DNA from: Collimonas sp. PA-H2
GTDB lineage: Bacteria; Pseudomonadota; Gammaproteobacteria; Burkholderiales; Burkholderiaceae_D
Reading direction: 5' to 3'
NCBI RefSeq assembly: GCF_002564105.1
Contig: NZ_PDBX01000001.1
Coordinates: 1,984,001-2,048,000, forward strand
DNA: 64,000 nucleotides
This document shows positions 1 to 64,000 of the stretch, one piece after another (position 1 is the first letter of the stretch; each line of letters starts with the position of its first letter). Made by a program: the position numbers and the translations under genes. A model generated the notes under the pieces. The model did not search any database. It was not told where the DNA came from and worked only from the letters and a program-made list of their open reading frames with translations.

Positions 1-8
1 GTAATGAT

Positions 9-22
9 AAGGTATATACCTT
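9..22. promoter_or_regulatory. Palindromic operator upstream of the antitoxin gene
   Basis: A perfect 14-base palindrome, AAGGTATATACCTT, lies 24 bases before the antitoxin start codon in an AT-rich stretch. Antitoxins of the ParD/RelB type normally bind such palindromes and repress their own operon, so this is the probable autoregulatory operator. The palindrome is seen directly; the binding is inferred. Confidence 0.55.
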
Positions 23-46
23 GTAATTATTTTATGGGGATTTGCC

Positions 47-340
47 ATGACTAAAGAGGCCGTTTTCACCATGAAGATCGAATCAGAACTGCGCGACAAG
101 TTCATGGCCGAAGCCGCGGCAGCGCATCGGCCGGCGTCGCAAATCGTGCGCGAATTCATGCGCGAGTTTGTGCAGCGCCAGACTGAAGCCCGGGAATATG
201 ACGCCTTCCTGCTGCGCAAGGTTGAGGCCGCCCGGACAGACATGCAGGCCGGACGCAGCAGCTCAAATGACGAGGTCGAGGCTGAATTCGCTCGGCGCCG
301 CACTGAATTGCCGGGCAAAGCGGGCGCGAACAAGAGGTGA
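47..340 (+). CDS. Type II toxin-antitoxin system antitoxin, ParD/RelB-like
   Basis: This 97-residue protein looks like a ribbon-helix-helix antitoxin that would neutralise a RelE/ParE toxin and repress its own operon. The N-terminal part (FTMKIESELRDKFMAEAAAA, then RPASQIVREFMREFV) has the short strand followed by two helices typical of the fold. The charged C-terminal tail (about residues 45-97) would be the toxin-binding part. The start at 47 follows a GGGGATTT stretch and agrees with family starts. The stop overlaps the start of the following toxin gene by four bases, the usual coupling in these operons. The toxin gene is broken, so the antitoxin appears to have outlived its partner and may now act only as a small repressor. 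The family call is from pattern recognition. Confidence 0.8.
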   Translation: MTKEAVFTMKIESELRDKFMAEAAAAHRPASQIVREFMREFVQRQTEAREYDAFLLRKVEAARTDMQAGRSSSNDEVEAEFARRRTELPGKAGANKR

Positions 341-631
341 ATGTTCATTGGGTAGGCGAAGCTGAGCAAGATCGCAGCGATATCCTGGATTACATTGCGG
401 AGCAGGATCTGGCGGCTGCAATCAGGTTGGATGAATTGTTCAGCCAGGCCGCCCTCAACCTGGCACAGTTCCCGTTCTCAGGAAAGGCCGGCAGCATTCC
501 CGATACGCGCGGACTGATCCCGCATGAAAGCTAGTGCAGTGTTTCACATGTAATAGCGCTTGCTGTACGGGATCGTCAATGAGAGCGTCTGGATTCTCGC
601 TTTGGTGCATACAGCGCAGTGATGGCCGCCT
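337..631 (+). pseudogene. Disrupted RelE/ParE-family toxin
   Basis: The first 65 codons read as the N-terminal two thirds of a ParE-like toxin (VHWVGEAEQDRSDILDYIAE, then LAQFPFSGKAGSIPDTRG), ending HES and a TAG stop at 532-534. The missing C-terminal part is still present downstream in another frame: from 554 the sequence reads stop-R-L-L-Y-G-I-V-N-E-S-V-W-I-L-A-L-V-H-T-A-Q, then TGA at 620-622, then W-P-P. This matches the usual end of the family. About 22 extra bases (532-553) therefore separate the two halves and shift the frame, and two further codons have become stops (one where a tyrosine is expected at 554-556). The toxin should be inactive. The gene overlaps the antitoxin by four bases, so the pair was once an ordinary operon. 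Confidence 0.8.
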
Positions 632-665
632 GCTAGACGCCAGATGCTTGCCAAATTACTCGGGC

Positions 666-1214
666 TTAGATTTGCTTGTACATGAAACTTGTATCGGTCA
701 GCTTGCCCGCCGTCGAACGCGCATAGTCCGGAATGATGCCGGCCAGTTCAAACCCCATGGAACTGTACAAGGACTCGGCGGCATCGCCGGTACGGGTGTC
801 GAGAATCAGCAAGGAGCGGCCGTCGGCCCGGGCGATCGCCTCAGCCTGCTGCATCAATAGGCGCGCCACTCCCTTGCGTCTCGCATCAGGATGCACCAGC
901 AACTTGGAAATCTCGGCGCGATGATGGCCATTGGCGGGCGTCGCCAGCACGACCTGCACGGTGCCGACCACCTCGCCGGCAAAGCGCGCCACTAGCAGCC
1001 GGCGGCCACCGCTTACCAGCGAGCCGCTGACGCCGTACCAGAAGGAAAAGGCATCTTCGGCAGCCGGCGTGTCGACGAAGCCGATGCTGGCGCCATTTGC
1101 CACGCAAGCCATCAGGATATCGGTGAGCGGCCCCACTACACTATCGAACTGGTCAGCCCTGACGTCTTCCACCGTACAGGCGCTCAAGCGTTGCGGGGTG
1201 CTGGTCGGGTCCAT
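666..1214 (-). CDS. GNAT family N-acetyltransferase
   Basis: This 182-residue protein is a GCN5-related acetyltransferase that would move an acetyl group from acetyl-CoA to an amine. The acetyl-CoA binding motif is clear at about residues 104-117 (LLVHPDARRKGVARLL, the Q/R-x-x-G-x-G/A signature) and is followed by a helix and the family's C-terminal strand (SLYSSMGFELAGIIPDYA). The substrate cannot be told from sequence. An AGGAG site sits six bases before the ATG, which supports the start. It stands alone between the broken toxin gene and amtB. An inverted repeat at 1309-1334 separates it from amtB, which ends on the same strand. Confidence 0.85.
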   Translation of the reverse strand: MDPTSTPQRLSACTVEDVRADQFDSVVGPLTDILMACVANGASIGFVDTPAAEDAFSFWYGVSGSLVSGGRRLLVARFAGEVVGTVQVVLATPANGHHRAEISKLLVHPDARRKGVARLLMQQAEAIARADGRSLLILDTRTGDAAESLYSSMGFELAGIIPDYARSTAGKLTDTSFMYKQI

Positions 1215-1308
1215 GGAAATCTCCTGAATCTGCTGTTCTTAAACTGGAAACAAAAAATCCCAGGCGATGGCTATCGACCCGGGATTGTGCAAGACGCCGA
1301 TCGAACCG

Positions 1309-1334
1309 CCGGATAGCGGTATTCTGCTATCCGG
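1309..1334. terminator. Hairpin downstream of amtB
   Basis: Arms CCGGATAGC (1309-1317) and GCTATCCGG (1326-1334) form a perfect nine-base stem with an eight-base loop, 44 bases beyond the amtB stop. There is no run of T after it on either strand, so it may protect the 3' end or work as a weak terminator. Confidence 0.35.
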
Positions 1335-1377
1335 CCAGATCAGGCAAGGCTTGACCGTGACGTCTTAATCACACATC

Positions 1378-2925
1378 TCAATCATGGTAGGCAGACTCGC
1401 CATGGCTGGAGATATCCAGGCCTTCGCGCTCTTCTTCTTCAGTCACACGCAAGCCCATGACGATATCGACCAGCTTGAATGCAATCAGCGATACCACGCC
1501 CGACCAGACCAGCGTCGTCAGCACACCTTCGAACTGGATCCACAGCTGGCCAGGGATCGAATAGTCTGGCAGGACCGCATTGGTGACGTAGTCATAGATG
1601 CCTGTGCCGCCAAGGCTAGGCGCCGCGAACACGCCGGTGAGCAGCGCACCCATGATACCGCCGACGCCATGCACGCCGAAGACGTCCAGCGCATCGTCCG
1701 CGCCCAGCAAACGTTTCAGGCCAGTCACACCCCACAGGCAAACGAAACCAGCCAGCAAGCCCATGATCAAAGCGCCCATCGGGCCGACGAAACCAGCTGC
1801 AGGAGTAATCGCCACCAGGCCGGCCACCGCGCCGGATGCGCCACCCAGCATGGAAGGCTTGCCCTTACCGATCCATTCGCCAGCGCTCCAGCTCAGCACC
1901 GCGGCAGCAGTCGCCAGCAAGGTATTGATGAAGGCCAGAGCCGCGCTGCCGTTGGCTTCCAGGGCCGAACCGGCATTGAAGCCGAACCAACCGAACCACA
2001 GCAGCGATGCGCCGACCATGGTCAGGGTCAGGCTATGCGGCTTGAAGGCTTCCTTGCCGAAACCGACGCGCTTGCCGATCACGTACGAACCAACCAGGCC
2101 GGCGATAGCGGCATTGATATGCACCACGGTGCCGCCGGCGAAATCAAGCGCACCCTTCTGGAACAGCCAGCCGCCGGTAGCGGTCAGCTTCTCTGCGGAA
2201 GCAGCATCGACAAAGCCATCCGGACCAGGCCAGAACCAGACCATGTGCGCCATCGGCAGGTAGGCGAAAGTGAACCACAATACGGTGAACACCAGGATCG
2301 CCGAAAATTTGGCGCGTTCGGCAAAGGCGCCGATGATCAGGGCACAGGTAATCGCGGCAAACGCACCTTGGAACACCACGTAGGCGAACTCAGGCACCAC
2401 CACGCCCTTGCTGAAGGTAGCCGCCACGGAATCAGGCGTCATGCCATGCAAGAACAGGCGGCTGAAGCCACCGAAGAAGGAATTGCCTTCCGTGAACGCG
2501 AGGCTGTAACCGTAGAGTATCCACAGCACGATGATCAGCGAAAACACCGTGAAGCACTGCATCAGCACCGACAGCATGTTTTTGCTGCGCACCAAGCCGC
2601 CGTAGAACAGGCCCAGGCCTGGCAAGGTCATCAGGATCACGAATGCGGTACAGACCAGCAGCCAGGCGGTGTCGCCCTTGTTTGGCACCAGCGCCGCGGG
2701 AGCTGCTGCGGCAGGCGCTGCAGCAGCGGCGGCGGCCGGGGCCGGAGCAGCCGCTGCTGCCGGTGCCGGCGCTGGTGTGGAAGCATCCGCGCTGGCGGAT
2801 GCCACCGCAGCTGCTGGCGCGCTGGCTGCCGGAGCGGACGCCTCGTCAGCCGCCGCAGCCGGCAGCATCGAAGTCGCCGCGATCAGCGCGCAAGACGCTA
2901 AAATCGTTGCAAATATTCTGTTCAT
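1378..2925 (-). CDS. amtB: Ammonium transporter AmtB
   Basis: This 515-residue inner-membrane protein carries ammonium into the cell and is closed by GlnK. A signal peptide (about residues 1-26, ending AAA-D) is followed by a low-complexity Ala/Pro linker (about 27-82) and then the Amt domain with its helices. The pore signature is present: two histidines in GGTVVHINAAIAGLVGSYV and FGVHGVGGIMGAL, and the first helix motif LPGLGLFYGGLVRSKN. The Ala/Pro linker is much longer than in enterobacterial AmtB. The start follows AAGGGGATGAAAAT. The gene begins 12 bases after glnK, the classic glnK-amtB operon, and shares the sigma-54 promoter upstream of the porin gene. The C-terminal tail ends in acidic and histidine residues. 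Confidence 0.96.
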   Translation of the reverse strand: MNRIFATILASCALIAATSMLPAAAADEASAPAASAPAAAVASASADASTPAPAPAAAAAPAPAAAAAAAPAAAAPAALVPNKGDTAWLLVCTAFVILMTLPGLGLFYGGLVRSKNMLSVLMQCFTVFSLIIVLWILYGYSLAFTEGNSFFGGFSRLFLHGMTPDSVAATFSKGVVVPEFAYVVFQGAFAAITCALIIGAFAERAKFSAILVFTVLWFTFAYLPMAHMVWFWPGPDGFVDAASAEKLTATGGWLFQKGALDFAGGTVVHINAAIAGLVGSYVIGKRVGFGKEAFKPHSLTLTMVGASLLWFGWFGFNAGSALEANGSAALAFINTLLATAAAVLSWSAGEWIGKGKPSMLGGASGAVAGLVAITPAAGFVGPMGALIMGLLAGFVCLWGVTGLKRLLGADDALDVFGVHGVGGIMGALLTGVFAAPSLGGTGIYDYVTNAVLPDYSIPGQLWIQFEGVLTTLVWSGVVSLIAFKLVDIVMGLRVTEEEEREGLDISSHGESAYHD

Positions 2926-2937
2926 ATTTTCATCCCC

Positions 2938-4118
<1,181 letters not shown>

Positions 4119-4179
4119 GGAAGTCCCTGTTGGTATGTTGAATGAAAACCGCTAAATCCGTACTCTTCGTACTTTCCAT

Positions 4180-4195
4180 AGCAGAACCCATGCCA
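4180..4195 (-). promoter_or_regulatory. Sigma-54 promoter of the porin-glnK-amtB operon
   Basis: Read on the minus strand the sequence is TGGCATGGGTTCTGCT. It has GG at -24 and GC at -12 with the exact spacing of the RpoN consensus TGGCAC-N5-TTGC. The porin ATG lies about 62 bases downstream. The neighbouring NtrC-like sites and the PII/AmtB genes fit RpoN control. Confidence 0.75.
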
Positions 4196-4288
4196 ACTGT
4201 TCCAGCCGCTCCTTTTGCCGGCTTAATACCACTTATGGGGCGATTTATTTGTGCTTTTTTAGTGACTGTTAATTAGGGGACGTTCTTG

Positions 4289-4357
4289 TGCAGAAATATT
4301 GTGCAGTGCAGCGCACCAAAATAAGGCATGCACCTGCCGGCGCATTATTCTGGTGCA
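4289..4357. promoter_or_regulatory. Three NtrC-like enhancer sites
   Basis: Three 17-base elements resemble the NtrC consensus TGCACC-N5-GGTGCA: TGCAGAAATATTGTGCA at 4289-4305, CGCACCAAAATAAGGCA at 4312-4328 and CGCATTATTCTGGTGCA at 4341-4357. I count about 13 of 17 matches to the palindromic consensus for each. They lie roughly 100-170 bases upstream of the sigma-54 promoter, the normal place for NtrC enhancers, with centres 23 and 29 bases apart. Confidence 0.6.
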
Positions 4358-4403
4358 GCGATTATCCGATCGAACTACATGACATCTTGTAGTCAGCTAC
4401 AAA

Positions 4404-5894
4404 TCAACGCCAGGCTTGTTGCAGTAATAACAATGCATTGCGGATCGCGGCCTCATCCACGCCGGCAAAACCCAGCGCTAGGCCGGCACGGTGCTGCGGA
4501 TTCACCGCCAGGCCCGGGATGCAAAAACGGCTCAGCGGATTGATTTCGACCCCTGCGGCGATAGCTTTCGCCACCAGCTCGGTCTCCTGCTGCGGACTGG
4601 CCAGCGGCAAGCTCAGGTGCAGGCCGGCGGCAACCTTGGGCAAGGGTAGTTGCGCGCCGAACAGCGGCGCCCAGGCCGCCAGCAAGGCATCGCGGCGGGA
4701 ACGGCTGGCACGCCGCATGCGGCGGATGTGCCGCTGGAAATGGCCGGCGGCGATGAACTCGGCCATCACGGCTTGATCCGCCGCAGGCGGGTGACGGTCG
4801 CCCATGGCGCGCAGCGCGCCGAGCGCCGGCACCAGTTTGGGCGGCAACACCAGATAGCCGAGGCGCAGGCCGGGAAAGGCGATTTTCGAAAAAGTGCCGA
4901 CGTACAGCACACGGGCATTGTGATCCAGCGCCGCCAGCGGCGCCAGCGGCGTGCCGTCATAGCGATATTCGCCGTCGTAGTCGTCTTCGATGATCCAGCT
5001 GTCGTGGCGTTCGGCCCAGGCCAGCAGTTCGAGCCGCCGCGCCAGCGACAGCGTGACGCCGACCGGATACTGGTGCGACGGCGTCACATACGCCAGGCGG
5101 CAGTCGCCATGCAGCGCCAGCTGGCTGGTATCCATGCCATCCTGGTCCAGTCCGATTCCCACCAGCTGCGCACCGGACAAAGCCAAGGCGGCAGCGGCTG
5201 CCGGGTAGCACGGATTTTCCACCACCACCTTATCGCCGGCATCCAGCAACAGCTGCGCGCAGAGGGCGATGCCATGCTGGGCGCCGGCGGTGATCATGAT
5301 TTGCGACGGCTCGCAGACCAGGCCGCGCGCCTGGCGCAGGTAGGCTGCGATCAACTCGCGCAAGCGTACATCGCCGGCAGCCTCGCCATAACCCATCTGC
5401 GCCAGCGGCGCGCGACGCCAGAAATTGCCTTGCAGACGCGCCCAGATGGCGCTGGGGAACAGGTCGTAAGCGGGAATGCCAAGCCGGAAGGCGCGCGCCG
5501 GGCCGTCAAAGCGGCGCCGCCGTGCCTCAAATCCGCTCAGGCGCTGCTGCATGGATGACAGCTGCATCGCCGGCGCCGCGGCGGCCGGCACTACCGGACC
5601 AGCCACAACCGCAGCCGCCAGGCCGTCGGCATAAGTGCCATCGCCGACCCTGCTGCTGATATAGCCTTCGGCGTACAGCTGTTCATACGCGCGCACCACG
5701 GTGTTGCGCGATACCTTCAACGCCAGCGCCAGGTTGCGCGAAGTCGGCAGCTTGATGCGGTAAGTGTCAGGGGCCGCCAGGATGCGCTGGCGCAAGGCCA
5801 GGCATAGCTGCTTGGCCAGGCCTTTGCCGCCGTCGAGCGCAATCCCGGCCGGGTCCAGATTCATCGACAGCGCCGGCGCCGCAGGTTTCATCAT
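4404..5894 (-). CDS. MocR/PdxR family PLP-dependent transcriptional regulator
   Basis: This 496-residue protein joins a GntR-type winged helix (about residues 20-95; KLPTSRNLALALKVSRNTVV, then YEQLYAEGYISSRVGDGTY) to an aminotransferase class I fold (about 130-490). The lysine that holds pyridoxal phosphate is in YVGTFSKIAFPGLRLGYLV. Members sense PLP or an amino-compound adduct and control nearby genes. PdxR controls vitamin B6 synthesis, but no pdx gene is near, so the target is unknown. The start overlaps the stop of the upstream hydrolase gene (ATGATGA), so the two are probably translated from one message. The next gene downstream belongs to the nitrogen operon, which has its own promoter. 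Confidence 0.9.
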   Translation of the reverse strand: MMKPAAPALSMNLDPAGIALDGGKGLAKQLCLALRQRILAAPDTYRIKLPTSRNLALALKVSRNTVVRAYEQLYAEGYISSRVGDGTYADGLAAAVVAGPVVPAAAAPAMQLSSMQQRLSGFEARRRRFDGPARAFRLGIPAYDLFPSAIWARLQGNFWRRAPLAQMGYGEAAGDVRLRELIAAYLRQARGLVCEPSQIMITAGAQHGIALCAQLLLDAGDKVVVENPCYPAAAAALALSGAQLVGIGLDQDGMDTSQLALHGDCRLAYVTPSHQYPVGVTLSLARRLELLAWAERHDSWIIEDDYDGEYRYDGTPLAPLAALDHNARVLYVGTFSKIAFPGLRLGYLVLPPKLVPALGALRAMGDRHPPAADQAVMAEFIAAGHFQRHIRRMRRASRSRRDALLAAWAPLFGAQLPLPKVAAGLHLSLPLASPQQETELVAKAIAAGVEINPLSRFCIPGLAVNPQHRAGLALGFAGVDEAAIRNALLLLQQAWR

Positions 5895-6967
5895 CAGTTG
5901 CGCTGGGGCGATGCCAGCAATTCCCGCAGCCAGGGTTTCCAGACTACAGCCACCGTGTGGGTGCCATGGCCGCGCGTCGCGTCGCTCAGCTTGACCATCA
6001 CCATGCGCGCGCCCGGCACGCGTTTGACGTCGCGCTCCAGAATGCCGATTTCCGGCGGATTGATCAGATCGTCAGCGGAGTTGACCGCGATCAGCGGCGC
6101 CCGGATTTTATCCAGTAGCGGCCCGGGATCGTAGTCGCGCGAAGCGTCCATGAAATACAGGGTATCGTTGGCGTCGGCGCTTTTCATGGCCGCCGCTACC
6201 GCGTTATCCAAGGCCTGATCGGCTTGCGCCAGGTCCGGCATCTGCTGTTGCCGCAGCAAGGGATTGCTGGACATGAAAAACAGCATTTGCTCGGCGGTGC
6301 GCAAGCTCGGCGGCTGGCTGCTGTAATTGCCGCCCTGCCACGCCGGATCGTTGCGGATGGCGTCGATGATGATGCGGCGCCAGACCCGGTTGCGGCCTGA
6401 AATCTGGCTCGGCACGCTGGCCAGCGGCATCAGGGCATCCATGAAAGCCGGATGCTGTTCGCCCCACATCCAGGTCTGCATGCCGCCCATTGAAGTGCCC
6501 ATCACCAGGCGCAAATGATTCACTTCCAGGGTTTCCGTCAACAGCCGGTATTGGGCCTCGACCATGTCGCGGTAACCGTAGTGCGGAAACTTGGCGCGCA
6601 AACCGTCGCTCGGTTTGCTGGAATTGCCGTGGCCGATACCGTCCGGCAGGATCAGGAAATAGCGCGAGGCATCAAGCAGCTGGCCCGCGCCGAACAGCTC
6701 GCCGGAAAATTCCGGTCGGATGAACTGGGCGCCGGTGCCGCCGGTGCCATGCAGGATCAGCACAGCATTATTGACTTTACCGTCGGCGCCGCGGCGCGGC
6801 TCGCCGTAGGTACGGTAATGGATGCGCAGTTCCGGCAAGGTCTCCCCGGAAGCAAAGCGAAAGTCCTTGAAAACCACGTCATGCTCCGTCGCTTGCGGTT
6901 CGTTCGCCTGGACGGCTGCGGAAAAGCAGAACGCCGCGCACAGAAGCAATAGTTTCGCTTTAACCAT
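5894..6967 (-). CDS. Exported alpha/beta-fold hydrolase, MetX (homoserine acetyltransferase)-like
   Basis: The protein has an N-terminal signal peptide (MVKAKLLLLCAAFCFSAAVQA-N) and an alpha/beta hydrolase domain of the MetX-like family. The nucleophile elbow is GTSMGGMQTW, the acid is in NSADDLINPPE, and the histidine is in RGHGTHTVAV near the C-terminus. The HGTGGTGAQF segment would form the oxyanion hole. True MetX is cytoplasmic, so an exported form is more likely a hydrolase or acyltransferase of unknown substrate. An earlier in-frame ATG exists at 7018, but 6967 is chosen because GAGGAGA lies five bases upstream and the signal peptide begins there. It overlaps the MocR-type regulator gene, which may respond to its product. 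Confidence 0.85.
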   Translation of the reverse strand: MVKAKLLLLCAAFCFSAAVQANEPQATEHDVVFKDFRFASGETLPELRIHYRTYGEPRRGADGKVNNAVLILHGTGGTGAQFIRPEFSGELFGAGQLLDASRYFLILPDGIGHGNSSKPSDGLRAKFPHYGYRDMVEAQYRLLTETLEVNHLRLVMGTSMGGMQTWMWGEQHPAFMDALMPLASVPSQISGRNRVWRRIIIDAIRNDPAWQGGNYSSQPPSLRTAEQMLFFMSSNPLLRQQQMPDLAQADQALDNAVAAAMKSADANDTLYFMDASRDYDPGPLLDKIRAPLIAVNSADDLINPPEIGILERDVKRVPGARMVMVKLSDATRGHGTHTVAVVWKPWLRELLASPQRN

Positions 6968-7166
6968 GTCTCTCCTCGATAATTGTCTTTTATGAAAGAC
7001 TATCATTAGCTGCGCCAAATCGCAGAATTTACTGAATTGGATCTACAAATATAATCAATCTTGGATCTTTGATGATACCAACTTCTGGCGCTACGATGAA
7101 TGCTGTTTTGTAACCGGCTCCGCTACCTACCGTTAGCGAGTAAATCCATTTCGACAGGAGATTATC

Positions 7167-7637
7167 TTGGCTTCAGAATCCGCATCCCATTCAAATATTG
7201 TTATCCAGTCGCTCGGCGAACGAGACTTCGCTGCCTGGGAGCCGCAATGGCTGGGCTATCTCGGCTTTTATCAGGCGGAGGTTACCGCTGCCGTGCGCCT
7301 GGTCACCTGGCAGCGCCTGCTCGACCCGAAGGAACCGATATTCGGCGCCCTGGCCACCGTGGACGGCAAGGCGGTCGGGGTGGTGCACTGGATATTCCAT
7401 CGTTCTTGCTGGACGGTAGAGGATTCCTGCTATCTGCAAGATTTGTATGTCGCCCCTGAACAGCGCGGCACCGGCCTCGGCCGGCTATTGATCGAACATG
7501 TCTACGCTGCGGCCAAGGCGGCCGGCAGCACGCGGGTGCACTGGCTGACCCGCGAGACCAACAGCACGGCGATGCAGTTGTACGACCGCATCGCCGATCG
7601 CTCGGGCTTCGTGCAATATCGCAAGCAGCTGGCTTAA
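7167..7637 (+). CDS. GNAT family N-acetyltransferase
   Basis: This 156-residue acetyltransferase has the acetyl-CoA motif at about residues 93-108 (LYVAPEQRGTGLGRLLIEH), preceded by the strand CYLQD and followed by RVHWLTRETNSTAMQLYDRIADRSGF, which is typical of small-molecule or peptide acetyltransferases. The start codon is TTG, chosen because AGGAG lies six bases before it and no ATG is suitably placed. It is a single gene in front of ubiK. The substrate is unknown. Confidence 0.87.
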   Translation: MASESASHSNIVIQSLGERDFAAWEPQWLGYLGFYQAEVTAAVRLVTWQRLLDPKEPIFGALATVDGKAVGVVHWIFHRSCWTVEDSCYLQDLYVAPEQRGTGLGRLLIEHVYAAAKAAGSTRVHWLTRETNSTAMQLYDRIADRSGFVQYRKQLA

Positions 7638-7734
7638 GCAGTAAAGGCTTAAACTGCCGCCTCCAGGCAGAATTTCGATGTAGGGTTTGCTCGTATCGGT
7701 TATCATTTTTCTTATTTACCGCCGGAGGGCCGCC

Positions 7735-7977
7735 ATGAACAAACCCAATTTTTTCGACGACATCCAAGCCAAGATCAACCAGGCCATCGAAAACTCCCCT
7801 GCCAAGGACATCGAGAAAAACGTCAAGGCCATGCTGGGCCAAGGCTTCGCCAAGCTGGACCTGGTGACGCGTGAGGAATTTGACGTGCAAGCCCAGGTGC
7901 TGGCCAGCACCCGCGCCAAGCTCGAGGCGCTTGAAGCCCGCGTGACGGAGCTTGAAGCCCAGTTGAAGCAACCATAA
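7735..7977 (+). CDS. ubiK: Ubiquinone biosynthesis accessory factor UbiK
   Basis: This 80-residue protein matches the UbiK/YqiC family, which binds UbiJ and helps the soluble ubiquinone-making complex in proteobacteria. The N-terminal half (NFFDDIQAKINQAIENSPA, then KNVKAMLGQGFAKLDLVTREEFDVQ) is the amphipathic membrane-binding part. The C-terminal half (RAKLEALEARVTELEAQLKQ) is a coiled coil that trimerises. The ATG at 7735 has GGAGG six to seven bases upstream; the longer upstream reading frame is not needed. It precedes comM by ten bases, a pairing seen in many betaproteobacteria. Confidence 0.93.
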   Translation: MNKPNFFDDIQAKINQAIENSPAKDIEKNVKAMLGQGFAKLDLVTREEFDVQAQVLASTRAKLEALEARVTELEAQLKQP

Positions 7978-7987
7978 TGCCGCGCCA

Positions 7988-9523
7988 GTGACGCTGGCTG
8001 TACTAAAAAGCCGGGCGCTGGCAGGCATGCAAGCGCCCGCAGTCACAGTGGAAGTCCACCTGGCCAACGGCCTGCCCAGCTTCACCATCGTCGGCCTGCC
8101 CGAAACCGAGGTCAAGGAGTCCAAGGACCGGGTCCGCGCAGCGCTGCAAAATGCCCGTTTCGAATTCCCTTCCCGCCGCATCACCGTCAATCTGGCGCCA
8201 GCCGACCTGCCCAAGGAATCGGGTCGTTTCGACTTGCCGATTGCGCTCGGCATCCTGGCGGCGTCCGGACAAATTCCGGCGGATGAACTGGACGACTACG
8301 AATTCGCCGGCGAACTCTCGTTGTCCGGCGAGCTGAGGCCGATACGCGGCGCGCTGGCGATGACCTTCGCCATGACAGCCTCCAGCTCCAGCACCACTTC
8401 GCCTGCCGACAAAAGCCGCGCCTTCATCCTGCCGCAAGCCAATGCCGACGAGGCGGCACTGGTTACCGATGCCCGTATTCTCCCCGCCGGCAGTTTGCTA
8501 CAAGTGTGCGCTCACTTCTCCTCCAAGCAAGCGGAAACAAGATTATCGCGCCACGCAGCCGAACCGCAGCGCAGGCCGCCGCACTATCTGGATTTCAGCG
8601 ATGTCAAAGGCCAACTGCAAGCCAAACGCGCACTGGAGGTCGCCGCAGCCGGCGGCCATAGCGTACTGCTGATGGGGCCGCCCGGCACCGGAAAATCGAT
8701 GCTGGCGGCGCGTTTCCCCGGCATTTTGCCGCCCATGAGTGATCGCGATGCGCTGGAATCTGCGGCGGTGCAATCGCTCACCAGCGGCTTTTCCAGCGCA
8801 AAATGGAAGGTGCGGCCGTATCGGGCGCCGCATCATACGGCATCGGCCGTGGCGCTAGTGGGCGGCGGCAGCCCGCCGCGTCCCGGTGAGATTTCGCTGG
8901 CTCACCGCGGCGTCCTGTTCCTCGACGAATTGCCGCAGTTCGACCGCCGCGTGCTGGAAGTATTGCGAGAGCCGCTGGAATGCGGCCGCATCACGATTTC
9001 GCGGGCGGCCCGCCAGGCCGACTTCCCCGCGCAATTCCAGCTGATCGCCGCCATGAATCCCTGCCCTTGCGGCTACCTGGGTCACCCGGTCAAGCAATGC
9101 CGTTGCACGCCTGACAATATCCTGCGTTATCAAAACAAGATTTCCGGCCCGTTGCTGGATCGGATCGACATGCAGATCCAGGTGCCGGCCTTGCCGCAGG
9201 ATCAGTTATTGAAAGCCGCCGACGGCGAATTGTCAGCAGCGATAGCAGCCAGGGTGGAAAGAGTATGCGAGCTGCAAGTGGCGCGCCAGGGCAAGCAAAA
9301 CAATGGCTTGTCGGCCAAGGAAATCGATCATTTCTGCAAACCCGACAGCGCCGGCGAGAAGATACTGCAGGGAGCAATGAGCCGCCTGAACTGGTCGGCG
9401 CGCGGCTATCATCGCGTGCTCAAGCTGGCGCGCACGATTGCCGATCTGGAGGGGACAGAGCAGGTTATTTCAGCCCATGTGGCCGAAGCAATCCAGTATC
9501 GGCGCGGCTTGCAAGAAGTCTAG
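7988..9523 (+). CDS. comM: YifB/ComM family Mg chelatase-like AAA ATPase
   Basis: This 511-residue hexameric helicase of the MCM-like AAA+ group promotes branch migration when donor DNA is integrated during natural transformation. An N-terminal S5/Lon-like domain (about 1-170; NGLPSFTIVGLPETEVKESKDRV) is followed by the AAA core with Walker A GPPGTGKS at about 229-236, Walker B VLFLDELPQF, and the cysteine-rich insert NPCPCGYLGHPVKQCRC. The family C-terminal domain (SARGYHRVLKLARTIADL) completes it. The start is GTG, ten bases after ubiK. Length is normal for the family. Confidence 0.94.
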   Translation: MTLAVLKSRALAGMQAPAVTVEVHLANGLPSFTIVGLPETEVKESKDRVRAALQNARFEFPSRRITVNLAPADLPKESGRFDLPIALGILAASGQIPADELDDYEFAGELSLSGELRPIRGALAMTFAMTASSSSTTSPADKSRAFILPQANADEAALVTDARILPAGSLLQVCAHFSSKQAETRLSRHAAEPQRRPPHYLDFSDVKGQLQAKRALEVAAAGGHSVLLMGPPGTGKSMLAARFPGILPPMSDRDALESAAVQSLTSGFSSAKWKVRPYRAPHHTASAVALVGGGSPPRPGEISLAHRGVLFLDELPQFDRRVLEVLREPLECGRITISRAARQADFPAQFQLIAAMNPCPCGYLGHPVKQCRCTPDNILRYQNKISGPLLDRIDMQIQVPALPQDQLLKAADGELSAAIAARVERVCELQVARQGKQNNGLSAKEIDHFCKPDSAGEKILQGAMSRLNWSARGYHRVLKLARTIADLEGTEQVISAHVAEAIQYRRGLQEV

Positions 9524-9528
9524 CCGTC

Positions 9529-9544
9529 CGCCTTGAAAAAGGCG
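9529..9544. other. Short hairpin after comM
   Basis: CGCCTT and AAGGCG pair around a GAAA tetraloop six bases after the comM stop. No T run follows, so it may be a 3'-end stabiliser or a weak terminator. I see no gene in the rest of the 236-base gap up to 9759. Confidence 0.3.
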
Positions 9545-9759
9545 AAACGCTACCTCAACATCAACGTCATGAAAAGAGCAATTCTTTATCTATTCAAGGG
9601 CGCCGTACCGGCAGGGCATCCGCCCAGAAAAATGGCAGCGCTGGCAGCAAGCGTCCATTTAACGAAATATACACAAATGTTCTCTATTTTCTTGCCTCGT
9701 AACTCAATGTCTTGCACGGTTGAATGCGCGCTCAAGCATGATGAAATTATCCACGTCTG

Positions 9760-10989
9760 TTAGAACGGTTGATTAATTCCGCTACCGCTTTCCTTGACCG
9801 TACTTCCATCTTTGATTTCAATCGGCGTTTCTGCTTTTACAAAACTATTTTCTTGCACCACTACTTCCCGGCTGTTGCTCAGTCCGATCGCAATCGTCTT
9901 ATCCATGCTGCCATCCAGCCGTATGGCGTTGTTGCGTACGACAGATCCATCTCCATTGCGCAGATAGAGTGTATAGGCGGCCACGCCGCGATTATCACTT
10001 CAGGGAATTATCTTTTTCTGCATATTTGCTGTCACCGTTGATGCGCACCAGCTTGTCGAAGTTTTCTACGGTATTGCCTTCTATGAGCACATCGGTGGAA
10101 TCGAGCAGGTTGACCGCAGCAGGCGCTTTGCCGAGCCATCCGCCTTTGTAAATAATCCGGTTGTTGCGCACCACCGCGCCGTGCGCATCGCGTAATTTGA
10201 TCGCAGCATCGAACGGCTTGGCATCGCCGTTGCGGTGAATGATGATGGTGTTGTTCTCGATGATACTGCCAGGGCCGTACATGTAGACCGCCGTATGACC
10301 ATCGACGTCGATGGTGCTGTCGCGCAGTACGTTGCCGCCGCCGCCCATTACGACACCGCGCCAGCCGGCGTGGATGGTCATGTGTTCTACCAGATTACCG
10401 GTCGGCTGGTAGCCAGGGGCTTTTTTATCTAGTGATTCAGACGCGGGAAGGTCTTCGTATTCTGCGTGGCTAACACTCTTTGATTGGCATATGATGGCAG
10501 ACCAGCAATGCTCAGACTACCATCTCCGTTTTCGAGACTGACGCCCAAAGAATTACGCTTGCCTGGAACATCAATGATTGCATTGCGTACTTTGACATGC
10601 CGAATCCCGTCCCAAGCTACCACGCCAAGCAAATTATCAACTTCGCTTTTAAGCAAATGTCCTTGCAAGTCGATATCAAAGACACTGCTCTCTGACAATA
10701 GTGGATTACGCATGAGCTTGTGCAGCACTTTATCTGGATATTCGTTTCGATACTGAATTGCAATCATAGGTGCGCCTGAAAGTGCCATAAGACCGCCAGA
10801 CTCAACAGAAAATACCCGTGGCTGGACAATGTCGTAAGTCAGGCAATACTTGGCGCTTGTCTCTGCATAGCCAGTACGCAAAGCATGCCTCTCCAATTGA
10901 CGGATCGGTTCGCAATCCTCGGCTGACGCGCTTATCGCGCCAATCAATCCTAAGCAGCAGAGATGCATTGAAATAAATATTCTGAACAT
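9760..10989 (-). pseudogene. Frameshifted exported right-handed beta-helix protein
   Basis: Three consecutive minus-strand frames make up one beta-helix protein of roughly 400 residues. The 5' part (10989-10429) starts with a signal peptide (MFRIFISMHLCCLGLIGAIS-ASA) behind an AGGAAG site. The middle part continues in another frame (from about 10480 to 9995: DKKAPGYQPTGNLVEHMTIH, then GSIIENNTIIIHRNGD, NNRIIYKGG, LIEGNTVENFDKLV). The last part (to 9760) resumes in a third frame with SDNRGVAAYTLYLRNGDGSV. The repeated I-x-N-N-x-I turns are typical of parallel beta-helix (NosD/pectate-lyase-like) repeats. The frame is lost once within about 10430-10490 and once at about 9985-9995. Unless these are sequencing errors the gene is dead. 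A related intact gene lies at 13164-13991. Confidence 0.75.
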
Positions 10990-11698
10990 TGCGCTTCCTG
11001 TGATTTGCATTTGTTCAGAGCGATGAGTCGATTCTTCTTTGGCAATATCATTCTTCGGGATTCGATCAGCTTGGGCTCTATTGAGAATAATTTCTTTGAA
11101 ATTAAAGACCGGTGTAAATGATACTTCCTCGGTGATCGCCGGAAAGGCAATAAGCAACGAGCTCCCCATCAAATTAATCCGCCAAGATAAAAATAATTTA
11201 TGGGAAATGAGTAAAGGCTTTGCCATTTATATCGGCTCTAGTCTTTCAAACATTCGCAATCCGTCCAATAATGCACAGAAATCGGACCACAATCCCAGGG
11301 TGCAGCAATCAGCTTTTCGATAACGAAATCCGTTGTCTTGGAGGATACTGTTTCAATCAAAACGCATTGATTCACGGCGAATGTCTTTTCGGAAAATTAT
11401 GTCTTTCCAAATAAAATTTAACGCAAGCCATGGCCATCATTAAGGACAAGTCGTGCAATAGATTCACAGCCTGTCGATGACAGCAACACATGAAGTAGCA
11501 CAGCCATTTTTAGGCATTTGGATATCAGTGAACGAAAAATCATGTGAGATATGTTGTAAATATTATGGAATAAAAATATCAAAAATGGACTGTCTCCTCC
11601 GAAAGACGAACCCGCTTTTGCGAGAAGAGTTCAATCTCAAGAGAACACAATTCACAGGCGTGTCTTAACTATGCTTTCCAAATGATGCGGCAATGTCG
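10990..11698. other. AT-rich intergenic region without a clear gene
   Basis: About 709 bases between the beta-helix pseudogene and the unknown exported gene. An open frame runs on upstream of the pseudogene start to 11226, but it has no ribosome site and does not look like a coherent protein. A short plus-strand frame at 11477-11668 also lacks a ribosome site and any familiar motif. Base composition is visibly lower in GC than the chromosomal genes, which suggests acquired or decayed DNA. Confidence 0.4.
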
Positions 11699-12547
11699 TC
11701 ATACCCAGCTATTTGTCGACATGTTGTACGGCTCAAAGTACACCGTAGGCATGGGCAACAATTTTCCGGAATATTCCATTGGTGGCAATTCAATACGGAA
11801 GCGAGTCGGAATTACTGGGCCGGTATCGAAACGCATGATGAATTCGATGGAAGCGACCGACTTACTGTGATTACCATAATTGCAGGTGGGGACTGGCGGC
11901 CGCGCGTAATACCTCAATATGCGACTATCTGGATGATCGATATCAACCCCGCTGATTCCTCGCTGAAAGGCGTAGACATGCCAAAGCTCCGGGTCTGGAT
12001 GATAAGCGCGCCTGTCGGTGATTAGTCGAATCTCTCGATGATCCAGCTTGAGCAGGCAAGCTGGTATAAGACGACCATAGTCCAGTTCCAATAGGTGAAA
12101 ATCTTCGTGACGTCTTTTTTGTGATCCGTCTGATCTTTGCGCGCGACGTGGTAGAGGTAACATTCCCACCGGCAGATCAAGCGCCATATGCAAGCCAGAC
12201 CGTGGAAATTCCGGTACATGCCTTTCCGTCTCATCGCGTCCGCGCCATGGTTGTGGCTGCGCACCCAGTCCTATTGGCATGATCACCGGTAGTACCGAAT
12301 CGGTGGCCATACCATCTATAAAACCCAGCACCTTCTTTTTGTCAGGCTGGCTGTTACTGACAGCTTCGTCTTTTATCTCTTCCCATTCGATGAGTGGCGA
12401 TTGTGCCGTGCTGTAATCGACGCGCTTCTGGCCAGGCCATATATTCGGATTCAAGCCGTTGAACAAATCTGTTTGGGAAAATGCTCTTGGAGCAAATTGT
12501 CCAAGCGCTGTGCCAAGGCCAAATTGCAATATGCTTCCACGCTTCAT
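11699..12547 (-). CDS. Unknown exported protein
   Basis: I do not recognise this protein of about 282 residues. The N-terminus (MKRGSILQFGLGTALGQFA, then PRAFSQ) could be a signal peptide. The body contains proline-rich stretches (PIGLGAQPQPWRG, LPVGMLPLPRRAQ) and a C-terminal part rich in beta-strand patterns (IEFIMRFDTGPVIPTRFRIE, then LPPMEYSGKLLP). The ATG at 12547 lacks a good ribosome site; a TTG at 12562 is an alternative. It lies in the minus-strand accessory run after the RHS gene, with exported proteins on both sides. An immunity or accessory role for the RHS protein is possible but unproven. Confidence 0.45.
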   Translation of the reverse strand: MKRGSILQFGLGTALGQFAPRAFSQTDLFNGLNPNIWPGQKRVDYSTAQSPLIEWEEIKDEAVSNSQPDKKKVLGFIDGMATDSVLPVIMPIGLGAQPQPWRGRDETERHVPEFPRSGLHMALDLPVGMLPLPRRAQRSDGSQKRRHEDFHLLELDYGRLIPACLLKLDHREIRLITDRRAYHPDPELWHVYAFQRGISGVDIDHPDSRILRYYARPPVPTCNYGNHSKSVASIEFIMRFDTGPVIPTRFRIELPPMEYSGKLLPMPTVYFEPYNMSTNSWV

Positions 12548-12713
12548 TTTATGTCTAGGCAAAGATATTTGTAGTTACGGCGTAGGGCAAGGTGTGCTGA
12601 CATCGAGGTTGGGCAGAATTGCGGCTAGATAGCAACCGGACTTCGCGCAGCCATCTCATTGCTGTCAAGCCTTTGAGTCCATCACAAAAAAACAAACTGA
12701 AAATGTCGCAATT

Positions 12714-13103
12714 TCATTTTGCGCTGTCGACCTCGCACTCAGCCAGGTTTTGAATACCTTGTATTTCACTTGCATGTTTCTCGTACAATTCTTCGATCCG
12801 CGACTGAGTCATCTTGGAATCGTTCGTCAGCACGGCGCTACACAATTCATTTGACAACAGATGCTTGCGAACGATACATGCGCGCGCCCGGCCCATGGCG
12901 GCAACCTGCTCCTGGAATTGCGGCACAGCAAGCAGGCTGACGCCCATGGACGTCTTTTGGTTGGCAGGATCCTGCACCATGCAGATCATGGCAACGGGGC
13001 CCACCCATAATTCACCGCCACTGGCATGAGCAGCATGCGCCATTCCTGCACCCAGCAAAATCGTTACCTGTCCCAGAGCAGCCAGATTTTTTTTCATTTC
13101 CAC
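12714..13103 (-). CDS. Small exported protein of unknown function
   Basis: This protein of about 129 residues has a signal peptide (KKNLAALGQVTILLGAGMAHA, cleaved near AHA-A). The mature part of about 105 residues has four cysteines (CMVQ, ACIV, LCSAV, ECEV), which could form two disulfides in the periplasm. The first start is GTG at 13103, with GGAG five bases upstream; an ATG two codons later is an alternative. No family is recognised. Its size, export and position downstream of the RHS toxin-like gene make it a plausible periplasmic immunity candidate, but this is inference from context only. Confidence 0.6.
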   Translation of the reverse strand: MEMKKNLAALGQVTILLGAGMAHAAHASGGELWVGPVAMICMVQDPANQKTSMGVSLLAVPQFQEQVAAMGRARACIVRKHLLSNELCSAVLTNDSKMTQSRIEELYEKHASEIQGIQNLAECEVDSAK

Positions 13104-13163
13104 ATGTACTCCGTATTCCCTATGTGCCGAACGAGAGAACTATTTATCAAACCCCAATGTTCG

Positions 13164-13991
13164 TTATTGCCCAGTCGATGTACCCGTCCGCATAACGGCC
13201 TGCTCGAAATTATCGACATGGTTATTTTCCATTTGCACGCCGTCACCATCTCGCAAAACGACGGCTCCTGTATTTTCTCTCGGTCCATAGTTCAAGATGG
13301 TATTGCCGCGTACGACAGCCCCCTCACCTTCCGACAGATCAATCCCATAACGCGCAGCATCGAAGGCCCCTGCAACTGTAGTTAAGCGATTTTTCTCAAT
13401 CGTGGGATGAGGACCGACAATCGTCAAAGGTGTCGTGCAATCTTTGCTGGCTACAACATCGTTATTGCGTACGATCGCGTTAGCCGCAAATATGTGAATG
13501 CACCCAGTCTCAACACGGACATTCTCTATATGCGTGAAATTGTCACCAACAAAGAAGCCCGATGACCGTGGTGCATTTATATTGATATACCCGTTTTTTA
13601 TTTCGCCATTTTTAATAAAAATATTGCGACCGCGCCCAAAAATTTCAAGAGGACGCCCTGATCGACTGAAGGTATGTCCACGCATATCCACTTCGACATC
13701 GCTCGCAATAATTTGCAAAAATGGACTGCTGCCACAACTACCCATCCATTCAGAACAACTAAAACGGTAGTCTTGATCAATACAATATTTTCCTGGTTTG
13801 TCGACATAAAGCAGGGGACGAGAAAATTCTTTTCGATTCCAGTGGAGCACCTCGCATGATGTAACTGGACTGTTAATAAGTTCTGCCGCATGTGTCGGCT
13901 TAGAGAACATGTATCCAAGCAATACAACATTGCAAGCTATTAGTGCAATAAATTTATTTAAAAATGTATTTGTTCTCCGCATAGCTACCAA
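13164..13991 (-). CDS. Exported right-handed parallel beta-helix protein
   Basis: This protein of about 275 residues has a signal peptide (MRRTNTFLNKFIALIACNVV, then LLGYMFSKPTHA-A) and a right-handed beta-helix built from short repeats: NIFIKNGEIKNGYINI, IENVRVETGCIHIF, NAIVRNNDVV, TIEKNRLTTV, GAVVRGNTILNYG and GVQMENNHVDNFEQ. The I-x-N-N pattern is typical of carbohydrate-binding or NosD-like helices. Paired cysteines in the N-terminal part (CEVLHW, KYCIDQ, FSCSEW, GSCGS) suggest a disulfide-stabilised cap. A TTG at 13991 has GGAGGG just upstream; an ATG at 13982 and a GTG at 14039 next to the RHS stop are alternatives. It follows the RHS gene closely, so co-transcription is likely. Catalytic residues are not evident. 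Confidence 0.75.
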   Translation of the reverse strand: MVAMRRTNTFLNKFIALIACNVVLLGYMFSKPTHAAELINSPVTSCEVLHWNRKEFSRPLLYVDKPGKYCIDQDYRFSCSEWMGSCGSSPFLQIIASDVEVDMRGHTFSRSGRPLEIFGRGRNIFIKNGEIKNGYININAPRSSGFFVGDNFTHIENVRVETGCIHIFAANAIVRNNDVVASKDCTTPLTIVGPHPTIEKNRLTTVAGAFDAARYGIDLSEGEGAVVRGNTILNYGPRENTGAVVLRDGDGVQMENNHVDNFEQAVMRTGTSTGQ

Positions 13992-14039
13992 TGAACCCTC
14001 CGATGCAAATGAAACACTTATGACATTTCCTTTTGACAC

Positions 14040-17000
14040 TTAATTCGCCTTTAAACAAGATGTGATGCAAGTTCCCGGATAATTTTTTTGATCCAAGCCG
14101 GCTAGATTTTTCTTCCTATTTTTCGCAGCTTCGACCTCGTCATATCCCTGCTCGCCTTTGGGCCTCATATTAATATCATCAAAGCCCAACAACATCAGAC
14201 TTGCCTGTAGTGCGTCAATCTTCGAAGCGAAGTTCGGATGCTCAAGGTCTGTACTAGCCTCCTTTCCTTTCGTACTTTCATCCGCTTTTACAGCATTAAA
14301 TTGTTTAAGAAGAGGCACTAGGTCGTCAAACGATTTCTCAGGAGTCGATAAACCCAATTGCCCTTTCATGTTAATCATTTGCGTGTAAACATCTTTCTCC
14401 ATCTCTAACGTGCGGGCCTCGTTTGTATTCCAGCCAAAGTGGTTATAGGTCATATCTGGATTGGTAAACAAATAGCCATGTCCGATTCCAAGCTGGGTAT
14501 CCGAAAGAGGTACATGCCAGACAGCATCGACAGGGATATCATTTGAATCTCGATGAGAGAATGTATCCTGAAACGCATGGAGATACTCCCCAAAAAATTG
14601 CAGACTTGGACATTTTGATGGTGCGTTTTCAGCTGCACGCAAAAGGTTCAACAACTGTTGGCTAGGATCGGTCAGTGCAAGGTCAAGATTGTTATTTTTG
14701 TATTTTTCCGCTGTCGTGCCAGTTGTACCATCCGAAAGTGTGAAATGGTAGTTCTTTAAGCGAGGCTGGTTATCGAATATGGATTTTATATATTCCGGTG
14801 ACCCTGTTTCATCTAAATCGATTGGTTCCGTCAAGGGATTGTCATCGACAAACTGGGCAGCAAGTGCAATCGTCCTGGCATCTTCTTTATCTATCCCGGC
14901 CGCTATGGCAAGAAAATAGGTCATGTAATAGTGAATATCGGATTGGTACAAACCTAAGGGATCAATCTTATTTATCGGATCCCCCTGCACATACGAATAA
15001 GGATCCGGCCCATCCAGATATCCCAACGGATCAGGCTGCAAGTAACGCCCCGTGGCAGGATTGTAGGTCCGGTGGAAGTTATCATGCAGGCTGGTCTCTG
15101 CGTCGTAGTACTGACCTGGAAGACGTAGGTTAAGTGTGCTGCCGTCCTTGCTTTGTATCTTCGCCTGCCCCCACGGCGCAACATCCGCCTGCCACACGAC
15201 ATGCTGATCGCCGTCGGTCATGGCAATCGGCGCGCCGCGCTGATCGGCATGGATGTATAGAAGACGATTGGATTTTCCCGCTTCGCTTTCCAGTTTGGCG
15301 ACTGGCGCGGCTTTGCCGTCTTCGCTCAGATACAGGTATTGCGCGCTGATGCGCCCCTGTTGGTCGGTCTCCGCCACCAAACGGTTTTGCTGCCACAAAT
15401 AGTGCGTAGTGACGGCAGCTTCCTGGCCCTTGCCGTAGACAGTTTTGACGATACGCTGGTTGAAGCTGTTGTAGCGATAGGTGGCTACCGGCGCGCCGCT
15501 CTTCGCATCCGTAACGGTTTCAATCTGCCCTTCGGGCGTATAGCTATATCGATACTGTCCGTCATCCACCGAACGGCCCAGCGCATCACGCTGGTTGCGT
15601 ATGCTGCGCGCCATGCTGTCAGCCGAAACGGCTGTCTTCTGCAAGTGAAACAGGGGTGCGGCTGGCTTCAGCGCGCCAAATCCGCTGTAGTCGTAGCTGG
15701 CCTTGACGATGTTGCCGCTGGCGTTGGTTTGCGTACCGGCTGCTGCCTGCAAGGCACGGATGCGTGGACCGACGCCGTAATCGTAGCTCCAGCTGGCGAT
15801 GCTGTTGCGGCCGTCGCCGATCTTGAGCGAGGTTAAACGCCCGGCGATATCAAATCCTTTCGCCGTCTTGATTCCGTTGCCTTGGGTATAGCCGGTCAAC
15901 CCGTTGTATGGACTAAAGCCGATCTCGGCGACCACGGCCTGCTTTGGCAGAACGGCTTTGGCCCATTGCAGCCAGCTTGGCAGTTTCTCGATCTGAGCTG
16001 CCATGCCTGCCGAGCGCTCGCCTTGCAGGCTGATGCTGCGCGCTACCTGGGTTGCCTTATCGCGTTCAATCCGCATGACCTGGCCATCGGCCAGGCGCTG
16101 GGTGCTGGGCTCGCCGGTGCGCGGATCGTAGGTCGTAGCCAGGGTGTAGCTTTGCCGGTCGATGGTGATGCGGGTCTGGGCGATGCGGCCTGCGGCGTCG
16201 TAGGCGTAGGCGGTGGTTTGAACCGGATCCGTCACTTCCATCAGGCGATTGCCCTGATAGCGCAAGCTCACCGTCGAGACTTTGGCAGCGCCGGCGGAGG
16301 TGGTGGTCTTTTGAATCATGCGGCCTGCCAGGTCGTAGCTGAAAGCGATGCTGCTGCCGTCGGCCTGGTCAAGCCGGATCATGCGGTCGCGCATATCGTA
16401 GCGGGAGGTCTTGTTGCCATAATCGGGCAGGTGCATTTTCAGCACCCGGCCGAAATCGTCGCGCACGAGATTCTGCCGGATTTTACTTGCCGTCTCGTCG
16501 GACGCCGCCGGCGCTAGCTGGAAATCGACGCGCAGCATGCCGTCTGCCGCCAGGTCGATGTTGGCGCGCGCGGTACTGCTCTTGTTTTCTGCGCTCAGAT
16601 GCAATACATCGTCGCCATCCAGATGCCTTGCCAGTCTTCCTTGCGCATCATAGGCATAGGTATCGATCCTGCCGTCCGGCAGCAGCTGGCGCGCCAACCG
16701 GTTGTTTTCGTCGTAGCTGCGGTAAGTCGCCCGCACCAGCTTACCTTGCGATTGTTCAGCTGCTGGCTCGTACAGGCCGCTGACCTTGAGCTGGCCTTCG
16801 GTATCCAGGCTGAGCTCGCTGAAATACCCTTGCGCGTCTTCCATATGCACCGGGCGGCCTGCGCTGTCGTAGCGCAGGCTGATTCCGCGGCCGGCGGCGT
16901 CCGACAGCGCGCTGACCTGGTCCAGCGCGTTGTACTTGCGCTCGGTCACCAGGCCGGCGCGTTCCGTGCGCGTCACCATGCCTAGCGTGTTGTATGCCAG

Positions 17001-18905
17001 ATTGGTGACGATGCCATCGTTCGCGATATCCTGCGCCAAGCGCCCGGTGCCTTCGTCACGCGTGAAGTGGCGGCTGAGATTGAGCGGATACGTCACTGCC
17101 GTGACGAAGCTGCCGCGATTGTCGTAAGCAATCTCGGTCACATCGGAATCGCTCGGATCGCTCTTTGGTCCGTTAGCCAGCGGTCCGTCGATCCGGCTCA
17201 GCAGGCTGCGGCCGTTGATCTTGCTGTAGCCGTAGCTGGTGCTGCGTTCGATGGCTGTGGCTACATCCTTGTCGTCGATTGCAGGCGCAAAGCCGCTCTC
17301 GCTGACCTTGGCAACCTGGCCCGCATCGTTATAGGTAAACCTGGTGATCACTTCCTTGCCGGCGATCACGCTCGGACGCGCAATCACGATCGGCGTCATG
17401 CTCGGCAGCGCAGCGGGATTGTTCTTGTCCAGCGCCGGATATTCGTAGCGGGTGAGCCATTGCGCCGACTGCGACTTACCATTTGCGTAGCCGACGCGGC
17501 TGGTACGCACGATCCGTCCGTAACTATCGAAGTCGGTCTTGCTAGTTGTAATCGCCTGCCCGCCATCGTTCAGCTGCGTGGTCTCGGTCAACCGTCCGAC
17601 CGCGTCGTAGCCGTAGCGCACATTGCTCGGACCGCAGCTGGCGCAGCCGGGACCGCGTACTTCCAGCAAGCGGTACTCGCCGCCGATGATGGCGTAGCTG
17701 TAGCTGGTGGTTTGGCCCAGGCTGTTGGTCAGGATCACCTTGTTGGCCTGCTTGCGGTCGAAGATCACTTGCTCCAAGCCGGTGCCTGGCGCCAGGCGCT
17801 TCGGTTCCAGCGGCTTGCCATCCTTATCCGTCTGCAGCCGCGCCGGACTGCCTTTGGTGCTCAGGATGCCGCGGCCGTTCTGGTCGTAGATCCAGGTGCT
17901 CAGCCGTTGATTGAGCTGCTTGCCGTCGCTGCCGCTGCCGTTGACCGTGATGCCGGTCAAGAGTGTCGGGAAATGCGGGTCTTCATAGTGGTACAGGCGG
18001 CTGACGCTGCTGCTACTGGTGCCGCGTTCGGTATAGGCGTGCGCTTTCTGGCCGGCGTCGTAGCTGGTCGGGATCGCCACCTTGACCAGGTTCGCCAGCA
18101 ACAAGTTCTTGTCCAGCGTGCTGCCTGGCGGCGCTGCGCTGCCGTAGCTATAGCCGAAGCGGCCCACCGGACTGTCGATGCTTTGCACGCCGCGGAAACG
18201 GTCGCCCTGGCTCGCGCTCTGCTTGTCGAGATAGTTCAGGTGCAGGCTGCGCCCTTGCGGGTCGGTGACCTTCAGCAGCATGCCCTTGGCGTCGCGCGTC
18301 AGGCTGACGAATTCGCCGGTCGGGGCGGCGATCTGCACCAGCTTGCCGTCGCTGTTGAAGTTCAGCTGGCGGCCGTTGGGCCAGGTCCAGGTGTATTCAT
18401 CGCCGCTGCTCTTCTTCTCGATGGCTAGCTTGCCGTTGGCTGGATTGAGGCTGCTGCACAGGCTAGGGTGATCCGCATCGCGGTTGAAGATGATGCGCGT
18501 GCCGTCGGCCTGGACGATCTGGATCGTGCTGCTGGACACATACAGGTCGGTTTCATAGCTCAGCTTCCAGCCGCGGCCAAAAGCGCCGTTAGGCACGTTG
18601 GGCATGCTGTACTGGCTGTTGTAATGGCGGATGATCTCCAGCCCCAGCACGCCTGGCAACGCCGGCAAGTCCACTTCTTGCTGGTACTTGTTGCCGTTGA
18701 TGATGTTGATCGGGTTGCCCGCGCCCTGGTTGGTGCTGCTGTCGTTACCCAGGCTGGCCGCTTGCGTGCCGCTGTTGCAGGTCTGGCCGCCAGGACTGGG
18801 GCCGCAAGCCTGCACCGAGGCCGATCCGGAAAACAGCGCGGCCAGCAACGCCACCAGCGCAAATCGCTTCGTGGAAAAATGCAATTTCTTGGCTTTCTTT
18901 GACAT
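14040..18905 (-). CDS. Secreted RHS/YD-repeat protein with a C-terminal phospholipase C/P1-nuclease-like domain
   Basis: This protein of about 1620 residues has a signal peptide (KKLHFSTKRFALVALLAALF, then SGSASVQA-C), a DUF6531-like entry segment (NPINIINGNKYQQEVDLPAL, then RHYNSQYS) and many YD repeats (YDAVGRLTETTQL, YDAQGRLARHLDG, YDLAGRMIQKTT). The RHS core end (RYLQPDPLGYLDGPDPYSYV, then DPLGL) is present. The last 302 residues form a variable tip with YYMTYFLAIAAGIDKEDA, AAQFVDDN, FGEYLHAFQDTFSHR and GIGHGYLFTNPDMTYNH. This histidine/aspartate pattern resembles the DUF6765 or zinc-dependent phospholipase C / P1 nuclease fold. RHS shells commonly carry a toxin in this position. The tip DNA (14040-14948) is visibly poorer in GC than the core. 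The start at 18905 is chosen for the signal peptide; ribosome sites are weak. Confidence 0.88.
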   Translation of the reverse strand: MSKKAKKLHFSTKRFALVALLAALFSGSASVQACGPSPGGQTCNSGTQAASLGNDSSTNQGAGNPINIINGNKYQQEVDLPALPGVLGLEIIRHYNSQYSMPNVPNGAFGRGWKLSYETDLYVSSSTIQIVQADGTRIIFNRDADHPSLCSSLNPANGKLAIEKKSSGDEYTWTWPNGRQLNFNSDGKLVQIAAPTGEFVSLTRDAKGMLLKVTDPQGRSLHLNYLDKQSASQGDRFRGVQSIDSPVGRFGYSYGSAAPPGSTLDKNLLLANLVKVAIPTSYDAGQKAHAYTERGTSSSSVSRLYHYEDPHFPTLLTGITVNGSGSDGKQLNQRLSTWIYDQNGRGILSTKGSPARLQTDKDGKPLEPKRLAPGTGLEQVIFDRKQANKVILTNSLGQTTSYSYAIIGGEYRLLEVRGPGCASCGPSNVRYGYDAVGRLTETTQLNDGGQAITTSKTDFDSYGRIVRTSRVGYANGKSQSAQWLTRYEYPALDKNNPAALPSMTPIVIARPSVIAGKEVITRFTYNDAGQVAKVSESGFAPAIDDKDVATAIERSTSYGYSKINGRSLLSRIDGPLANGPKSDPSDSDVTEIAYDNRGSFVTAVTYPLNLSRHFTRDEGTGRLAQDIANDGIVTNLAYNTLGMVTRTERAGLVTERKYNALDQVSALSDAAGRGISLRYDSAGRPVHMEDAQGYFSELSLDTEGQLKVSGLYEPAAEQSQGKLVRATYRSYDENNRLARQLLPDGRIDTYAYDAQGRLARHLDGDDVLHLSAENKSSTARANIDLAADGMLRVDFQLAPAASDETASKIRQNLVRDDFGRVLKMHLPDYGNKTSRYDMRDRMIRLDQADGSSIAFSYDLAGRMIQKTTTSAGAAKVSTVSLRYQGNRLMEVTDPVQTTAYAYDAAGRIAQTRITIDRQSYTLATTYDPRTGEPSTQRLADGQVMRIERDKATQVARSISLQGERSAGMAAQIEKLPSWLQWAKAVLPKQAVVAEIGFSPYNGLTGYTQGNGIKTAKGFDIAGRLTSLKIGDGRNSIASWSYDYGVGPRIRALQAAAGTQTNASGNIVKASYDYSGFGALKPAAPLFHLQKTAVSADSMARSIRNQRDALGRSVDDGQYRYSYTPEGQIETVTDAKSGAPVATYRYNSFNQRIVKTVYGKGQEAAVTTHYLWQQNRLVAETDQQGRISAQYLYLSEDGKAAPVAKLESEAGKSNRLLYIHADQRGAPIAMTDGDQHVVWQADVAPWGQAKIQSKDGSTLNLRLPGQYYDAETSLHDNFHRTYNPATGRYLQPDPLGYLDGPDPYSYVQGDPINKIDPLGLYQSDIHYYMTYFLAIAAGIDKEDARTIALAAQFVDDNPLTEPIDLDETGSPEYIKSIFDNQPRLKNYHFTLSDGTTGTTAEKYKNNNLDLALTDPSQQLLNLLRAAENAPSKCPSLQFFGEYLHAFQDTFSHRDSNDIPVDAVWHVPLSDTQLGIGHGYLFTNPDMTYNHFGWNTNEARTLEMEKDVYTQMINMKGQLGLSTPEKSFDDLVPLLKQFNAVKADESTKGKEASTDLEHPNFASKIDALQASLMLLGFDDINMRPKGEQGYDEVEAAKNRKKNLAGLDQKNYPGTCITSCLKAN

Positions 18906-18960
18906 AGTTTTTTTATTTGGATTGACGTACGGTATAAGCAAGCCGTCGACTTTCATGCAT

Positions 18961-19200
18961 TCAACATGTCGAACAACGGCGCGAAGCAGTTTCAGATACA
19001 GGGTGCGCGAAGATCCTACCTAACCAACCGAGACTTTTTGGTGCAAATGGCTTGAGCAACGGGTATCCCGTTCCCATATTTTTATCAGGTTTGCAATTGG
19101 CACTTCGCAAAAATTCGATCACTACTTTTCCATCTTCATCGTCCACCTGGCCCAGCATTATTTGCTTCCCCTTGAAGTCGTTCTTTGGCTCCGCTAGTTT
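18961..19200 (-). pseudogene. In-frame continuation of the 19201-19830 gene beyond a TAA stop
   Basis: Directly after the TAA stop of the exported protein at 19201-19830 the same frame stays open for about 80 codons: KLAEPKNDFKGKQIMLGQVD, then KVVIEFLRSANCKPD, PLLKPFAPKSLGWLGRIF. The text is protein-like. The likely history is that a codon such as CAA became TAA and removed the C-terminus of a protein of about 290 residues. An internal ATG at 19158 behind AAGGGGAAG could alternatively start a 65-residue protein. The two readings cannot be separated from sequence alone. Confidence 0.45.
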
Positions 19201-19830
19201 TTACCAGCCTGGATCGACGACTTTGCCATTCACAATCTTTGCCTCGCGAAAATCCCCGCCGGCCATTTCATACGCCTGCCCATAGATGCAATCGCGAGGA
19301 TCTTTGCAATGCTTGTAGCCCACGTCAGGAATCGGCACACGCCGTTGCACATCCCATCCCAGCAAAATGCCGTTGTCCTTCAAGCGCAGCTTGATGCGCA
19401 AGACGCCGCCGTTTTCGCGGATGTAGTTCAGAATCTCGTCGGGAATACGTTCGGCCACGGGGATGGTGTAGTCGCCGATAATGGTGCCGCCGTTCCAGCC
19501 ACCGCCTCCCGGTTTTTGCCGAAATTCACCCACGCGCCAGGTAGCTCGAATCGTTTTCGGCAGCCCTCTTTCACCGCCAGGATAGGCTAATTGCCCGCCA
19601 TTCTTTAGACTGAGAGAGCTAGGCGCATCAATCACGTAACCGCGATCGTCGTAAAACGTCACTCCTTGTTTCAAGCTAAGCGCATCCATTACCAGATCGC
19701 CCATGCCACCCGTACCGCGAAAGCGGTCAGTATCGGAATTCCCGCCCTGCGCCGCATCAGCACCGGCCATCGCCTTGCATGCAAACAGCAGGGTCAGACT
19801 TGCCAATATGCCCAAGAGCATGCGTGTCAT
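19201..19830 (-). CDS. Unknown exported protein, possibly truncated
   Basis: This protein of about 209 residues starts with a signal peptide or lipoprotein-like segment (MTRMLLGILASLTLLFACKA-MAGA). The mature part includes GVTFYDDRGYVIDAPSSLSL, AYPGGERGLPKTIRATWRVG and IRENGGVLRIKLRLKDNGI. I do not recognise a named family; the general look is of small beta proteins found beside toxin or RHS genes. The frame is open upstream to a GTG at 19908, but that stretch is a remnant of an RHS signal-peptide region, so 19830 is preferred even though its ribosome site is weak. It ends PGW-TAA, and the same frame continues as coding-like sequence to 18961, so a nonsense mutation may have shortened it. It lies just upstream of the RHS gene. 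Confidence 0.55.
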   Translation of the reverse strand: MTRMLLGILASLTLLFACKAMAGADAAQGGNSDTDRFRGTGGMGDLVMDALSLKQGVTFYDDRGYVIDAPSSLSLKNGGQLAYPGGERGLPKTIRATWRVGEFRQKPGGGGWNGGTIIGDYTIPVAERIPDEILNYIRENGGVLRIKLRLKDNGILLGWDVQRRVPIPDVGYKHCKDPRDCIYGQAYEMAGGDFREAKIVNGKVVDPGW

Positions 19831-19896
19831 GGCTTGAGAAGGAAGTAAGCCGTCTTTCAAGACGTCACCGTCAAAGCCAGGGATCGGGCTCGGGCA

Positions 19897-19938
19897 GCAG
19901 GCTTGCACCGGCGCCGATACGAAAACAGCGCTGCCAGC
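19897..19938 (-). repeat. Remnant of an RHS-gene signal-peptide region
   Basis: About 42 bases match 18804-18846, the signal-peptide/cleavage region of the RHS gene, at roughly 85 percent by eye, with one base missing. On the minus strand one frame still reads VQACCPSP against VQACGPSP in the intact gene. It suggests that a second RHS gene or a duplication once lay here and decayed, leaving its 5' end. Confidence 0.5.
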
Positions 19939-19960
19939 GGTTTAGGCAATAGCCGCATGA

Positions 19961-21352
19961 CTAGGCTCCGTCACAGACCGGGCAATTAGGACCCGTACAG
20001 GTTCCGCCCGGATCAACCGGCTTGGGCGGCACTGTGCAACCGACACTGCCGCAGGCAGGAGGATCGGTGGTGACGACAGGCGGATCCCCCGGATTGGTCG
20101 GATTGCCGCCGTTACCCATGCCGGGAACCGACACAGGGTTATCCGGCTCGATGGCGTCCGACTGCATCTGCATGGTGACGTCGGTCACCACCGGTATGCG
20201 GCCGTTGCTGACCAGTTGCGTGTAGACGGGGTCGGTCTTGGTATCCAGCCATTTCAGGTACTTGGTGTAGATCAAGCCCATCAGCGGCACCTTGGGCGCA
20301 TAGCCTTGCGTGATGCGGACCTTGATCACGTTGGCGTCCTGCAGGCTCTGACCGGAACTGCCGCCGATCTTGCCGGGATCCTTGAAAGCCAGGTTGCGAT
20401 TGGGAATCACGCGCTTGCCGTTGCCGACCGTTTGCGTGAGCGAATCGTCCTTCCAGTCGTCGAAGCTTTCCTTGGTCGGATTCAGCAGTTCTATCCATGC
20501 GCCGCCCTGGGTCATGGATTTCGTGCAGGTAGCCTGGTCGTCAGAGGTAAACGTCGCGCCGGCGACGGCTTGCGCCGCCGCCAGATCGGCAGGATTCCTG
20601 GTGGTTTCGCAGATCGCCAGCGCCCGCGACCTGGCCAGTTCCTGCGTATTCAGGCCGCCGCCATACAACGGAATCAAGGCATTCGCATAAGCCTTCCCTA
20701 CAGAGTTCAGGCTGGCGTTGGCCATGCTGCCGGCGCGCGCGGCCATGAAGCTGGCCTGGTTCATCTGGTTTTTGGCGAAAAACAGCATGCCGTATTGCAG
20801 AACGGCCAGTCCCAGCAAGCTGACGATCGGACCCACCACCGCAAACTCGATCATCGATGCCCCGCGCTGCAAGCGCATGGATGGCTTTGCCGCAGGTTTT
20901 CCATAAGGCGGCATCGATGGCTGGGCGCCGACGGTATCGCTGCGCTTGCGAGCCTCTAAGCTGGGGTGGCATAGGCGGTCGCCATGGCGGATTGCCAGCC
21001 GCTCGATCGCCCCGGCGGGTAACTCCAGCGTGTGGACAGCGCGTGCCAGAGGCCGCCCCTGCCCGTCCCGCCCCGAACTGCGGCTGGCACGCCATGGCTT
21101 AAGCTGAGGAATGCACTTGGTGACGACGCCATCGCCATCAAGGTAGACCACATCGATCGCGTAGCGCATGAATGCCGTATGCACGCTCGGACAGCGGGTA
21201 ATCAGCAGGCCTGGCATGTTCTCCACGCAGCTGCGCATGGGCCGGCTCATCATCAGGCCGACAAAGCGTTGCAGGAAATTATCGGCCAGCCTGAGTGTCA
21301 GCTTGTGCACGCCACTGCCGGTGTGCATGGTTGCGGGATGGAAGCTTTTCAT
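19961..21352 (-). CDS. DUF192 domain fused to a TadE-like pseudopilin
   Basis: This protein of about 463 residues combines two parts. Residues of about 8-130 are a DUF192 domain (LTLRLADNFLQRFVGLMMSR, then CPSVHTAFMRYAIDVVYLDG). From about 160 there is a TadE-type pilin segment (RGASMIEFAVVGPIVSLLGL, then FFAKNQMNQASFMAARAGS) followed by a periplasmic domain and a Pro/Gly/Cys-rich tail (GNPTNPGDPPVV, PPACGSVGCTVPPKPVD, CTGPNCPVCDGA). The start at 21352 overlaps the tadC stop as ATGA, the coupling used through this operon, which supports a real fusion. An ATG at the TadE junction has no ribosome site. It is the last gene of the tad run. Alternatively a single-base error could have joined two genes. 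Confidence 0.8.
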   Translation of the reverse strand: MKSFHPATMHTGSGVHKLTLRLADNFLQRFVGLMMSRPMRSCVENMPGLLITRCPSVHTAFMRYAIDVVYLDGDGVVTKCIPQLKPWRASRSSGRDGQGRPLARAVHTLELPAGAIERLAIRHGDRLCHPSLEARKRSDTVGAQPSMPPYGKPAAKPSMRLQRGASMIEFAVVGPIVSLLGLAVLQYGMLFFAKNQMNQASFMAARAGSMANASLNSVGKAYANALIPLYGGGLNTQELARSRALAICETTRNPADLAAAQAVAGATFTSDDQATCTKSMTQGGAWIELLNPTKESFDDWKDDSLTQTVGNGKRVIPNRNLAFKDPGKIGGSSGQSLQDANVIKVRITQGYAPKVPLMGLIYTKYLKWLDTKTDPVYTQLVSNGRIPVVTDVTMQMQSDAIEPDNPVSVPGMGNGGNPTNPGDPPVVTTDPPACGSVGCTVPPKPVDPGGTCTGPNCPVCDGA

Positions 21353-22281
21353 AGACCTGAATGTAGGAACTTCATCACAATCGGAAAGAACAGCACAATG
21401 AAGGTGCAAGGGAAAATAAAGACAATCAAGGGAAACAGCATTTTTACCGGCGCTTCCATGGCCAGCTTTTCCGCCCGCAGGAAGCGCTCGGTACGGCGCT
21501 GGTCGGCCTGCGCCCGCAGCACCGGCCCTAGGTTCATGCCCATGCTTTCGGCCTGGATAACCGCAGTCGTAAAATTGGTGACGCTGGCTTCATTGAGACG
21601 GTCGGCCATGTCGCGCAAGGACATGGCGCGGCCCTTGCCGGCGCGTATGTCGCGCAGGACGCGCTGGAACTCTTCCCGCAATACGCCTTTCGGTCCCTTC
21701 GCGACAGCCTGGTTCATGGCGCCCTGCATATTCAGGCCGGCCTCGACGCACAGCGTGATGATGTCGAGATAGAACGGCAGCGTCTTGAGCAGCTCGCGCC
21801 GCCTCGCGCCCAGCAGGTCGCTCAGCCAGATCGCCGGGTAAGCCCAGCCGCACAAGGCGCCGCCGGCGCATACCTGTAGATAGAGGCTGCCGCTAAAGCC
21901 TGCGCTATCGGCCGAAGCATGATCGAAAGATCCGAGTCCCCACCAAAACATCAGCGCCGTCAAAATCGCTGAAAATATGCGGCTGGCCAGGAATTGCGTC
22001 GGGCTGATGGTGAAATCCAGTCCGGCCTTGCGCAGCCGCGTCAACAGCGCGCCATGCACCTTGCTGGAGACAAGCGGATCGATGTAATAGCTGATTGCCT
22101 GTATCGGCCACCAGGCCAGACGGAAACCGATAGGCGGCGGATCCTTGTATTCACGGTCCTCCTCCGGCACGGCAGCCACTGCGCGGCTGACCAGCCAGGC
22201 CAGCAAGGCCACCGACAGGCCGATCGCCAAGGCAAACAGCAAGCTGATCAAGCCGAAATTATTATTCATGGTTTCCTTCAT
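21349..22281 (-). CDS. tadC: Tad pilus inner-membrane protein TadC (type II secretion F family)
   Basis: This protein of about 310 residues is one of the two GspF-like platform proteins of the Tad pilus. Membrane segments occur near the N-terminus (FGLISLLFALAIGLSVALLA), in the middle (ILTALMFWWGLGSF; LQVCAGGALCGWAYPAIWL) and at the C-terminus (MLFPLIVFIFPCTFIVLFFP). The T2SSF core includes LPFYLDIITLCVEAGLNMQG and AVIQAESMGMNLGPVLRAQA. The start is taken at 22281; an ATG four codons later is also possible. It follows tadB by 19 bases and overlaps the DUF192-TadE gene by four bases. Confidence 0.92.
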   Translation of the reverse strand: MKETMNNNFGLISLLFALAIGLSVALLAWLVSRAVAAVPEEDREYKDPPPIGFRLAWWPIQAISYYIDPLVSSKVHGALLTRLRKAGLDFTISPTQFLASRIFSAILTALMFWWGLGSFDHASADSAGFSGSLYLQVCAGGALCGWAYPAIWLSDLLGARRRELLKTLPFYLDIITLCVEAGLNMQGAMNQAVAKGPKGVLREEFQRVLRDIRAGKGRAMSLRDMADRLNEASVTNFTTAVIQAESMGMNLGPVLRAQADQRRTERFLRAEKLAMEAPVKMLFPLIVFIFPCTFIVLFFPIVMKFLHSGL

Positions 22282-22300
22282 ATCGAGGCTCTTTTGCCGA

Positions 22301-23161
22301 TCACACGTCAATCGCAATAATCTTGCGGATGACAAACACGCCCATGAACTCAAAAAAGGCTATCACTCCCAGCGTGGCCCAGCCGGTGCGGCTATGCCAC
22401 AGCAGGCTCATCGCTTCCGGCTCCATCTTGTTGAGGATTGCCATCAGCACCATCGGCAACAGTCCCACCACCCATGCCTGCAATTTTCCTTGCGCCGTCA
22501 AGGCCCCGATCTTTCCTTCCATTTGCAAACGGCTGCGGATGGTGTTGGCCGTGCGCTCCAGCGTCTCGGCCAGGCCGCCGCCGGTTTCATTGGCGATACG
22601 CATGGCCGACACCACCAGCGTCGTGGTCTGGGTAGGCATGCGGCGCGCCAGGTTGTTGAGACTCTGCTCCAGGGTCACGCCCAGGCGCTGCTCGCGGATC
22701 ATCAGCGAAAATTCCTGCCCCAAGGGCGCTTGCGCCTCAGTGACCAATTGCTGAATGGCAGAAGTCAGGCCGACGCCGGCGCGCATGCCGCCGGATAGCA
22801 TCATCAGCGCATCCGGCAGCTGTTCCTCGAATTTACGCAGGCGGCGTTTGCGCATCCATCCATACAAAGTACGCGGCAACAGTGCCAGCGCAAAAAACAC
22901 GGGAATCGCAATGATGACCGTGCCGGTGATGATCCATACCAGCAGTCCGCCCAGCGCCATGACCGCAAGATTGGCCACGAACAGCTTGGCTGGATCGATG
23001 AACAGGAAAAACTCCTGCGCCTGGAACTTGGTGCGTTCGGTAAAACTGGCGCGGTAGCGATTCATCGTCACCGTTCCCATGTCGATGACGAACCAGCCCA
23101 GCAATCCCGCCGACAGCGCCACGACGACGGTAATGATGGTGAGCATGTTGCTGTTATTCAT
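22301..23161 (-). CDS. tadB: Tad pilus inner-membrane protein TadB (type II secretion F family)
   Basis: This 286-residue protein is the partner platform protein of TadC and sits with the TadA ATPase in the inner membrane. It starts with a membrane helix (MLTIITVVVALSAGLLGWFV), has a further pair (VANLAVMALGGLLVWIITGT) and ends with membrane segments around WATLGVIAFFEFMGVFVIRK. The F-domain motif FEEQLPDALMMLSGGMRAGV and SAMRIANETGGGLAETLER is clear. It lies nine bases after tadA. Confidence 0.93.
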   Translation of the reverse strand: MNNSNMLTIITVVVALSAGLLGWFVIDMGTVTMNRYRASFTERTKFQAQEFFLFIDPAKLFVANLAVMALGGLLVWIITGTVIIAIPVFFALALLPRTLYGWMRKRRLRKFEEQLPDALMMLSGGMRAGVGLTSAIQQLVTEAQAPLGQEFSLMIREQRLGVTLEQSLNNLARRMPTQTTTLVVSAMRIANETGGGLAETLERTANTIRSRLQMEGKIGALTAQGKLQAWVVGLLPMVLMAILNKMEPEAMSLLWHSRTGWATLGVIAFFEFMGVFVIRKIIAIDV

Positions 23162-23170
23162 GGCTCGGTC

Positions 23171-25015
23171 CTATACATTGGCGCTATGCATGGCGCCGCG
23201 TTCGTCACGGCCGCTTTCATCGAACGGCTTGAAGATGGCCATGTCAAGATCGCTGCCGGTGGCGCGCAGCTCTTCGTAGAAGGTCGGCACCATGTCGCAA
23301 CCGGTGAAGAAGCCGGTTACTTTATTGTTCGGCCCGGTATAACCCTTGTTGACGAACTTGAACAATTCCTGGATCTGGATCTTGCCACTTTCCATGCCGG
23401 TCAGTTCGGTGATGCTGGTCACCATCCGGCTGCCGCAGGCAAAGCGGGTCTGCTGCACCACGATGTCGACCGCCGACGAAATCTGCTCGCGGATCGCCAC
23501 CAGCGGCAAGTCCATGCCCGCCATCAGCACCATGGTCTCCAGCCGCGCCAAGCCGTCGCGCGGCGTGTTCGCGTGCAAGGTGGTCAGCGAACCTTCATGG
23601 CCGGTGTTCATCGCCTGCAGCATGTCCATTGCTTCCGCACCGCGGCACTCGCCGACCACAATCCGGTCGGGCCGCATACGCAACGTGTTCTTGACCAGTT
23701 CCCGGATCAGCACAGCGCCCTTGCCTTCGACGTTGGCGGGACGCGATTCCAGGCTGATCAGATGCTCGTGATGCAGCTTGAGTTCTGCCGCATCCTCAAC
23801 CGTGATGACGCGTTCGCCGGTCGGGATGAAATTGGACAAAATATTCAGCAGCGTGGTTTTTCCTGAACCGGTGCCGCCGGACACAATGATGTTCTTGCGC
23901 GACACCACGCAAATTTCCAGGAAGCTAGCCATCGCCGGACTGAGTGCGCCGAACTGCACCAGATCCTGCGCTCCCAGTTTCTTTTTTGAGAATTTCCGAA
24001 TCGTCAGGCAGGAGCCTTTCAGCGCCAGCGGCGGAATGATGGCATTCACCCGCGAACCGTCTTTCAGGCGTGCATCCACCATCGGCGAGGATTCGTCGAT
24101 ACGCCGCCCCAAGGGCGCGACGATGCGCTCAATCACCCCCATCACCGCCCGGTCTCCGGTGAACGTCAGCGGATGCTTCTGCAAGCGGCCGGCACGTTCA
24201 ACATAGATTTCGTCGAAGCGGTTGACCATGATTTCGGTCACGCTATCGTCAGCCAGCAACTCTTCCAGCGGCCCCAGGCCGATCGCCTCGTCCAGCACCT
24301 GCTTGCACAGCAGCTCGCGGTCAAGTTCCGCCGGAATGTCCAGATCCACTTCGCGCAAGATCTGCCGGATCAAGGCCTCGGTCTCCTTGCGCAGGTGCTC
24401 GTCGGTCATGCTGTGGACGTCGTGACGCCGCAGATCCATCGTTTCCAGCAGCTTGGTATGGATGCGCTTGCGCCACTCGAATTCAAGTTCCTTGCGTTTA
24501 GGATCCGGCGCAATCACCAGCGCGAAGCCCGCGCTCGGCGGCGGCGCCTTGGCGCCGGCATGGTCCAAGGCTTCCGCATCCGCCTGTTCCTGCAGGATCT
24601 GGCGCTGGACCCGCTCCGCCGTCAGGCGCGAAGCCTTCAATTCGTCGGTCGCCATCTGGTTGCGGATCGCAGCCGTGTCGGAGCGCGACTTCGGATGCGC
24701 CGCCTGGACCATGCCGGAACTGGCGCCAAGCTCCGTTATGCGAAGCTTGAAGGGACCGATGCCGACCACTTCGCTTTCCTTCAGCGGGCCATACTGGCCA
24801 TCGATGCGCACGCCGTCGACGCTGACGCCGCCGAACGACCCCATGTCTTCAAGCAAAACGCCGGAAGGCGTCTTGAACAGGCGCGCATGTTCCTTGGATA
24901 CGCGCCAGCTATCGAGCCGGACTTCATTTTGCGCACCTTTGCCGATCACGCATTCATCAGGCGCCTGCACCAGCTTTTTATTGCCGTCGGAGTCAAGTAT
25001 TTCAATTTGGAGCAT
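23171..25015 (-). CDS. tadA: Tad pilus ATPase TadA/CpaF with an N-terminal FHA domain
   Basis: This protein of about 614 residues powers pilus assembly. Residues of about 1-95 form an FHA phosphothreonine-binding domain (ECVIGKGAQNEVRLDSWRVS, then KEHARLF). The CpaF ATPase follows from about 190: Walker A SGGTGSGKTTLLN, the basic region EHLISLESRPANVEGKGAV, Walker B RPDRIVVGECRGAEAMDML and the histidine box GHEGSLTTLHANTPRD. An FHA domain on TadA is not the classical layout and suggests control by a Ser/Thr kinase. The start at 25015 is chosen because AAGG lies upstream and the FHA fold begins there; a longer upstream frame would overlap the secretin gene. Confidence 0.93.
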   Translation of the reverse strand: MLQIEILDSDGNKKLVQAPDECVIGKGAQNEVRLDSWRVSKEHARLFKTPSGVLLEDMGSFGGVSVDGVRIDGQYGPLKESEVVGIGPFKLRITELGASSGMVQAAHPKSRSDTAAIRNQMATDELKASRLTAERVQRQILQEQADAEALDHAGAKAPPPSAGFALVIAPDPKRKELEFEWRKRIHTKLLETMDLRRHDVHSMTDEHLRKETEALIRQILREVDLDIPAELDRELLCKQVLDEAIGLGPLEELLADDSVTEIMVNRFDEIYVERAGRLQKHPLTFTGDRAVMGVIERIVAPLGRRIDESSPMVDARLKDGSRVNAIIPPLALKGSCLTIRKFSKKKLGAQDLVQFGALSPAMASFLEICVVSRKNIIVSGGTGSGKTTLLNILSNFIPTGERVITVEDAAELKLHHEHLISLESRPANVEGKGAVLIRELVKNTLRMRPDRIVVGECRGAEAMDMLQAMNTGHEGSLTTLHANTPRDGLARLETMVLMAGMDLPLVAIREQISSAVDIVVQQTRFACGSRMVTSITELTGMESGKIQIQELFKFVNKGYTGPNNKVTGFFTGCDMVPTFYEELRATGSDLDMAIFKPFDESGRDERGAMHSANV

Positions 25016-25035
25016 GGTTGTACCTTGGTTTATTT

Positions 25036-27312
25036 CTATTGCGCCGCGACCGGCAGCAGCCATTGCGTAGCGACCCAACCGCGCTTGCCGTCGACCTGCA
25101 CCGGCGACCAATAGCCATTCGGCACTTGCGGCAAGCCTTCAACGATGCTGCCACTCGCTAGTTGTTGAATCACCGGCGCGTTGACATCGGCGCTGGCCCG
25201 CAACGCCAGCTGATTCAGCGTTACGCGATAGCGCTTGGCTTCGTTCGCATCACCGCCCTTGGCGTTGGCCGTAACCGTAGTGGCATTGGCCGGCTTCAAG
25301 TTAGGATTGCCGGCGCCGATGAGGCTGCCTTGCTGGTCGGGACGGGCGATCTGGCTGCCCGCATACGGATGGATAGTCGGCTGCAGTTTCGATGGCTCTA
25401 CCGATGCGCTGGCGACCCAGCCATTGATCGCACCGATGACGACGTTGCGCCACTGAGGGAAATCCACCGGCTGCGGATCGAGGCCGCCCATCTGCACGAT
25501 GGAACCTCGTCCCAATTGCAGCAATGCCCTGCTTTGCGGATTGGGCTCGGCTCGCACGATCAAGCCGTCGGTCTTGACCTGCAGCGAGCTGCCGCCGGAC
25601 TGCAACGGGTTTTGCCCCGCCGGCACCAAAACCGCACCGGTAGCCGCCTTGATGCCGCCTGCCTGGGCCGGAACGATAGACGCCGGTTGCACCGGCGTCA
25701 GTGCCGGTGCGACGGCTTGCTGGTCGCCATCTTCTGCCGCAGGAGCATGCAGCGGCGCCAGCGATGGCTGGCCGGTGCGCGCCGGATCGACGCCCGGTTG
25801 CAGCGGAGTGGTCAGATACGGTTGCTTGCCGAAATTGTCTTCCAACCGCTGGCCGGTGCGCTGCACACGGTCGACCAGTCCGGCTGAATTGCTATCGACC
25901 ACGGTCGGAGTCACGAACACTACCAGTTCGGTTTCATCATTCTGGAAACGCTTGGAACGGAACAGGGCGCCCAGAATAGGAATGTCGCCGAGGAAAGGAA
26001 CCTTGTCGATATTATTGCTGCTCTTGCGCGAGATCAGTCCCGACAGCACCAGCGTCTCGCCGTTCCTGACATTGAATTCCGTGTTGGTCTTGCGGGTGCT
26101 GATGGCAGGACCGGCGGTGGTGATGACGGAGCCGTCGATAGAGCTGACTTCACTTTCAATCTTGGCGCGGATCACACCGTTGCGGTCGACCCGCGGTTCG
26201 ATATCGAGCTTGATGCCATATGGCTTGAACATGACGGTCAGGCCGTTGATGGACGAAACCGAATACGGATATTCGCCGCCCACCAGGAAACTGGCTTTGG
26301 AACCGTTGCGGGCCGACAGTTGCGGTTCCGACAGGACCGTCGCTTTGCCGTTTTGCGCCAACAGGTTCAACTGCGCATTCAGGCCCAGGTTGACCGCACT
26401 CAAGATATTCAAAGCCGACGGCAGCACCACGCCGGTGCCGGCGTTGCCGCCGGGAGCTGTGATCGGCGGCGGGTTGTCCTGGCCGGTTTGTATATTGATC
26501 TGATACGGTCCATCGTTGCCGCGTCGCGCCGGCCTCCAGATGCCGCCGATGATGGCGCCGCCGGTAGAGGTCCATTTCAAGCCGAGTTCCTGCAGCTCGC
26601 TTTTCGGGAACTCAACCACCTTCACGTCCATCAATACCATTTTTTCCCAGCCCAGCTGGTTGGTGAAGTTGACGATCTGCGGGTAACGCTTGGCAAGATC
26701 GTCGATTTTCTTGATGTCGACATCGGCCAGGTCGTCGCCCTCGACAATCACCTTGTCGCCGATAATCGAAGCCTTGGTGTTGGGGATAGTCGTCAGGAAG
26801 GCAGCGATTTCGCGCGCGAAACGGCTGGTGTCGCCTGGCACGATATTTATCTTGACGCGCTGATAGCGGCCGTCTTCATTCCAGATGAACAGAGAGGAGG
26901 TGCCGATGCCATTGGCAAACAGGATCACCTCTCTGTTGTCCAACGCCGCCGCGCTCATGATCTGGCCGTTGCCGACAGCGATGCGTGCTACGCCCGGCGC
27001 TGGAAATACGCGCGACTCGCCGACGAACATTTCGATTTCCGGAATCTGCGCTTGGTCGTCCTGCTTCTTGATCGGGCTGTAGGGCTGATTCAAAGCGACG
27101 TTCGAGCGCTTCTGACTGGAGCGGTAAGTATCCGCGTAGCCGTTCTTGAGCGGCAGATTGCTGCCCTTGTCAGCGTTGCCTTCAGCACCAGGGATATTTG
27201 ACGGAACGCTCTGTGCGAAGGCGGCCATGTCGATCCCGGCAAAAGCAAGCGCCAGGAAAAACATCAGCGGTTTGACGGGGAAACGGCGAAGTTGCTTGTT
27301 GTTCTTTATCAT
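25036..27312 (-). CDS. cpaC: Tad pilus secretin CpaC/RcpA with two C-terminal SH3 domains
   Basis: This 758-residue protein forms the outer-membrane ring of the Tad pilus. After a signal peptide (PLMFFLALAFAGIDMAAFA-Q) come the N-terminal domain (EMFVGESRVFPAPGVARIAV), a BON-like segment (ASIIGDKVIVEGDDLADVDI) and the secretin core (VLSEPQLSARNGSKASFLVG, then FNVRNGETLVLSGLI and VPFLGDIPILGALFRS). The last 200 residues hold two SH3-like modules (LIVRAEPNPQSRALLQLGRG; LALRASADVNAPVIQQLASG), which usually bind peptidoglycan. They could anchor the ring to the cell wall. Classical CpaC ends shortly after the secretin core, so this extension is unusual. It lies between cpaB and tadA. Confidence 0.92.
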   Translation of the reverse strand: MIKNNKQLRRFPVKPLMFFLALAFAGIDMAAFAQSVPSNIPGAEGNADKGSNLPLKNGYADTYRSSQKRSNVALNQPYSPIKKQDDQAQIPEIEMFVGESRVFPAPGVARIAVGNGQIMSAAALDNREVILFANGIGTSSLFIWNEDGRYQRVKINIVPGDTSRFAREIAAFLTTIPNTKASIIGDKVIVEGDDLADVDIKKIDDLAKRYPQIVNFTNQLGWEKMVLMDVKVVEFPKSELQELGLKWTSTGGAIIGGIWRPARRGNDGPYQINIQTGQDNPPPITAPGGNAGTGVVLPSALNILSAVNLGLNAQLNLLAQNGKATVLSEPQLSARNGSKASFLVGGEYPYSVSSINGLTVMFKPYGIKLDIEPRVDRNGVIRAKIESEVSSIDGSVITTAGPAISTRKTNTEFNVRNGETLVLSGLISRKSSNNIDKVPFLGDIPILGALFRSKRFQNDETELVVFVTPTVVDSNSAGLVDRVQRTGQRLEDNFGKQPYLTTPLQPGVDPARTGQPSLAPLHAPAAEDGDQQAVAPALTPVQPASIVPAQAGGIKAATGAVLVPAGQNPLQSGGSSLQVKTDGLIVRAEPNPQSRALLQLGRGSIVQMGGLDPQPVDFPQWRNVVIGAINGWVASASVEPSKLQPTIHPYAGSQIARPDQQGSLIGAGNPNLKPANATTVTANAKGGDANEAKRYRVTLNQLALRASADVNAPVIQQLASGSIVEGLPQVPNGYWSPVQVDGKRGWVATQWLLPVAAQ

Positions 27313-27373
27313 GGATTTAATTCGTTACTCTGTTCAAATGACGTTCAATTGCTGCTTGCGCTGCATACCTGGT

Positions 27374-28363
27374 TTAACGCTGGCCGCCGTTATTGATGAC
27401 TGCCACCGCAGGCTGGGCTGAATTGGGATTGGCGCCCGCCGCGGTGGTCGCCGGCGCACCTGGTTTAAGCGAGGCTGCCGGCGGCGCACCGTCGAACTGG
27501 CCTGGCTGGCTGGCCGGCGTCTGGAATTTGCCGAGGACCAGCGCTTCTTCCGGGATCTTGATGGTGCCGCCGCCATAAATTACCGGCACCACGTTGTCCG
27601 ACGGTTCACGGGTGCTGCCGCCGGTCAGGCCGAGCAGAGAGGCGACATCAGCGTTGCTGTTGCCGATCGGTTGCTTGTCTTGCGGATTGCGCAGCAGCGC
27701 AGTGAGTTTCCCCGCTTCCCGCGCGACGATGATGTTCTGCGCCTGTTCCGGCGAAGTCTCAAGGGTCACAGTTGAATACTCGCGTCGTTCGCCGCTCTTC
27801 GGGTCGTCGACCGAGCGTTGGCCGGTGGCCATCACGGGAATGCTTTGCAACAGCGGAAAGGTGACTTTCTTGCCCTTCCTGTCAATGGTAGCCATCAAGT
27901 CCACCATATCGCCCGGCTCCAGCATGCCCGAGATGGAATTGATTTCATCGACTGCCACGGTCAAAGCGCGGTGACCTGGCTCAACCCGCGCCGAAAATGT
28001 AGGAGCGCGCTTGGTTTCCATCAGCCCCCAGAGAATCATTTCACCTGCATTCACCGGATATGCCAGCACCTGGCCTTCGACGCGATCAAAGGCGTCCGGC
28101 GAAATCGCTTGCGAATGTGCATACTGCAGGGGCACCGGCCGCACAGCGACATTTTCCGATGAGAGCCGCTCACCCTTCTTCAACTCGCGTTTGGCCACCA
28201 CGATATTGACCGTCTCGCCTTTGCTGCGCGCTTCGATTGCCTCCATCTGGTGCGACAGGAAACTGCGGGCGGCCAGCGCGGCCAGCAAGCCGATGCCGAG
28301 CGCGACGCCAAGGATGATCCAGGTTTTGCCCGGTTTGAATTTTTTAGGTAGGGAAAGCTTCAT
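27374..28363 (-). CDS. cpaB: Tad pilus assembly protein CpaB/RcpC
   Basis: This protein of about 329 residues has an N-terminal membrane helix (TWIILGVALGIGLLAALAAR), a SAF domain (VNIVVAKRELKKGERLSSEN, then FDRVEGQVLAYPVNAGEMIL) and the RcpC domain (RALTVAVDEINSISGMLEPG, then DMVDLMATI). It is a periplasmic assembly factor that interacts with the secretin. The last 70 residues are a Pro/Ala-rich tail. The start at 28363 gives the membrane helix the usual position; the longer upstream frame overlaps the preceding gene. Confidence 0.92.
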   Translation of the reverse strand: MKLSLPKKFKPGKTWIILGVALGIGLLAALAARSFLSHQMEAIEARSKGETVNIVVAKRELKKGERLSSENVAVRPVPLQYAHSQAISPDAFDRVEGQVLAYPVNAGEMILWGLMETKRAPTFSARVEPGHRALTVAVDEINSISGMLEPGDMVDLMATIDRKGKKVTFPLLQSIPVMATGQRSVDDPKSGERREYSTVTLETSPEQAQNIIVAREAGKLTALLRNPQDKQPIGNSNADVASLLGLTGGSTREPSDNVVPVIYGGGTIKIPEEALVLGKFQTPASQPGQFDGAPPAASLKPGAPATTAAGANPNSAQPAVAVINNGGQR

Positions 28364-28377
28364 AAAGTCGGTTCGAA

Positions 28378-28581
28378 TCAGAGCGGAAGTGAAAGGGAAT
28401 AACTGTATTTGTGATAGGCCACCTTGAAGGCGTCGATCAGTTGCCAAAGCACGCTGTTTGAATCGATCATGCCGACGCCCAGCGCGAACGCGAGGGCAGC
28501 ACAGACCACTGCATACTCAAGCGATGCCTGGCCTGTCTGTTTGCTCAGGCGAGCGCCGCCGGCGATTTTCGAACTGCTCAT
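28378..28581 (-). CDS. Small Tad minor pseudopilin-like protein
   Basis: This 67-residue protein has a pilin-like motif, TGQASLEYAVVCAALAFALG, in which Gly17 precedes a short hydrophobic helix with Glu at about +5. This resembles the cleavage site used by Flp/TadE prepilin peptidases. The remainder is a short polar tail. It overlaps the preceding gene by four bases (ATGA) and precedes cpaB by 14 bases, so it belongs to the operon. It could be a minor pilin or a plug subunit; no named family is recognised. Confidence 0.75.
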   Translation of the reverse strand: MSSSKIAGGARLSKQTGQASLEYAVVCAALAFALGVGMIDSNSVLWQLIDAFKVAYHKYSYSLSLPL

Positions 28582-29369
28582 TTATAGCTCTCCATCTGCG
28601 TAACAATGCTAAGTACAATCGAGGTGCTGCCGTTGCCGTCGCGGCCTATGGTAGCGACGGCTTCTTTTCCCGCTCCCTTGAACAGCAAGGTCTTGCCGTT
28701 TCTGAAGCGCGCCGGCATGCGGCTGAGCGTTTGTTCATCCGGCGTCACCTCGCGTTCCAGCTGCTGCCCGTCGCGCGCCATGATGTCCTTGATCGCATTG
28801 GCATTCAGGGTTTCGCTGTAACCGTTGGAAATCACCAGTTGCGTACTCGTTTTGTCGCCGTCCTGCGACGATATCTGGCTGATGATTTTCGAACCGGAAG
28901 GCAGGCGGTTCAGCCAGCGCGCATTGTTGTCCTGCGTTTTTTCCTGGGCCTGGACAGCTGCTTTCAAATCGGTCACCGCCGCCATGCCTTTACTGCCCCG
29001 CCCCGCCGCTTCGACCTGTACCGTGAGATAGAAACGCCCTTCCGCCCGGCCCAGGATCTGCTTGTTGCCAAGCGTGTTTTCCACCAGCGGCTTGCCCAGG
29101 CTTTGGCGAAACCAGTCGAGCAGCTCCGCCGGGCTTTTCTGCGATACGAAACCTTGTATCCGCATCGGCATGCCATTGGCCGTGATCTGCTCGCCCACGC
29201 CAAAGGCATCGGCTGACTTCGGCAACGCAATGCTTGGCCAAGTGTTTTGCGCCGACGCCGGCCCGTAAAACAACATGCCGCCGAGGCCGATCGCCAGCAG
29301 ACGCATGAATAAACAGCGGCGCCAGACCTGCCCTGCGCCTGTGCGCAGGCTAAAAAACGGCTGCATCAT
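28578..29369 (-). CDS. Exported Tad-locus protein of unknown function
   Basis: This 263-residue protein has a signal peptide near the N-terminus (FMRLLAIGLGGMLFYGPASA-Q). The mature part has segments such as RIQGFVSQKSPAELLDWFRQ, QILGRAEGRFYLTVQVEA and TSTQLVISNGYSETLNANAI. I recognise no enzyme motif. Its four-base overlaps with both neighbours show that it is translated with the pilus genes, so a periplasmic assembly role is likely. Confidence 0.75.
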   Translation of the reverse strand: MMQPFFSLRTGAGQVWRRCLFMRLLAIGLGGMLFYGPASAQNTWPSIALPKSADAFGVGEQITANGMPMRIQGFVSQKSPAELLDWFRQSLGKPLVENTLGNKQILGRAEGRFYLTVQVEAAGRGSKGMAAVTDLKAAVQAQEKTQDNNARWLNRLPSGSKIISQISSQDGDKTSTQLVISNGYSETLNANAIKDIMARDGQQLEREVTPDEQTLSRMPARFRNGKTLLFKGAGKEAVATIGRDGNGSTSIVLSIVTQMESYK

Positions 29370-30199
29370 TTGCCTGCTCTCAAACGATCGGGAGGCACCA
29401 CGTCTTGCCAGAAATCTAGCTTGCCCAGCTTCGGACCCTTGGTAATCCCCCCAGGCAGTTCGATCACCATCACGACCGGATCGACGATGACCGACAACGG
29501 CGCCAGTGCCTTACCGGGAAAAATCGCTACGTTGCTCAATTTGTCTTGCACCCTACCCGGATCTTTTCCGGACCAGCCGTCGATGAGCAGGCTGGTGCTG
29601 CGGCTCATGCGCAAGTTGATGGTGTCGAAGGGCTTGTAGAATTTCAGGTCGTCCGGCAGATTGGCCAGCGTCACCGAGACATTGGCGCTATAGATGCCGC
29701 GATCCTGGAGCGAGAGCGGGCTCTTCAGCAAAAACGGCTGGCCGTCGCTGGCCGAGGCGAATCCGCCGCTGTGGTCGCTGTTATGGTCGAGGCCGAAACT
29801 GACATTGACGTCGCTATCGAAGTGCTTGATCAGCGGCGCATCCTTCGGATCGCGCCAGAACATGTTTTGATTGGCTTTGAAATCGCCGGCGACGTCATTG
29901 GTCTTGATGGCGGCGTCCGGATTACTGAAAAAACGACGCCTTACCTCGGCCGCCAGTTGCGCCGGCGGCTTCCAGCTGCTGACGGAATCATTGCGCGTCA
30001 TTGCCTCAAAAGCGACATAGCGGCTGGCCAGCTGCGTGCTGTGCGCGATGTCCTGGTACTTGGCGATCATCGGCACCAGCAGGAACAGCGGCAGCAACGC
30101 CACCGAAATCACCAGGAATTCCGTCAGGGCCTGGCCCTTCTCAGCAACCAGTGCGTGCTTGCGCAAAGCTGGCATGGCTGTGCGCGCAGCGCATGTCAT
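29366..30199 (-). CDS. TadE/TadG-like pseudopilin
   Basis: This 277-residue protein has the TadE-type prepilin segment at about residues 20-45 (EKGQALTEFLVISVALLPLF, then LLVPMIAKYQDIAHST). The Gly-Gln-x-x-x-x-Glu pattern is that of a class III peptidase site. The rest is a large periplasmic domain (KHFDSDVNVSFGLDHNSDHS; YSANVSVTLANLPDDLKFYK). It would be processed by the missing TadV peptidase and act as a minor pilin. It overlaps both neighbours by four bases. Confidence 0.82.
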   Translation of the reverse strand: MTCAARTAMPALRKHALVAEKGQALTEFLVISVALLPLFLLVPMIAKYQDIAHSTQLASRYVAFEAMTRNDSVSSWKPPAQLAAEVRRRFFSNPDAAIKTNDVAGDFKANQNMFWRDPKDAPLIKHFDSDVNVSFGLDHNSDHSGGFASASDGQPFLLKSPLSLQDRGIYSANVSVTLANLPDDLKFYKPFDTINLRMSRSTSLLIDGWSGKDPGRVQDKLSNVAIFPGKALAPLSVIVDPVVMVIELPGGITKGPKLGKLDFWQDVVPPDRLRAGK

Positions 30200-31110
30200 G
30201 GCTTGCCTCCAAGTTCAGTTACCTGAAAGCCGCCAGCCAGATGCGGCGCGAACACGTTCTCGCCGACGCGGACATCCTGCGCTGCCTGCCTGGCGGCCAA
30301 GGAAATGCCTTTGGCGGAACTACGCTCTAGCACCAGTTTCGCGGCCGGCGCAAAGCTGCCGCCGTCGGCGACGCACATGGTGTCGCCGAGGAATTTTTCA
30401 GGGTGGCAGGCAATGCCAAGAATGGTCTTCGACGGCCCGGACGCGGCTGGCATGACTGCCTCCATCTGCGCGATGACGCTGGCCGGAATAGCCGGATTGC
30501 GTTTCATCTGGGCGATCATGTCGGCCGGATTCTTTCCTTGCGACGGCCGCGCTTTGCGATGAGTATCCATCGCGCACTGGCCGCGCGCCGTCTTGGCGAC
30601 CAGGTCGATCTGGCACAAGCCGGCCGACGACTTCAGGGTCGCGCTGGTCCAGATACCGCGTTGCCTGGATTTGGAGCGGGCTGCCAGAGTCGGGCCATCT
30701 GCCACGCTGCAATCGTCCGGATTCAATATATAAGTCCAGGCGGCGCTGTAGGTGATGGAGAAATTCCTGGAGGCGTAGAAATCTTCGCGGAAGCCGTTCA
30801 GCTGTTGCGGCCATTCGGTCGGCAGGTTGACCGGCTGGTTTGCTTGGCGTTTGGTGGCGGCGCAGCTGGCGACATCGCGCTTGAGCTGCTCCAGCCGTTG
30901 CGCATTATCCGGATCGCCTTGCAGCGCGCCCTGCAGGCGCACATAGTGCACCAGCACTTCCTGACCGCCCTTGCCTGCTTCATGCGGCATCGGCGCGTTC
31001 AGTACGTCGCGTTCCAGCCCGGTCTCGGCAAACGCCGCAGTGGACAGCAATGCTGTTATCGATGCGGCGGCGAAAAGACGTCGTGGAAATTGTGCAGTGG
31101 CTGATTTCAT
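30196..31110 (-). CDS. Exported Tad-locus protein of unknown function
   Basis: This 304-residue protein starts with a signal peptide (RRLFAAASITALLSTAAFA-E). The mature protein has six cysteines (SCAATK, DDCSVA, LCQIDL, QCAMDT, ACHPEK, MCVADG), so disulfides in the periplasm are likely. No family is recognised. It overlaps the TadG-like and TadE-like genes on either side by four bases, so it is made together with the pilus machinery. Confidence 0.75.
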   Translation of the reverse strand: MKSATAQFPRRLFAAASITALLSTAAFAETGLERDVLNAPMPHEAGKGGQEVLVHYVRLQGALQGDPDNAQRLEQLKRDVASCAATKRQANQPVNLPTEWPQQLNGFREDFYASRNFSITYSAAWTYILNPDDCSVADGPTLAARSKSRQRGIWTSATLKSSAGLCQIDLVAKTARGQCAMDTHRKARPSQGKNPADMIAQMKRNPAIPASVIAQMEAVMPAASGPSKTILGIACHPEKFLGDTMCVADGGSFAPAAKLVLERSSAKGISLAARQAAQDVRVGENVFAPHLAGGFQVTELGGKP

Positions 31111-32564
31111 GGTGGTAGAACCGTTCCTTGGAGGGCTTGGGCAACTGCCTTGATATCATCCGGCACTTCAATCAGATGCACTTGCCAATAGGGATTGAAC
31201 AAGCTCGCCAGCTCGGTCTTGCCGTCGGCGCGAGGCACCGGACGCGCAAAGAACACCTCCGATGCGGAGACGCTGGCGTAGTAGCCGCCGGCAGGCGCGC
31301 CCTGGTAATTATTCAAGTGCGCCGATGGCTTGACCCGCGAGCGGGCATCCGAGGTGGCGGTCTGGTCGGCCTGGCGCCTGAGGCGGATGGCGAAGCGGAT
31401 CTTGGGATCCTGCTTGCTCTTGTCTGCGTTGTCCGGGGTATAGGCCAACGCCTTGTCGGACAGCTCGAAAAAGCCGGGCAGGCCAGTGTAGTTCCAGTCG
31501 TTGCTGGAAGCCATTGAAGCCGCTTGAGAATTTTCCCGGCCGCTGGTGACCGTGCCACCACCGCCCGAAGAATTACCGTCGTTTGCGCTTTGTTTTCCGT
31601 AGCCGAGTGCGTTTTCGTTAACATCACAAGTAAAAGGACGCCATCTATGTTTTTGAGGGTGATAGCGGTATATAGACGCGGTGTCCAGCGCACGCCACTC
31701 GTCGTAACCTATCAGCTCTGTCCCTCCTGCACGATTGACGTAGTCAAAATGCATACGAGCAAGTGGATCAATACATCCAGGAACCAGTGCCGTACTACGC
31801 CAATGCCGGACCGGCACAAATGGGTCCAGATTGGCCGATGTTTTCGTCACCTGCGCAAACCGCTCGCGCTGATCGCCGCTGTAGCGCTGCATGACCGGCG
31901 AGCCGTCGAAGGCGAAGAAAGTATCCAGCAGCGGCACGGTATCGACCTCGACGCTGCCGTCATTGACGTAGTTAGCGTTCGCCACCTGCTGCATCAGGTC
32001 TTTGCGGGCGATCGGCAAGGTCGCCAGCATGGTGACCTGGGACGCCTGCAAGATCGCCTTGGCGGCATCCGATGCGATCACCATCGCCTCAGCGGCGACT
32101 TGCACCGCTTCGCTGACCATTTCCACGGTGCCGATGATGTTGGCGTAGTACAAAGCGAAGCACACCGGGATGTATAAGGCCATGCCCTTGGCCACCGGTT
32201 CTGCTGTGTAATAGGTTTCACAACCCAGCTGCGCCGTGCTTTCGGCGTGGGTCTTGGTGTACTGGGCCCATGAAGAGAGGCTGACCATTTGTGCAATGGT
32301 CACCTCGTTGGCTACCATCGCCCGGTTGGTATAGGCGATGTAGTTCAGCGCTCGTGCGTGCATCACCCCGGCGCTGTAGGCGACAGCGTCGGAGGTATTG
32401 ACGAGCTTGGTTTTTTCGCGGGAAAGCTGACCGGTGTTAAAAAGGAAGAAAAGCGCGGCCAAGCCACCTATGAGGACAAAAATCCCATAGATGAGCGCTT
32501 GGCCCTGCTGAAATCGCCTCCCCTTGAACGCTGGCCAGCTTCGGCGAAAGCTGGCGCGTGGCAT
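31107..32564 (-). CDS. TadG-like pilus assembly protein
   Basis: This 485-residue protein has the TadG N-terminal module: FQQGQALIYGIFVLIGGLAA at about residues 18-37, a single membrane helix, then the conserved AMVANEVTIAQMVSLSSWAQ region. The long remainder is periplasmic. TadG-type proteins are minor pseudopilins that influence pilus anchoring or length. A middle stretch (about 31620-31800) looks less regular in composition but stays in frame. The gene follows flp by 34 bases and overlaps the next gene by four. Confidence 0.82.
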   Translation of the reverse strand: MPRASFRRSWPAFKGRRFQQGQALIYGIFVLIGGLAALFFLFNTGQLSREKTKLVNTSDAVAYSAGVMHARALNYIAYTNRAMVANEVTIAQMVSLSSWAQYTKTHAESTAQLGCETYYTAEPVAKGMALYIPVCFALYYANIIGTVEMVSEAVQVAAEAMVIASDAAKAILQASQVTMLATLPIARKDLMQQVANANYVNDGSVEVDTVPLLDTFFAFDGSPVMQRYSGDQRERFAQVTKTSANLDPFVPVRHWRSTALVPGCIDPLARMHFDYVNRAGGTELIGYDEWRALDTASIYRYHPQKHRWRPFTCDVNENALGYGKQSANDGNSSGGGGTVTSGRENSQAASMASSNDWNYTGLPGFFELSDKALAYTPDNADKSKQDPKIRFAIRLRRQADQTATSDARSRVKPSAHLNNYQGAPAGGYYASVSASEVFFARPVPRADGKTELASLFNPYWQVHLIEVPDDIKAVAQALQGTVLPP

Positions 32565-32598
32565 GATGCTTGGTACGCTATAGAGTTCTGGCTAAGTC

Positions 32599-32862
32599 TT
32601 AGCGAGAATTGTCGTTAGTGTATTTGTCCAGGCCTTTTTTCTTGGTGCCTTCGGCTGTAGCCTGAGTGGCTGCGCCTTGGGCTGCTGCAATTGCTGCGCC
32701 GCCGGATTGGCCGGAAACTTCGTTGGCAATACCTGCGGTCTGGCTACGGATTGTTTGGCCGAAGAATTGATAAACAGCGATCGCAGCGACGGCGATCAGT
32801 GCAACGATGATGATGTACTCGGTCATGCCTTGACCGCGCTGTTTATTTTTGAATGTAAACAT
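32599..32862 (-). CDS. flp: Flp family type IVb major pilin
   Basis: This 87-residue protein is the major subunit of the Tad pilus. The leader MFTFKNKQRGQG is followed by MTEYIIIVALIAVAAIAVYQ; cleavage after Gly12 puts the Glu-Tyr pair at +3/+4, as in Flp pilins. The mature pilin is about 75 residues and ends in an Ala/Gln/Gly-rich tail with a run of lysines. It is the first gene of the operon and the upstream gap of over 500 bases must hold the promoter. Strong expression would be expected. Confidence 0.93.
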   Translation of the reverse strand: MFTFKNKQRGQGMTEYIIIVALIAVAAIAVYQFFGQTIRSQTAGIANEVSGQSGGAAIAAAQGAATQATAEGTKKKGLDKYTNDNSR

Positions 32863-33425
32863 CTATGTATTACTCCCCAATTTTTTAATAAATAAAACAA
32901 CAATCGCGCAACCTGATATCGGCTACACATTTTTTTTGGCACCCTGTTACAGGTGCTTTTATTACAAAATTCCCTCTAGGAAAGATGTTGCCCATTTAAA
33001 AATGTTACGTCAAGAAATGTAATTCTTTATGTCAATATTAGTTGTTATTTGTTAACAGGCAATTCTTGACAATTTGGCAGTGATCGGCATTGCCGGCGTT
33101 TTGGCACATCTGCCGCAGTGGCAGCGCAAAAGCCGCAGCGGCGCGCCGTTTTTGGCCCATTTACAGCCTATTTGCGGGACGCTTGCGAGCGCAAGAACGC
33201 TGCCACTCTGGCAAACAAAGTTAGCCAAGGCATAACTGATAGGCGTTACAGAAGATGCAAGTCCTCACTTACCCATAGGGTCTTGATGTAACGTTTTGTA
33301 ATGCGTACTTGGGTTTAAGCTGGTTTTAATTTTCACCCCGTATGCTGGATTTCGTCGGCACACAGAAGTCAAAACCGCACCTGCTCGTATCCCGCAGCCT
33401 GGGGAAAATACTCGGAGGAAGCATC
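32863..33425. promoter_or_regulatory. Divergent control region between flp and a small exported gene
   Basis: These 563 bases separate flp (minus) from the gene at 33426 (plus). The flp-proximal half is AT-rich and on the minus strand includes TTGACA (33030-33035) and TTGACG (33009-33014), possible -35 boxes, but I cannot fix a matching -10. An inverted repeat (CGTTACA at 33244-33250, TGTAACG at 33287-33293) lies in the other half. The gene at 33426 has GGAGGAAG before its ATG. I see no further gene here. Confidence 0.4.
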
Positions 33426-33839
33426 ATGAATAAGCGCACTCTTCTCGCACTCAGCGCATTGCTTGCCGCTACGCTAGCCGTCAATGCCAGCGCAGCTCCC
33501 ACTGCTGTCACCAAAGGCGTGGCCACCTATATGTCCGGCGGTATCGGCGTCGATGAATCGACCCTGATACAGCAGGAAGCAAAGAACTATCCGCTGGAAT
33601 TAGAGTTCCTCATCAAAGCAACGCCCAAGGATGAATATGCTGCCGATATCCACGTGAAAATCAACGATGCGAGCAACAATGTCGTGCTGGATACCGTTTC
33701 CAATGGACCGTTTTTCCTGGCCAAGCTGCCTGCCGGCAGCTATCACCTCGCAGTCGCCAAGAAAGACCAGGTGAAAGAACGCAAGATCGCGATTACGCCA
33801 GGATCGCATCAGCACATCATGTTCGAATGGCTTGAATGA
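33426..33839 (+). CDS. Small exported protein with a carboxypeptidase-regulatory-like fold
   Basis: This protein of about 137 residues has a signal peptide (MNKRTLLALSALLAATLAVN-ASA) and a mature part of beta strands with DIHVKINDASNNVVLDTVSN and FFLAKLPAGSYHLAVAKKDQ. The L-P-A-G-x-Y-x-L turn is that of CarboxypepD_reg/transthyretin-like domains. GGAGGAAG lies six bases before the ATG at 33426. It is a single gene with no obvious partner. It probably acts in the periplasm or at the surface; the function is unknown. Confidence 0.72.
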   Translation: MNKRTLLALSALLAATLAVNASAAPTAVTKGVATYMSGGIGVDESTLIQQEAKNYPLELEFLIKATPKDEYAADIHVKINDASNNVVLDTVSNGPFFLAKLPAGSYHLAVAKKDQVKERKIAITPGSHQHIMFEWLE

Positions 33840-34136
33840 TTACCTGGCCAGCAGCAAATTATGTGACGCTATCAGTTGGCGGCAGGTGATATATAAAAAT
33901 TTTATGAGCTCTTAGAAGAAATGCATTGCCTTGATCAGTATTTAGCACGTGACAAAAATGGCCTGTGGCGTACTATGTAAATGCATCGAGCGCAAAAATT
34001 CTTTTAGTACTGAAATATGTCTGTCAAAACAGAAACATATGCCTCAGAAAAGGAGCTGAAAAATAATATTTTCACTAGCTGGCTTGAAAACTGCTTATTC
34101 GATCATTACCTTCTGTCCTAACTACCGGGAGCGCAT

Positions 34137-34394
34137 ATGAACCTGATTTATAACAGTGACCAATACAGCGTCGTCGAATTTGGTGCCGATGAACAACGCG
34201 AAGCTTTACGTTTCGGCGGCTATGAAATCGTCGATAAATCGTTCAAGCGCGAGATTTTTATTGCTGGTGCCTTGGCTGAATTTTTTCGTAAAGGGGTCGA
34301 AGATCTGATTGCGACCGAGCCGAGCATCGAGGATATCGATGCTTTCCTGGGCAACTATGACTCGATGATGAGCCAGCCCGTTACCTTGCAATAA
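34137..34394 (+). CDS. DUF3567 family protein
   Basis: This 85-residue protein matches the small DUF3567 family of betaproteobacteria (MNLIYNSDQYSVVEFGADEQ, then GGYEIVDKSFKREIFIAGAL). The function is unknown. It is soluble and acidic near the C-terminus. GGGAG lies before the ATG. A 34-codon frame just upstream (34017-34121) has no ribosome site and is not called. Confidence 0.88.
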   Translation: MNLIYNSDQYSVVEFGADEQREALRFGGYEIVDKSFKREIFIAGALAEFFRKGVEDLIATEPSIEDIDAFLGNYDSMMSQPVTLQ

Positions 34395-34510
34395 CCCAGC
34401 TACTGTCCAATTCGTTCCAGCCAGCCCGAGATTGCCGATAACTACGGCAAGCCGGGCGGGATGCTTGAGGTATATTGCCGTACCTTTCACATTGCATCCG
34501 GTACGTCGAT

Positions 34511-35200
34511 ATGTATGCCAATTCCAGCCCTATCCATAGCGCCCAGAGCGGCATCCACGAGCAGCTTGCGGCCACCGTCGCCAGGCACGCCTCGCACACG
34601 TTTCAAAAGCCCGTCAGTCCTTACAATCAAAGCGCATTCGACGACAGCATCGCCGCCTGGCGGGCGGCCGGCAGCCCGCCCCTGATCCTTGATGCCGGTT
34701 GCGGCGTCGGCTTGTCGACCATGCACCTGGCGGCGCAGTACCCTGATCATTTCGTCATCGGCGTCGACCAGTCCGCCGACCGGGTCGGCCGCAACACGCT
34801 ATGGCCGGGCCCGGCAGCGCTGCCGCCCAACTTCATCCGCATTCGCGCCGACCTGGTGGATTACTGGCGGCTGCTGCTGGCGGCGCGGATTTTTCCGGCG
34901 CGCCACTATCTGCTGTATCCGAATCCCTGGCCGAAGATAGGCCAGCTCAGCCGGCGCTGGCACGGCCATCCGGTATTCCCGACCATCGTTGCGCTGGGCG
35001 GGATCCTGGAATGCCGCAGCAACTGGCAGATCTATGTCGAGGAATGCGCCAGCGCCCTGCAACAGTTAAGTGGCCTGGCGGTCGGCTGCGAGCCCTATCT
35101 GCCGGCGCAGCCGATCACCCCGTTTGAAAGCAAATACCTGGCGTCAGGCCATCAATTGTGGCGCTGCCAGGTGCTGTTCGCCTCTGCCGACAACCCCTGA
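34511..35200 (+). CDS. TrmB-like SAM-dependent methyltransferase
   Basis: This protein of about 229 residues resembles tRNA (guanine-N7)-methyltransferase TrmB. The SAM site is LILDAGCGVGLSTMHLAAQY, followed by the acidic strand FVIGVDQSADRVGRN. The TrmB-type motif LLYPNPWPKIGQLSRRWHGH is present where TrmB has PDPWPK-x-x-x-x-x-R. The N-at-P position (YPNPWPK) and the divergent C-terminus suggest a paralogue with another target rather than the housekeeping TrmB. The ATG at 34511 is preferred over one 12 codons upstream. A strong terminator follows. Confidence 0.8.
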   Translation: MYANSSPIHSAQSGIHEQLAATVARHASHTFQKPVSPYNQSAFDDSIAAWRAAGSPPLILDAGCGVGLSTMHLAAQYPDHFVIGVDQSADRVGRNTLWPGPAALPPNFIRIRADLVDYWRLLLAARIFPARHYLLYPNPWPKIGQLSRRWHGHPVFPTIVALGGILECRSNWQIYVEECASALQQLSGLAVGCEPYLPAQPITPFESKYLASGHQLWRCQVLFASADNP

Positions 35201-35204
35201 AAAG

Positions 35205-35242
35205 AAAATCCCCGCAAACCGTGACGGTTTGCGGGGATTTTT
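35205..35242. terminator. Bidirectional rho-independent terminator
   Basis: A near-perfect inverted repeat (AATCCCCGCAAACCGT and ACGGTTTGCGGGGATT) flanked by A and T runs sits between the convergent methyltransferase and kup genes, so it can end transcripts from both sides. Confidence 0.92.
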
Positions 35243-35251
35243 GCGAAGCGC

Positions 35252-37153
35252 TTAGATTTCCACCTTGGTGCCCAATTCGACCACCCGGTTGATCGGGATA
35301 TGGAAAAAGTCGGACGGCTTGGCGGCATTCTGATACATCCAGGCGAACAGCTTTTCGCGCCATAGCTGCATGCCGGGAATCTTGCTCGGGATCACCGTAT
35401 CGCGCGCCAGGAAGAACGAGGTATCCATGACGTCGAACTCGAGGCCGAACTGCGCCGTCGTCAAGGCCATCACGGTTTGCACGTCAGGCGCTTCCTTGAA
35501 ACCGAAAGCGGCGCGCAAGACGTAGACATCGCTGCCCAGTTCCTTCAGGGTCAGGCGCTTGCTGTCTTCGACAAACGGCACATCCCAGATGCTGATTTTC
35601 AGGAAGAACACACGCTTGTGCAAAATGCGGTTGTGCTTCAGGTTATGCAGCAAGGCGACCGGCACGGTAGTCTTGTTGCCGGTCATGAACACCGCGGTGC
35701 CGTCGACCCGGTGCGGCGGATGCGCCAGCAAGCCTTCGATGAAAGGTTCCAGCGGGATCCCTTCATCCTTGCTGCGTTCACGCAGCAGCATGCGGCCGGC
35801 GTACCAGGTCATCAGCAGGAAGAAGGCGATGGCGCCGAGCAGCAGCGGGAACCAGCCGCCGTCGACGATCTTCAGCAGATTGGCGGCAAAGAAGGCGAAA
35901 TCGACAATGAAGAAGGCGCCGATGACCAACGCCACCAGGAAAGGATTCCACTTCCAGACCGTGCGCATGACCACCGCCGCCAGCACCGTGGTGATCAGCA
36001 TGGTGGTGGTCACCGCCACGCCGTAAGCCGCGGCCAGGTTATCGGATTTCTTGAAGGCCAGCACCACGCCGACCACCAGCAGCAGCAGCATCCAGTTGAT
36101 CACCGGCACATAGATCTGGCCGCGCTCGTCTTCCGAGGTGTGCAAGATGCGCATGCGCGGCACAAAGCCCAGCAGGATGGCCTGGCTGGTCAGCGAGAAC
36201 GCGCCCGAGATTACTGCCTGCGATGCAATCACAGTGGCAGCAGTCGCCAGGATCACCATCGGCAACAGCAAGGAGTCCGGCACCATCAGGTAGAACGGAT
36301 TCTGGATGGCGGCCGGATTGACCAGCAGGTTGGCGCCCTGGCCGAAGTAGTTCAGCATCAGGCAAGGCATGACGGTAAACAGCCAGGCAAAGCGGATCGG
36401 CCGGATGCCGAAGTGGCCCATGTCGGCGTACAGGGCCTCGGCGCCGGTCAGCACCAGCACCACCGAACCCAGCACCACGAACGCTTGCAGCGCGTGCTGC
36501 TGCATGAAAGCATAAGCGTAGTAAGGATTGATCGCCACCAGGATTTCCGGCGCCTTGATGACGTTGTAGACGCCCAGCAAACCCAGCGAGACAAACCACA
36601 CGAACATCACCGGGCCGAACAATTTACCCACCACCGTGGTGCCGTGCTTCTGGATCAGGAACAAGGCAATCAGGATCACCAGCGACAGCGGCAAGACATA
36701 ACGCGTCAGCCCCGGCGTGGCGATTTCCAGCCCTTCCACCGCCGACAGCACCGAAATCGCCGGCGTGATCACGACGTCGCCATAAAACATGCAGGCGCCG
36801 AAGACGCCCAGCATCATCAAGGTCTTGGCGCGCTTGGAACCGTTCTTGGCGGTGCGCAGCGACAAGGCCATCAGGGCCAGCACGCCACCCTCGCCGTTGT
36901 TGTCTGCGCGCATCACGAACAGCACGTATTTCAGCGAAACCACAATGGTGATGGCCCAGAACAGCATCGAGATGATTCCCAGTACTGCGTTCGGCGTGAA
37001 TGGAATGCCATGGTCGGTGCTGAAACATTCTTTCAGCGCGTACAGCGGACTGGTGCCGATATCGCCGAACACGATTCCCAGGGCAGCCAGCGTGATGATG
37101 TGTAGACGGGGTGACTTGAATCCAGGCTTGCTGCTGGTTTGCGTTGTACTCAT
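35252..37153 (-). CDS. kup: Low-affinity potassium transporter Kup
   Basis: This protein of about 633 residues is a proton-coupled potassium uptake permease of the inner membrane. Twelve helices are evident in the first 430 residues, including [53 protein letters not shown] and [20 protein letters not shown], all Kup hallmarks. A soluble C-terminal domain follows ([20 protein letters not shown]). The start at 37153 is preferred to one four codons upstream. The leader contains a large inverted repeat at 37178-37272, 25 bases before the gene. Confidence 0.96.
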
Positions 37154-37177
37154 GTTTTCTCTCATCTTATTAGTAAG

Positions 37178-37272
37178 GCCCCGTCAGGGAATAAGTTGAA
37201 CATTTGTGCTGGCCGTAGCTGGCGCGCTGCTGCGTTGCCCGCCCAAATGCCCAACTTATTCCCTAACGGGAC
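37178..37272. repeat. Large inverted repeat upstream of kup
   Basis: Arms CCCGTCAGGGAATAAGTTG (37180-37198) and CAACTTATTCCCTAACGGG (37252-37270) pair with one mismatch. The pairing extends inward after an internal loop (CATTTG with CAAATG) and outward with GG-CC. It could be a small palindromic mobile element or a structured 5' leader of kup. Confidence 0.7.
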
Positions 37273-37440
37273 CTAAGGGCAAGTCCGGCCATACCCCAAG
37301 CCTGCTTACTTCAATTTGATTGCTTTTTTTAAACTATTTGCCGCATTGCGCAAGGTGGCGGATTTTACTATCGAACCCTGTGCGGGAACTAATTTCTCGC
37401 AGCGCCGCCGTTGCTAAAATACATCCTCGCCCTGGCATTT

Positions 37441-37468
37441 TTGTGCCTATATTCCGGGCTCATATAAT
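37441..37468 (+). promoter_or_regulatory. Sigma-70-like promoter convergent with rsmI
   Basis: TTGTGC (37441-37446) and TATAAT (37463-37468) are 16 bases apart. No protein gene follows on the plus strand before rsmI, which ends at 37542 on the other strand. It could drive a short RNA of about 70-100 bases or an antisense to rsmI. No other gene is seen in 37273-37541. Confidence 0.4.
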
Positions 37469-37541
37469 GCAATACCTGCCTCCTGGAAACAGGGTAGTTC
37501 TCACCCATAACAAAAAAACATTAGGCACATCTTATTCTTAC

Positions 37542-38444
37542 CTAGGCATCTTTTAAAGCCAAAGCCCGTTCGTACAGGGCATTTTTCTTTTGCCCGGTGA
37601 TTTGTGCGGCCAAGGCAGAGGCTTGCTTGATCGACAATTCCGCCAGCAGGATCTGCAAGACCCGTTCGCCCTCGGCGCTGTCGTCAAGCGCCACCGGCGC
37701 CGCTTCAACCAGCACCACGAACTCGCCCTTCTGCCGGTTGGGGTCGGCCGCCAGCCAGGCTGGCGCCTCGCCCAGGGGGCAGCGGTGGACGCTCTCGAAC
37801 AATTTGGTCAGTTCGCGCGCCAGCACGATGCGGCGTTCCGGCCCGAATGCCTGCAACAAGGCGTCGACGGTTTCAACGATGCGATGCGGGGCTTCGTACA
37901 GCACCAGCGTGGCGCTGGCGCCGGCCAGGCCGGCGAGTACGATCTCGCGCTGGCGTGCCTTGCTCGGCAGAAATCCAATGAACTGGAACTGGTCGTTGAC
38001 CAGCCCGCTGACCGACAGCGCGGTCACGGCGGCCGACGGCCCCGGCAGCGGCAAGGCACGCAAACCAGCATTCAGCACGGCGTCGACGATGCGGGCGCCT
38101 GGATCAGACACCGCAGGCGTGCCGGCGTCGGACACCAGGGCGATCCGTTCGCCTGCCTGCAGGCGCGCCACGATCTTTTCCGCCACTTCCCGCTCATTGT
38201 GCTCATGCGCCGCCAGCAAGGTCTTGGACAAGCCGTAGCGTCCCAGCAAATGGGCGGTATTCCGGGTGTCCTCACAGGCCACGGCGTCGACCATCGACAA
38301 TACGTGCAAGGCACGCAGGCTGATATCGCAGACATTCCCGATCGGTGTGGCCAGCACATATAATGTGGACGCGGGATACGCTTGCTGCGCCACCTCGTCC
38401 AAAATCACGGGGTTGATGAAGGCGCTGGCAGATTGATGAGTCAT
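37542..38444 (-). CDS. rsmI: 16S rRNA (cytidine(1402)-2'-O)-methyltransferase RsmI
   Basis: This protein of about 300 residues methylates C1402 of 16S rRNA in the decoding centre using SAM. The tetrapyrrole-methylase-type fold shows its signatures: LYVLATPIGNVCDISLRALH, CEDTRNTAHLLGRYG, ALVSDAGTPAVSDPGARIVD and PLPGPSAAVTALSVSGL. The frame is open for 57 more codons upstream, but the conserved part and the divergent lpoA start at 38458 favour 38444. Only 13 bases separate the two start codons, so each promoter must lie inside the other gene. It is the first member of the conserved rsmI-lpoA-yraN-diaA-dolP neighbourhood. Confidence 0.95.
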   Translation of the reverse strand: MTHQSASAFINPVILDEVAQQAYPASTLYVLATPIGNVCDISLRALHVLSMVDAVACEDTRNTAHLLGRYGLSKTLLAAHEHNEREVAEKIVARLQAGERIALVSDAGTPAVSDPGARIVDAVLNAGLRALPLPGPSAAVTALSVSGLVNDQFQFIGFLPSKARQREIVLAGLAGASATLVLYEAPHRIVETVDALLQAFGPERRIVLARELTKLFESVHRCPLGEAPAWLAADPNRQKGEFVVLVEAAPVALDDSAEGERVLQILLAELSIKQASALAAQITGQKKNALYERALALKDA

Positions 38445-38457
38445 TGGGGAGTTATGA

Positions 38458-39615
38458 ATGTTATATAAATGGGCCAAGCTGGCTAAATGGGTCAAGCTTG
38501 CGCTAGCGGCGGGTATCCTGTTGAACGGATTGTGCCCGCCTGCGCTGGCAAACACAACCTCGGTCGACGTCACGGCTGCCGATGCCGACGCCAATGTCAT
38601 CCCGCTGGCCAGCATCGCCCTGCTGCTGCCATTGCGCTCAGGCCCGCTGGGCGCGGCCGCCGATGCGGTCCGCAGCGGCTTCCTGAATGCCTACGAACGC
38701 GACAAGAGCGGCCTGGAAGTGACCGTGATCGAAGCCGCCGACACCGCCGGCGACATGCTCGCCGCTTACAGCGCCGCCAGCCAGAAGTACGACATCCTGG
38801 TGGGACCGCTATCGCGTACCGGCCTGACCGCCATCCTCCAGAACGGCCGGGTGGACAAACCGACGATCGCCCTGACCCAGCCGGACTCTGCCGGCGCCTT
38901 GCCGGCGCAGCTGCTGCCGGTGGGCCTCTCGATTGAAGCTGAAGCGCGCCAGGTGGCAAGCTGGGCCGGCGCCGACTACGCGCCGGGCAAAGTGCTGGTG
39001 CTGAGCACCAGCGCTGCCTGGCAAAAACGCGTCGCCAACGCTTTCGCCCAACAGATCCAGGGCAGCGGCCTGCATGCCGACATGGTGACGCTGAATCTGG
39101 AAAACGGCGTCTTCAACGCCGATGCCCTGACCCAGCTGCAGCAACGGGTGGAGGGCGACATGCCACGCCTGCTGTTTGCCGCGCTGAATGCCGACCAGAC
39201 CAGGCAGATACGCAACGCTATCGGCGACCAGACCCCGATCTTCGGCATTTCCCAGTTGAATCCGCTGACCCTCAACGACAACAACCCCGAGCACCAGATC
39301 GCCGAGCTGAATGGCGTGCGGCTGGTGGATATTCCGTGGCAGGTGCAGCCGGACCACCCGGCGGTGATGGTTTACCCGCGCCAGGAAGTGGCAGCCGACC
39401 AGCGCCGCAATGCCGACCTGGAGCGCCTGTATGCACTGGGCATCGATGCTTTCCGCATCGCCCGTGAAGTCGCCACGCGCAATAGCGTATTCCAGATCGA
39501 CGGCGTGACCGGCAAGCTGAACGTCCGTTTTGGCGTCGGCGCCCCGAGTTTCGAGCGGGTCGAGCCGACCGCTATCTATCAGAACGGCGTCGTCATGCCG
39601 CTTCAAGCTCAGTGA
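38458..39615 (+). CDS. lpoA: Penicillin-binding protein activator, LpoA C-terminal domain type
   Basis: This 385-residue protein matches the C-terminal half of LpoA, the outer-membrane lipoprotein that activates PBP1A. It has a signal sequence (LALAAGILLNGLCPPALANT) and a type I periplasmic-binding fold (IALLLPLRSGPLGAAADAVR, then SGFLNAYERDKSG; GVRLVDIPWQVQPDHPAVMV). The Cys in NGLC is a weak lipobox candidate. E. coli LpoA is about 680 residues with an N-terminal TPR part that is missing here. GGGGAG lies six bases before the ATG. It is followed by yraN as in enterobacteria, which supports the identity. Confidence 0.85.
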   Translation: MLYKWAKLAKWVKLALAAGILLNGLCPPALANTTSVDVTAADADANVIPLASIALLLPLRSGPLGAAADAVRSGFLNAYERDKSGLEVTVIEAADTAGDMLAAYSAASQKYDILVGPLSRTGLTAILQNGRVDKPTIALTQPDSAGALPAQLLPVGLSIEAEARQVASWAGADYAPGKVLVLSTSAAWQKRVANAFAQQIQGSGLHADMVTLNLENGVFNADALTQLQQRVEGDMPRLLFAALNADQTRQIRNAIGDQTPIFGISQLNPLTLNDNNPEHQIAELNGVRLVDIPWQVQPDHPAVMVYPRQEVAADQRRNADLERLYALGIDAFRIAREVATRNSVFQIDGVTGKLNVRFGVGAPSFERVEPTAIYQNGVVMPLQAQ

Positions 39616-39634
39616 AGTCCAGGCCAGCCGCCTG

Positions 39635-40012
39635 ATGAAGATGCCCATGCCGAGCAGCCAGGCCAGCGGTAAATTGGCGGAAGACCAGGCACTGCTCTAT
39701 TTGCAGCGGCACGGCCTCAAGCTGGTCGCCAGGAATTTCCGCTGCAAAGGCGGCGAGATCGATCTGATCCTGGCCGAGCCGGCGCCGCATAAAGGCGCGC
39801 AGGAGCTGCTGGTGTTTGTCGAAGTCAGGCAACGCCGCAGCCAGCGCTTTGGCGGCGCGGCGGCCAGCGTGACCTCCGCCAAGCAAGCCCGGCTGATCCT
39901 CGCCGCCCAGGTTTTCCTGCAGCGCTATCCGCAGCCGCCGGCCTGCCGCTTCGACGTGCTGGCCATGGACGGCGACAATATCGACTGGATCAGACAGGCA
40001 TTCGAAGCTTAG
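39635..40012 (+). CDS. yraN: YraN family (UPF0102) nuclease-like protein
   Basis: This protein of about 125 residues has a restriction-endonuclease-like fold of the YraN family. It shows AEDQALLYLQRHGLKLVARN, the acidic motif CKGGEIDLILAEP and FVEVRQRRS, which give the E-x-D and E-x-K/R pattern of the PD-(D/E)XK fold. The exact function is unresolved; it is often annotated as a Holliday-junction-resolvase-like protein. Several ATGs lie close together (39635, 39641, 39647) and no ribosome site decides between them. The TAG stop is made of bases at the edge of a palindromic element that begins at 40010-40012. Confidence 0.88.
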   Translation: MKMPMPSSQASGKLAEDQALLYLQRHGLKLVARNFRCKGGEIDLILAEPAPHKGAQELLVFVEVRQRRSQRFGGAAASVTSAKQARLILAAQVFLQRYPQPPACRFDVLAMDGDNIDWIRQAFEA

Positions 40013-40181
40013 TGTCTTGAGTCAGAAATTCGTTGAAGAAAAGCGATGAAATCGGCGCCATGCGTCGTTGCAAATACAGGGGCACCACCCTTGCTCCGTT
40101 TTGCGCGGGGCGGCCATCCGCCTAGCCTGACACCGACTTCATCACTTTTCTTGTGCAACGAACCTCTGACTCAGGACACTA
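40010..40181. mobile_element. Palindromic MITE-like element between yraN and diaA
   Basis: Terminal inverted repeats of about 45-48 bases (40011-40055 and 40133-40180) bound about 170 bases with no gene. The ends read TAGTGTCTTGAGTCAG and CTGACTCAGGACACTA, and the arms share TTCGTTG, AAGAAAAG, GATGAA and TCGG in order with few differences. The outer TA on both sides looks like a TA target duplication, as made by IS630/Tc1-type transposases. No transposase is present, so it would move in trans. The left edge supplies the yraN stop codon. Confidence 0.7.
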
Positions 40182-40195
40182 GACCCCGCTATAAT
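40166..40195 (+). promoter_or_regulatory. Probable diaA-dolP promoter
   Basis: CTGACT (40166-40171) and TATAAT (40190-40195) are separated by 18 bases. The -35-like box lies in the right terminal repeat of the palindromic element, so the insertion may have supplied half of the promoter. The diaA start is about 75 bases downstream. Confidence 0.5.
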
Positions 40196-40269
40196 CAGCG
40201 CCAGACTAATCAAAAACCCGACCGCCACACGCTATACGGCGGCAGCATTCCACTCTCAATACCGACATC

Positions 40270-40866
40270 ATGATAAACCAACGTATCCTGGCGCACTTCA
40301 ATGAAAGCGCCGAACTCAAGGCCCGCTCGGCGGAAGTCCTGGCTGCGCCAATTGCCAGCGCGGTTGAACTTATGTTCTCCGCGCTGTCCAATGGCAACAA
40401 GATTCTTGCTTGCGGCAACGGCGGCTCCGCTGCCGACTGCCAGCATTTTGCGGCCGAACTGGTAGGACGCTTTGAACGGGAGCGCCTGCCGTTGCCGGCA
40501 TTGGCGCTGACCACCGATACCTCGATCATCACCGCGGTCGGCAACGATTACAGCTACAACGAAATCTTTTCCAAGCAGGTGCAAGCGTTTGGACAAGCCG
40601 GCGATGTGCTGTTGGCGTTTTCCACCTCCGGCAATTCGGCCAATATCCTGGCGGCCATCGATGTGGCGCTGGAGCGCGACATGCGGGTGGTGGCCATGAC
40701 CGGCAAGGGCGGCGGCGCCATCGGCAAGAAACTGACTGAAGCAGATGTCCATATCTGTGTGCCGCACGACCGCACCGCGCGCATCCAGGAAGTGCATCTG
40801 CTGACGATTCACTGCTTATGCGACGGCATCGATGTCGCTTTATTTGGAGGAGATGCGAATGATTGA
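40270..40866 (+). CDS. diaA: SIS-domain protein, DiaA / phosphoheptose isomerase family
   Basis: This 198-residue protein is of the GmhA/DiaA family. The SIS core shows [20 protein letters not shown], then [20 protein letters not shown] and [20 protein letters not shown]. DiaA binds DnaA and tunes replication initiation; GmhA isomerises sedoheptulose 7-phosphate. The position after yraN and before dolP is that of diaA in E. coli (rsmI-lpoA-yraN-diaA-dolP), so diaA is preferred, though many annotators call it gmhA. The His in [15 protein letters not shown] is kept, so isomerase activity cannot be excluded. It overlaps dolP by eight bases. Confidence 0.88.
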
Positions 40867-41536
40867 CAGGCAAAATCCGCGCTGGAGCAAATTGCAACGG
40901 CCATTGGCGGCAGTAGCACTGTGCGGCGCCGTAGTGATGGGATTGCAAGGCTGCGTGGCGCTGGCGCTGGGCGGCGCCGTGGCCGGCGGCTTCGCGGCGA
41001 CGGATCGCCGCACGCTGGGCGCGCAGACCGAGGACAAGGCCATCATGGTCAAGGCCGAAACCCGGGTTCCCGCCGTGGTCGGCCAGGATGGCCATGTCAA
41101 CATCACCAGCTACAACCGTAAAGTGCTGCTGACCGGTGAAGTACGCGACGATGCCGCCAAGGCCGCCGCGGAAAAGGAAGTGCAAACGATTGAAAACGTT
41201 CATACCGTAGCGAATGAACTGGCAATCGGTGCGCCCTCGAGCTTCTCCGCGCGTTCCAACGATACCTTCATCACCAGCAAGGTCATCGCTTCGCTGGTCG
41301 ATGCCAAGGACGTGTTCGGCAATTCGATCAAGGTCGTCACCGAACGCGGCAATGTCTACCTGATGGGCCGGGTCACCGAACGCGAAGGCAAGCGCGCCGG
41401 TGAAATCGCCGCCGGCGTCAGCGGTGTGCAAAAAGTCGTCAAGGTGTTCGAATACATCACTGAAGATGAATTGACACAAATGTCATCGGCGCCGCGGGAG
41501 TCGGCCAAGCCTGCCGCACAGCCTTCACAGCCTTAA
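40859..41536 (+). CDS. dolP: Double BON-domain outer-membrane lipoprotein DolP
   Basis: This protein of about 225 residues has a lipoprotein signal ([14 protein letters not shown], lipobox LQGC) and two BON domains (about residues 50-120 and 125-195; [20 protein letters not shown] and [20 protein letters not shown]). DolP supports outer-membrane integrity and BAM function at the inner face of the outer membrane. GGAGGAG six bases before the ATG at 40859 decides the start, and the gene overlaps the diaA stop. The C-terminal tail is Pro/Ser-rich. A strong terminator follows. Confidence 0.93.
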
Positions 41537-41591
41537 AAGCGGGCAGCAGGCCGGAAGCGGCTTGCATTTCCTCAGCTAGTCAAGTAACGTT

Positions 41592-41623
41592 GCCGCTGGA
41601 CAAATGTCCGGCGGCTTTTTTTT
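41592..41623 (+). terminator. Rho-independent terminator after dolP
   Basis: GCCGCTGGAC and GTCCGGCGGC pair around AAAT and are followed by eight T residues. It ends the diaA-dolP transcript just before lemA, whose ribosome site begins right after the T run. Confidence 0.9.
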
Positions 41624-41633
41624 GGGGAAAAAC

Positions 41634-42224
41634 ATGTTCGGTTTCATCATCTTTCTGGCAATTGTGCTGGTCGTCGTATTCTGGGTTGTCGGCATCTATA
41701 ACCGTCTGGTGAGCTTTCGCAACCGCTTCAAAAATGCCTTCGCGCAGATCGACGTCCAGCTGAAACGCCGCTACGACCTGATCCCGAACCTGGTGGAAAC
41801 CGCCAAGGGCTACATGAAACACGAGCGCGAAACGCTGGAAGCGGTGATTTCGGCGCGCAATCAGGCGGTCACTGCTAACGCCAAGGTCGGCGGCAACGCC
41901 ACCGACGCCGCCGCCGTGCAACAGATGGCGGCCAGCGAAGGCGCGCTGAGCGCCAGCCTGGGCAAGCTGTTTGCTCTGTCGGAAGCCTATCCCGACCTGA
42001 AGGCCAATCAGAACATGATGCAACTGACGGAAGAACTGACCGGCACCGAAAACAAGATCGGCTTTTCGCGCCAGGCGTATAACGACAGCGTGATGGAATA
42101 CAACACGGCGATCGAACAATTCCCGGGCTCGATCCTGGCCAATATGTTCGCCTTCAAGCAGGCAGAATTGCTGCAGGCGACCGAAGCGCCGGAAGAGCGC
42201 AAGGCAGTCAAGGTGACGTTTTAA
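41634..42224 (+). CDS. lemA: LemA family membrane protein
   Basis: This protein of about 196 residues has one N-terminal membrane helix (FGFIIFLAIVLVVVFWVVGI) and the helical LemA domain (YNRLVSFRNRFKNAFAQIDV, then LKRRYDLIPNLVETAKGYM; QNMMQLTEELTGTENKIGFS). The role of LemA is poorly defined; it is often encoded beside membrane proteases. The ATG at 41634 follows GGGG and A residues, and a longer frame upstream only reads the terminator. The next gene is an M48 protease with a 45-base gap, so the pair probably works together. Confidence 0.93.
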   Translation: MFGFIIFLAIVLVVVFWVVGIYNRLVSFRNRFKNAFAQIDVQLKRRYDLIPNLVETAKGYMKHERETLEAVISARNQAVTANAKVGGNATDAAAVQQMAASEGALSASLGKLFALSEAYPDLKANQNMMQLTEELTGTENKIGFSRQAYNDSVMEYNTAIEQFPGSILANMFAFKQAELLQATEAPEERKAVKVTF

Positions 42225-42269
42225 GATCCGCGCGTGACCCTGACAAAACCGCCGCTGGCGGTCTGAGCC

Positions 42270-44240
42270 ATGACGTTCTTTGAACAGCAACACCAGGCGC
42301 GCCAGGAAACCAGGAAACTGGTGTTCCTGTTTGCGCTGGCGGTGATCGCCATCGTATTCGCCGTCAACCTGGCCATGGCGCTATTGTGGAATTTCAAGTT
42401 CGGCAGCCACCACGAGCTGTTGCACAGCTATCCCAAAGGCTTCTTTGCCATCAATACCCTGATCACGCTAGCGCTGATCGGCGGCGGCACCCTGATCCAG
42501 ACTTTCAATTTGCGCGACGGCGGCGATGCCGTGGCGCTGATGGCCGGCGGCCGCCTGATCTCGCCCGCCAGCGGCGATCTGCAGGAACGGCGCTTGCTCA
42601 ATGTGGTGGAGGAAATGGCGCTGGCTTCCGGTATCGCCTGTCCCAAGGTTTATCTGCTCGAGCATGAAGATGCGATCAACGCCTTTGCCGCCGGCTACAA
42701 CCAGAATGAAGCCGTGGTCGCAGTCACGCGCGGCACCCTCAACCGCCTCACGCGCGATGAATTGCAAGGCGTGGTCGGCCATGAATTCAGCCATATTCTG
42801 AATGGCGACATGCGCCTCAACGTGCACCTGATCGGGGTCTTGTTCGGCATCCAGATGATTGCCGGCTTCGGCCAGCAGCTGATGAATGTCGGCCGCTTCT
42901 CCACCAGCAGCCGCGACGACAAGGGGCCGCCATGGCAGCTGGTGATGCTGTTTGCCGGCCTGGCGCTGTTCGTGGTCGGCTACATCGGCATCTTCTTTGG
43001 CCGCCTGATCAAGTCGGCGGTTTCGCGCCAGCGCGAATTCCTGGCCGACGCCAGCGCGGTCCAGTTCACCCGCAATCCGGAAGGCATAGGCGGCGCCCTG
43101 CGCAAGATCGGCGGCCTCACCGACGGCAAACGGCTAGGCTCGCAAATCGATCACCAGAACGCGGAACAGCTGTCCCATCTGTTCCTCGGCAGCGTGCGCC
43201 CCAACCTGCTGGACGGCTGGTTCGCCACCCATCCGCCGCTGACAGAGCGCCTGCAACGCATCTACGGCAGAAGCATGGGGCCGCTGGAAGCGCCGGAACT
43301 GCCGCAGCCTTATACGGAAAACACGGCCCGTCTGGCAGACCTGCCGTTTGCCGCCGCCGGCTTTGCCTGCGCCGTAGCGCCAACCGGCTTGCCTGCTTCG
43401 ATCTCTACCGCGACAGCCACGCCTACATTGGAATTCGGCAACAGCAGTAGCCGTTCACCGCTGTCGCCGCAACTCGATGGCGCGGTACGCGATCCGGCCG
43501 GCGCTTGCGCCGTCGTGTATGCACTGCTGCTGGGCGAAGGCGCGGAGCGCGATGTGCAACTGGCGATCCTCAAGAAAGAAGCGCCGCAGCAGGCCGCCTT
43601 GACCAGCTTCCTGGCAGAAGCCATCGTCCAGCTGCCGCTCAGCGCCCGTTTGCCGCTGGTCGACCTGGCCGCGCCGGCATTGCGCCAGCTGCCGCAGCCC
43701 GCGCGCGACCGCCTGCTGGCGATTGTCGAACAACTGATCGCCGCCGACAGCCGCATCACGCTGGCCGAATTCGTGCTGCAGACCATCCTGGCGCGACGCC
43801 TGGCGCCACGCGCCGGACGGCTGCTGCCGATCAAGTTCAATCGGGTATCTGACCTAAGCGCCGACGTCGCCTTGCTCTTATCGCTGGTAGCCCATGTCGC
43901 GATACCGTCCGGCCGCGCCGATGTTACTGCCGCGCGGCTGGCTGCATTCCTGCGCGGCGCCCAGGCCTGCCCCGAACTCAAGCTGGCGGCCCAGGATTAT
44001 TGCGACGGCGCCAAGCTCAGCTTCCCGCGCGTCCGCCAGGCGCTGGATAACGCCAACCAGCTGGCGCCGCTAGCCAAACCGCAGCTGATCAAGGCGCTGC
44101 TGGCAGCCGCCGACGACGGCAAGCCCTTGGAAATCGCCAGCGCTGATATCTTGCGTGCGATTTGCGCGGGCATCGAAGCGCCGATCCCGCCGGCTGTCGC
44201 CGCTACCTACCAGGCCTATCCCTGGCAGTTCGACAACTAG
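42270..44240 (+). CDS. M48 family membrane metallopeptidase
   Basis: This 656-residue protein is an HtpX-like zinc peptidase. It has membrane helices at about residues 18-42 and 58-80, the zinc motif GVVGHEFSHILNGD at about 167-180, further helices (MLFAGLALFVVGYIGIFFGR) and the third ligand region SRQREFLADASAVQF. The C-terminal half (about 340-656) is a long helical soluble extension (AICAGIEAPIPPAVAATYQA near the end) that HtpX lacks. It pairs with lemA. Substrates are probably misfolded membrane proteins, by analogy. Confidence 0.92.
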   Translation: MTFFEQQHQARQETRKLVFLFALAVIAIVFAVNLAMALLWNFKFGSHHELLHSYPKGFFAINTLITLALIGGGTLIQTFNLRDGGDAVALMAGGRLISPASGDLQERRLLNVVEEMALASGIACPKVYLLEHEDAINAFAAGYNQNEAVVAVTRGTLNRLTRDELQGVVGHEFSHILNGDMRLNVHLIGVLFGIQMIAGFGQQLMNVGRFSTSSRDDKGPPWQLVMLFAGLALFVVGYIGIFFGRLIKSAVSRQREFLADASAVQFTRNPEGIGGALRKIGGLTDGKRLGSQIDHQNAEQLSHLFLGSVRPNLLDGWFATHPPLTERLQRIYGRSMGPLEAPELPQPYTENTARLADLPFAAAGFACAVAPTGLPASISTATATPTLEFGNSSSRSPLSPQLDGAVRDPAGACAVVYALLLGEGAERDVQLAILKKEAPQQAALTSFLAEAIVQLPLSARLPLVDLAAPALRQLPQPARDRLLAIVEQLIAADSRITLAEFVLQTILARRLAPRAGRLLPIKFNRVSDLSADVALLLSLVAHVAIPSGRADVTAARLAAFLRGAQACPELKLAAQDYCDGAKLSFPRVRQALDNANQLAPLAKPQLIKALLAAADDGKPLEIASADILRAICAGIEAPIPPAVAATYQAYPWQFDN

Positions 44241-44329
44241 CCAGGCGGCAAATCCAGACTTTCCGGCAAAACCCGCAACGGATGGCTATAATGATTGTTC
44301 CCGGGCCTTGCCCGTATTGGATTTCTGTC

Positions 44330-44857
44330 ATGCAAGCTCAAACTGAAAACACGGCCGGCAAGCGGCTCTGGATCAAGCTGGCCGGTACAGCGGCGGCGGT
44401 AGCGCTGGCTGTGGGCGGTTACATGTCGATGTCGAATACACACGCCGCGCCGGATGTCAGCTTCACCAACCTCAAAGGCGAACAGGTATCGCTGAAGAGC
44501 TTGCGCGGCAAGGTGGTGATGGTGAATTTCTGGGCCACCAGCTGCACCACCTGCGTCGCCGAAATGCCGAAAATGGTGCAGACCTATAATGCCTACAAGG
44601 ACAAGGGCCTGGACTATATCGCCGTGGCAATGAGCTACGACCAGCCTAACTACGTCGTCAATTTCGTGCAGACCCGCAGCCTGCCGTTCCAAGTCACGCT
44701 GGATACGCAAAGCAAGCTGGCGGACGCCTTCGGCGACGTCAAACTGACGCCGACCACCTTCGTGATCGACAAGCAAGGCAATATCATCAAGCGTTATGTG
44801 GGCGAGCCCAAGTTCGCCGAATTGCACGCGCTGCTGGACAAGGCGCTGGCCACATAG
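44330..44857 (+). CDS. TlpA-like membrane-anchored thioredoxin-family protein
   Basis: This protein of about 175 residues has an N-terminal membrane anchor (IKLAGTAAAVALAVGGYMSM) and a periplasmic thioredoxin fold of the AhpC/TSA-Redoxin type. The active site is WATSCTTCVAEMPKMV, a C-x-x-C redox pair, with the cis-proline region LTPTTFVIDKQGNIIKRYVG. It probably reduces periplasmic disulfides, for example in cytochrome c maturation. The ATG at 44330 is chosen because the anchor begins soon after; upstream frames overlap the M48 gene. A terminator follows directly. Confidence 0.9.
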   Translation: MQAQTENTAGKRLWIKLAGTAAAVALAVGGYMSMSNTHAAPDVSFTNLKGEQVSLKSLRGKVVMVNFWATSCTTCVAEMPKMVQTYNAYKDKGLDYIAVAMSYDQPNYVVNFVQTRSLPFQVTLDTQSKLADAFGDVKLTPTTFVIDKQGNIIKRYVGEPKFAELHALLDKALAT

Positions 44858-44859
44858 AC

Positions 44860-44886
44860 AAAAAGGCGCTGCGAGCGCCTTTTTTT
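44860..44886. terminator. Bidirectional rho-independent terminator
   Basis: AAAAAGGCGCT and AGCGCCTTTTTT pair around GCG between the convergent thioredoxin-like gene and the MarR-type regulator gene. Confidence 0.9.
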
Positions 44887-44905
44887 ACGGCCGCGCGTTT
44901 CCTGC

Positions 44906-45418
44906 CTACCTGGAAGTGGCGCCGCGCGAAGCGGTGTCGTACAAGCCGGATGCCGTGCGCAGCAACTTGGCGGCGTCGCCCAGCGACTGGTTCGACAGGC
45001 CGGTATCGGAGAGTACGGTGATCAGGCACTCCTCGCGCATTTCACGGTATTTGAGGCAGAGCGCATAACCTTCGCCGCTGGCGGAAAAATACGCTTCCTT
45101 GCCGACTTTTTCACTCTTGATGTAACCCGCTTTCACCAGTTTTTTCAGTGCATAACTGGCAATGTGTGTATCCTCGATATTCAACACGAAGCAGATATCG
45201 GCCAGGCTTTTTTTACGCTCGCGGTGGCACACGTGATGCAACAAGGAGACCTCGACGGGCGTCATATCCTTGACCCCGGCAGCGGACATGCAGCGCGACA
45301 TCCAGCGGTTGAACGCGTTGCCCGCAATAATCAAGGCATATTCCAGCTCAGACAATTCGACGCTGCTTTCCGACGCCAGATGGGCGGAAGACAGGATTTT
45401 AGGTGCGCTAACGTTCAT
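44906..45418 (-). CDS. MarR-type winged-helix transcriptional regulator
   Basis: This protein of about 170 residues has a winged-helix domain (DMTPVEVSLLHHVCHRERKK, then SLADICFVLNIEDTHIASYA and LKKLVKAGYIKSEKVGKEAY) flanked by helices that would dimerise. It belongs to the group of MarR-like regulators annotated as winged-helix DNA-binding proteins. It is divergent from pxpB across 351 bases, so control of the pyroglutamate cluster is the natural guess. The start at 45418 follows a GAG-rich stretch. A longer upstream frame exists but begins in the AT-rich control region. Confidence 0.85.
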   Translation of the reverse strand: MNVSAPKILSSAHLASESSVELSELEYALIIAGNAFNRWMSRCMSAAGVKDMTPVEVSLLHHVCHRERKKSLADICFVLNIEDTHIASYALKKLVKAGYIKSEKVGKEAYFSASGEGYALCLKYREMREECLITVLSDTGLSNQSLGDAAKLLRTASGLYDTASRGATSR

Positions 45419-45769
45419 ATGGATCTCACTAAACGCCAAGAAAACCAAATCATACAGCCAGTTGCCGCAATTCCAGGTTGAATTTGAGGCATCGGACAGG
45501 CTGTATTTCAACAACAATATAAACTATTTACATACAATTTATTGACATTTTATTTTTGATGAACGATATTGCCCTTTGCTTAAACTCTGGTCTACAAAGA
45601 GTAAGCTGGTTGGGGGCAGAGGATTCGGGATCGTGAGACGACGGCTGTCCGCAATTGTTTTCTGGGCAATTTAATGTTGATCTGATCAGTTGACGGCGGG
45701 GCCGCTCGGACGGAGCGGCTTGGACTCAGTCCTGCCGGGCTGACATCGTGCACAAGGAATCCGGCCGCA
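45419..45769. promoter_or_regulatory. Divergent control region, MarR-type regulator / pxpB
   Basis: These 351 bases contain an AT-rich half near the regulator and a GC-rich leader before pxpB. The leader holds the hairpin GCCGCTC-GGAC-GGAGCGGC (about 45702-45719). AAGGA lies before the pxpB ATG. I cannot fix a promoter, and I see no gene here. Confidence 0.4.
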
Positions 45770-46423
45770 ATGACCCAACCCGTCATACAAGCTCTCGGCG
45801 AATACGCTCTGGTACTGAATACCGGAGCCAGCGCCACTCTCGAATGCCAGCAACGTTTGTGGGCGATCGCGGCGAAGGCGGCGCATTGGCCGCATGTGCG
45901 CGATGTAGTACCCGGCATGAATAACCTGACCATCCTGTTCGACCCGCTGGCCAGCGACGGCCGGCAACTGGCGGAAAAGCTCCAGGCTGCCTGGGACGCC
46001 GATTCGATCAGCCAGAAAGCCGGGCGCAAGATCGACATTCCCGTGGCCTATGGCGGCGAAAACGGTCCCGACCTGGAACAGGTGGCGCGCCATACCGGCT
46101 TGTCGCCGGCGGAAATCGTCAAACGCCATACCGCGGCAGAATACATCGTTTACTTCATCGGCTTTCAACCCGGCTTCCCCTATCTGGGCGGACTCGATCC
46201 CAAGCTGGCGACGCCGCGCCGCAGCGAACCGCGCCTGCTGGTGCCGGCCGGCTCGGTCGGCATCGGCGGCAGCCAGACCGGCATCTATCCGGCGGCCTCG
46301 CCGGGCGGCTGGCAACTGATCGGCCGCAGCGAGCTGCAGCTGTTCGATCCCGGAGCCAATCCGCCCACCCTGCTGCAACCGGGCGACCGCGTGCGCTTCG
46401 TCGCCAGCGAGGTGGCGGCATGA
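45770..46423 (+). CDS. pxpB: 5-Oxoprolinase subunit PxpB
   Basis: This 217-residue protein is one of three subunits of the ATP-dependent PxpABC 5-oxoprolinase that opens pyroglutamate to glutamate. The KipI-type fold shows MNNLTILFDPLASDGRQLAE and the signature YFIGFQPGFPYLGGLDPKLA, then VPAGSVGIGGSQTGIYPAAS. It overlaps pxpC by four bases (ATGA), as in most genomes. Length is typical. Confidence 0.95.
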   Translation: MTQPVIQALGEYALVLNTGASATLECQQRLWAIAAKAAHWPHVRDVVPGMNNLTILFDPLASDGRQLAEKLQAAWDADSISQKAGRKIDIPVAYGGENGPDLEQVARHTGLSPAEIVKRHTAAEYIVYFIGFQPGFPYLGGLDPKLATPRRSEPRLLVPAGSVGIGGSQTGIYPAASPGGWQLIGRSELQLFDPGANPPTLLQPGDRVRFVASEVAA

Positions 46424-47397
46424 TCAAGATCATCCGCGCCGGCCGCATCAACTCGGTCCAGGACATGGGCCGTAACGGCTTCCGCCATCTCGGCATCTGC
46501 CAGTCGGGCGCACTGGACCGCACCGCGCTGGCCATCGCCAATCTGCTGGTCGGCAATCCGCGCGACTGCGCCGCCATCGAATTCACGCTCGGGCCCTGCG
46601 AACTGGCATTCACCGTCGACACGCGCATCGCCATCGGCGGCGCCGATTTCGGCGCCACCCTGGACGGCCAGCCGCTGCTGCCGTGGTGGAGCGTATGCGC
46701 GCGCGCCGGCCAGACCCTGAAGCTGAACGCCGCGCGGCATGGCATGCGCAGTTACCTGGCAGTCGCCGGCGGCATCAATTCCGCCGCCCAGCTAGGCTCG
46801 CGCGCCACCGATCTGCAGGCCGGCTTCGGCGGCCACGGCGGCCGCGCCTTGACCGAAGGCGATGCTCTCTCCGCCGGCGTCCCGGACAACCCGGCCGCCG
46901 CGGTCCACAAGGCCGCCGCATTCGGCGTGCGCGCGCCATCCTGGTACGACGCCGACGATACGGAAACACTGGAGATCCGCGTCATCCCCGGCCCCGAATA
47001 CGACTTGTTCAGCGCCACCGCGCAAAAGACTTTCTGGAACAGCAGCTGGACCCTGACGCCGCAAAGCAATCGCATGGGTTTCCGCCTTAGCGGTCCGGAG
47101 CTGAAGATCAAGAAAAGCGGCGACCTGCTGTCGCATGGCGTGCTGCCGGGCGTGATCCAGGTGCCGCCCGCCGGCCAACCTATCGTGCTGATGGCCGATG
47201 CCCAGACCACCGGCGGCTATCCGAAGATCGGCGTGGTGATCGGCGCCGACCTGGCCCGCCTGGCGCAGCTGCGCTTCAACCGTACGTTGCAGTTTGTCGA
47301 AACCGACGCCGACGCGGCGTGTGCAGCGCTGCGCGAGGAAGCTTTGTATCTCCAACAGATAACAACCGCGATGCACTGGCTGCGTCCGGCCAAATAG
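46420..47397 (+). CDS. pxpC: 5-Oxoprolinase subunit PxpC
   Basis: This 325-residue protein is the KipA/biotin-dependent-carboxyltransferase-like subunit of 5-oxoprolinase. Signatures are INSVQDMGRNGFRHLGICQS, RSYLAVAGGINSAAQLGSRA and QSNRMGFRLSGPELKIK, with VLPGVIQVPPAGQPIVLMAD near the end. It works with PxpB and PxpA in the cytosol. pxpA follows after six bases. Confidence 0.95.
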   Translation: MIKIIRAGRINSVQDMGRNGFRHLGICQSGALDRTALAIANLLVGNPRDCAAIEFTLGPCELAFTVDTRIAIGGADFGATLDGQPLLPWWSVCARAGQTLKLNAARHGMRSYLAVAGGINSAAQLGSRATDLQAGFGGHGGRALTEGDALSAGVPDNPAAAVHKAAAFGVRAPSWYDADDTETLEIRVIPGPEYDLFSATAQKTFWNSSWTLTPQSNRMGFRLSGPELKIKKSGDLLSHGVLPGVIQVPPAGQPIVLMADAQTTGGYPKIGVVIGADLARLAQLRFNRTLQFVETDADAACAALREEALYLQQITTAMHWLRPAK

Positions 47398-47403
47398 GAG
47401 CAG

Positions 47404-48216
47404 ATGATGCCCAGGAAAGATAAACGACAGCAGGTAGACCTCAACGCCGATCTCGGCGAACAAAGCGTTGGCAGCGCCGGCAACGACCATGCGCTGCTGG
47501 CGCTGGTCAGCTCGGCCAACATCGCCTGCGGCTGGCACGCCGGCAGCGCCCTGATGATGCAGCAATGCGTGCAATGGGCGGTGGTGCAAGGGGTCGCCAT
47601 CGGCGCCCATCCGAGCTTTCCCGACCGCGACAATTTCGGCCGCACCGAAATGCAGCTGCCGGCCAACGAAATCTATAGCGGCGTGCAGTACCAGATCGGC
47701 GCATTGGCAGCGATCGCCGGCGCCCATGGCGCGCAGCTGGCGCACGTCAAGCCGCATGGCGCGCTGTACAACATGGCGGCGCGCGACGCCGCGCTGGCCG
47801 ACACCATCGTCGCCGCGATCCGCGATGTCGATCCGTCGCTGGCGCTGTTCGGCCTGGCCGGCAGCGAACTGATCGCCGCTGCCCACCGCGCCGGCCTCGC
47901 CGCGGTAGAGGAAGTATTCGCCGACCGCGGCTACATGGCCGACGGCAGCCTGGTCAAGCGCGGCACGGCGGGCGCCCTGATCGAAGATGAAGAACAGGCA
48001 TTGGCACAAACCATGCATATGATCCGCGAGGGCAAGGTCCACGCCATCGACGGCAGCTGGCCGGCGGTGCGCGCCGATACGGTCTGCCTGCACGGCGATG
48101 GTGCGCATGCGCTGGAATTTGCGCGGCGCATCCGTGCCGAACTGAGGCAGCAGGGCATCGCCATCCGCGCGCCGCAGATGAGCAGCAGCGACGCCTTGTT
48201 TCCCTTGCTCGGGTAA
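47404..48216 (+). CDS. pxpA: 5-Oxoprolinase subunit PxpA
   Basis: This 270-residue protein is the LamB/YcsF-family subunit of 5-oxoprolinase. The family pattern is complete: [51 protein letters not shown] and [20 protein letters not shown] at 47404 follows AGGAGC; a second ATG is directly next to it. It is the third gene of the pxpBCA operon, with the transporter-like DUF969/DUF979 pair next. Confidence 0.95.
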
Positions 48217-48300
48217 TTAGTTCTTCGACAGACGCTTCAATCACGTAGTTAATAAAATCGGCGGCGCAGCAACGACCGTCATCAACATGAGGAGATAGCA

Positions 48301-49032
48301 ATGACCGTAACGGAATTACTGCCGCTGATAGGGATACCGATCGTGGTGGCCGGCTTCGCATTTAAATTCAACCCCTTGCTGGTGGTGACCGTGGCGGGCC
48401 TGGCGACCGGCCTGTCGGTCGGCATGGATCTCGGCACCCTGCTGGAAACCTTTGGCGAAAAATTCGTCAACAGCCGTTCGCTGGCGACCTTCCTGCTGAT
48501 CCTGCCGGTGATCGGCCTGCTGGAAAGCTACGGCCTGAAAGAACGCGCGCAAGACTGGATCGCCAGCCTCGCCAACGCCACTTCGGCGCGCATCCTGATG
48601 CTGTATTTCGTGCTGCGCCAGGGCCTGGGCGCGCTCGGCCTGACCTATATCGGCGGCCAGGCGCAAACCGTGCGGCCCTTGCTGGCGCCAATGGTGGAAG
48701 GCGCCGCCGTCGCCAAATACGGCGAGCTGCCGCTGCCCATCCGCGACAAGATCCGTGCCCATGCAGCCGCCTGCGACAACATCGCGGTGTTCTTCGGCGA
48801 AGACATTTTCATCGCCTTCGGCGCGGTGCTGCTGATGGATGCCTTCCTCAAGGAAAACGGCATCACCAATATCGAACCGCTGCATCTCGGCCTGTGGGCC
48901 ATCCCGACCGCCATCGCCGCGCTGATCATCCACATGGTGCGCCTGACGCGGCTCGACGCCAGCATACGGCGCGATGTCGAAGCCTGGAAAAAATCTGAAG
49001 GCGGTTCCGAAGGCAAGGAGGTGGCAGCATGA
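48301..49032 (+). CDS. DUF969 family membrane protein, probable transporter component
   Basis: This 243-residue membrane protein has several helices (TELLPLIGIPIVVAGFAFKF; LLVVTVAGLATGLSVGMDLG; LATFLLILPVIGLLESYGLK) and a conserved stretch (LRQGLGALGLTYIGGQAQTV, then DNIAVFFGEDIFIAFGAVLL). It belongs to the DUF969 family, regularly found with DUF979 and Pxp/Pcp genes. The pair looks like the two halves of a permease, and pyroglutamate or a related compound is the likely substrate from context. GAGGAG lies before the ATG; it overlaps DUF979 by four bases. Confidence 0.88.
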   Translation: MTVTELLPLIGIPIVVAGFAFKFNPLLVVTVAGLATGLSVGMDLGTLLETFGEKFVNSRSLATFLLILPVIGLLESYGLKERAQDWIASLANATSARILMLYFVLRQGLGALGLTYIGGQAQTVRPLLAPMVEGAAVAKYGELPLPIRDKIRAHAAACDNIAVFFGEDIFIAFGAVLLMDAFLKENGITNIEPLHLGLWAIPTAIAALIIHMVRLTRLDASIRRDVEAWKKSEGGSEGKEVAA

Positions 49033-50015
49033 AGACGCTACTGACCATCAACGAAATCTATTACCTGGTCGGCATCATCGTCATGCTGCTGGTCGGCATG
49101 ACTCTGCGCGACAAAGGCAATCCCAAGCGCCTGACCACGGCGCTGTTCTGGTTCCTGTTCGGTTCGGTCTTCCTGTTCGGCGACATGCTGGTGGCTGGCC
49201 TCGGCAAACCGATGGCGTATCGCGTTATCGGCGTCATGGTGGTGGCGATTTCGCTTATCGCCGGTTGTGGCCTGCTGTCTGTCGGCACGTATCTGCAGCG
49301 CAGCGCCGCTGACCGCCAGGCATCGGCCAACCGCTTCGGCAACTGGATCTTCCTGCCGGCGCTGCTGATTCCTCTGGTCACCGTGCTGTGCACCGTACTG
49401 CTGAAGAACGTCGCCATCGGCGGCGTCTACCTGCTCGACCAGAAACAGCTGACCCTGGCCGCCCTGTGCATCGCCAGCGTCTGCGCCATCCTGGCCGGCT
49501 GGAAGCTGACCGGCGGCACGCCGCTGCAAGCGGTACGCGAATCGCGGCGGCTGGTCGACGCCATCGGCTGGGCCGCCATCCTGCCGCAGATGCTGGCGAT
49601 GCTGGGCGGTGTCTTCGTCGCTGCGCAGACCGGCAAATCGGTGCAGGAAGTCGTGACCCTGTTCGTCAATCCGGACAGCCGTTTCCTGCTGGTGGTGATT
49701 TATTGCGTCGGCATGGCCTTGTTCACCATGATCATGGGCAACGCCTTTGCCGCCTTCCCGGTGATGACGGCCGGTATCGCCCTGCCATTCCTGATCACGG
49801 GCCAGCACGCCGACCCGGCGCCGCTGGTCACCATCGGCATGCTGGCCGGTTACTGCGGCACGCTGATGACACCGATGGCCGCCAACTACAACATCGTGCC
49901 GGCGGCGCTGCTGGAACTGACCGACAAATACAAGGTGATCAAGATACAGATCCCGACTGCCGTGACGCTGCTGACGGCCAACATACTGCTGATGTACTTC
50001 ATCGTCTTCCGCTAA
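49029..50015 (+). CDS. DUF979 family membrane protein, probable transporter component
   Basis: This 328-residue protein has eight or more membrane helices (INEIYYLVGIIVMLLVGMTL; FWFLFGSVFLFGDMLVAGL; LLVVIYCVGMALFTMIMGNA; TAGIALPFLITGQHADPAPL) and the conserved tail MLAGYCGTLMTPMAANYNIV. It belongs to DUF979 and is coupled by a four-base overlap to DUF969. Together they are probably a carboxylate transporter for the pyroglutamate pathway; no function was confirmed to my knowledge. DUF2891 follows after nine bases. Confidence 0.88.
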   Translation: MKTLLTINEIYYLVGIIVMLLVGMTLRDKGNPKRLTTALFWFLFGSVFLFGDMLVAGLGKPMAYRVIGVMVVAISLIAGCGLLSVGTYLQRSAADRQASANRFGNWIFLPALLIPLVTVLCTVLLKNVAIGGVYLLDQKQLTLAALCIASVCAILAGWKLTGGTPLQAVRESRRLVDAIGWAAILPQMLAMLGGVFVAAQTGKSVQEVVTLFVNPDSRFLLVVIYCVGMALFTMIMGNAFAAFPVMTAGIALPFLITGQHADPAPLVTIGMLAGYCGTLMTPMAANYNIVPAALLELTDKYKVIKIQIPTAVTLLTANILLMYFIVFR

Positions 50016-50024
50016 GGAGCAAAC

Positions 50025-51035
50025 ATGCATCTCACACTTGACCAGGTCTCGGCTTTCGCGGCATTGCCGTTGCGCTCGCTGCGCCACGAATATCCGAACC
50101 ACATCATGCACGTCCTCAACAATGCCGACGACGTGCTCTCACCGCGCACCCTGCATCCGGTGTTCTACGGCTGCTACGACTGGCATTCGGCGGTGCACGG
50201 CTACTGGCTGCTGGCGCGCTGCGCCCGCCTGTATCCGGCGCTGCCACAGCAGGCCGAGATCACGGCGCTGTTCGATGAGCATTTCACGACCGCCAACATG
50301 CAACAGGAACTGGCCTACTTCCAGGCGCCGGGACGGGTTTCTTTCGAGCGCCCGTACGGCTGGGCCTGGATCGTGGCGCTGGCGCAGGAGCTGGATACCT
50401 GGCAGCACCCAAAAGCCAAGACCTGGCTCGCCGCCATGGAACCGCTGGTGGCGGAAATCCGCAGCCACGTGTTCAGCTATTTCACCAAGCTCAGCTATGC
50501 GATCCGGGTCGGCACCCATTACAACAGCGCGTTCGCCCTCAAGCTGATCCTGGATTTCGCCCGCCACCGCAAGGATGCGGAACTGGAAAGCGCCGTGGTC
50601 AACTCAGCCTGCCGCTACTTCATGGGCGACAGCAATTACCCGGCGCACTACGAACCGGGCGGCGACGAATTCCTGTCGGCTGCGCTGACGGAAGCCTTGC
50701 TGATGAGCGACGTGCTGGAAGCGGATGTGTTCCCCGACTGGTTCGCGCAGTATCTGCCGGCGCTGGGCGATATCGAGCGCCTGATGAATCCGGCTGACGT
50801 CAGCGACCACAGCGATCCCAAGATCGCCCACCTGAACGGCCTGAACCTGAGCCGCGCCTGGTGCATGAAGCGGATCGCCCGGCGCCTGCCGGAAGCCGAT
50901 CCAGCGGCCGCCATCTTGAGCGCGGCGGCGCGGCGCCATATCGAAGTGGGCCTGCCGAATGTGGTCAGCGGCGAATACGCCGGCGAGCACTGGCTGGCGA
51001 CCTTCGCCATGCTGGCGCTGGAACCGCTCAACTAG
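50025..51035 (+). CDS. DUF2891 family protein
   Basis: This 336-residue soluble protein matches DUF2891. It has an aromatic/histidine-rich N-terminal part (FYGCYDWHSAVHGYWLLARC) and a mainly helical body (YGWAWIVALAQELDTWQHPK; HYNSAFALKLILDFARHRKD; YEPGGDEFLSAALTEALLMS), which recalls alpha/alpha barrels of glycan- or peptide-processing proteins. Its position between a putative pyroglutamate transporter and pyroglutamyl peptidase links it to this pathway. The reaction is unknown. AAGGAG lies before the ATG. Confidence 0.87.
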   Translation: MHLTLDQVSAFAALPLRSLRHEYPNHIMHVLNNADDVLSPRTLHPVFYGCYDWHSAVHGYWLLARCARLYPALPQQAEITALFDEHFTTANMQQELAYFQAPGRVSFERPYGWAWIVALAQELDTWQHPKAKTWLAAMEPLVAEIRSHVFSYFTKLSYAIRVGTHYNSAFALKLILDFARHRKDAELESAVVNSACRYFMGDSNYPAHYEPGGDEFLSAALTEALLMSDVLEADVFPDWFAQYLPALGDIERLMNPADVSDHSDPKIAHLNGLNLSRAWCMKRIARRLPEADPAAAILSAAARRHIEVGLPNVVSGEYAGEHWLATFAMLALEPLN

Positions 51036-51047
51036 GGCTGGCGCAGC

Positions 51048-51701
51048 ATGACTCAGCCAATCATTCTGCTTACCGGCTTCGAACCGTTCGAGCAGGAACC
51101 GCTCAATCCCTCCTGGGAAGCAGTGCGCGCGCTCGACGGCTGGCAATGCGAGGGCGCGCGCGTGGTGGCGCGCCAGCTGCCCTGCGTGTTCGGCACGGCA
51201 CTGCAAACGCTGGATGAACTGCTGGCCGAATTCAAGCCGATGCTGGTGCTGTGCGTCGGCCAGGCAGGCGGCCGCAGCCAGCTGTCGCTGGAGCGGGTCG
51301 CGATCAATGTCGACGATGCACGGATTGCCGACAACGCCGGCCGCCAGCCGATCGACCAGCCGATCTGCGGTGACGGCCCGGCCGCCTATTTCTCGACCTT
51401 GCCGATCAAGGGCATGGTGAAGGCGATGCGCGCCGCCGGCGCCCCGGCCGAAGTCTCGCAAACCGCCGGCACCTTCGTCTGCAACCATGTGTTCTACGGC
51501 TTGATGCATAGCCTGGCGCAGCAGGCGCCGGCAGTGCGCGGCGGCTTCCTCCATATCCCTTACATCCCGTCGCAGGCGGCGCGCCATCCGGGCCAGCCGA
51601 GCCTGGCCCTGGACACCGTCATCGACGGCTTGCGCGCGGCTCTCCAGAGCGCCATGAGCTTGCAGCAGGATGTGCTTGAGAGCGGCGGCCAGCTGCATTG
51701 A
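51048..51701 (+). CDS. pcp: Pyroglutamyl-peptidase I
   Basis: This 217-residue cysteine peptidase removes N-terminal pyroglutamate from peptides in the cytosol. The family pattern is present: [40 protein letters not shown] (with the catalytic Glu), [20 protein letters not shown] (catalytic Cys) and [13 protein letters not shown] (catalytic His). The released pyroglutamate would be the substrate of PxpABC encoded upstream, so the operon forms a peptide-to-glutamate route. Confidence 0.95.
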
Positions 51702-51820
51702 ATGGCAGCCAGGCAGCTCCGGCGAATTTCCTGATTCCTGGCCGGGCCGATCTTGTATCATAGACGCAACCGGGGTAGCTTGATGCGCCCCGATGATCGA
51801 GTCTTGCTACAGGAACCCGT

Positions 51821-52237
51821 ATGTCGGAAACTCAAGTCGTCGTCGTAAGTCCGGAAGGCGAGCTGTACGCTGGCAGCGCCGGATTGGTCACCTTGCCGGG
51901 CATCGAAGGCTCGCTCGGCATCCTGCCCGGCCACACGCCGCTGCTGACGCGCCTGAAGCCTGGCGCAGTCCACATCACACGGCCGTCGGGCGAAGACGAT
52001 TTCATCTATGTCGCCGGCGGCTACGCAGAAATCCAGCCGCATTCTGTCACCATCCTGGCCGATACCGCGATCCGCGGCAAAGACCTGGACGAAGCCAAGG
52101 CCACGCAGGCGCGGCAACAGGCCGAGGAGCGTTTGCAAAACCTGCATTCGGATATCGACTATGCGCTGGCGCAAGCCGAGCTGGCGCAGGCGACTGCCCA
52201 ACTGGCGACGCTGGCGCAAATGCGGCGCGGAAAATAA
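51821..52237 (+). CDS. atpC: F-type ATP synthase epsilon subunit (orphan copy)
   Basis: This 138-residue protein is a full-length epsilon subunit: N-terminal beta sandwich ([20 protein letters not shown], then [40 protein letters not shown]) and the two C-terminal helices (about 90-138; [20 protein letters not shown]) that brake rotation. Epsilon normally ends the atp operon after atpD, but no other atp gene is here. It is thus either the only copy, moved away, or an extra copy. A TATCAT box sits about 60 bases before the start. The neighbours are unrelated. Confidence 0.9.
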
Positions 52238-52276
52238 AGCAGGCGAGACGGTAGACTTAGGCCTCGCCCTCAACCG

Positions 52277-52912
52277 TCAACGCGGCTGTGGCCTATCTTG
52301 GCCCGGCCGGTTGCCGCCATTCGGTGGCCGTCCGCCACCACCCGGAGGCCTGCCGCCTGGAGGCCGTGCTCCGTTACCTGGCGGCCTGGCGCCGCTCTGC
52401 GGCGGACGCTGGCCATTCCCGAATTCTGGCCGATGCGGCCGCTGCGGAAAGACCCCTGGCGGCTTCGGCCTTGGCGGCGGCGGTCGCACCACGGGTGGCC
52501 GCGGACGATGCGGCCGGTGCGCCCAGTGCGACTGCTGGCCGTACCACGGACGGCCGCGATAATACTGGCCCCAATAGCTGCCGATGGAAAAGACGATAAT
52601 CGGCAGTCCGATCGCGCTGCCGTAAGTGATCAGCGGTACCTGGTTGCCCTGGTAGGGATAATTCAGGTTGCGGGCATAAACCCAACCGCGATTGCCATCC
52701 TGCAAAGTAACGTCGCACCAGCTATAGTCATTCACGCAACCCGCTACCTGCACCGGCGTGCCCGGCCCCAGCTGAGCCACCAAAGGATAATCGCGCGCCG
52801 GGCCGGCGCGCAGATTGACGGGCTTGCTGGTGAAGGCCTGCTGAGCCGCGGCGGCCAGCGGAGCAGCAAGGCAGGCGGCGGCGATCAGGGAAATCAGACG
52901 GTTGCGGATCAT
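52277..52912 (-). CDS. Exported SH3-domain protein with a Pro/Arg/Gly-rich tail
   Basis: This protein of about 211 residues has a signal peptide (IRNRLISLIAAACLAAPLAA-AAQ), a bacterial SH3 domain (about 25-90; SKPVNLRAGPARDYPLVAQL, then VTLQDGNRGWVYARNL), a YG/YWGQYYRG segment and a tail of about 75 residues of Pro, Arg, Gly and Asn (HRPRPPVVRPPPPRPKPPG). The SH3 domain may bind the cell wall; the basic proline-rich tail may cross or line it. AGGAG precedes the ATG at 52912. It is alone and convergent with atpC. Confidence 0.82.
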   Translation of the reverse strand: MIRNRLISLIAAACLAAPLAAAAQQAFTSKPVNLRAGPARDYPLVAQLGPGTPVQVAGCVNDYSWCDVTLQDGNRGWVYARNLNYPYQGNQVPLITYGSAIGLPIIVFSIGSYWGQYYRGRPWYGQQSHWAHRPHRPRPPVVRPPPPRPKPPGVFPQRPHRPEFGNGQRPPQSGARPPGNGARPPGGRPPGGGGRPPNGGNRPGQDRPQPR

Positions 52913-53026
52913 AGGCGGGCTCCTGAAAGTACGGCAATCGATGGCGGCGTCTTGTTCAAGCGCTTTCAAGGATACCCTTGAAAACTTGCGGTACGACAAT
53001 AAAAATGTGTATTTCCCAAGCCGATC

Positions 53027-53929
53027 CTACTCTGAACCGTCCAGGCTGGCGCGCAGCATTTCGATAAACAGGCGCAAGCCGGTAGGCAGCTGGCGCCGGC
53101 TCGGGTAATACAGGAAAAATCCCGGTATCGGCGGACACCAGTCGTCCAGCACCCGCAGCAGGCGGCCCTGCGCGATCCATTCCCTGGCCTGTTCTTCGTA
53201 CAGATAGCTGAGGCCGATACCGTCCAGCGCCGCCCGCAGCATCAGCTCATCGTCGTCCAGCAGCAAAGGACCGTCGACCGCCACCGCCAGCGTCTCGCCA
53301 TCCTTGGCGAATTCCCAGGCATACAGCGCGCCGCTGGGAAACCGGCGGCCGATGCAGGCGTGCTGCTTCAAATCCTGCGGCTGCCGCGGCAAGCCGCGCC
53401 GGGCCGCATACATGGGTGCAGCCACCACGATCAGGCGCAGCGGCGGCCCCAGCGGCAGCGCGATCATGTCGCGCGCCAGGCTTTCGCCGAAGCGGATACC
53501 GGCATCGAAACCCTGGGCGACGATATCGACCAGGCTATCGTCGGTCACCACTTCCAGCCGGATTTGCGGATAAGCCGCCAGAAAGCGCGCGAAAATCGGC
53601 GCCAGCAGCCAGCGCGCCGCCATGCGCGGAACATTCAGGCGCAGGCTGCCGCGCGGCGTATCGCGGAACTGGTTGACCTGATCCAGCGCCTCGCCGATTT
53701 CGCGCAAAGCCGGCGCCAGCCGCGCCAGCAACTGCTCGCCAGCCTCTGTCGGGGTCACGCTGCGGGTAGTGCGGTTGAGCAGGCGCACTCCCAGCCGGGT
53801 TTCCAGCGTGCGCATGGCGTGGCTCAGGGCGGAAGCGGAAACCCCGCATTCCGGCGCCGCCTTGATAAAGCTGCGATGGCGGGCAACGCTGGCGAAAGCA
53901 TCCAGTTCATTCAGGTCGGGCTTGTCCAT
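53027..53929 (-). CDS. LysR family transcriptional regulator
   Basis: This 300-residue regulator has the LysR winged helix (about 1-62; ELDAFASVARHRSFIKAAPE, then SASALSHAMRTLETRLGVRL) and a substrate-binding domain (RGSLRLNVPRMAARWLLAPI; VDIVAQGFDAGIRFGESLAR). It lies 102 bases from, and divergent to, the aldo/keto reductase gene, the usual LysR target arrangement. The inducer is unknown. The tail with a DDWCPPIPGFFLYYP stretch is typical of this subgroup. Confidence 0.9.
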   Translation of the reverse strand: MDKPDLNELDAFASVARHRSFIKAAPECGVSASALSHAMRTLETRLGVRLLNRTTRSVTPTEAGEQLLARLAPALREIGEALDQVNQFRDTPRGSLRLNVPRMAARWLLAPIFARFLAAYPQIRLEVVTDDSLVDIVAQGFDAGIRFGESLARDMIALPLGPPLRLIVVAAPMYAARRGLPRQPQDLKQHACIGRRFPSGALYAWEFAKDGETLAVAVDGPLLLDDDELMLRAALDGIGLSYLYEEQAREWIAQGRLLRVLDDWCPPIPGFFLYYPSRRQLPTGLRLFIEMLRASLDGSE

Positions 53930-54031
53930 TGATGAATTTTTTTCAGTATTACATCAAATATAACATGGCTTATCGCTAGCAATTGCTCGGAGGATACTGA
54001 TCCCGTCATCACCAACCAAGGAACAACTCCA
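53930..54031. promoter_or_regulatory. LysR / aldo-keto reductase divergent promoter
   Basis: These 102 bases between divergent genes include AT-rich ATTACATCAAATATAACAT, a likely LysR-binding and promoter zone. AAGGA is near the reductase ATG. Confidence 0.4.
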
Positions 54032-55028
<997 letters not shown>

Positions 55029-55039
<11 letters not shown>

Positions 55040-55679
55040 TGCGCGATCCGCGCCTTTCGATATAGCGCCGCACCAGCCGCATCGCCTGCACCAGTGGATA
55101 GCAAAACAGGAAGAACCACAGCATCGCGTACAGGTAGATCCACAAGATGATTTGCGTCTTGCCGATGGCGTTGACGACAGTATTGCAGCTGCTCACCAAT
55201 TCGCCGACGCCGATCACCGAGGCGGCGCTGGAGGCCATGACGATGAGGACAAAGTAATTCGCCCAGTTGGGGATGAACAGCATGGCGTCGCGACGATTGC
55301 CGCGGCGCCACTGCTGAATCGCTGCCAGCAGGTTGTCCGAGACAAAGCCGGTCACCGCCATGGCCAGCGCCAGCGCGGCTTTCAGCCATGCAGGAATAGG
55401 CAGGACAACATCAAGGCAGGGCACGGCCAGCTCTGTCGGCAGCATGAAGACCAGATAAAACTGGAATACAAAGGTCGGCACATCGCGCACGAATTCCGTG
55501 AGCACCGCGCTGCCGCCGGCAAGCCAGGAACAGGTGGAAGCACGCATCGACGCCAGCGCCCAGCCCAAGGCGGTGCCGCTGCCCATGGCCGTAGTCGATA
55601 TGAGGATATTCCAGAGGAATCCTTGCGCCAGAAACGGCGACCAGTGCAGCAAGCTGTTCAGTACCTCGCCGAAACCCAT
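55029..55679 (-). CDS. Polar amino acid-type ABC transporter permease
   Basis: This 216-residue permease of the HisM/GlnP type has helices around FLAQGFLWNILISTTAMGSG, YFVLIVMASSAASVIGVGEL and YLYAMLWFFLFCYPLVQAMR, with the coupling-loop region LLAAIQQWRRGNRRDAMLFI in place of the classic EAA loop. It overlaps the binding-protein/permease fusion gene by 22 bases, so they are made together. No ATPase gene is in the neighbourhood. Confidence 0.85.
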
Positions 55680-57265
55680 TGCGCGCCCTTCCTTCCGGCC
55701 AGCCGAAATAATCTGATAACGCTAAAACTCAGGATCAGGAACAGCAGCATCAAGGTGTTCATCACCACGCCGACCTCGCCGTGCTCGGCGATAATGGAGG
55801 TCGAGACCGACAGCAGGTCCGGCACCGATATGGCGCTGGCCATCATGGTCGCTTTCGAGACATTGACCAGGGCGGCGCTGACCGCAGCCGACGTCAGCAC
55901 CATGACCGCGGGAACCGTCGCAGGCCGCAAGCGGAAGCCGGCGAGCTCTTTGCGACGCGCCTCAGCGGCGTTCATCATCACATTCATCACGCTGGATCCG
56001 GTCGCATAGGACAGGCAAGCCACCACCACCGCAAACGGACTCAGCCTGACATCCCACAACGCTGCCGCAACGCTGCCGATGCCGAAGAAAAGTACGTAGA
56101 TCTGCAGCAAGGGCGGCGTCATCCTGCCGATCAGCGCGCCCAGTTGCACCGCGCGGCTGGCAACCGCAATCTCGGCATCGGCGATCACGGCGAAGGCTAT
56201 CCCCACCGCCAGGCTGCCCAGCACACAGGAGAGCGTCAGCGCCAGCGTCGTGAGCGCTCCTTGCAGGAACTGGCTGCGCTCGTAATCGTCATAGATGAAT
56301 GTCAGATTGATGCCGCTGCGTTCCTTGACATAGAGGCCGATTTTTCTCAAGCCGCTCACCTCCGACGAAGTAACGAAGATCGGATTGCGGCAGGCTACCG
56401 GCCATTGGCCGCCGGCATCGCGGCGGCAGATGAATTGACCGCCGGCGTCCCTTGCATTCCAGCGCTGGCTGGCGTCCGTCAGGAAGCGGCTGGGCGACAG
56501 GCCCCACTTCTGCTCCAGCCCGATCAAAAAGCCTTCCCGATGCCATGCCGCGACGCTGTCGCCGATGAATCGATCGAGACCGCCGCCGTTCTCGGAAGCG
56601 GTGACGGCGATCGACCATGGCGTGATCAACTGCGGCGCCAGCGACGCCCGGTAATCCCGCCATTCCGCGGAATGCAAATCGCCGACGATAGCCGTATTGT
56701 CGAACAGCCAGCCGACACAGCGTTTGTCGCGCACGGCAAGCTTGGCGTCACGTCCGTTGCCATACATCTGCAGCGTCAACAGATGGCGCTCGCTCATGGT
56801 GCGATTGAAATAGCTGCCCTGGGTGGCGCAAACCTGCTGGCCGCGTAAATCGCTCCACCTGGCGAAGCTGATCTCGGGGCGCGTCATCAGCGTCACTCCG
56901 GAGGAGTAATAGCTGGGTTCGACCATGGTGGCAATTTTGCGGCGTTCGGCGGTGTCGCCGGTAGTGGCGATCACTATGTCTACCCTGCCCTCATCCAGCT
57001 CCTGCAAGCGGTTGGCCCCGGTCACCGCGACCTTGCGCAGGCGCACTCCCAGCCGCCGGGCCAGGTCGGCGGCCAGATCGTGTTCAAAGCCGATAGGCAC
57101 GCCAGCCTGATCCAGCATCCCGAACGGCGGATAGTCCACCTTCACGCCGACGACGATTTCGCCACGCTTCCTGATCATGTCGATACGGCCGGCGGCAAAC
57201 GCGTCGGCGCCGCTCGCCAGGAGTAGCGCAGACAGCACGGCAAGAAGAAATTTAGCTCTGGACAT
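55658..57265 (-). CDS. Fused substrate-binding protein and ABC permease, amino acid type
   Basis: This protein of about 535 residues joins a family 3 solute-binding domain (about 30-260; GEIVVGVKVDYPPFGMLDQA, then GFEHDLAADLARRLGVRLRK) to a permease domain (about 335-530; QGALTTLALTLSCVLGSLAV; GRMTPPLLQIYVLFFGIGSV; NAAEARRKELAGFRLRPATV, an EAA-like loop). A signal peptide precedes it. Such fusions import amino acids with the partner permease at 55029. The longer TTG start at 57277 is possible; 57265 is the ATG. The ligand is unknown; a polar amino acid is the family expectation. Confidence 0.88.
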   Translation of the reverse strand: MSRAKFLLAVLSALLLASGADAFAAGRIDMIRKRGEIVVGVKVDYPPFGMLDQAGVPIGFEHDLAADLARRLGVRLRKVAVTGANRLQELDEGRVDIVIATTGDTAERRKIATMVEPSYYSSGVTLMTRPEISFARWSDLRGQQVCATQGSYFNRTMSERHLLTLQMYGNGRDAKLAVRDKRCVGWLFDNTAIVGDLHSAEWRDYRASLAPQLITPWSIAVTASENGGGLDRFIGDSVAAWHREGFLIGLEQKWGLSPSRFLTDASQRWNARDAGGQFICRRDAGGQWPVACRNPIFVTSSEVSGLRKIGLYVKERSGINLTFIYDDYERSQFLQGALTTLALTLSCVLGSLAVGIAFAVIADAEIAVASRAVQLGALIGRMTPPLLQIYVLFFGIGSVAAALWDVRLSPFAVVVACLSYATGSSVMNVMMNAAEARRKELAGFRLRPATVPAVMVLTSAAVSAALVNVSKATMMASAISVPDLLSVSTSIIAEHGEVGVVMNTLMLLFLILSFSVIRLFRLAGRKGAQWVSARY

Positions 57266-57325
57266 GGAATTTTTCAATCAGGTTTTCTTCTCGGCAGGGC
57301 GGCATGGCAAACCAAGCCTTGCATC

Positions 57326-58132
57326 TCAAACCCGCTCGGCTATGGCTCGGATGCCATAGCCAAACGCTGCCGGCAATACCGGCAGGAGCAGCCGGTCGAG
57401 ACGGCGCGCCAGCGCAGACTGCGTGACCAGCCATTCCGGCAACAAACTTTCCGGCGTACATTCACCTATCCGGAATCCGCAGTGCGCCAGTTCTTCAGCC
57501 AGGCTTGCCACCGAATAAAGATGGTAGAAAAAAACCACGGGCTTGCCGTTGATCGCGCGCGAAAAGAAGATGTTTCCCGCTTCGTCCTGTGGCGCCCGGG
57601 CTTGCCCGAGACGTCGCTGAATGCCGAATTTCAGGAGTTCGAACGGCCGCCGCCGATAGATGCTGGGGACCGACAGGATCAGCCTGGCGCCAGGCTTCAT
57701 CAGCGTGCGTACTTTGCACAAAGCCTCGATCCGTTCTTCCCGCGCGCCGATGTGCGATAAAACTCCGAACAGCATCAACACCAGATCGTAGGGTTCTTGC
57801 CTGCTCAAGCTCTCCAGGCCGCCATGAATCAAGGTGACACGCTCACGGTACGGCGTCCGCCTCAGCTCGGCGTCAAACTCTGCCAGCGACGCCAGCGAAA
57901 TGTCATAACCGGTTATCCTGGCCTGGGTGCGTTCCAGCAAGGGCAGTCCGTAGCGGCCGTTGCCGCAGCCGAAATCGAGAATGCGGCTGGCGTCAGCGGC
58001 GCCGCCCGCCATGACGTAATCCAGCGTCGCATGATTAGGCACCGGATAGCGCAGCCGGTAACCGCTGCTCGCATAATAGTGATCATATGTTTCGCTCATG
58101 GCGGCGACAACGTCGAGAGCTTGCTTTTCCAT
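57326..58132 (-). CDS. Class I SAM-dependent methyltransferase
   Basis: This 268-residue protein has a complete methyltransferase core: SAM site ASRILDFGCGNGRYGLPLLE, acidic strand ITGYDISLASLAEFDAELRR, motif II EPYDLVLMLFGVLSHIGARE and LMKPGARLILSVPSIYRRRP. The N-terminal SETYDHYYASSGYRLRYPVP is typical of small-molecule or ubiE-like methyltransferases. Target unknown. It lies between the ABC and TAXI genes on the same strand. Confidence 0.9.
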   Translation of the reverse strand: MEKQALDVVAAMSETYDHYYASSGYRLRYPVPNHATLDYVMAGGAADASRILDFGCGNGRYGLPLLERTQARITGYDISLASLAEFDAELRRTPYRERVTLIHGGLESLSRQEPYDLVLMLFGVLSHIGAREERIEALCKVRTLMKPGARLILSVPSIYRRRPFELLKFGIQRRLGQARAPQDEAGNIFFSRAINGKPVVFFYHLYSVASLAEELAHCGFRIGECTPESLLPEWLVTQSALARRLDRLLLPVLPAAFGYGIRAIAERV

Positions 58133-58157
58133 TACAGTGACTCCTGGAAGAGGTTAA

Positions 58158-59423
58158 CTAGCAAGAATGCTGCCGTTTGCAGTCCGGTCGCAATTCGGCA
58201 ATCGCCTGCCTGAGGCTTGCGCTTTTGTCGTCCTTGGCAATCCAGCGCTCGATTTTTCCGATCATCCATTCCTCTCGTTCGGAAAAAATCTTTCCTTGAC
58301 TCGCATGCCGCTGCAGCCACTTCAGCATCAGAAAGCTCAAGGTCATCAGGACAAAACGGCGAACGCCCTCGACATCCGCGACCCCGCGGCGCAAGCCGAC
58401 CAGCAGCCACAGCGCCAGCAGCGGCATCAGGTAACGGTCAACGATACTGGCCAGCGCCGGCGGCAGACTGGCAAATATCCACGGCGTACCGCTGCGGTAA
58501 AACTCAGGCGCCACTGCATGCAGTGGCAAATCCGCTGCAAGATAGGAAGGAAATTCGCGCGGCTGACTGACATAGTTTCCAGCGCGATGCACTTCAGCCA
58601 TGGCCTCCAGCAACGCGTAGGCAGTGGCCGGCGGCAGCGTCTTTTTAACGATGATCGAGACCCGTGCGGCAAGCAGCTGCATATCCGCGGAGGGAATATT
58701 CTTGTCGCGGTCGTAGATGCCGGCAGGCAGCACGGCGTGCTGCAGGAACGGGATGTCCTTTACCATGGCGTCGATTTGCCCGACTTCGACCAGCTCCAGG
58801 TCTGGATTGGTCGCCAGCTCGATCACCTGCCTGTTGTCGGCGCCCAGCATGAAGATGCCGGCATCGGTTCTGCCCTCTTTCAATTGGCGGATGGCGTCGT
58901 CCAGTTCGCGATATTCGATGACGGTATTGGTCTTATCGATATTGCTGAGCTTGAATATTTTCGCCGCCGCCTGACTGGTCACGCTTCTTTCCGGCGGCAA
59001 CACTATCCTCAATCCCCTCAAGTCAGAGAAAGTGGCGATCTTTCTTTGCTTGCCGGAGACTCGGTGCGCAAACAGGAAAACCGGCTCCAGCTCGATGTCG
59101 CCGAGCGAGGCGATGTTGCGGAGCTTATCGACATGCAATTCCTGAGCGACAAAACCGACATCGATGCCGGAATCGCTGTCGTTGACCATGTCGGCAATGG
59201 TTTCGGTATATTTTTCCGACCGGATTTTCACCCGATAACCTCTTTGCTCAAGCAGTTTCCTGTACGCGATCGCATGCTGGTAATAGGTGCCGCTTGCGGG
59301 GCCGGCGGCTATCGTGATTTCCTTCGGCGGCATCGCCATCAGCAGCATGTGGGCGATCAGCATCAACGCCAGTCCATAGACCACCATGCGCGTCTGCCTG
59401 ATTCGTCGGGTTCTTGAAAACAT
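58158..59423 (-). CDS. TAXI family TRAP-type solute-binding protein with membrane anchors
   Basis: This 421-residue protein has an N-terminal membrane helix (RMVVYGLALMLIAHMLLMAM) and the TAXI binding domain (ITIAAGPASGTYYQHAIAYR; GIDVGFVAQELHVDKLRNIA; DLRGLRIVLPPERSVTSQAA; TDAGIFMLGADNRQVIELAT). Near the C-terminus there is another hydrophobic segment (YLMPLLALWLLVGLRRG). Classic TAXI proteins serve TRAP transporters, but no TRAP permease gene is here, so this may be a membrane-bound sensor. Confidence 0.9.
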   Translation of the reverse strand: MFSRTRRIRQTRMVVYGLALMLIAHMLLMAMPPKEITIAAGPASGTYYQHAIAYRKLLEQRGYRVKIRSEKYTETIADMVNDSDSGIDVGFVAQELHVDKLRNIASLGDIELEPVFLFAHRVSGKQRKIATFSDLRGLRIVLPPERSVTSQAAAKIFKLSNIDKTNTVIEYRELDDAIRQLKEGRTDAGIFMLGADNRQVIELATNPDLELVEVGQIDAMVKDIPFLQHAVLPAGIYDRDKNIPSADMQLLAARVSIIVKKTLPPATAYALLEAMAEVHRAGNYVSQPREFPSYLAADLPLHAVAPEFYRSGTPWIFASLPPALASIVDRYLMPLLALWLLVGLRRGVADVEGVRRFVLMTLSFLMLKWLQRHASQGKIFSEREEWMIGKIERWIAKDDKSASLRQAIAELRPDCKRQHSC

Positions 59424-59746
59424 GGCGTGGATTCCGCTGGAAAATATGTAATGACGGGCCGATCCGGCAGGCTCGCTGCGGTCGCCGCTCTATATCTAGC
59501 CTGGCGCCGCTCCGATACTTGCAGGATAGAGTTGCGGCGGCCGTTGTTCCTGACGGTTTCTGGCGGCTCTGAAACGTCGATTCGAGCGCTTCGCATCTGT
59601 CAGAAATGATCAGGAAGGCCGCAGCCGGCACGCTCTACAGTGGATGGCAGCCGAGCCTGGATGTCGCGACATTCTCTGCACGCCATGAGAACAGCTCACG
59701 AATAATCTCGCTCCGTATCATCCTGAAAATCCTTGAGGAGCAGGTA
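59424..59746. promoter_or_regulatory. Divergent control region before the DUF2589 operon
   Basis: These 323 bases separate the TAXI gene (minus) from the winged-helix gene (plus). A frame opens at 59606 and continues into the winged-helix gene, but it has no ribosome site and no known motif before the ATG at 59747, so it is left out. I could not fix a promoter. Confidence 0.4.
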
Positions 59747-60343
59747 ATGAAATCCACCGATGAAAAAGCATCTGCCGGCAACTTCCCGCGCGGGGATGAA
59801 GCAGACCGCTGCCGTGCGCACGTCGATTTGAAATCGTCATCTGATACACGGACTCGCGTGGCCGTAACGCACGTCATCTCTCCGGCCTGTCCGCTTTTTC
59901 ATTTCGATGTCAGCTTGAATGAAGAACACACCTGGCTGCAGGTCGCCTGCAACGGCCAACCTGTGGTCGATCTTGGCGAGCGCATCCATCACTACAGCTT
60001 GCTGACGCTCGCCAGGCATCGGCTGCACGATGCAAACAGAGGCTACGAAGCGGACAGCCAGGGCTGGATAGGCATAGAGCAGCTGTCGAAAATGCTGGGG
60101 CTGGATACCGGATATCTGAATATACAAATATTCAGGGCCCGCCAGCAGCTGAAAAAATTTCTGCCCGACGCAATCGGCAGCGGCGCTGTCATCGAACGAC
60201 GCCGCGGCGAGATCCGTTTCGGAGGGCATGCATTTCGCATCATGCGCGGGGCAAAGCTGGAGGGCGAATTCATGCCACAGTCCGAAGAACAAAAGATACT
60301 TTCGCAGTTGCCGCCATCCGCAATGAGTAGTCGCTCCATGTAA
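59747..60343 (+). CDS. Winged-helix regulator-like protein at the head of the DUF2589 operon
   Basis: This protein of about 198 residues has a C-terminal winged-helix-like domain (about 75-180): LGERIHHYSLLTLARHRLHD, then WIGIEQLSKMLGLDTGYLNI and FRARQQLKKFLPDAIGSGAV, with the wing IERRRGEIRFGGHAFRI. This resembles the DNA-binding end of response-regulator-like proteins without a receiver domain. The N-terminal part (SPACPLFHFDVSLNEEHTWL) is of unknown fold. GAGGAG six bases before the ATG at 59747 decides the start. It is followed on the same strand by six genes without assigned function, so it most likely controls them. Confidence 0.7.
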   Translation: MKSTDEKASAGNFPRGDEADRCRAHVDLKSSSDTRTRVAVTHVISPACPLFHFDVSLNEEHTWLQVACNGQPVVDLGERIHHYSLLTLARHRLHDANRGYEADSQGWIGIEQLSKMLGLDTGYLNIQIFRARQQLKKFLPDAIGSGAVIERRRGEIRFGGHAFRIMRGAKLEGEFMPQSEEQKILSQLPPSAMSSRSM

Positions 60344-60418
60344 TCGCCTGTAATCGCCTTGCTGCTTTGCCTGTCCTATCTTTCTCCTGCGTTCAAGACA
60401 AATACATCGGGGAAAGAG

Positions 60419-61036
60419 ATGCTGGCAAGGCTCAACTTCATCAATCGGACAGACAGCGGCCATCAGGCGAGCATCCTGGTTTTCCAGGACAATGCGAACG
60501 CCGATCTGCCGCCAGCGACGGTGGCATGGACGGTGATCCGGCATTGCGGCAAGGACTGCAGCCACCCGTTTCTCTATTCGAGCGATTTTGAAATTGCTCT
60601 CAGCGATGAATTTGGAAATTATTCGCCACGCCAGGCGGCGCCGTGCGGCAGCTGGTTCGCCGTCACTGCTTGCGCCGTGGGACGCCAATTATCGCGCCGC
60701 GGCGCCGCCGACAGGAACCGCCAGATCGTGCTGAGGAATGAACTAGCGCGCGGGGCAGTGAACGCCAACATCTATGCCGCCGGCAGGCTGCTCGCCTGCA
60801 GGAACGGCATCGCACCGGGGCAAAAAGCGCTGTTCGAATTCAAGCAGACGCTCTCCATCGGTATCGCAACGCAAGCCGAAGAAGGACAAATCATCGATGT
60901 CGCCGGCATCGCCGGCCCGTTGACTGAACTGTCGCTGTCTGGCGTCGCCAGCGCTGACATCGTCATGAGCGGCGGCGGTGCGGGAAATACGGCAAGGCCC
61001 TACGAATTCAATCTGGACAATTTGCAAAAGGCTTGA
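60419..61036 (+). CDS. DUF2589-operon protein of 205 residues, cysteine-rich paralogue
   Basis: This protein of 205 residues has no signal peptide and opens LNFINRTDSGHQASILVFQD. It is a clear paralogue of the next gene (same 205-residue length, shared N-FIN start, RNELARGAVNANIY and APGQKALFEFKQTLSIGIAT, and the ASADIVMSGGG ending). It differs by extra cysteines (RHCGKDCS, APCGSW, VTACAVG, LLACRNG) absent from its partner. The fold looks all-beta. I recognise no enzyme motif. GGGGAAAGAG lies just before the ATG at 60419. Function unknown. Confidence 0.75.
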   Translation: MLARLNFINRTDSGHQASILVFQDNANADLPPATVAWTVIRHCGKDCSHPFLYSSDFEIALSDEFGNYSPRQAAPCGSWFAVTACAVGRQLSRRGAADRNRQIVLRNELARGAVNANIYAAGRLLACRNGIAPGQKALFEFKQTLSIGIATQAEEGQIIDVAGIAGPLTELSLSGVASADIVMSGGGAGNTARPYEFNLDNLQKA

Positions 61037-61110
61037 TTGCAGGCGCAGTACCCGTAGCAAAACCAGGCGACGCATGGGGTGTCGTCTTTCTCAACTTTGG
61101 AGCGATAGCA

Positions 61111-61728
61111 ATGGATATCAAACTCAATTTCATCAACCAGTCCAACGATCTGAACAATTCTCAAATCGTGGTTTTCCAGAAAAACACCGCCTCGGATTTC
61201 GACGAACTGTCGGTCGCCTGGAAGATCATCAAAAATTGCGGACAAGGCGACAATCACCCGTTCACTTTCCCGATGACGATGGCAGTCGGCGCCAGCGACA
61301 GCTACGGCAACTACACGCCGCAACTGCCGGCGCAGAACAGCCAGCTGTTCCACGTCAGCCTGACAGGTTCGGGCGACACGCTGTCGCTGGCCGGCCCAGG
61401 CACCAGCTCCAAGGAAGTCCAGCTCAGGAACGATCTCGACAAAGGCGCAATCAACGCCAGCATCTATAAGGATGGCCGGGTGCTGGCGACCAAGACCTCA
61501 ATCGCGCCGGGACAGAAAGCGGTGTTTGAATTCAAGCCGACCCTGTGGATAGGCGCGGTATCGCAAGTAGTCGAAGGACAGGTGATGAACTCCGCCATCA
61601 TGTCCGACGTGAACACGGAAATCTCCCTGCTGGGCATCGCCAGCGCTGACATCATCATGACCGGCGGCGGTCCTGGCGTCGGCTCGACGGCGTTGAAATT
61701 CAGCCTCGAAAACATAGTGATGGCTTAA
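61111..61728 (+). CDS. DUF2589-operon protein of 205 residues, second paralogue
   Basis: This protein of 205 residues is a beta-rich, soluble, cytosolic-looking protein: LNFINQSNDLNNSQIVVFQK, then TASDFDELSVAWKIIKNCGQ, SDSYGNYTPQLPAQNSQLFH and SIAPGQKAVFEFKPTLWIGA, ending IASADIIMTGGGPGVGST. It keeps the conserved-looking sequence while the first copy has drifted, so it may be the functional archetype. GGAG lies before the ATG at 61111. A perfect 11-base hairpin follows and separates it from the DUF2589 genes. The function is unknown. Confidence 0.78.
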   Translation: MDIKLNFINQSNDLNNSQIVVFQKNTASDFDELSVAWKIIKNCGQGDNHPFTFPMTMAVGASDSYGNYTPQLPAQNSQLFHVSLTGSGDTLSLAGPGTSSKEVQLRNDLDKGAINASIYKDGRVLATKTSIAPGQKAVFEFKPTLWIGAVSQVVEGQVMNSAIMSDVNTEISLLGIASADIIMTGGGPGVGSTALKFSLENIVMA

Positions 61729-61738
61729 GCAGAAGATG

Positions 61739-61770
61739 CAGCATCCATCTGCCGGACCGGATGGATGCTG
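61739..61770 (+). terminator. Intra-operon hairpin
   Basis: CAGCATCCATC (61739-61749) and GATGGATGCTG (61760-61770) form a perfect 11-base stem with a ten-base loop. Only a poor T run follows, so it may be a partial terminator or an RNA-stability element setting a higher level for the two paralogues than for the downstream genes. Confidence 0.6.
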
Positions 61771-61808
61771 TTCATATCATTCCCGCACCACCTTGAAAGG
61801 TCTATTCC

Positions 61809-62333
61809 ATGGCAATCCTAGCCAGCCTCGAAGACATGATACTGGCGATAGCCGGTTCCATCATGAACGCCCAGCACATGGTGGAGAAAGCCCAAATGGC
61901 GAATATCGCTTCGTTCTTCGATGAGCAGCACCAGCCGACCGCGATCGACCTGCAGCTGCCGGCCATACACAGCACAACCAGCGAAGGCGATCTGTACCGC
62001 TATCGCTTGCCTTTGATCTCGCTGGTTCCGCATAGCTCATTGATCATCGGCGAGGCGGAAATCGACCTCGATGTCGAACTGGCTGCGTTTGAAAAGCAAG
62101 AACGCAGCGGACACAACGCTTCGTTCATGAGCCAGGCCGGGCTGGCGGCGCCGGCGGAAAAGAAGGCGGCCCTGATGGTGAACCCCGAGACCGGCGGCAT
62201 GGCCAAGCGCAGCGGCAACGCGGCTCACATCAAGCTCAAGCTGGTGGCCACTGAAAAATCCGAAGGCCTGGCCAGACTGGTCAACGATGTGGTTAAGGGT
62301 CAGGGCCACGCTGGCGCGATCTTGCCAAAGTAA
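61809..62333 (+). CDS. DUF2589 domain protein
   Basis: This 174-residue protein matches DUF2589. It has an N-terminal helix region (LASLEDMILAIAGSIMNAQH), then the DUF2589 core RLPLISLVPHSSLIIGEAEI-DLDVEL, and the family end EGLARLVNDVVKG. No signal peptide or membrane helix is seen, so it is probably cytosolic. AAAGG lies before the ATG. The same domain returns in the last gene of the operon. Confidence 0.85.
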   Translation: MAILASLEDMILAIAGSIMNAQHMVEKAQMANIASFFDEQHQPTAIDLQLPAIHSTTSEGDLYRYRLPLISLVPHSSLIIGEAEIDLDVELAAFEKQERSGHNASFMSQAGLAAPAEKKAALMVNPETGGMAKRSGNAAHIKLKLVATEKSEGLARLVNDVVKGQGHAGAILPK

Positions 62334-62364
62334 AGACCGCCTCTACCAAACCACGGAGATTGCC

Positions 62365-62631
62365 TTGAGCACAGAACGCTTCCAGCTTACCGAGATGCGC
62401 TATATCAAACGCATCGTAGTCGGCAACGACAATCCGCAAAACATCAAGACCGAAGCTGAAATCGAAGAGGCCATGGCGCTGGTCAACCGCTGTCTTGCCG
62501 GCAGCCCGCGTGGCTATATCCTGAATACCGAAAAGAGCTTCGGTCTATACAACATTGGCGAGCATCAGGTGGTGTTGCAGTATGCCGTCTATAACATCGG
62601 CTTTGCGCGCAAGCCGATGTACCTGGATTAG
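62365..62631 (+). CDS. Small conserved-looking protein of the DUF2589 operon
   Basis: This 88-residue protein starts at TTG because GGAG lies six bases upstream; the first ATG is ten codons later. It reads MRYIKRIVVGNDNPQNIKTE, then AMALVNRCLAGSPRGYILNT and EKSFGLYNIGEHQVVLQYAV. The aromatic/glycine-rich pattern suggests a compact beta protein. I recognise no named family. Its place between DUF2589 genes suggests that it is a structural or adaptor partner. Confidence 0.72.
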   Translation: MSTERFQLTEMRYIKRIVVGNDNPQNIKTEAEIEEAMALVNRCLAGSPRGYILNTEKSFGLYNIGEHQVVLQYAVYNIGFARKPMYLD

Positions 62632-62645
62632 CGGCCGAGGCCGGC

Positions 62646-63200
62646 ATGGCATCCGTCATTTCTTCTCTCGACATCTTTTGCGAAGCGCTGGCGGCGTCGT
62701 TCGACAACGCCAATCTGGCGCTGGCGGCGATGCCGCGATCGCAGTCGGACGTCATGGCTGAATTGCGCTACTCAGCGTTCGACGGCTCATCTCTTGTCAT
62801 CTCGCTGGCCGAACTCTATCCGCAGCGATGCCTCGCCTTGCACGCCTTGCAGTTTCATGTGCGCTGCTATCGCATCAGGCACACCCTCAATCCCTACGCA
62901 CCGGCACGCGACGCCATCGCCCTGCGGCCGCCGCCGTGGTGGCAAAGAATGCGCCAGCCCGCGCTGGCAATCAGGCTCGATATCCACATCATCGACGGCG
63001 AGCTATCCATCGCATTTCGCCGCGCGGCGCCGCACAGTCTGCGCCGGGCGAAATCGGATTGGATCTTTCTTCTCACGCCCGAACAGGAAAGAAAAATTGA
63101 CATGCTGCGTCCCGGCCGCAAGCACCACGGCTGCGGTCGCCTGGCGGCCGATGCCTGCCTGAAATGGCTGCGGCGCTTGACAGGAAATGTCATGCCTTAG
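62646..63200 (+). CDS. Possible divergent DUF2589-related protein
   Basis: This 184-residue protein has no known motif but follows the plan of the DUF2589 proteins: an N-terminal helix (SLDIFCEALAASFDNANLAL), a central LVISLAELYPQRCLALHALQ-FHVRC segment that lines up in pattern with LPLLSIVKVPSLSITRVDIT of the last gene, then a beta-strand stretch (RLDIHIIDGELSIAFRR) and a basic end. The relation is tentative. GAGG lies before the ATG. It is rich in Arg and Leu, unlike the other operon proteins. Confidence 0.65.
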   Translation: MASVISSLDIFCEALAASFDNANLALAAMPRSQSDVMAELRYSAFDGSSLVISLAELYPQRCLALHALQFHVRCYRIRHTLNPYAPARDAIALRPPPWWQRMRQPALAIRLDIHIIDGELSIAFRRAAPHSLRRAKSDWIFLLTPEQERKIDMLRPGRKHHGCGRLAADACLKWLRRLTGNVMP

Positions 63201-63228
63201 AGGGCCGGCGCCTCATAAGCTGTTAATC

Positions 63229-63281
63229 GACGGCTGGCCATTTCGGCCGCTTCAGTCGGCAGAACCGGCCGCACAGCCGTC
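63229..63281. other. Structured gap before the last DUF2589 gene
   Basis: GACGGCTG (63229-63236) and CAGCCGTC (63274-63281) pair around smaller GGCC palindromes. This RNA could fold in the 164-base gap. AGGAG is six bases before the ATG at 63365. It may set the expression of the last gene; no gene is seen in the gap. Confidence 0.4.
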
Positions 63282-63364
63282 CATGCTTTCACGCCACACC
63301 GGGCAGCGCTTTGTCTGGCGTGGATTTCCCGACCCTTCCGGGTCTTGTCACTCAGGAGAAAATG

Positions 63365-63997
63365 ATGTCCGAATTAATCGATATGGCTTCACAATTCAAA
63401 GGCTTGCCGATGGGCGACCTGATTGGCGGTCCGCTGACCGCGGCTTGCGATGCGCAGATCAGGCTCGCCAACGCCACCGCCGATTTCATCAAGTACGTCG
63501 GCTTCACGGCGCCGTCGAAAGACGATCCCAACGGGGTCGGCGCGACGCGCACCGCAAAGTTCTCATTTACGCGCCAGACCGTCGATCCTGACGATCCAAG
63601 CAAGACGGTCGACGAAGATGTCTCATTGAATGTGCCGCTGCTCTCCATCGTCAAGGTTCCCAGCCTGTCGATCACCCGGGTCGACATCACTTTCGATATG
63701 GAAGTGAAATCGTCGTTCGCCGTCAAGGAGTCGCAGGACGCATCGGCCAAATTATCGGCAGACATGAAATTCGGCTGGGGCTGTTTCAGCGCCACCGTGC
63801 ACATCGAAGGCTCGGTCGCCTCCCACAAGGAAAACACGCGCAGCTCGGATAACTCGGCCAAATACCACGTGCAGGTGCTGGCAGAGGATGGCGGCATGCC
63901 GGAAGGCCTGGCGCGCGTGATGGATATCCTGCAGACCGCTATCCAGCCGAAGGTCGGCGGCAGCGCCAAGCCAGCCGCCGCATCCACCCTGCAGTAA
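63365..63997 (+). CDS. DUF2589 domain protein (last gene in the window)
   Basis: This protein of 210 residues matches DUF2589 more typically than the first copy. An N-terminal helix (IRLANATADFIKYVGF) is followed by ATRTAKFSFTRQTVDPDDPS, the core LNVPLLSIVKVPSLSITRVD, then ITFDMEVKSS, and the ending YHVQVLAEDGGMPEGLARVM. No signal peptide or membrane helix is seen. The start at 63365 has AGGAG six bases upstream; an ATG directly before is also possible. It ends three bases before the window edge, so the operon may continue beyond it. Confidence 0.85.
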   Translation: MSELIDMASQFKGLPMGDLIGGPLTAACDAQIRLANATADFIKYVGFTAPSKDDPNGVGATRTAKFSFTRQTVDPDDPSKTVDEDVSLNVPLLSIVKVPSLSITRVDITFDMEVKSSFAVKESQDASAKLSADMKFGWGCFSATVHIEGSVASHKENTRSSDNSAKYHVQVLAEDGGMPEGLARVMDILQTAIQPKVGGSAKPAAASTLQ

Positions 63998-64000
63998 GCC

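Follow-up and report, generated by a model that had tools for sequence, protein, structure and literature searches.

Seven genes lie on one strand at positions 59747-63997 of the window, the 64,000-nucleotide stretch of Collimonas sp. PA-H2 DNA that was analysed, an arrangement borne out by a check of the open reading frames. The question raised by this locus is whether the seven genes act as one unit, as the initial annotation had proposed. That proposal is not supported. The run consists of two modules, the first made up of the regulator-like gene and the two P205 genes, and the second of DUFa-S88-X184-DUFb, to which a GH19 endolysin-like gene beyond the window end can be added (Table 1).

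Table 1. Features of the locus, in window coordinates
Feature	Position	Strand	Remark
TAXI/solute-binding-like gene	58158..59423	-	divergent; named by eye
Regulator-like gene	59747..60343	+	belongs to the separable P205 block
P205a	60419..61036	+	205-residue paralogue; start corrected
P205b	61111..61728	+	205 residues; highly conserved multi-phylum family
DUFa	61809..62333	+	a-type DUF2589 protein, 174 aa; opens the lysin-coupled cassette
S88	62365..62631	+	small conserved DUF2589 partner
X184	62646..63200	+	fast-evolving member of the cassette
DUFb	63365..63997	+	b-type DUF2589 protein, 210 aa
GH19 endolysin-like gene	L003:6110-6760 (64109-64759 if the window is extended)	+ (same run)	PF00182, E 7e-11

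The likely starts of P205a (ATG at 60419), S88 (TTG at 62365) and DUFb (ATG at 63365) were picked by eye from the sequence and the start positions of homologues. The ribosome sites, earlier described as good, are clear by eye for the regulator-like gene, P205a, P205b and DUFb, but weaker for DUFa and X184. Hydropathy on an uncalibrated scale reveals no membrane-spanning-like stretch in the five proteins DUFa, DUFb, X184, S88 and P205b.

Upon comparison with other genomes, the two halves of the run come apart. The order DUFa-S88-X184-DUFb-GH19 is retained in four more genomes from the genus, where the P205 block is absent beside it, and is also kept in L016, L145, L146, L147 and L156, with S88 in these five found by profile comparison. 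Among 195 genomes of the family, P205 occurs in 11, DUF2589 in 11 and both in one. Being unlinked in other genomes, the seven genes are not one conserved operon; moreover, the DUF2589 half is common to phages. The synteny of the solute-binding-like gene with the cassette is kept, the corresponding neighbour being 42-43% identical in L141-L144. P205 adjoins DUF2589 again in 13 of 80 P205 loci. The P205 block is a module separate from the DUF2589 cassette, which it has joined more than once, and P205 might be a client or cargo of that cassette.

The two P205 proteins are tandem paralogues of about 205 residues, as had been noticed, and are 42% identical to each other. P205b has 1179 homologues at E 0.001 and is 57-77% identical among the 80 loci listed. 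Its AlphaFold model is confident (pLDDT 91) and nearly all beta; a Foldseek search with the model gave no match below E 0.001. The preceding gene had been taken for a winged-helix regulator. It has no Pfam match, compares weakly with the Trans_reg_C protein of the locus (E 0.018, probability 2.6%), and resembles the C-terminal part of an FHA-domain protein among its relatives. Because the FHA domain of this relative, in L011 (E 1.4e-14), lies at the other end of the protein and the Trans_reg_C comparison is weak, a winged helix is not established. The family comprises 12 ORFs in 12 fetched loci, the present one included.

DUFa and DUFb both belong to DUF2589 (PF11655), as the initial annotation had recognised, with E values of 4e-21 and 7.5e-48 and scores of 76.4 and 163.2 bits against a curated cut-off of 23. 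The family has no assigned function, as had also been stated; in the literature searched PF11655 is not mentioned and DUF2589 appears in a single paper. The suggestion that one fold is reused across the subunits holds for DUFa and DUFb and, separately, for the P205 pair, but profile comparison gave no match between P205 and DUF2589 (hhalign), S88 and DUF2589, S88 and X184, or X184 and DUF2589. X184 had been considered a possible DUF2589 relative; it has no Pfam match at E 1, and its hhalign probability against DUF2589 is 0.0-0.3%. The predicted structure of DUFb is of too low quality for use.

In four other loci of the genus DUFa is 71-73%, DUFb about 80% and S88 79-80% identical, and X184 is 24-25% identical where the remaining cassette genes reach 58-80%. 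S88 has 771 homologues at E 0.001 and also adjoins DUF2589 in Vibrio and deltaproteobacterial plasmids, and in addition on two contigs of viral origin. Two or three copies of DUF2589 are present in 29 of 45 selected loci and a single copy in 16, many of them of Bacteroidota type, so that the a/b pair is not universal.

Inside the window no enzyme motif is found, as had been reported, but the gene that follows DUFb after a gap of about 110 bp encodes a putative GH19 enzyme of 216 residues in the same run. Its match to PF00182, the GH19 chitinase/endolysin family, is above the cut-off but covers only profile positions 76-155 of 232. A crude hydropathy rule finds no signal-peptide-like start. Across those four loci of the genus the enzyme shows 58-59% identity, and a Trans_reg_C-type regulator (RR218) comes after its gene.

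The association with a murein hydrolase recurs in other loci. Of 38 selected loci, 17 carry a murein hydrolase close to DUF2589, with eight Pfam families represented; this count has no fully matched control, since reading by eye was confined to the near side. The loci derive from 45 chosen by eye from all those fetched, with near-duplicates omitted (for example L142-L144, L146, L156, L160, L182 and most P205-linked ones); L149, L152, L180 and L240-L243, partial or doubtful, were then removed. Six of the 38 are other than bacterial chromosomes of known origin: plasmids (L199-L201), an unverified phage record (L202) and entries of a viral collection (L203, L204). Excluding ORFs outside 125-560 aa, the scan covered 150 of the 176 near ORFs and 150 of the 218 far ones (3.5-9 kb away); two earlier near/far draws do not enter the counts. 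The commonest Pfam families near DUF2589 are Phage_lysozyme (5) and Glyco_hydro_19 (5), accompanied by SLT (2) and Muramidase (1), among the first 25 of 99 families. For the 150 far ORFs, the top 25 of 191 families, the last of them with two members, include none of these four. A targeted scan adds Amidase_3, Peptidase_M15_4, CHAP, a second Muramidase and a Pesticin match just below the cut-off. The muramidase of L199 and the enzyme of L233 lie outside the near set; these and the enzymes of L157, L176 and L234 were picked by eye and then confirmed by Pfam scan.

As a partial control, ten hydrolase sequences and two profiles (GH19, GH24) match 16 of 150 near ORFs, none of the 150 far ORFs and none of the complete far set of 284, which excludes only recognisable relatives because the queries were drawn from the near side. 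Fifteen of the 17 hydrolases are without the strongly hydrophobic start seen in two SLT proteins (L142 replaced L141 in this test; with the first start codon taken as the beginning, L233 and L234 become borderline). In the other 21 loci Pfam supports no murein hydrolase. L235, which belongs to this group, encodes a c1-family protein related to the phage endolysin-like protein; it was left out of the 17. The cellular loci are related to one another, so their counts are not fully independent. Burkholderia- and Massilia-type loci also have a PHB-depolymerase-like gene (PF10503 just above the cut-off) and a phasin-like gene (Phasin_2 below the cut-off) close by. In Burkholderia-type loci c14, a protein with a secreted-looking start by eye, mostly follows the GH24 lysozyme; it occurs in 12 loci.

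Viral contigs yielded 139 DUF2589 relatives, of which 80 were kept. The 83 viral b-type sequences form only 11 groups at 80% identity, and the viral counts therefore overstate the number of independent cases. The a-type gene precedes the b-type gene in 78 of 82 viral loci, the same order as here, backed by median bit scores of 28 against 4 for the first gene and 17 against 225 for the second. An endolysin-like gene lies within 3 kb in 33 of the 47 loci with enough flank; the peptidoglycan-binding part of its product matches a solved endolysin (E 7e-14). A small hydrophobic gene is nearby in 43 of 46 loci, a count made without a control set. Phage nature was checked on two contigs, that of L266 encoding a terminase similar to T4 Gp17 (E 3.6e-19) and that of L254 a RecT (E 5e-14).

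These observations are tentatively explained by DUFa, S88, X184, DUFb and GH19 forming one lysin-coupled cassette, shared with phages, which serves to open the envelope of its own cell or to let a cytosolic assembly out through it. This reading is favoured by the retained gene order, the recurrence of murein hydrolases, the contrast between near and far ORFs and the phage pairs. Weighing against it are the 21 loci in which Pfam supports no hydrolase, the opposite strand of the endolysin-like gene in 22 of 46 viral loci, the redundancy of the viral set, the loci with a single DUF2589 copy, the failure to see a holin-like gene in the Collimonas cassette, and the DUF2589-related genes of Archaeoglobus, an archaeon without murein. 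A somewhat unlikely alternative is that the DUF2589 pair are phage structural or host-takeover proteins, the bacterial copies being relics or put to defence uses and the lysin link reflecting a late-gene neighbourhood. It would account for the many phage contigs on which the pair lies beside recombination genes or small genes that look virion-like by eye (c5, c16), and for the pair and the endolysin-like gene being on opposite strands in 22 of 46 viral loci (24 on the same strand), the opposite-strand pairs coming after recombination genes. However, the first 25 families listed beside the pair in the 38 loci include lysins and no head or tail family, the cassette is well conserved in the genus, and PADLOC-DB returned 0 defence families for the seven window proteins.

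The initial annotation had pictured a self-assembling structure or shell. A cytosolic DUF2589 scaffold or shell with a job of its own, such as storage or sequestration, and the lysin as an accessory is unlikely. The two or three DUF2589 genes in most loci would suit it, as would the PHB-depolymerase-like and phasin-like neighbours, which point to granules, but murein hydrolases occur in more kinds of locus than the PHB genes do, DUF2589 is found on viral contigs, and Pfam and NCBIfam scans of the window proteins found no shell family (encapsulin, microcompartment, gas vesicle). It is quite unlikely that the cassette is a bacteriolytic weapon, its murein hydrolase a toxin domain that acts on other cells and is exchanged in the manner of polymorphic toxin systems, with DUF2589, S88 and X184 packaging, delivering or neutralising it: unrelated murein-active families do interchange beside DUF2589, one of them pesticin-like, X184 evolves fast, and c14 follows the lysozyme in most Burkholderia-type loci, but c14 was not seen in GH19 loci, the pair is also on phage contigs, and an unsystematic look noticed no secretion apparatus, lysin-DUF2589 fusion or constant immunity candidate.

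If the cassette does breach the envelope, DUFa and DUFb would form a cytosolic hetero-oligomer, which may create or support the lysin's way through at the inner membrane. Alternatively, the oligomer may itself be the cargo, set free in those cells whose wall the lysin opens. Such a cassette would be a lysis module that phages share and bacteria have retained. It is very doubtful that DUFa and DUFb constitute a new soluble holin-like membrane-breaching complex of phages and bacteria that works with almost any signal-less murein hydrolase, allowing bacteria to release cytosolic proteins without a classical holin.

The features of DUF2589 described here are the a/b pair, its occurrence in phages and its coupling to lysins. 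The pairing, together with the exchangeable murein hydrolases, gives a testable hypothesis on how the envelope is breached and proteins are released, and with it a first testable role for the family, in getting something across or out of the bacterial envelope; the phage copies provide an independent system. The family spans bacteria, phage contigs and, according to PMC3949148, an archaeon, DUF2589-related genes being present in Archaeoglobus.

Among known systems, the cassette differs from type 10 secretion in having no recognised holin or spanin and in the variation of the lysin family between loci. Gene order and uncalibrated hydropathy of DUFa, S88, X184 and DUFb revealed no separate holin-like small membrane protein in it, and because no holin-like gene was found it is not classed as a member of type 10 secretion. 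It is similar in that proteins without signal peptides are tied to a phage-type endolysin, here GH19. A further likeness is the Trans_reg_C-type regulator RR218 near the Collimonas cassette, since the type 10 secretion/lysis cassette of Yersinia entomophaga is, according to PMC10101115, under the control of a PhoB-like regulator. The working mode of the Collimonas cassette may resemble that of the type 10 secretion/lysis cassette.

All seven open reading frames claimed in the initial annotation are present in the window, although some start positions had to be amended. Among named proteins the nearest matches come from Collimonas, at 94% identity. A Pfam scan assigns DUFa and DUFb to DUF2589, and no Pfam family scores above the cut-off for the other five window proteins. 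In the 5.9 Mb genome the run continues beyond the window end, with a 216-residue GH19 protein about 110 bp 3' of DUFb and the Trans_reg_C regulator RR218 about 240 bp after the GH19 gene.

The proposal that the seven genes form one operon is not borne out. DUF2589 occurs in five of the 15 genomes of the genus searched, the window's own included. The other four loci have the identical order DUFa-S88-X184-DUFb-GH19 (S88 and X184 being the other cassette proteins), retain RR218, and share divergent neighbours named by eye as TAXI-like, methyltransferase-like and solute-binding/permease-like. The regulator-P205-P205 block is absent from all four fetched stretches, and P205, the 205-residue family, was not found in three of the four cassette genomes (G005, G009 and G012; G010 lies outside that sample). 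Identity to these loci is about 80% for both DUFb and S88, about 71% for DUFa, about 58% for GH19 and about 24% for X184. Among 195 family genomes DUF2589 and P205 are each found in 11, and together only in the window's own, compared with 0.6 expected by chance. DUF2589 lies within the fetched stretch of 13 of 80 P205 loci (12 from Burkholderia, Paraburkholderia or Trinickia and one from Duganella) and anywhere in the genome in 15 of 50 P205-bearing genomes taken from the 80. Because of these counts, the association is recurrent, but neither constant nor a single fixed operon.

P205 is highly conserved (57-77% identity across the 80 loci kept out of 122), with records whose names point to genera or groups of Pseudomonadota, Bacteroidota, Myxococcota, Acidobacteriota and KSB1. 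Its separate neighbourhood comprises P205-P205, a protein of about 955 residues, a phage tail collar domain protein (PF07484 by Pfam scan), and nitrilase-like and glycosyltransferase-like proteins. In some loci an FHA regulator and a kinase-like protein are also present, and the "winged-helix" gene of the window is related to the C-terminal portion of this FHA regulator; nitrilase, glycosyltransferase and kinase were named by eye. The predicted P205 structure is a confident, beta-rich fold, and a structure search with this model found no informative relative. The uncharacterised operon, conserved across phyla (L004, L005, L008, L011, L014, L017, L034, L042, L054, L056, L070 and others), merits study of its own.

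Murein hydrolysis is the most frequent companion of DUF2589 in cells and phages. Among 38 loci selected by eye, 17 have a murein hydrolase near DUF2589, from eight Pfam families, at distances from overlap up to 2.0 kb. Loci of Collimonas, Massilia and Duganella type have GH19. Burkholderia-type loci, L175 and L204 have GH24 phage lysozyme, whose gene shares 7-16 bases with the closest DUF2589 gene in L181, L183 and L204. The enzyme is an N-acetylmuramidase in one deltaproteobacterial plasmid and in an unverified phage record from faeces, and a solute-binding/transglycosylase fusion in two Vibrio plasmids. Further loci have Amidase_3, M15_4, CHAP or a Pesticin-like protein that narrowly misses the cut-off. 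Comparison with ORFs 3.5-9 kb away, a limited control because only the near set was partly read by eye, supports enrichment next to DUF2589. By a crude rule, 15 of the 17 hydrolases have no evident export signal; phage endolysins commonly lack one.

Other neighbours were also seen. PHB depolymerase-like and phasin-like genes adjoin DUF2589, lysozyme or P205 genes in Burkholderia-/Massilia-type loci (L021-L037, L052, L145, L146, L156). A conserved protein of about 226 residues and one of about 190 residues, with no family known, follow DUFb in L230, L232-L236, L238, L239 and L154. The Streptomyces plasmid L244 has two short genes annotated DUF2589.

A broad DUF2589 alignment, used to scan viral contigs, gave 139 relatives, of which 80 were kept; 82 viral loci, two S88 loci included, were analysed. 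They are redundant, 83 b-type rows collapsing into 11 groups at 80% identity. The a-type gene precedes the b-type in 78 of 82, as in the window, and among the 80 loci that have two DUF2589 genes the leading one is shorter in 78. The neighbour cluster c1 recurs in 46 loci and lies within 3 kb of the pair in 33 of 47 with enough flank. In L254, the N-terminal peptidoglycan-binding domain of c1 shares 48% identity with the L202 domain confirmed by Pfam and has an endolysin as its best solved match; the C-terminal domain bears a Ser-Ala-Gly-Cys motif that, we presume, resembles L,D-transpeptidases. In one phage group the pair comes after recombination genes and reads towards late genes; RecT was confirmed there in L254 and assigned by cluster elsewhere. 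Judged from gene positions, the pair often lies near the lysis region in both phage groups and would not always be co-transcribed with it, because c1 is on the same strand in 24 of 46 loci and on the opposite strand in 22. The 194 kb viral contig IMGVR_UViG_3300009509_000001 (L203, L325) has a second DUF2589 gene besides DUFb-S88.

Bacteroidota-type homologues of the endolysin-like c1 protein
Locus	Coordinates	Nearby gene
L048	5330-5938	P205, about 3 kb away
L049	1516-2103	P205, adjoining
L070	9271-9840	P205, adjoining
L235	5919-6515	DUF2589, about 2.3 kb away

No mention of PF11655 was found in the literature searched; DUF2589 appears there in one paper, in which DUF2589-related Archaeoglobus genes are reported to be up with lactate (PMC3949148). 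DUFa and DUFb are taken as part of a proposed envelope-breach or release device, in which they would either open the membrane or themselves be the cargo. The Collimonas cassette is not filed as a type 10 secretion/lysis cassette, because the holin expected of such a cassette was not found there. Nevertheless, the device is proposed to work like a type 10 secretion/lysis cassette (PMC10101115).
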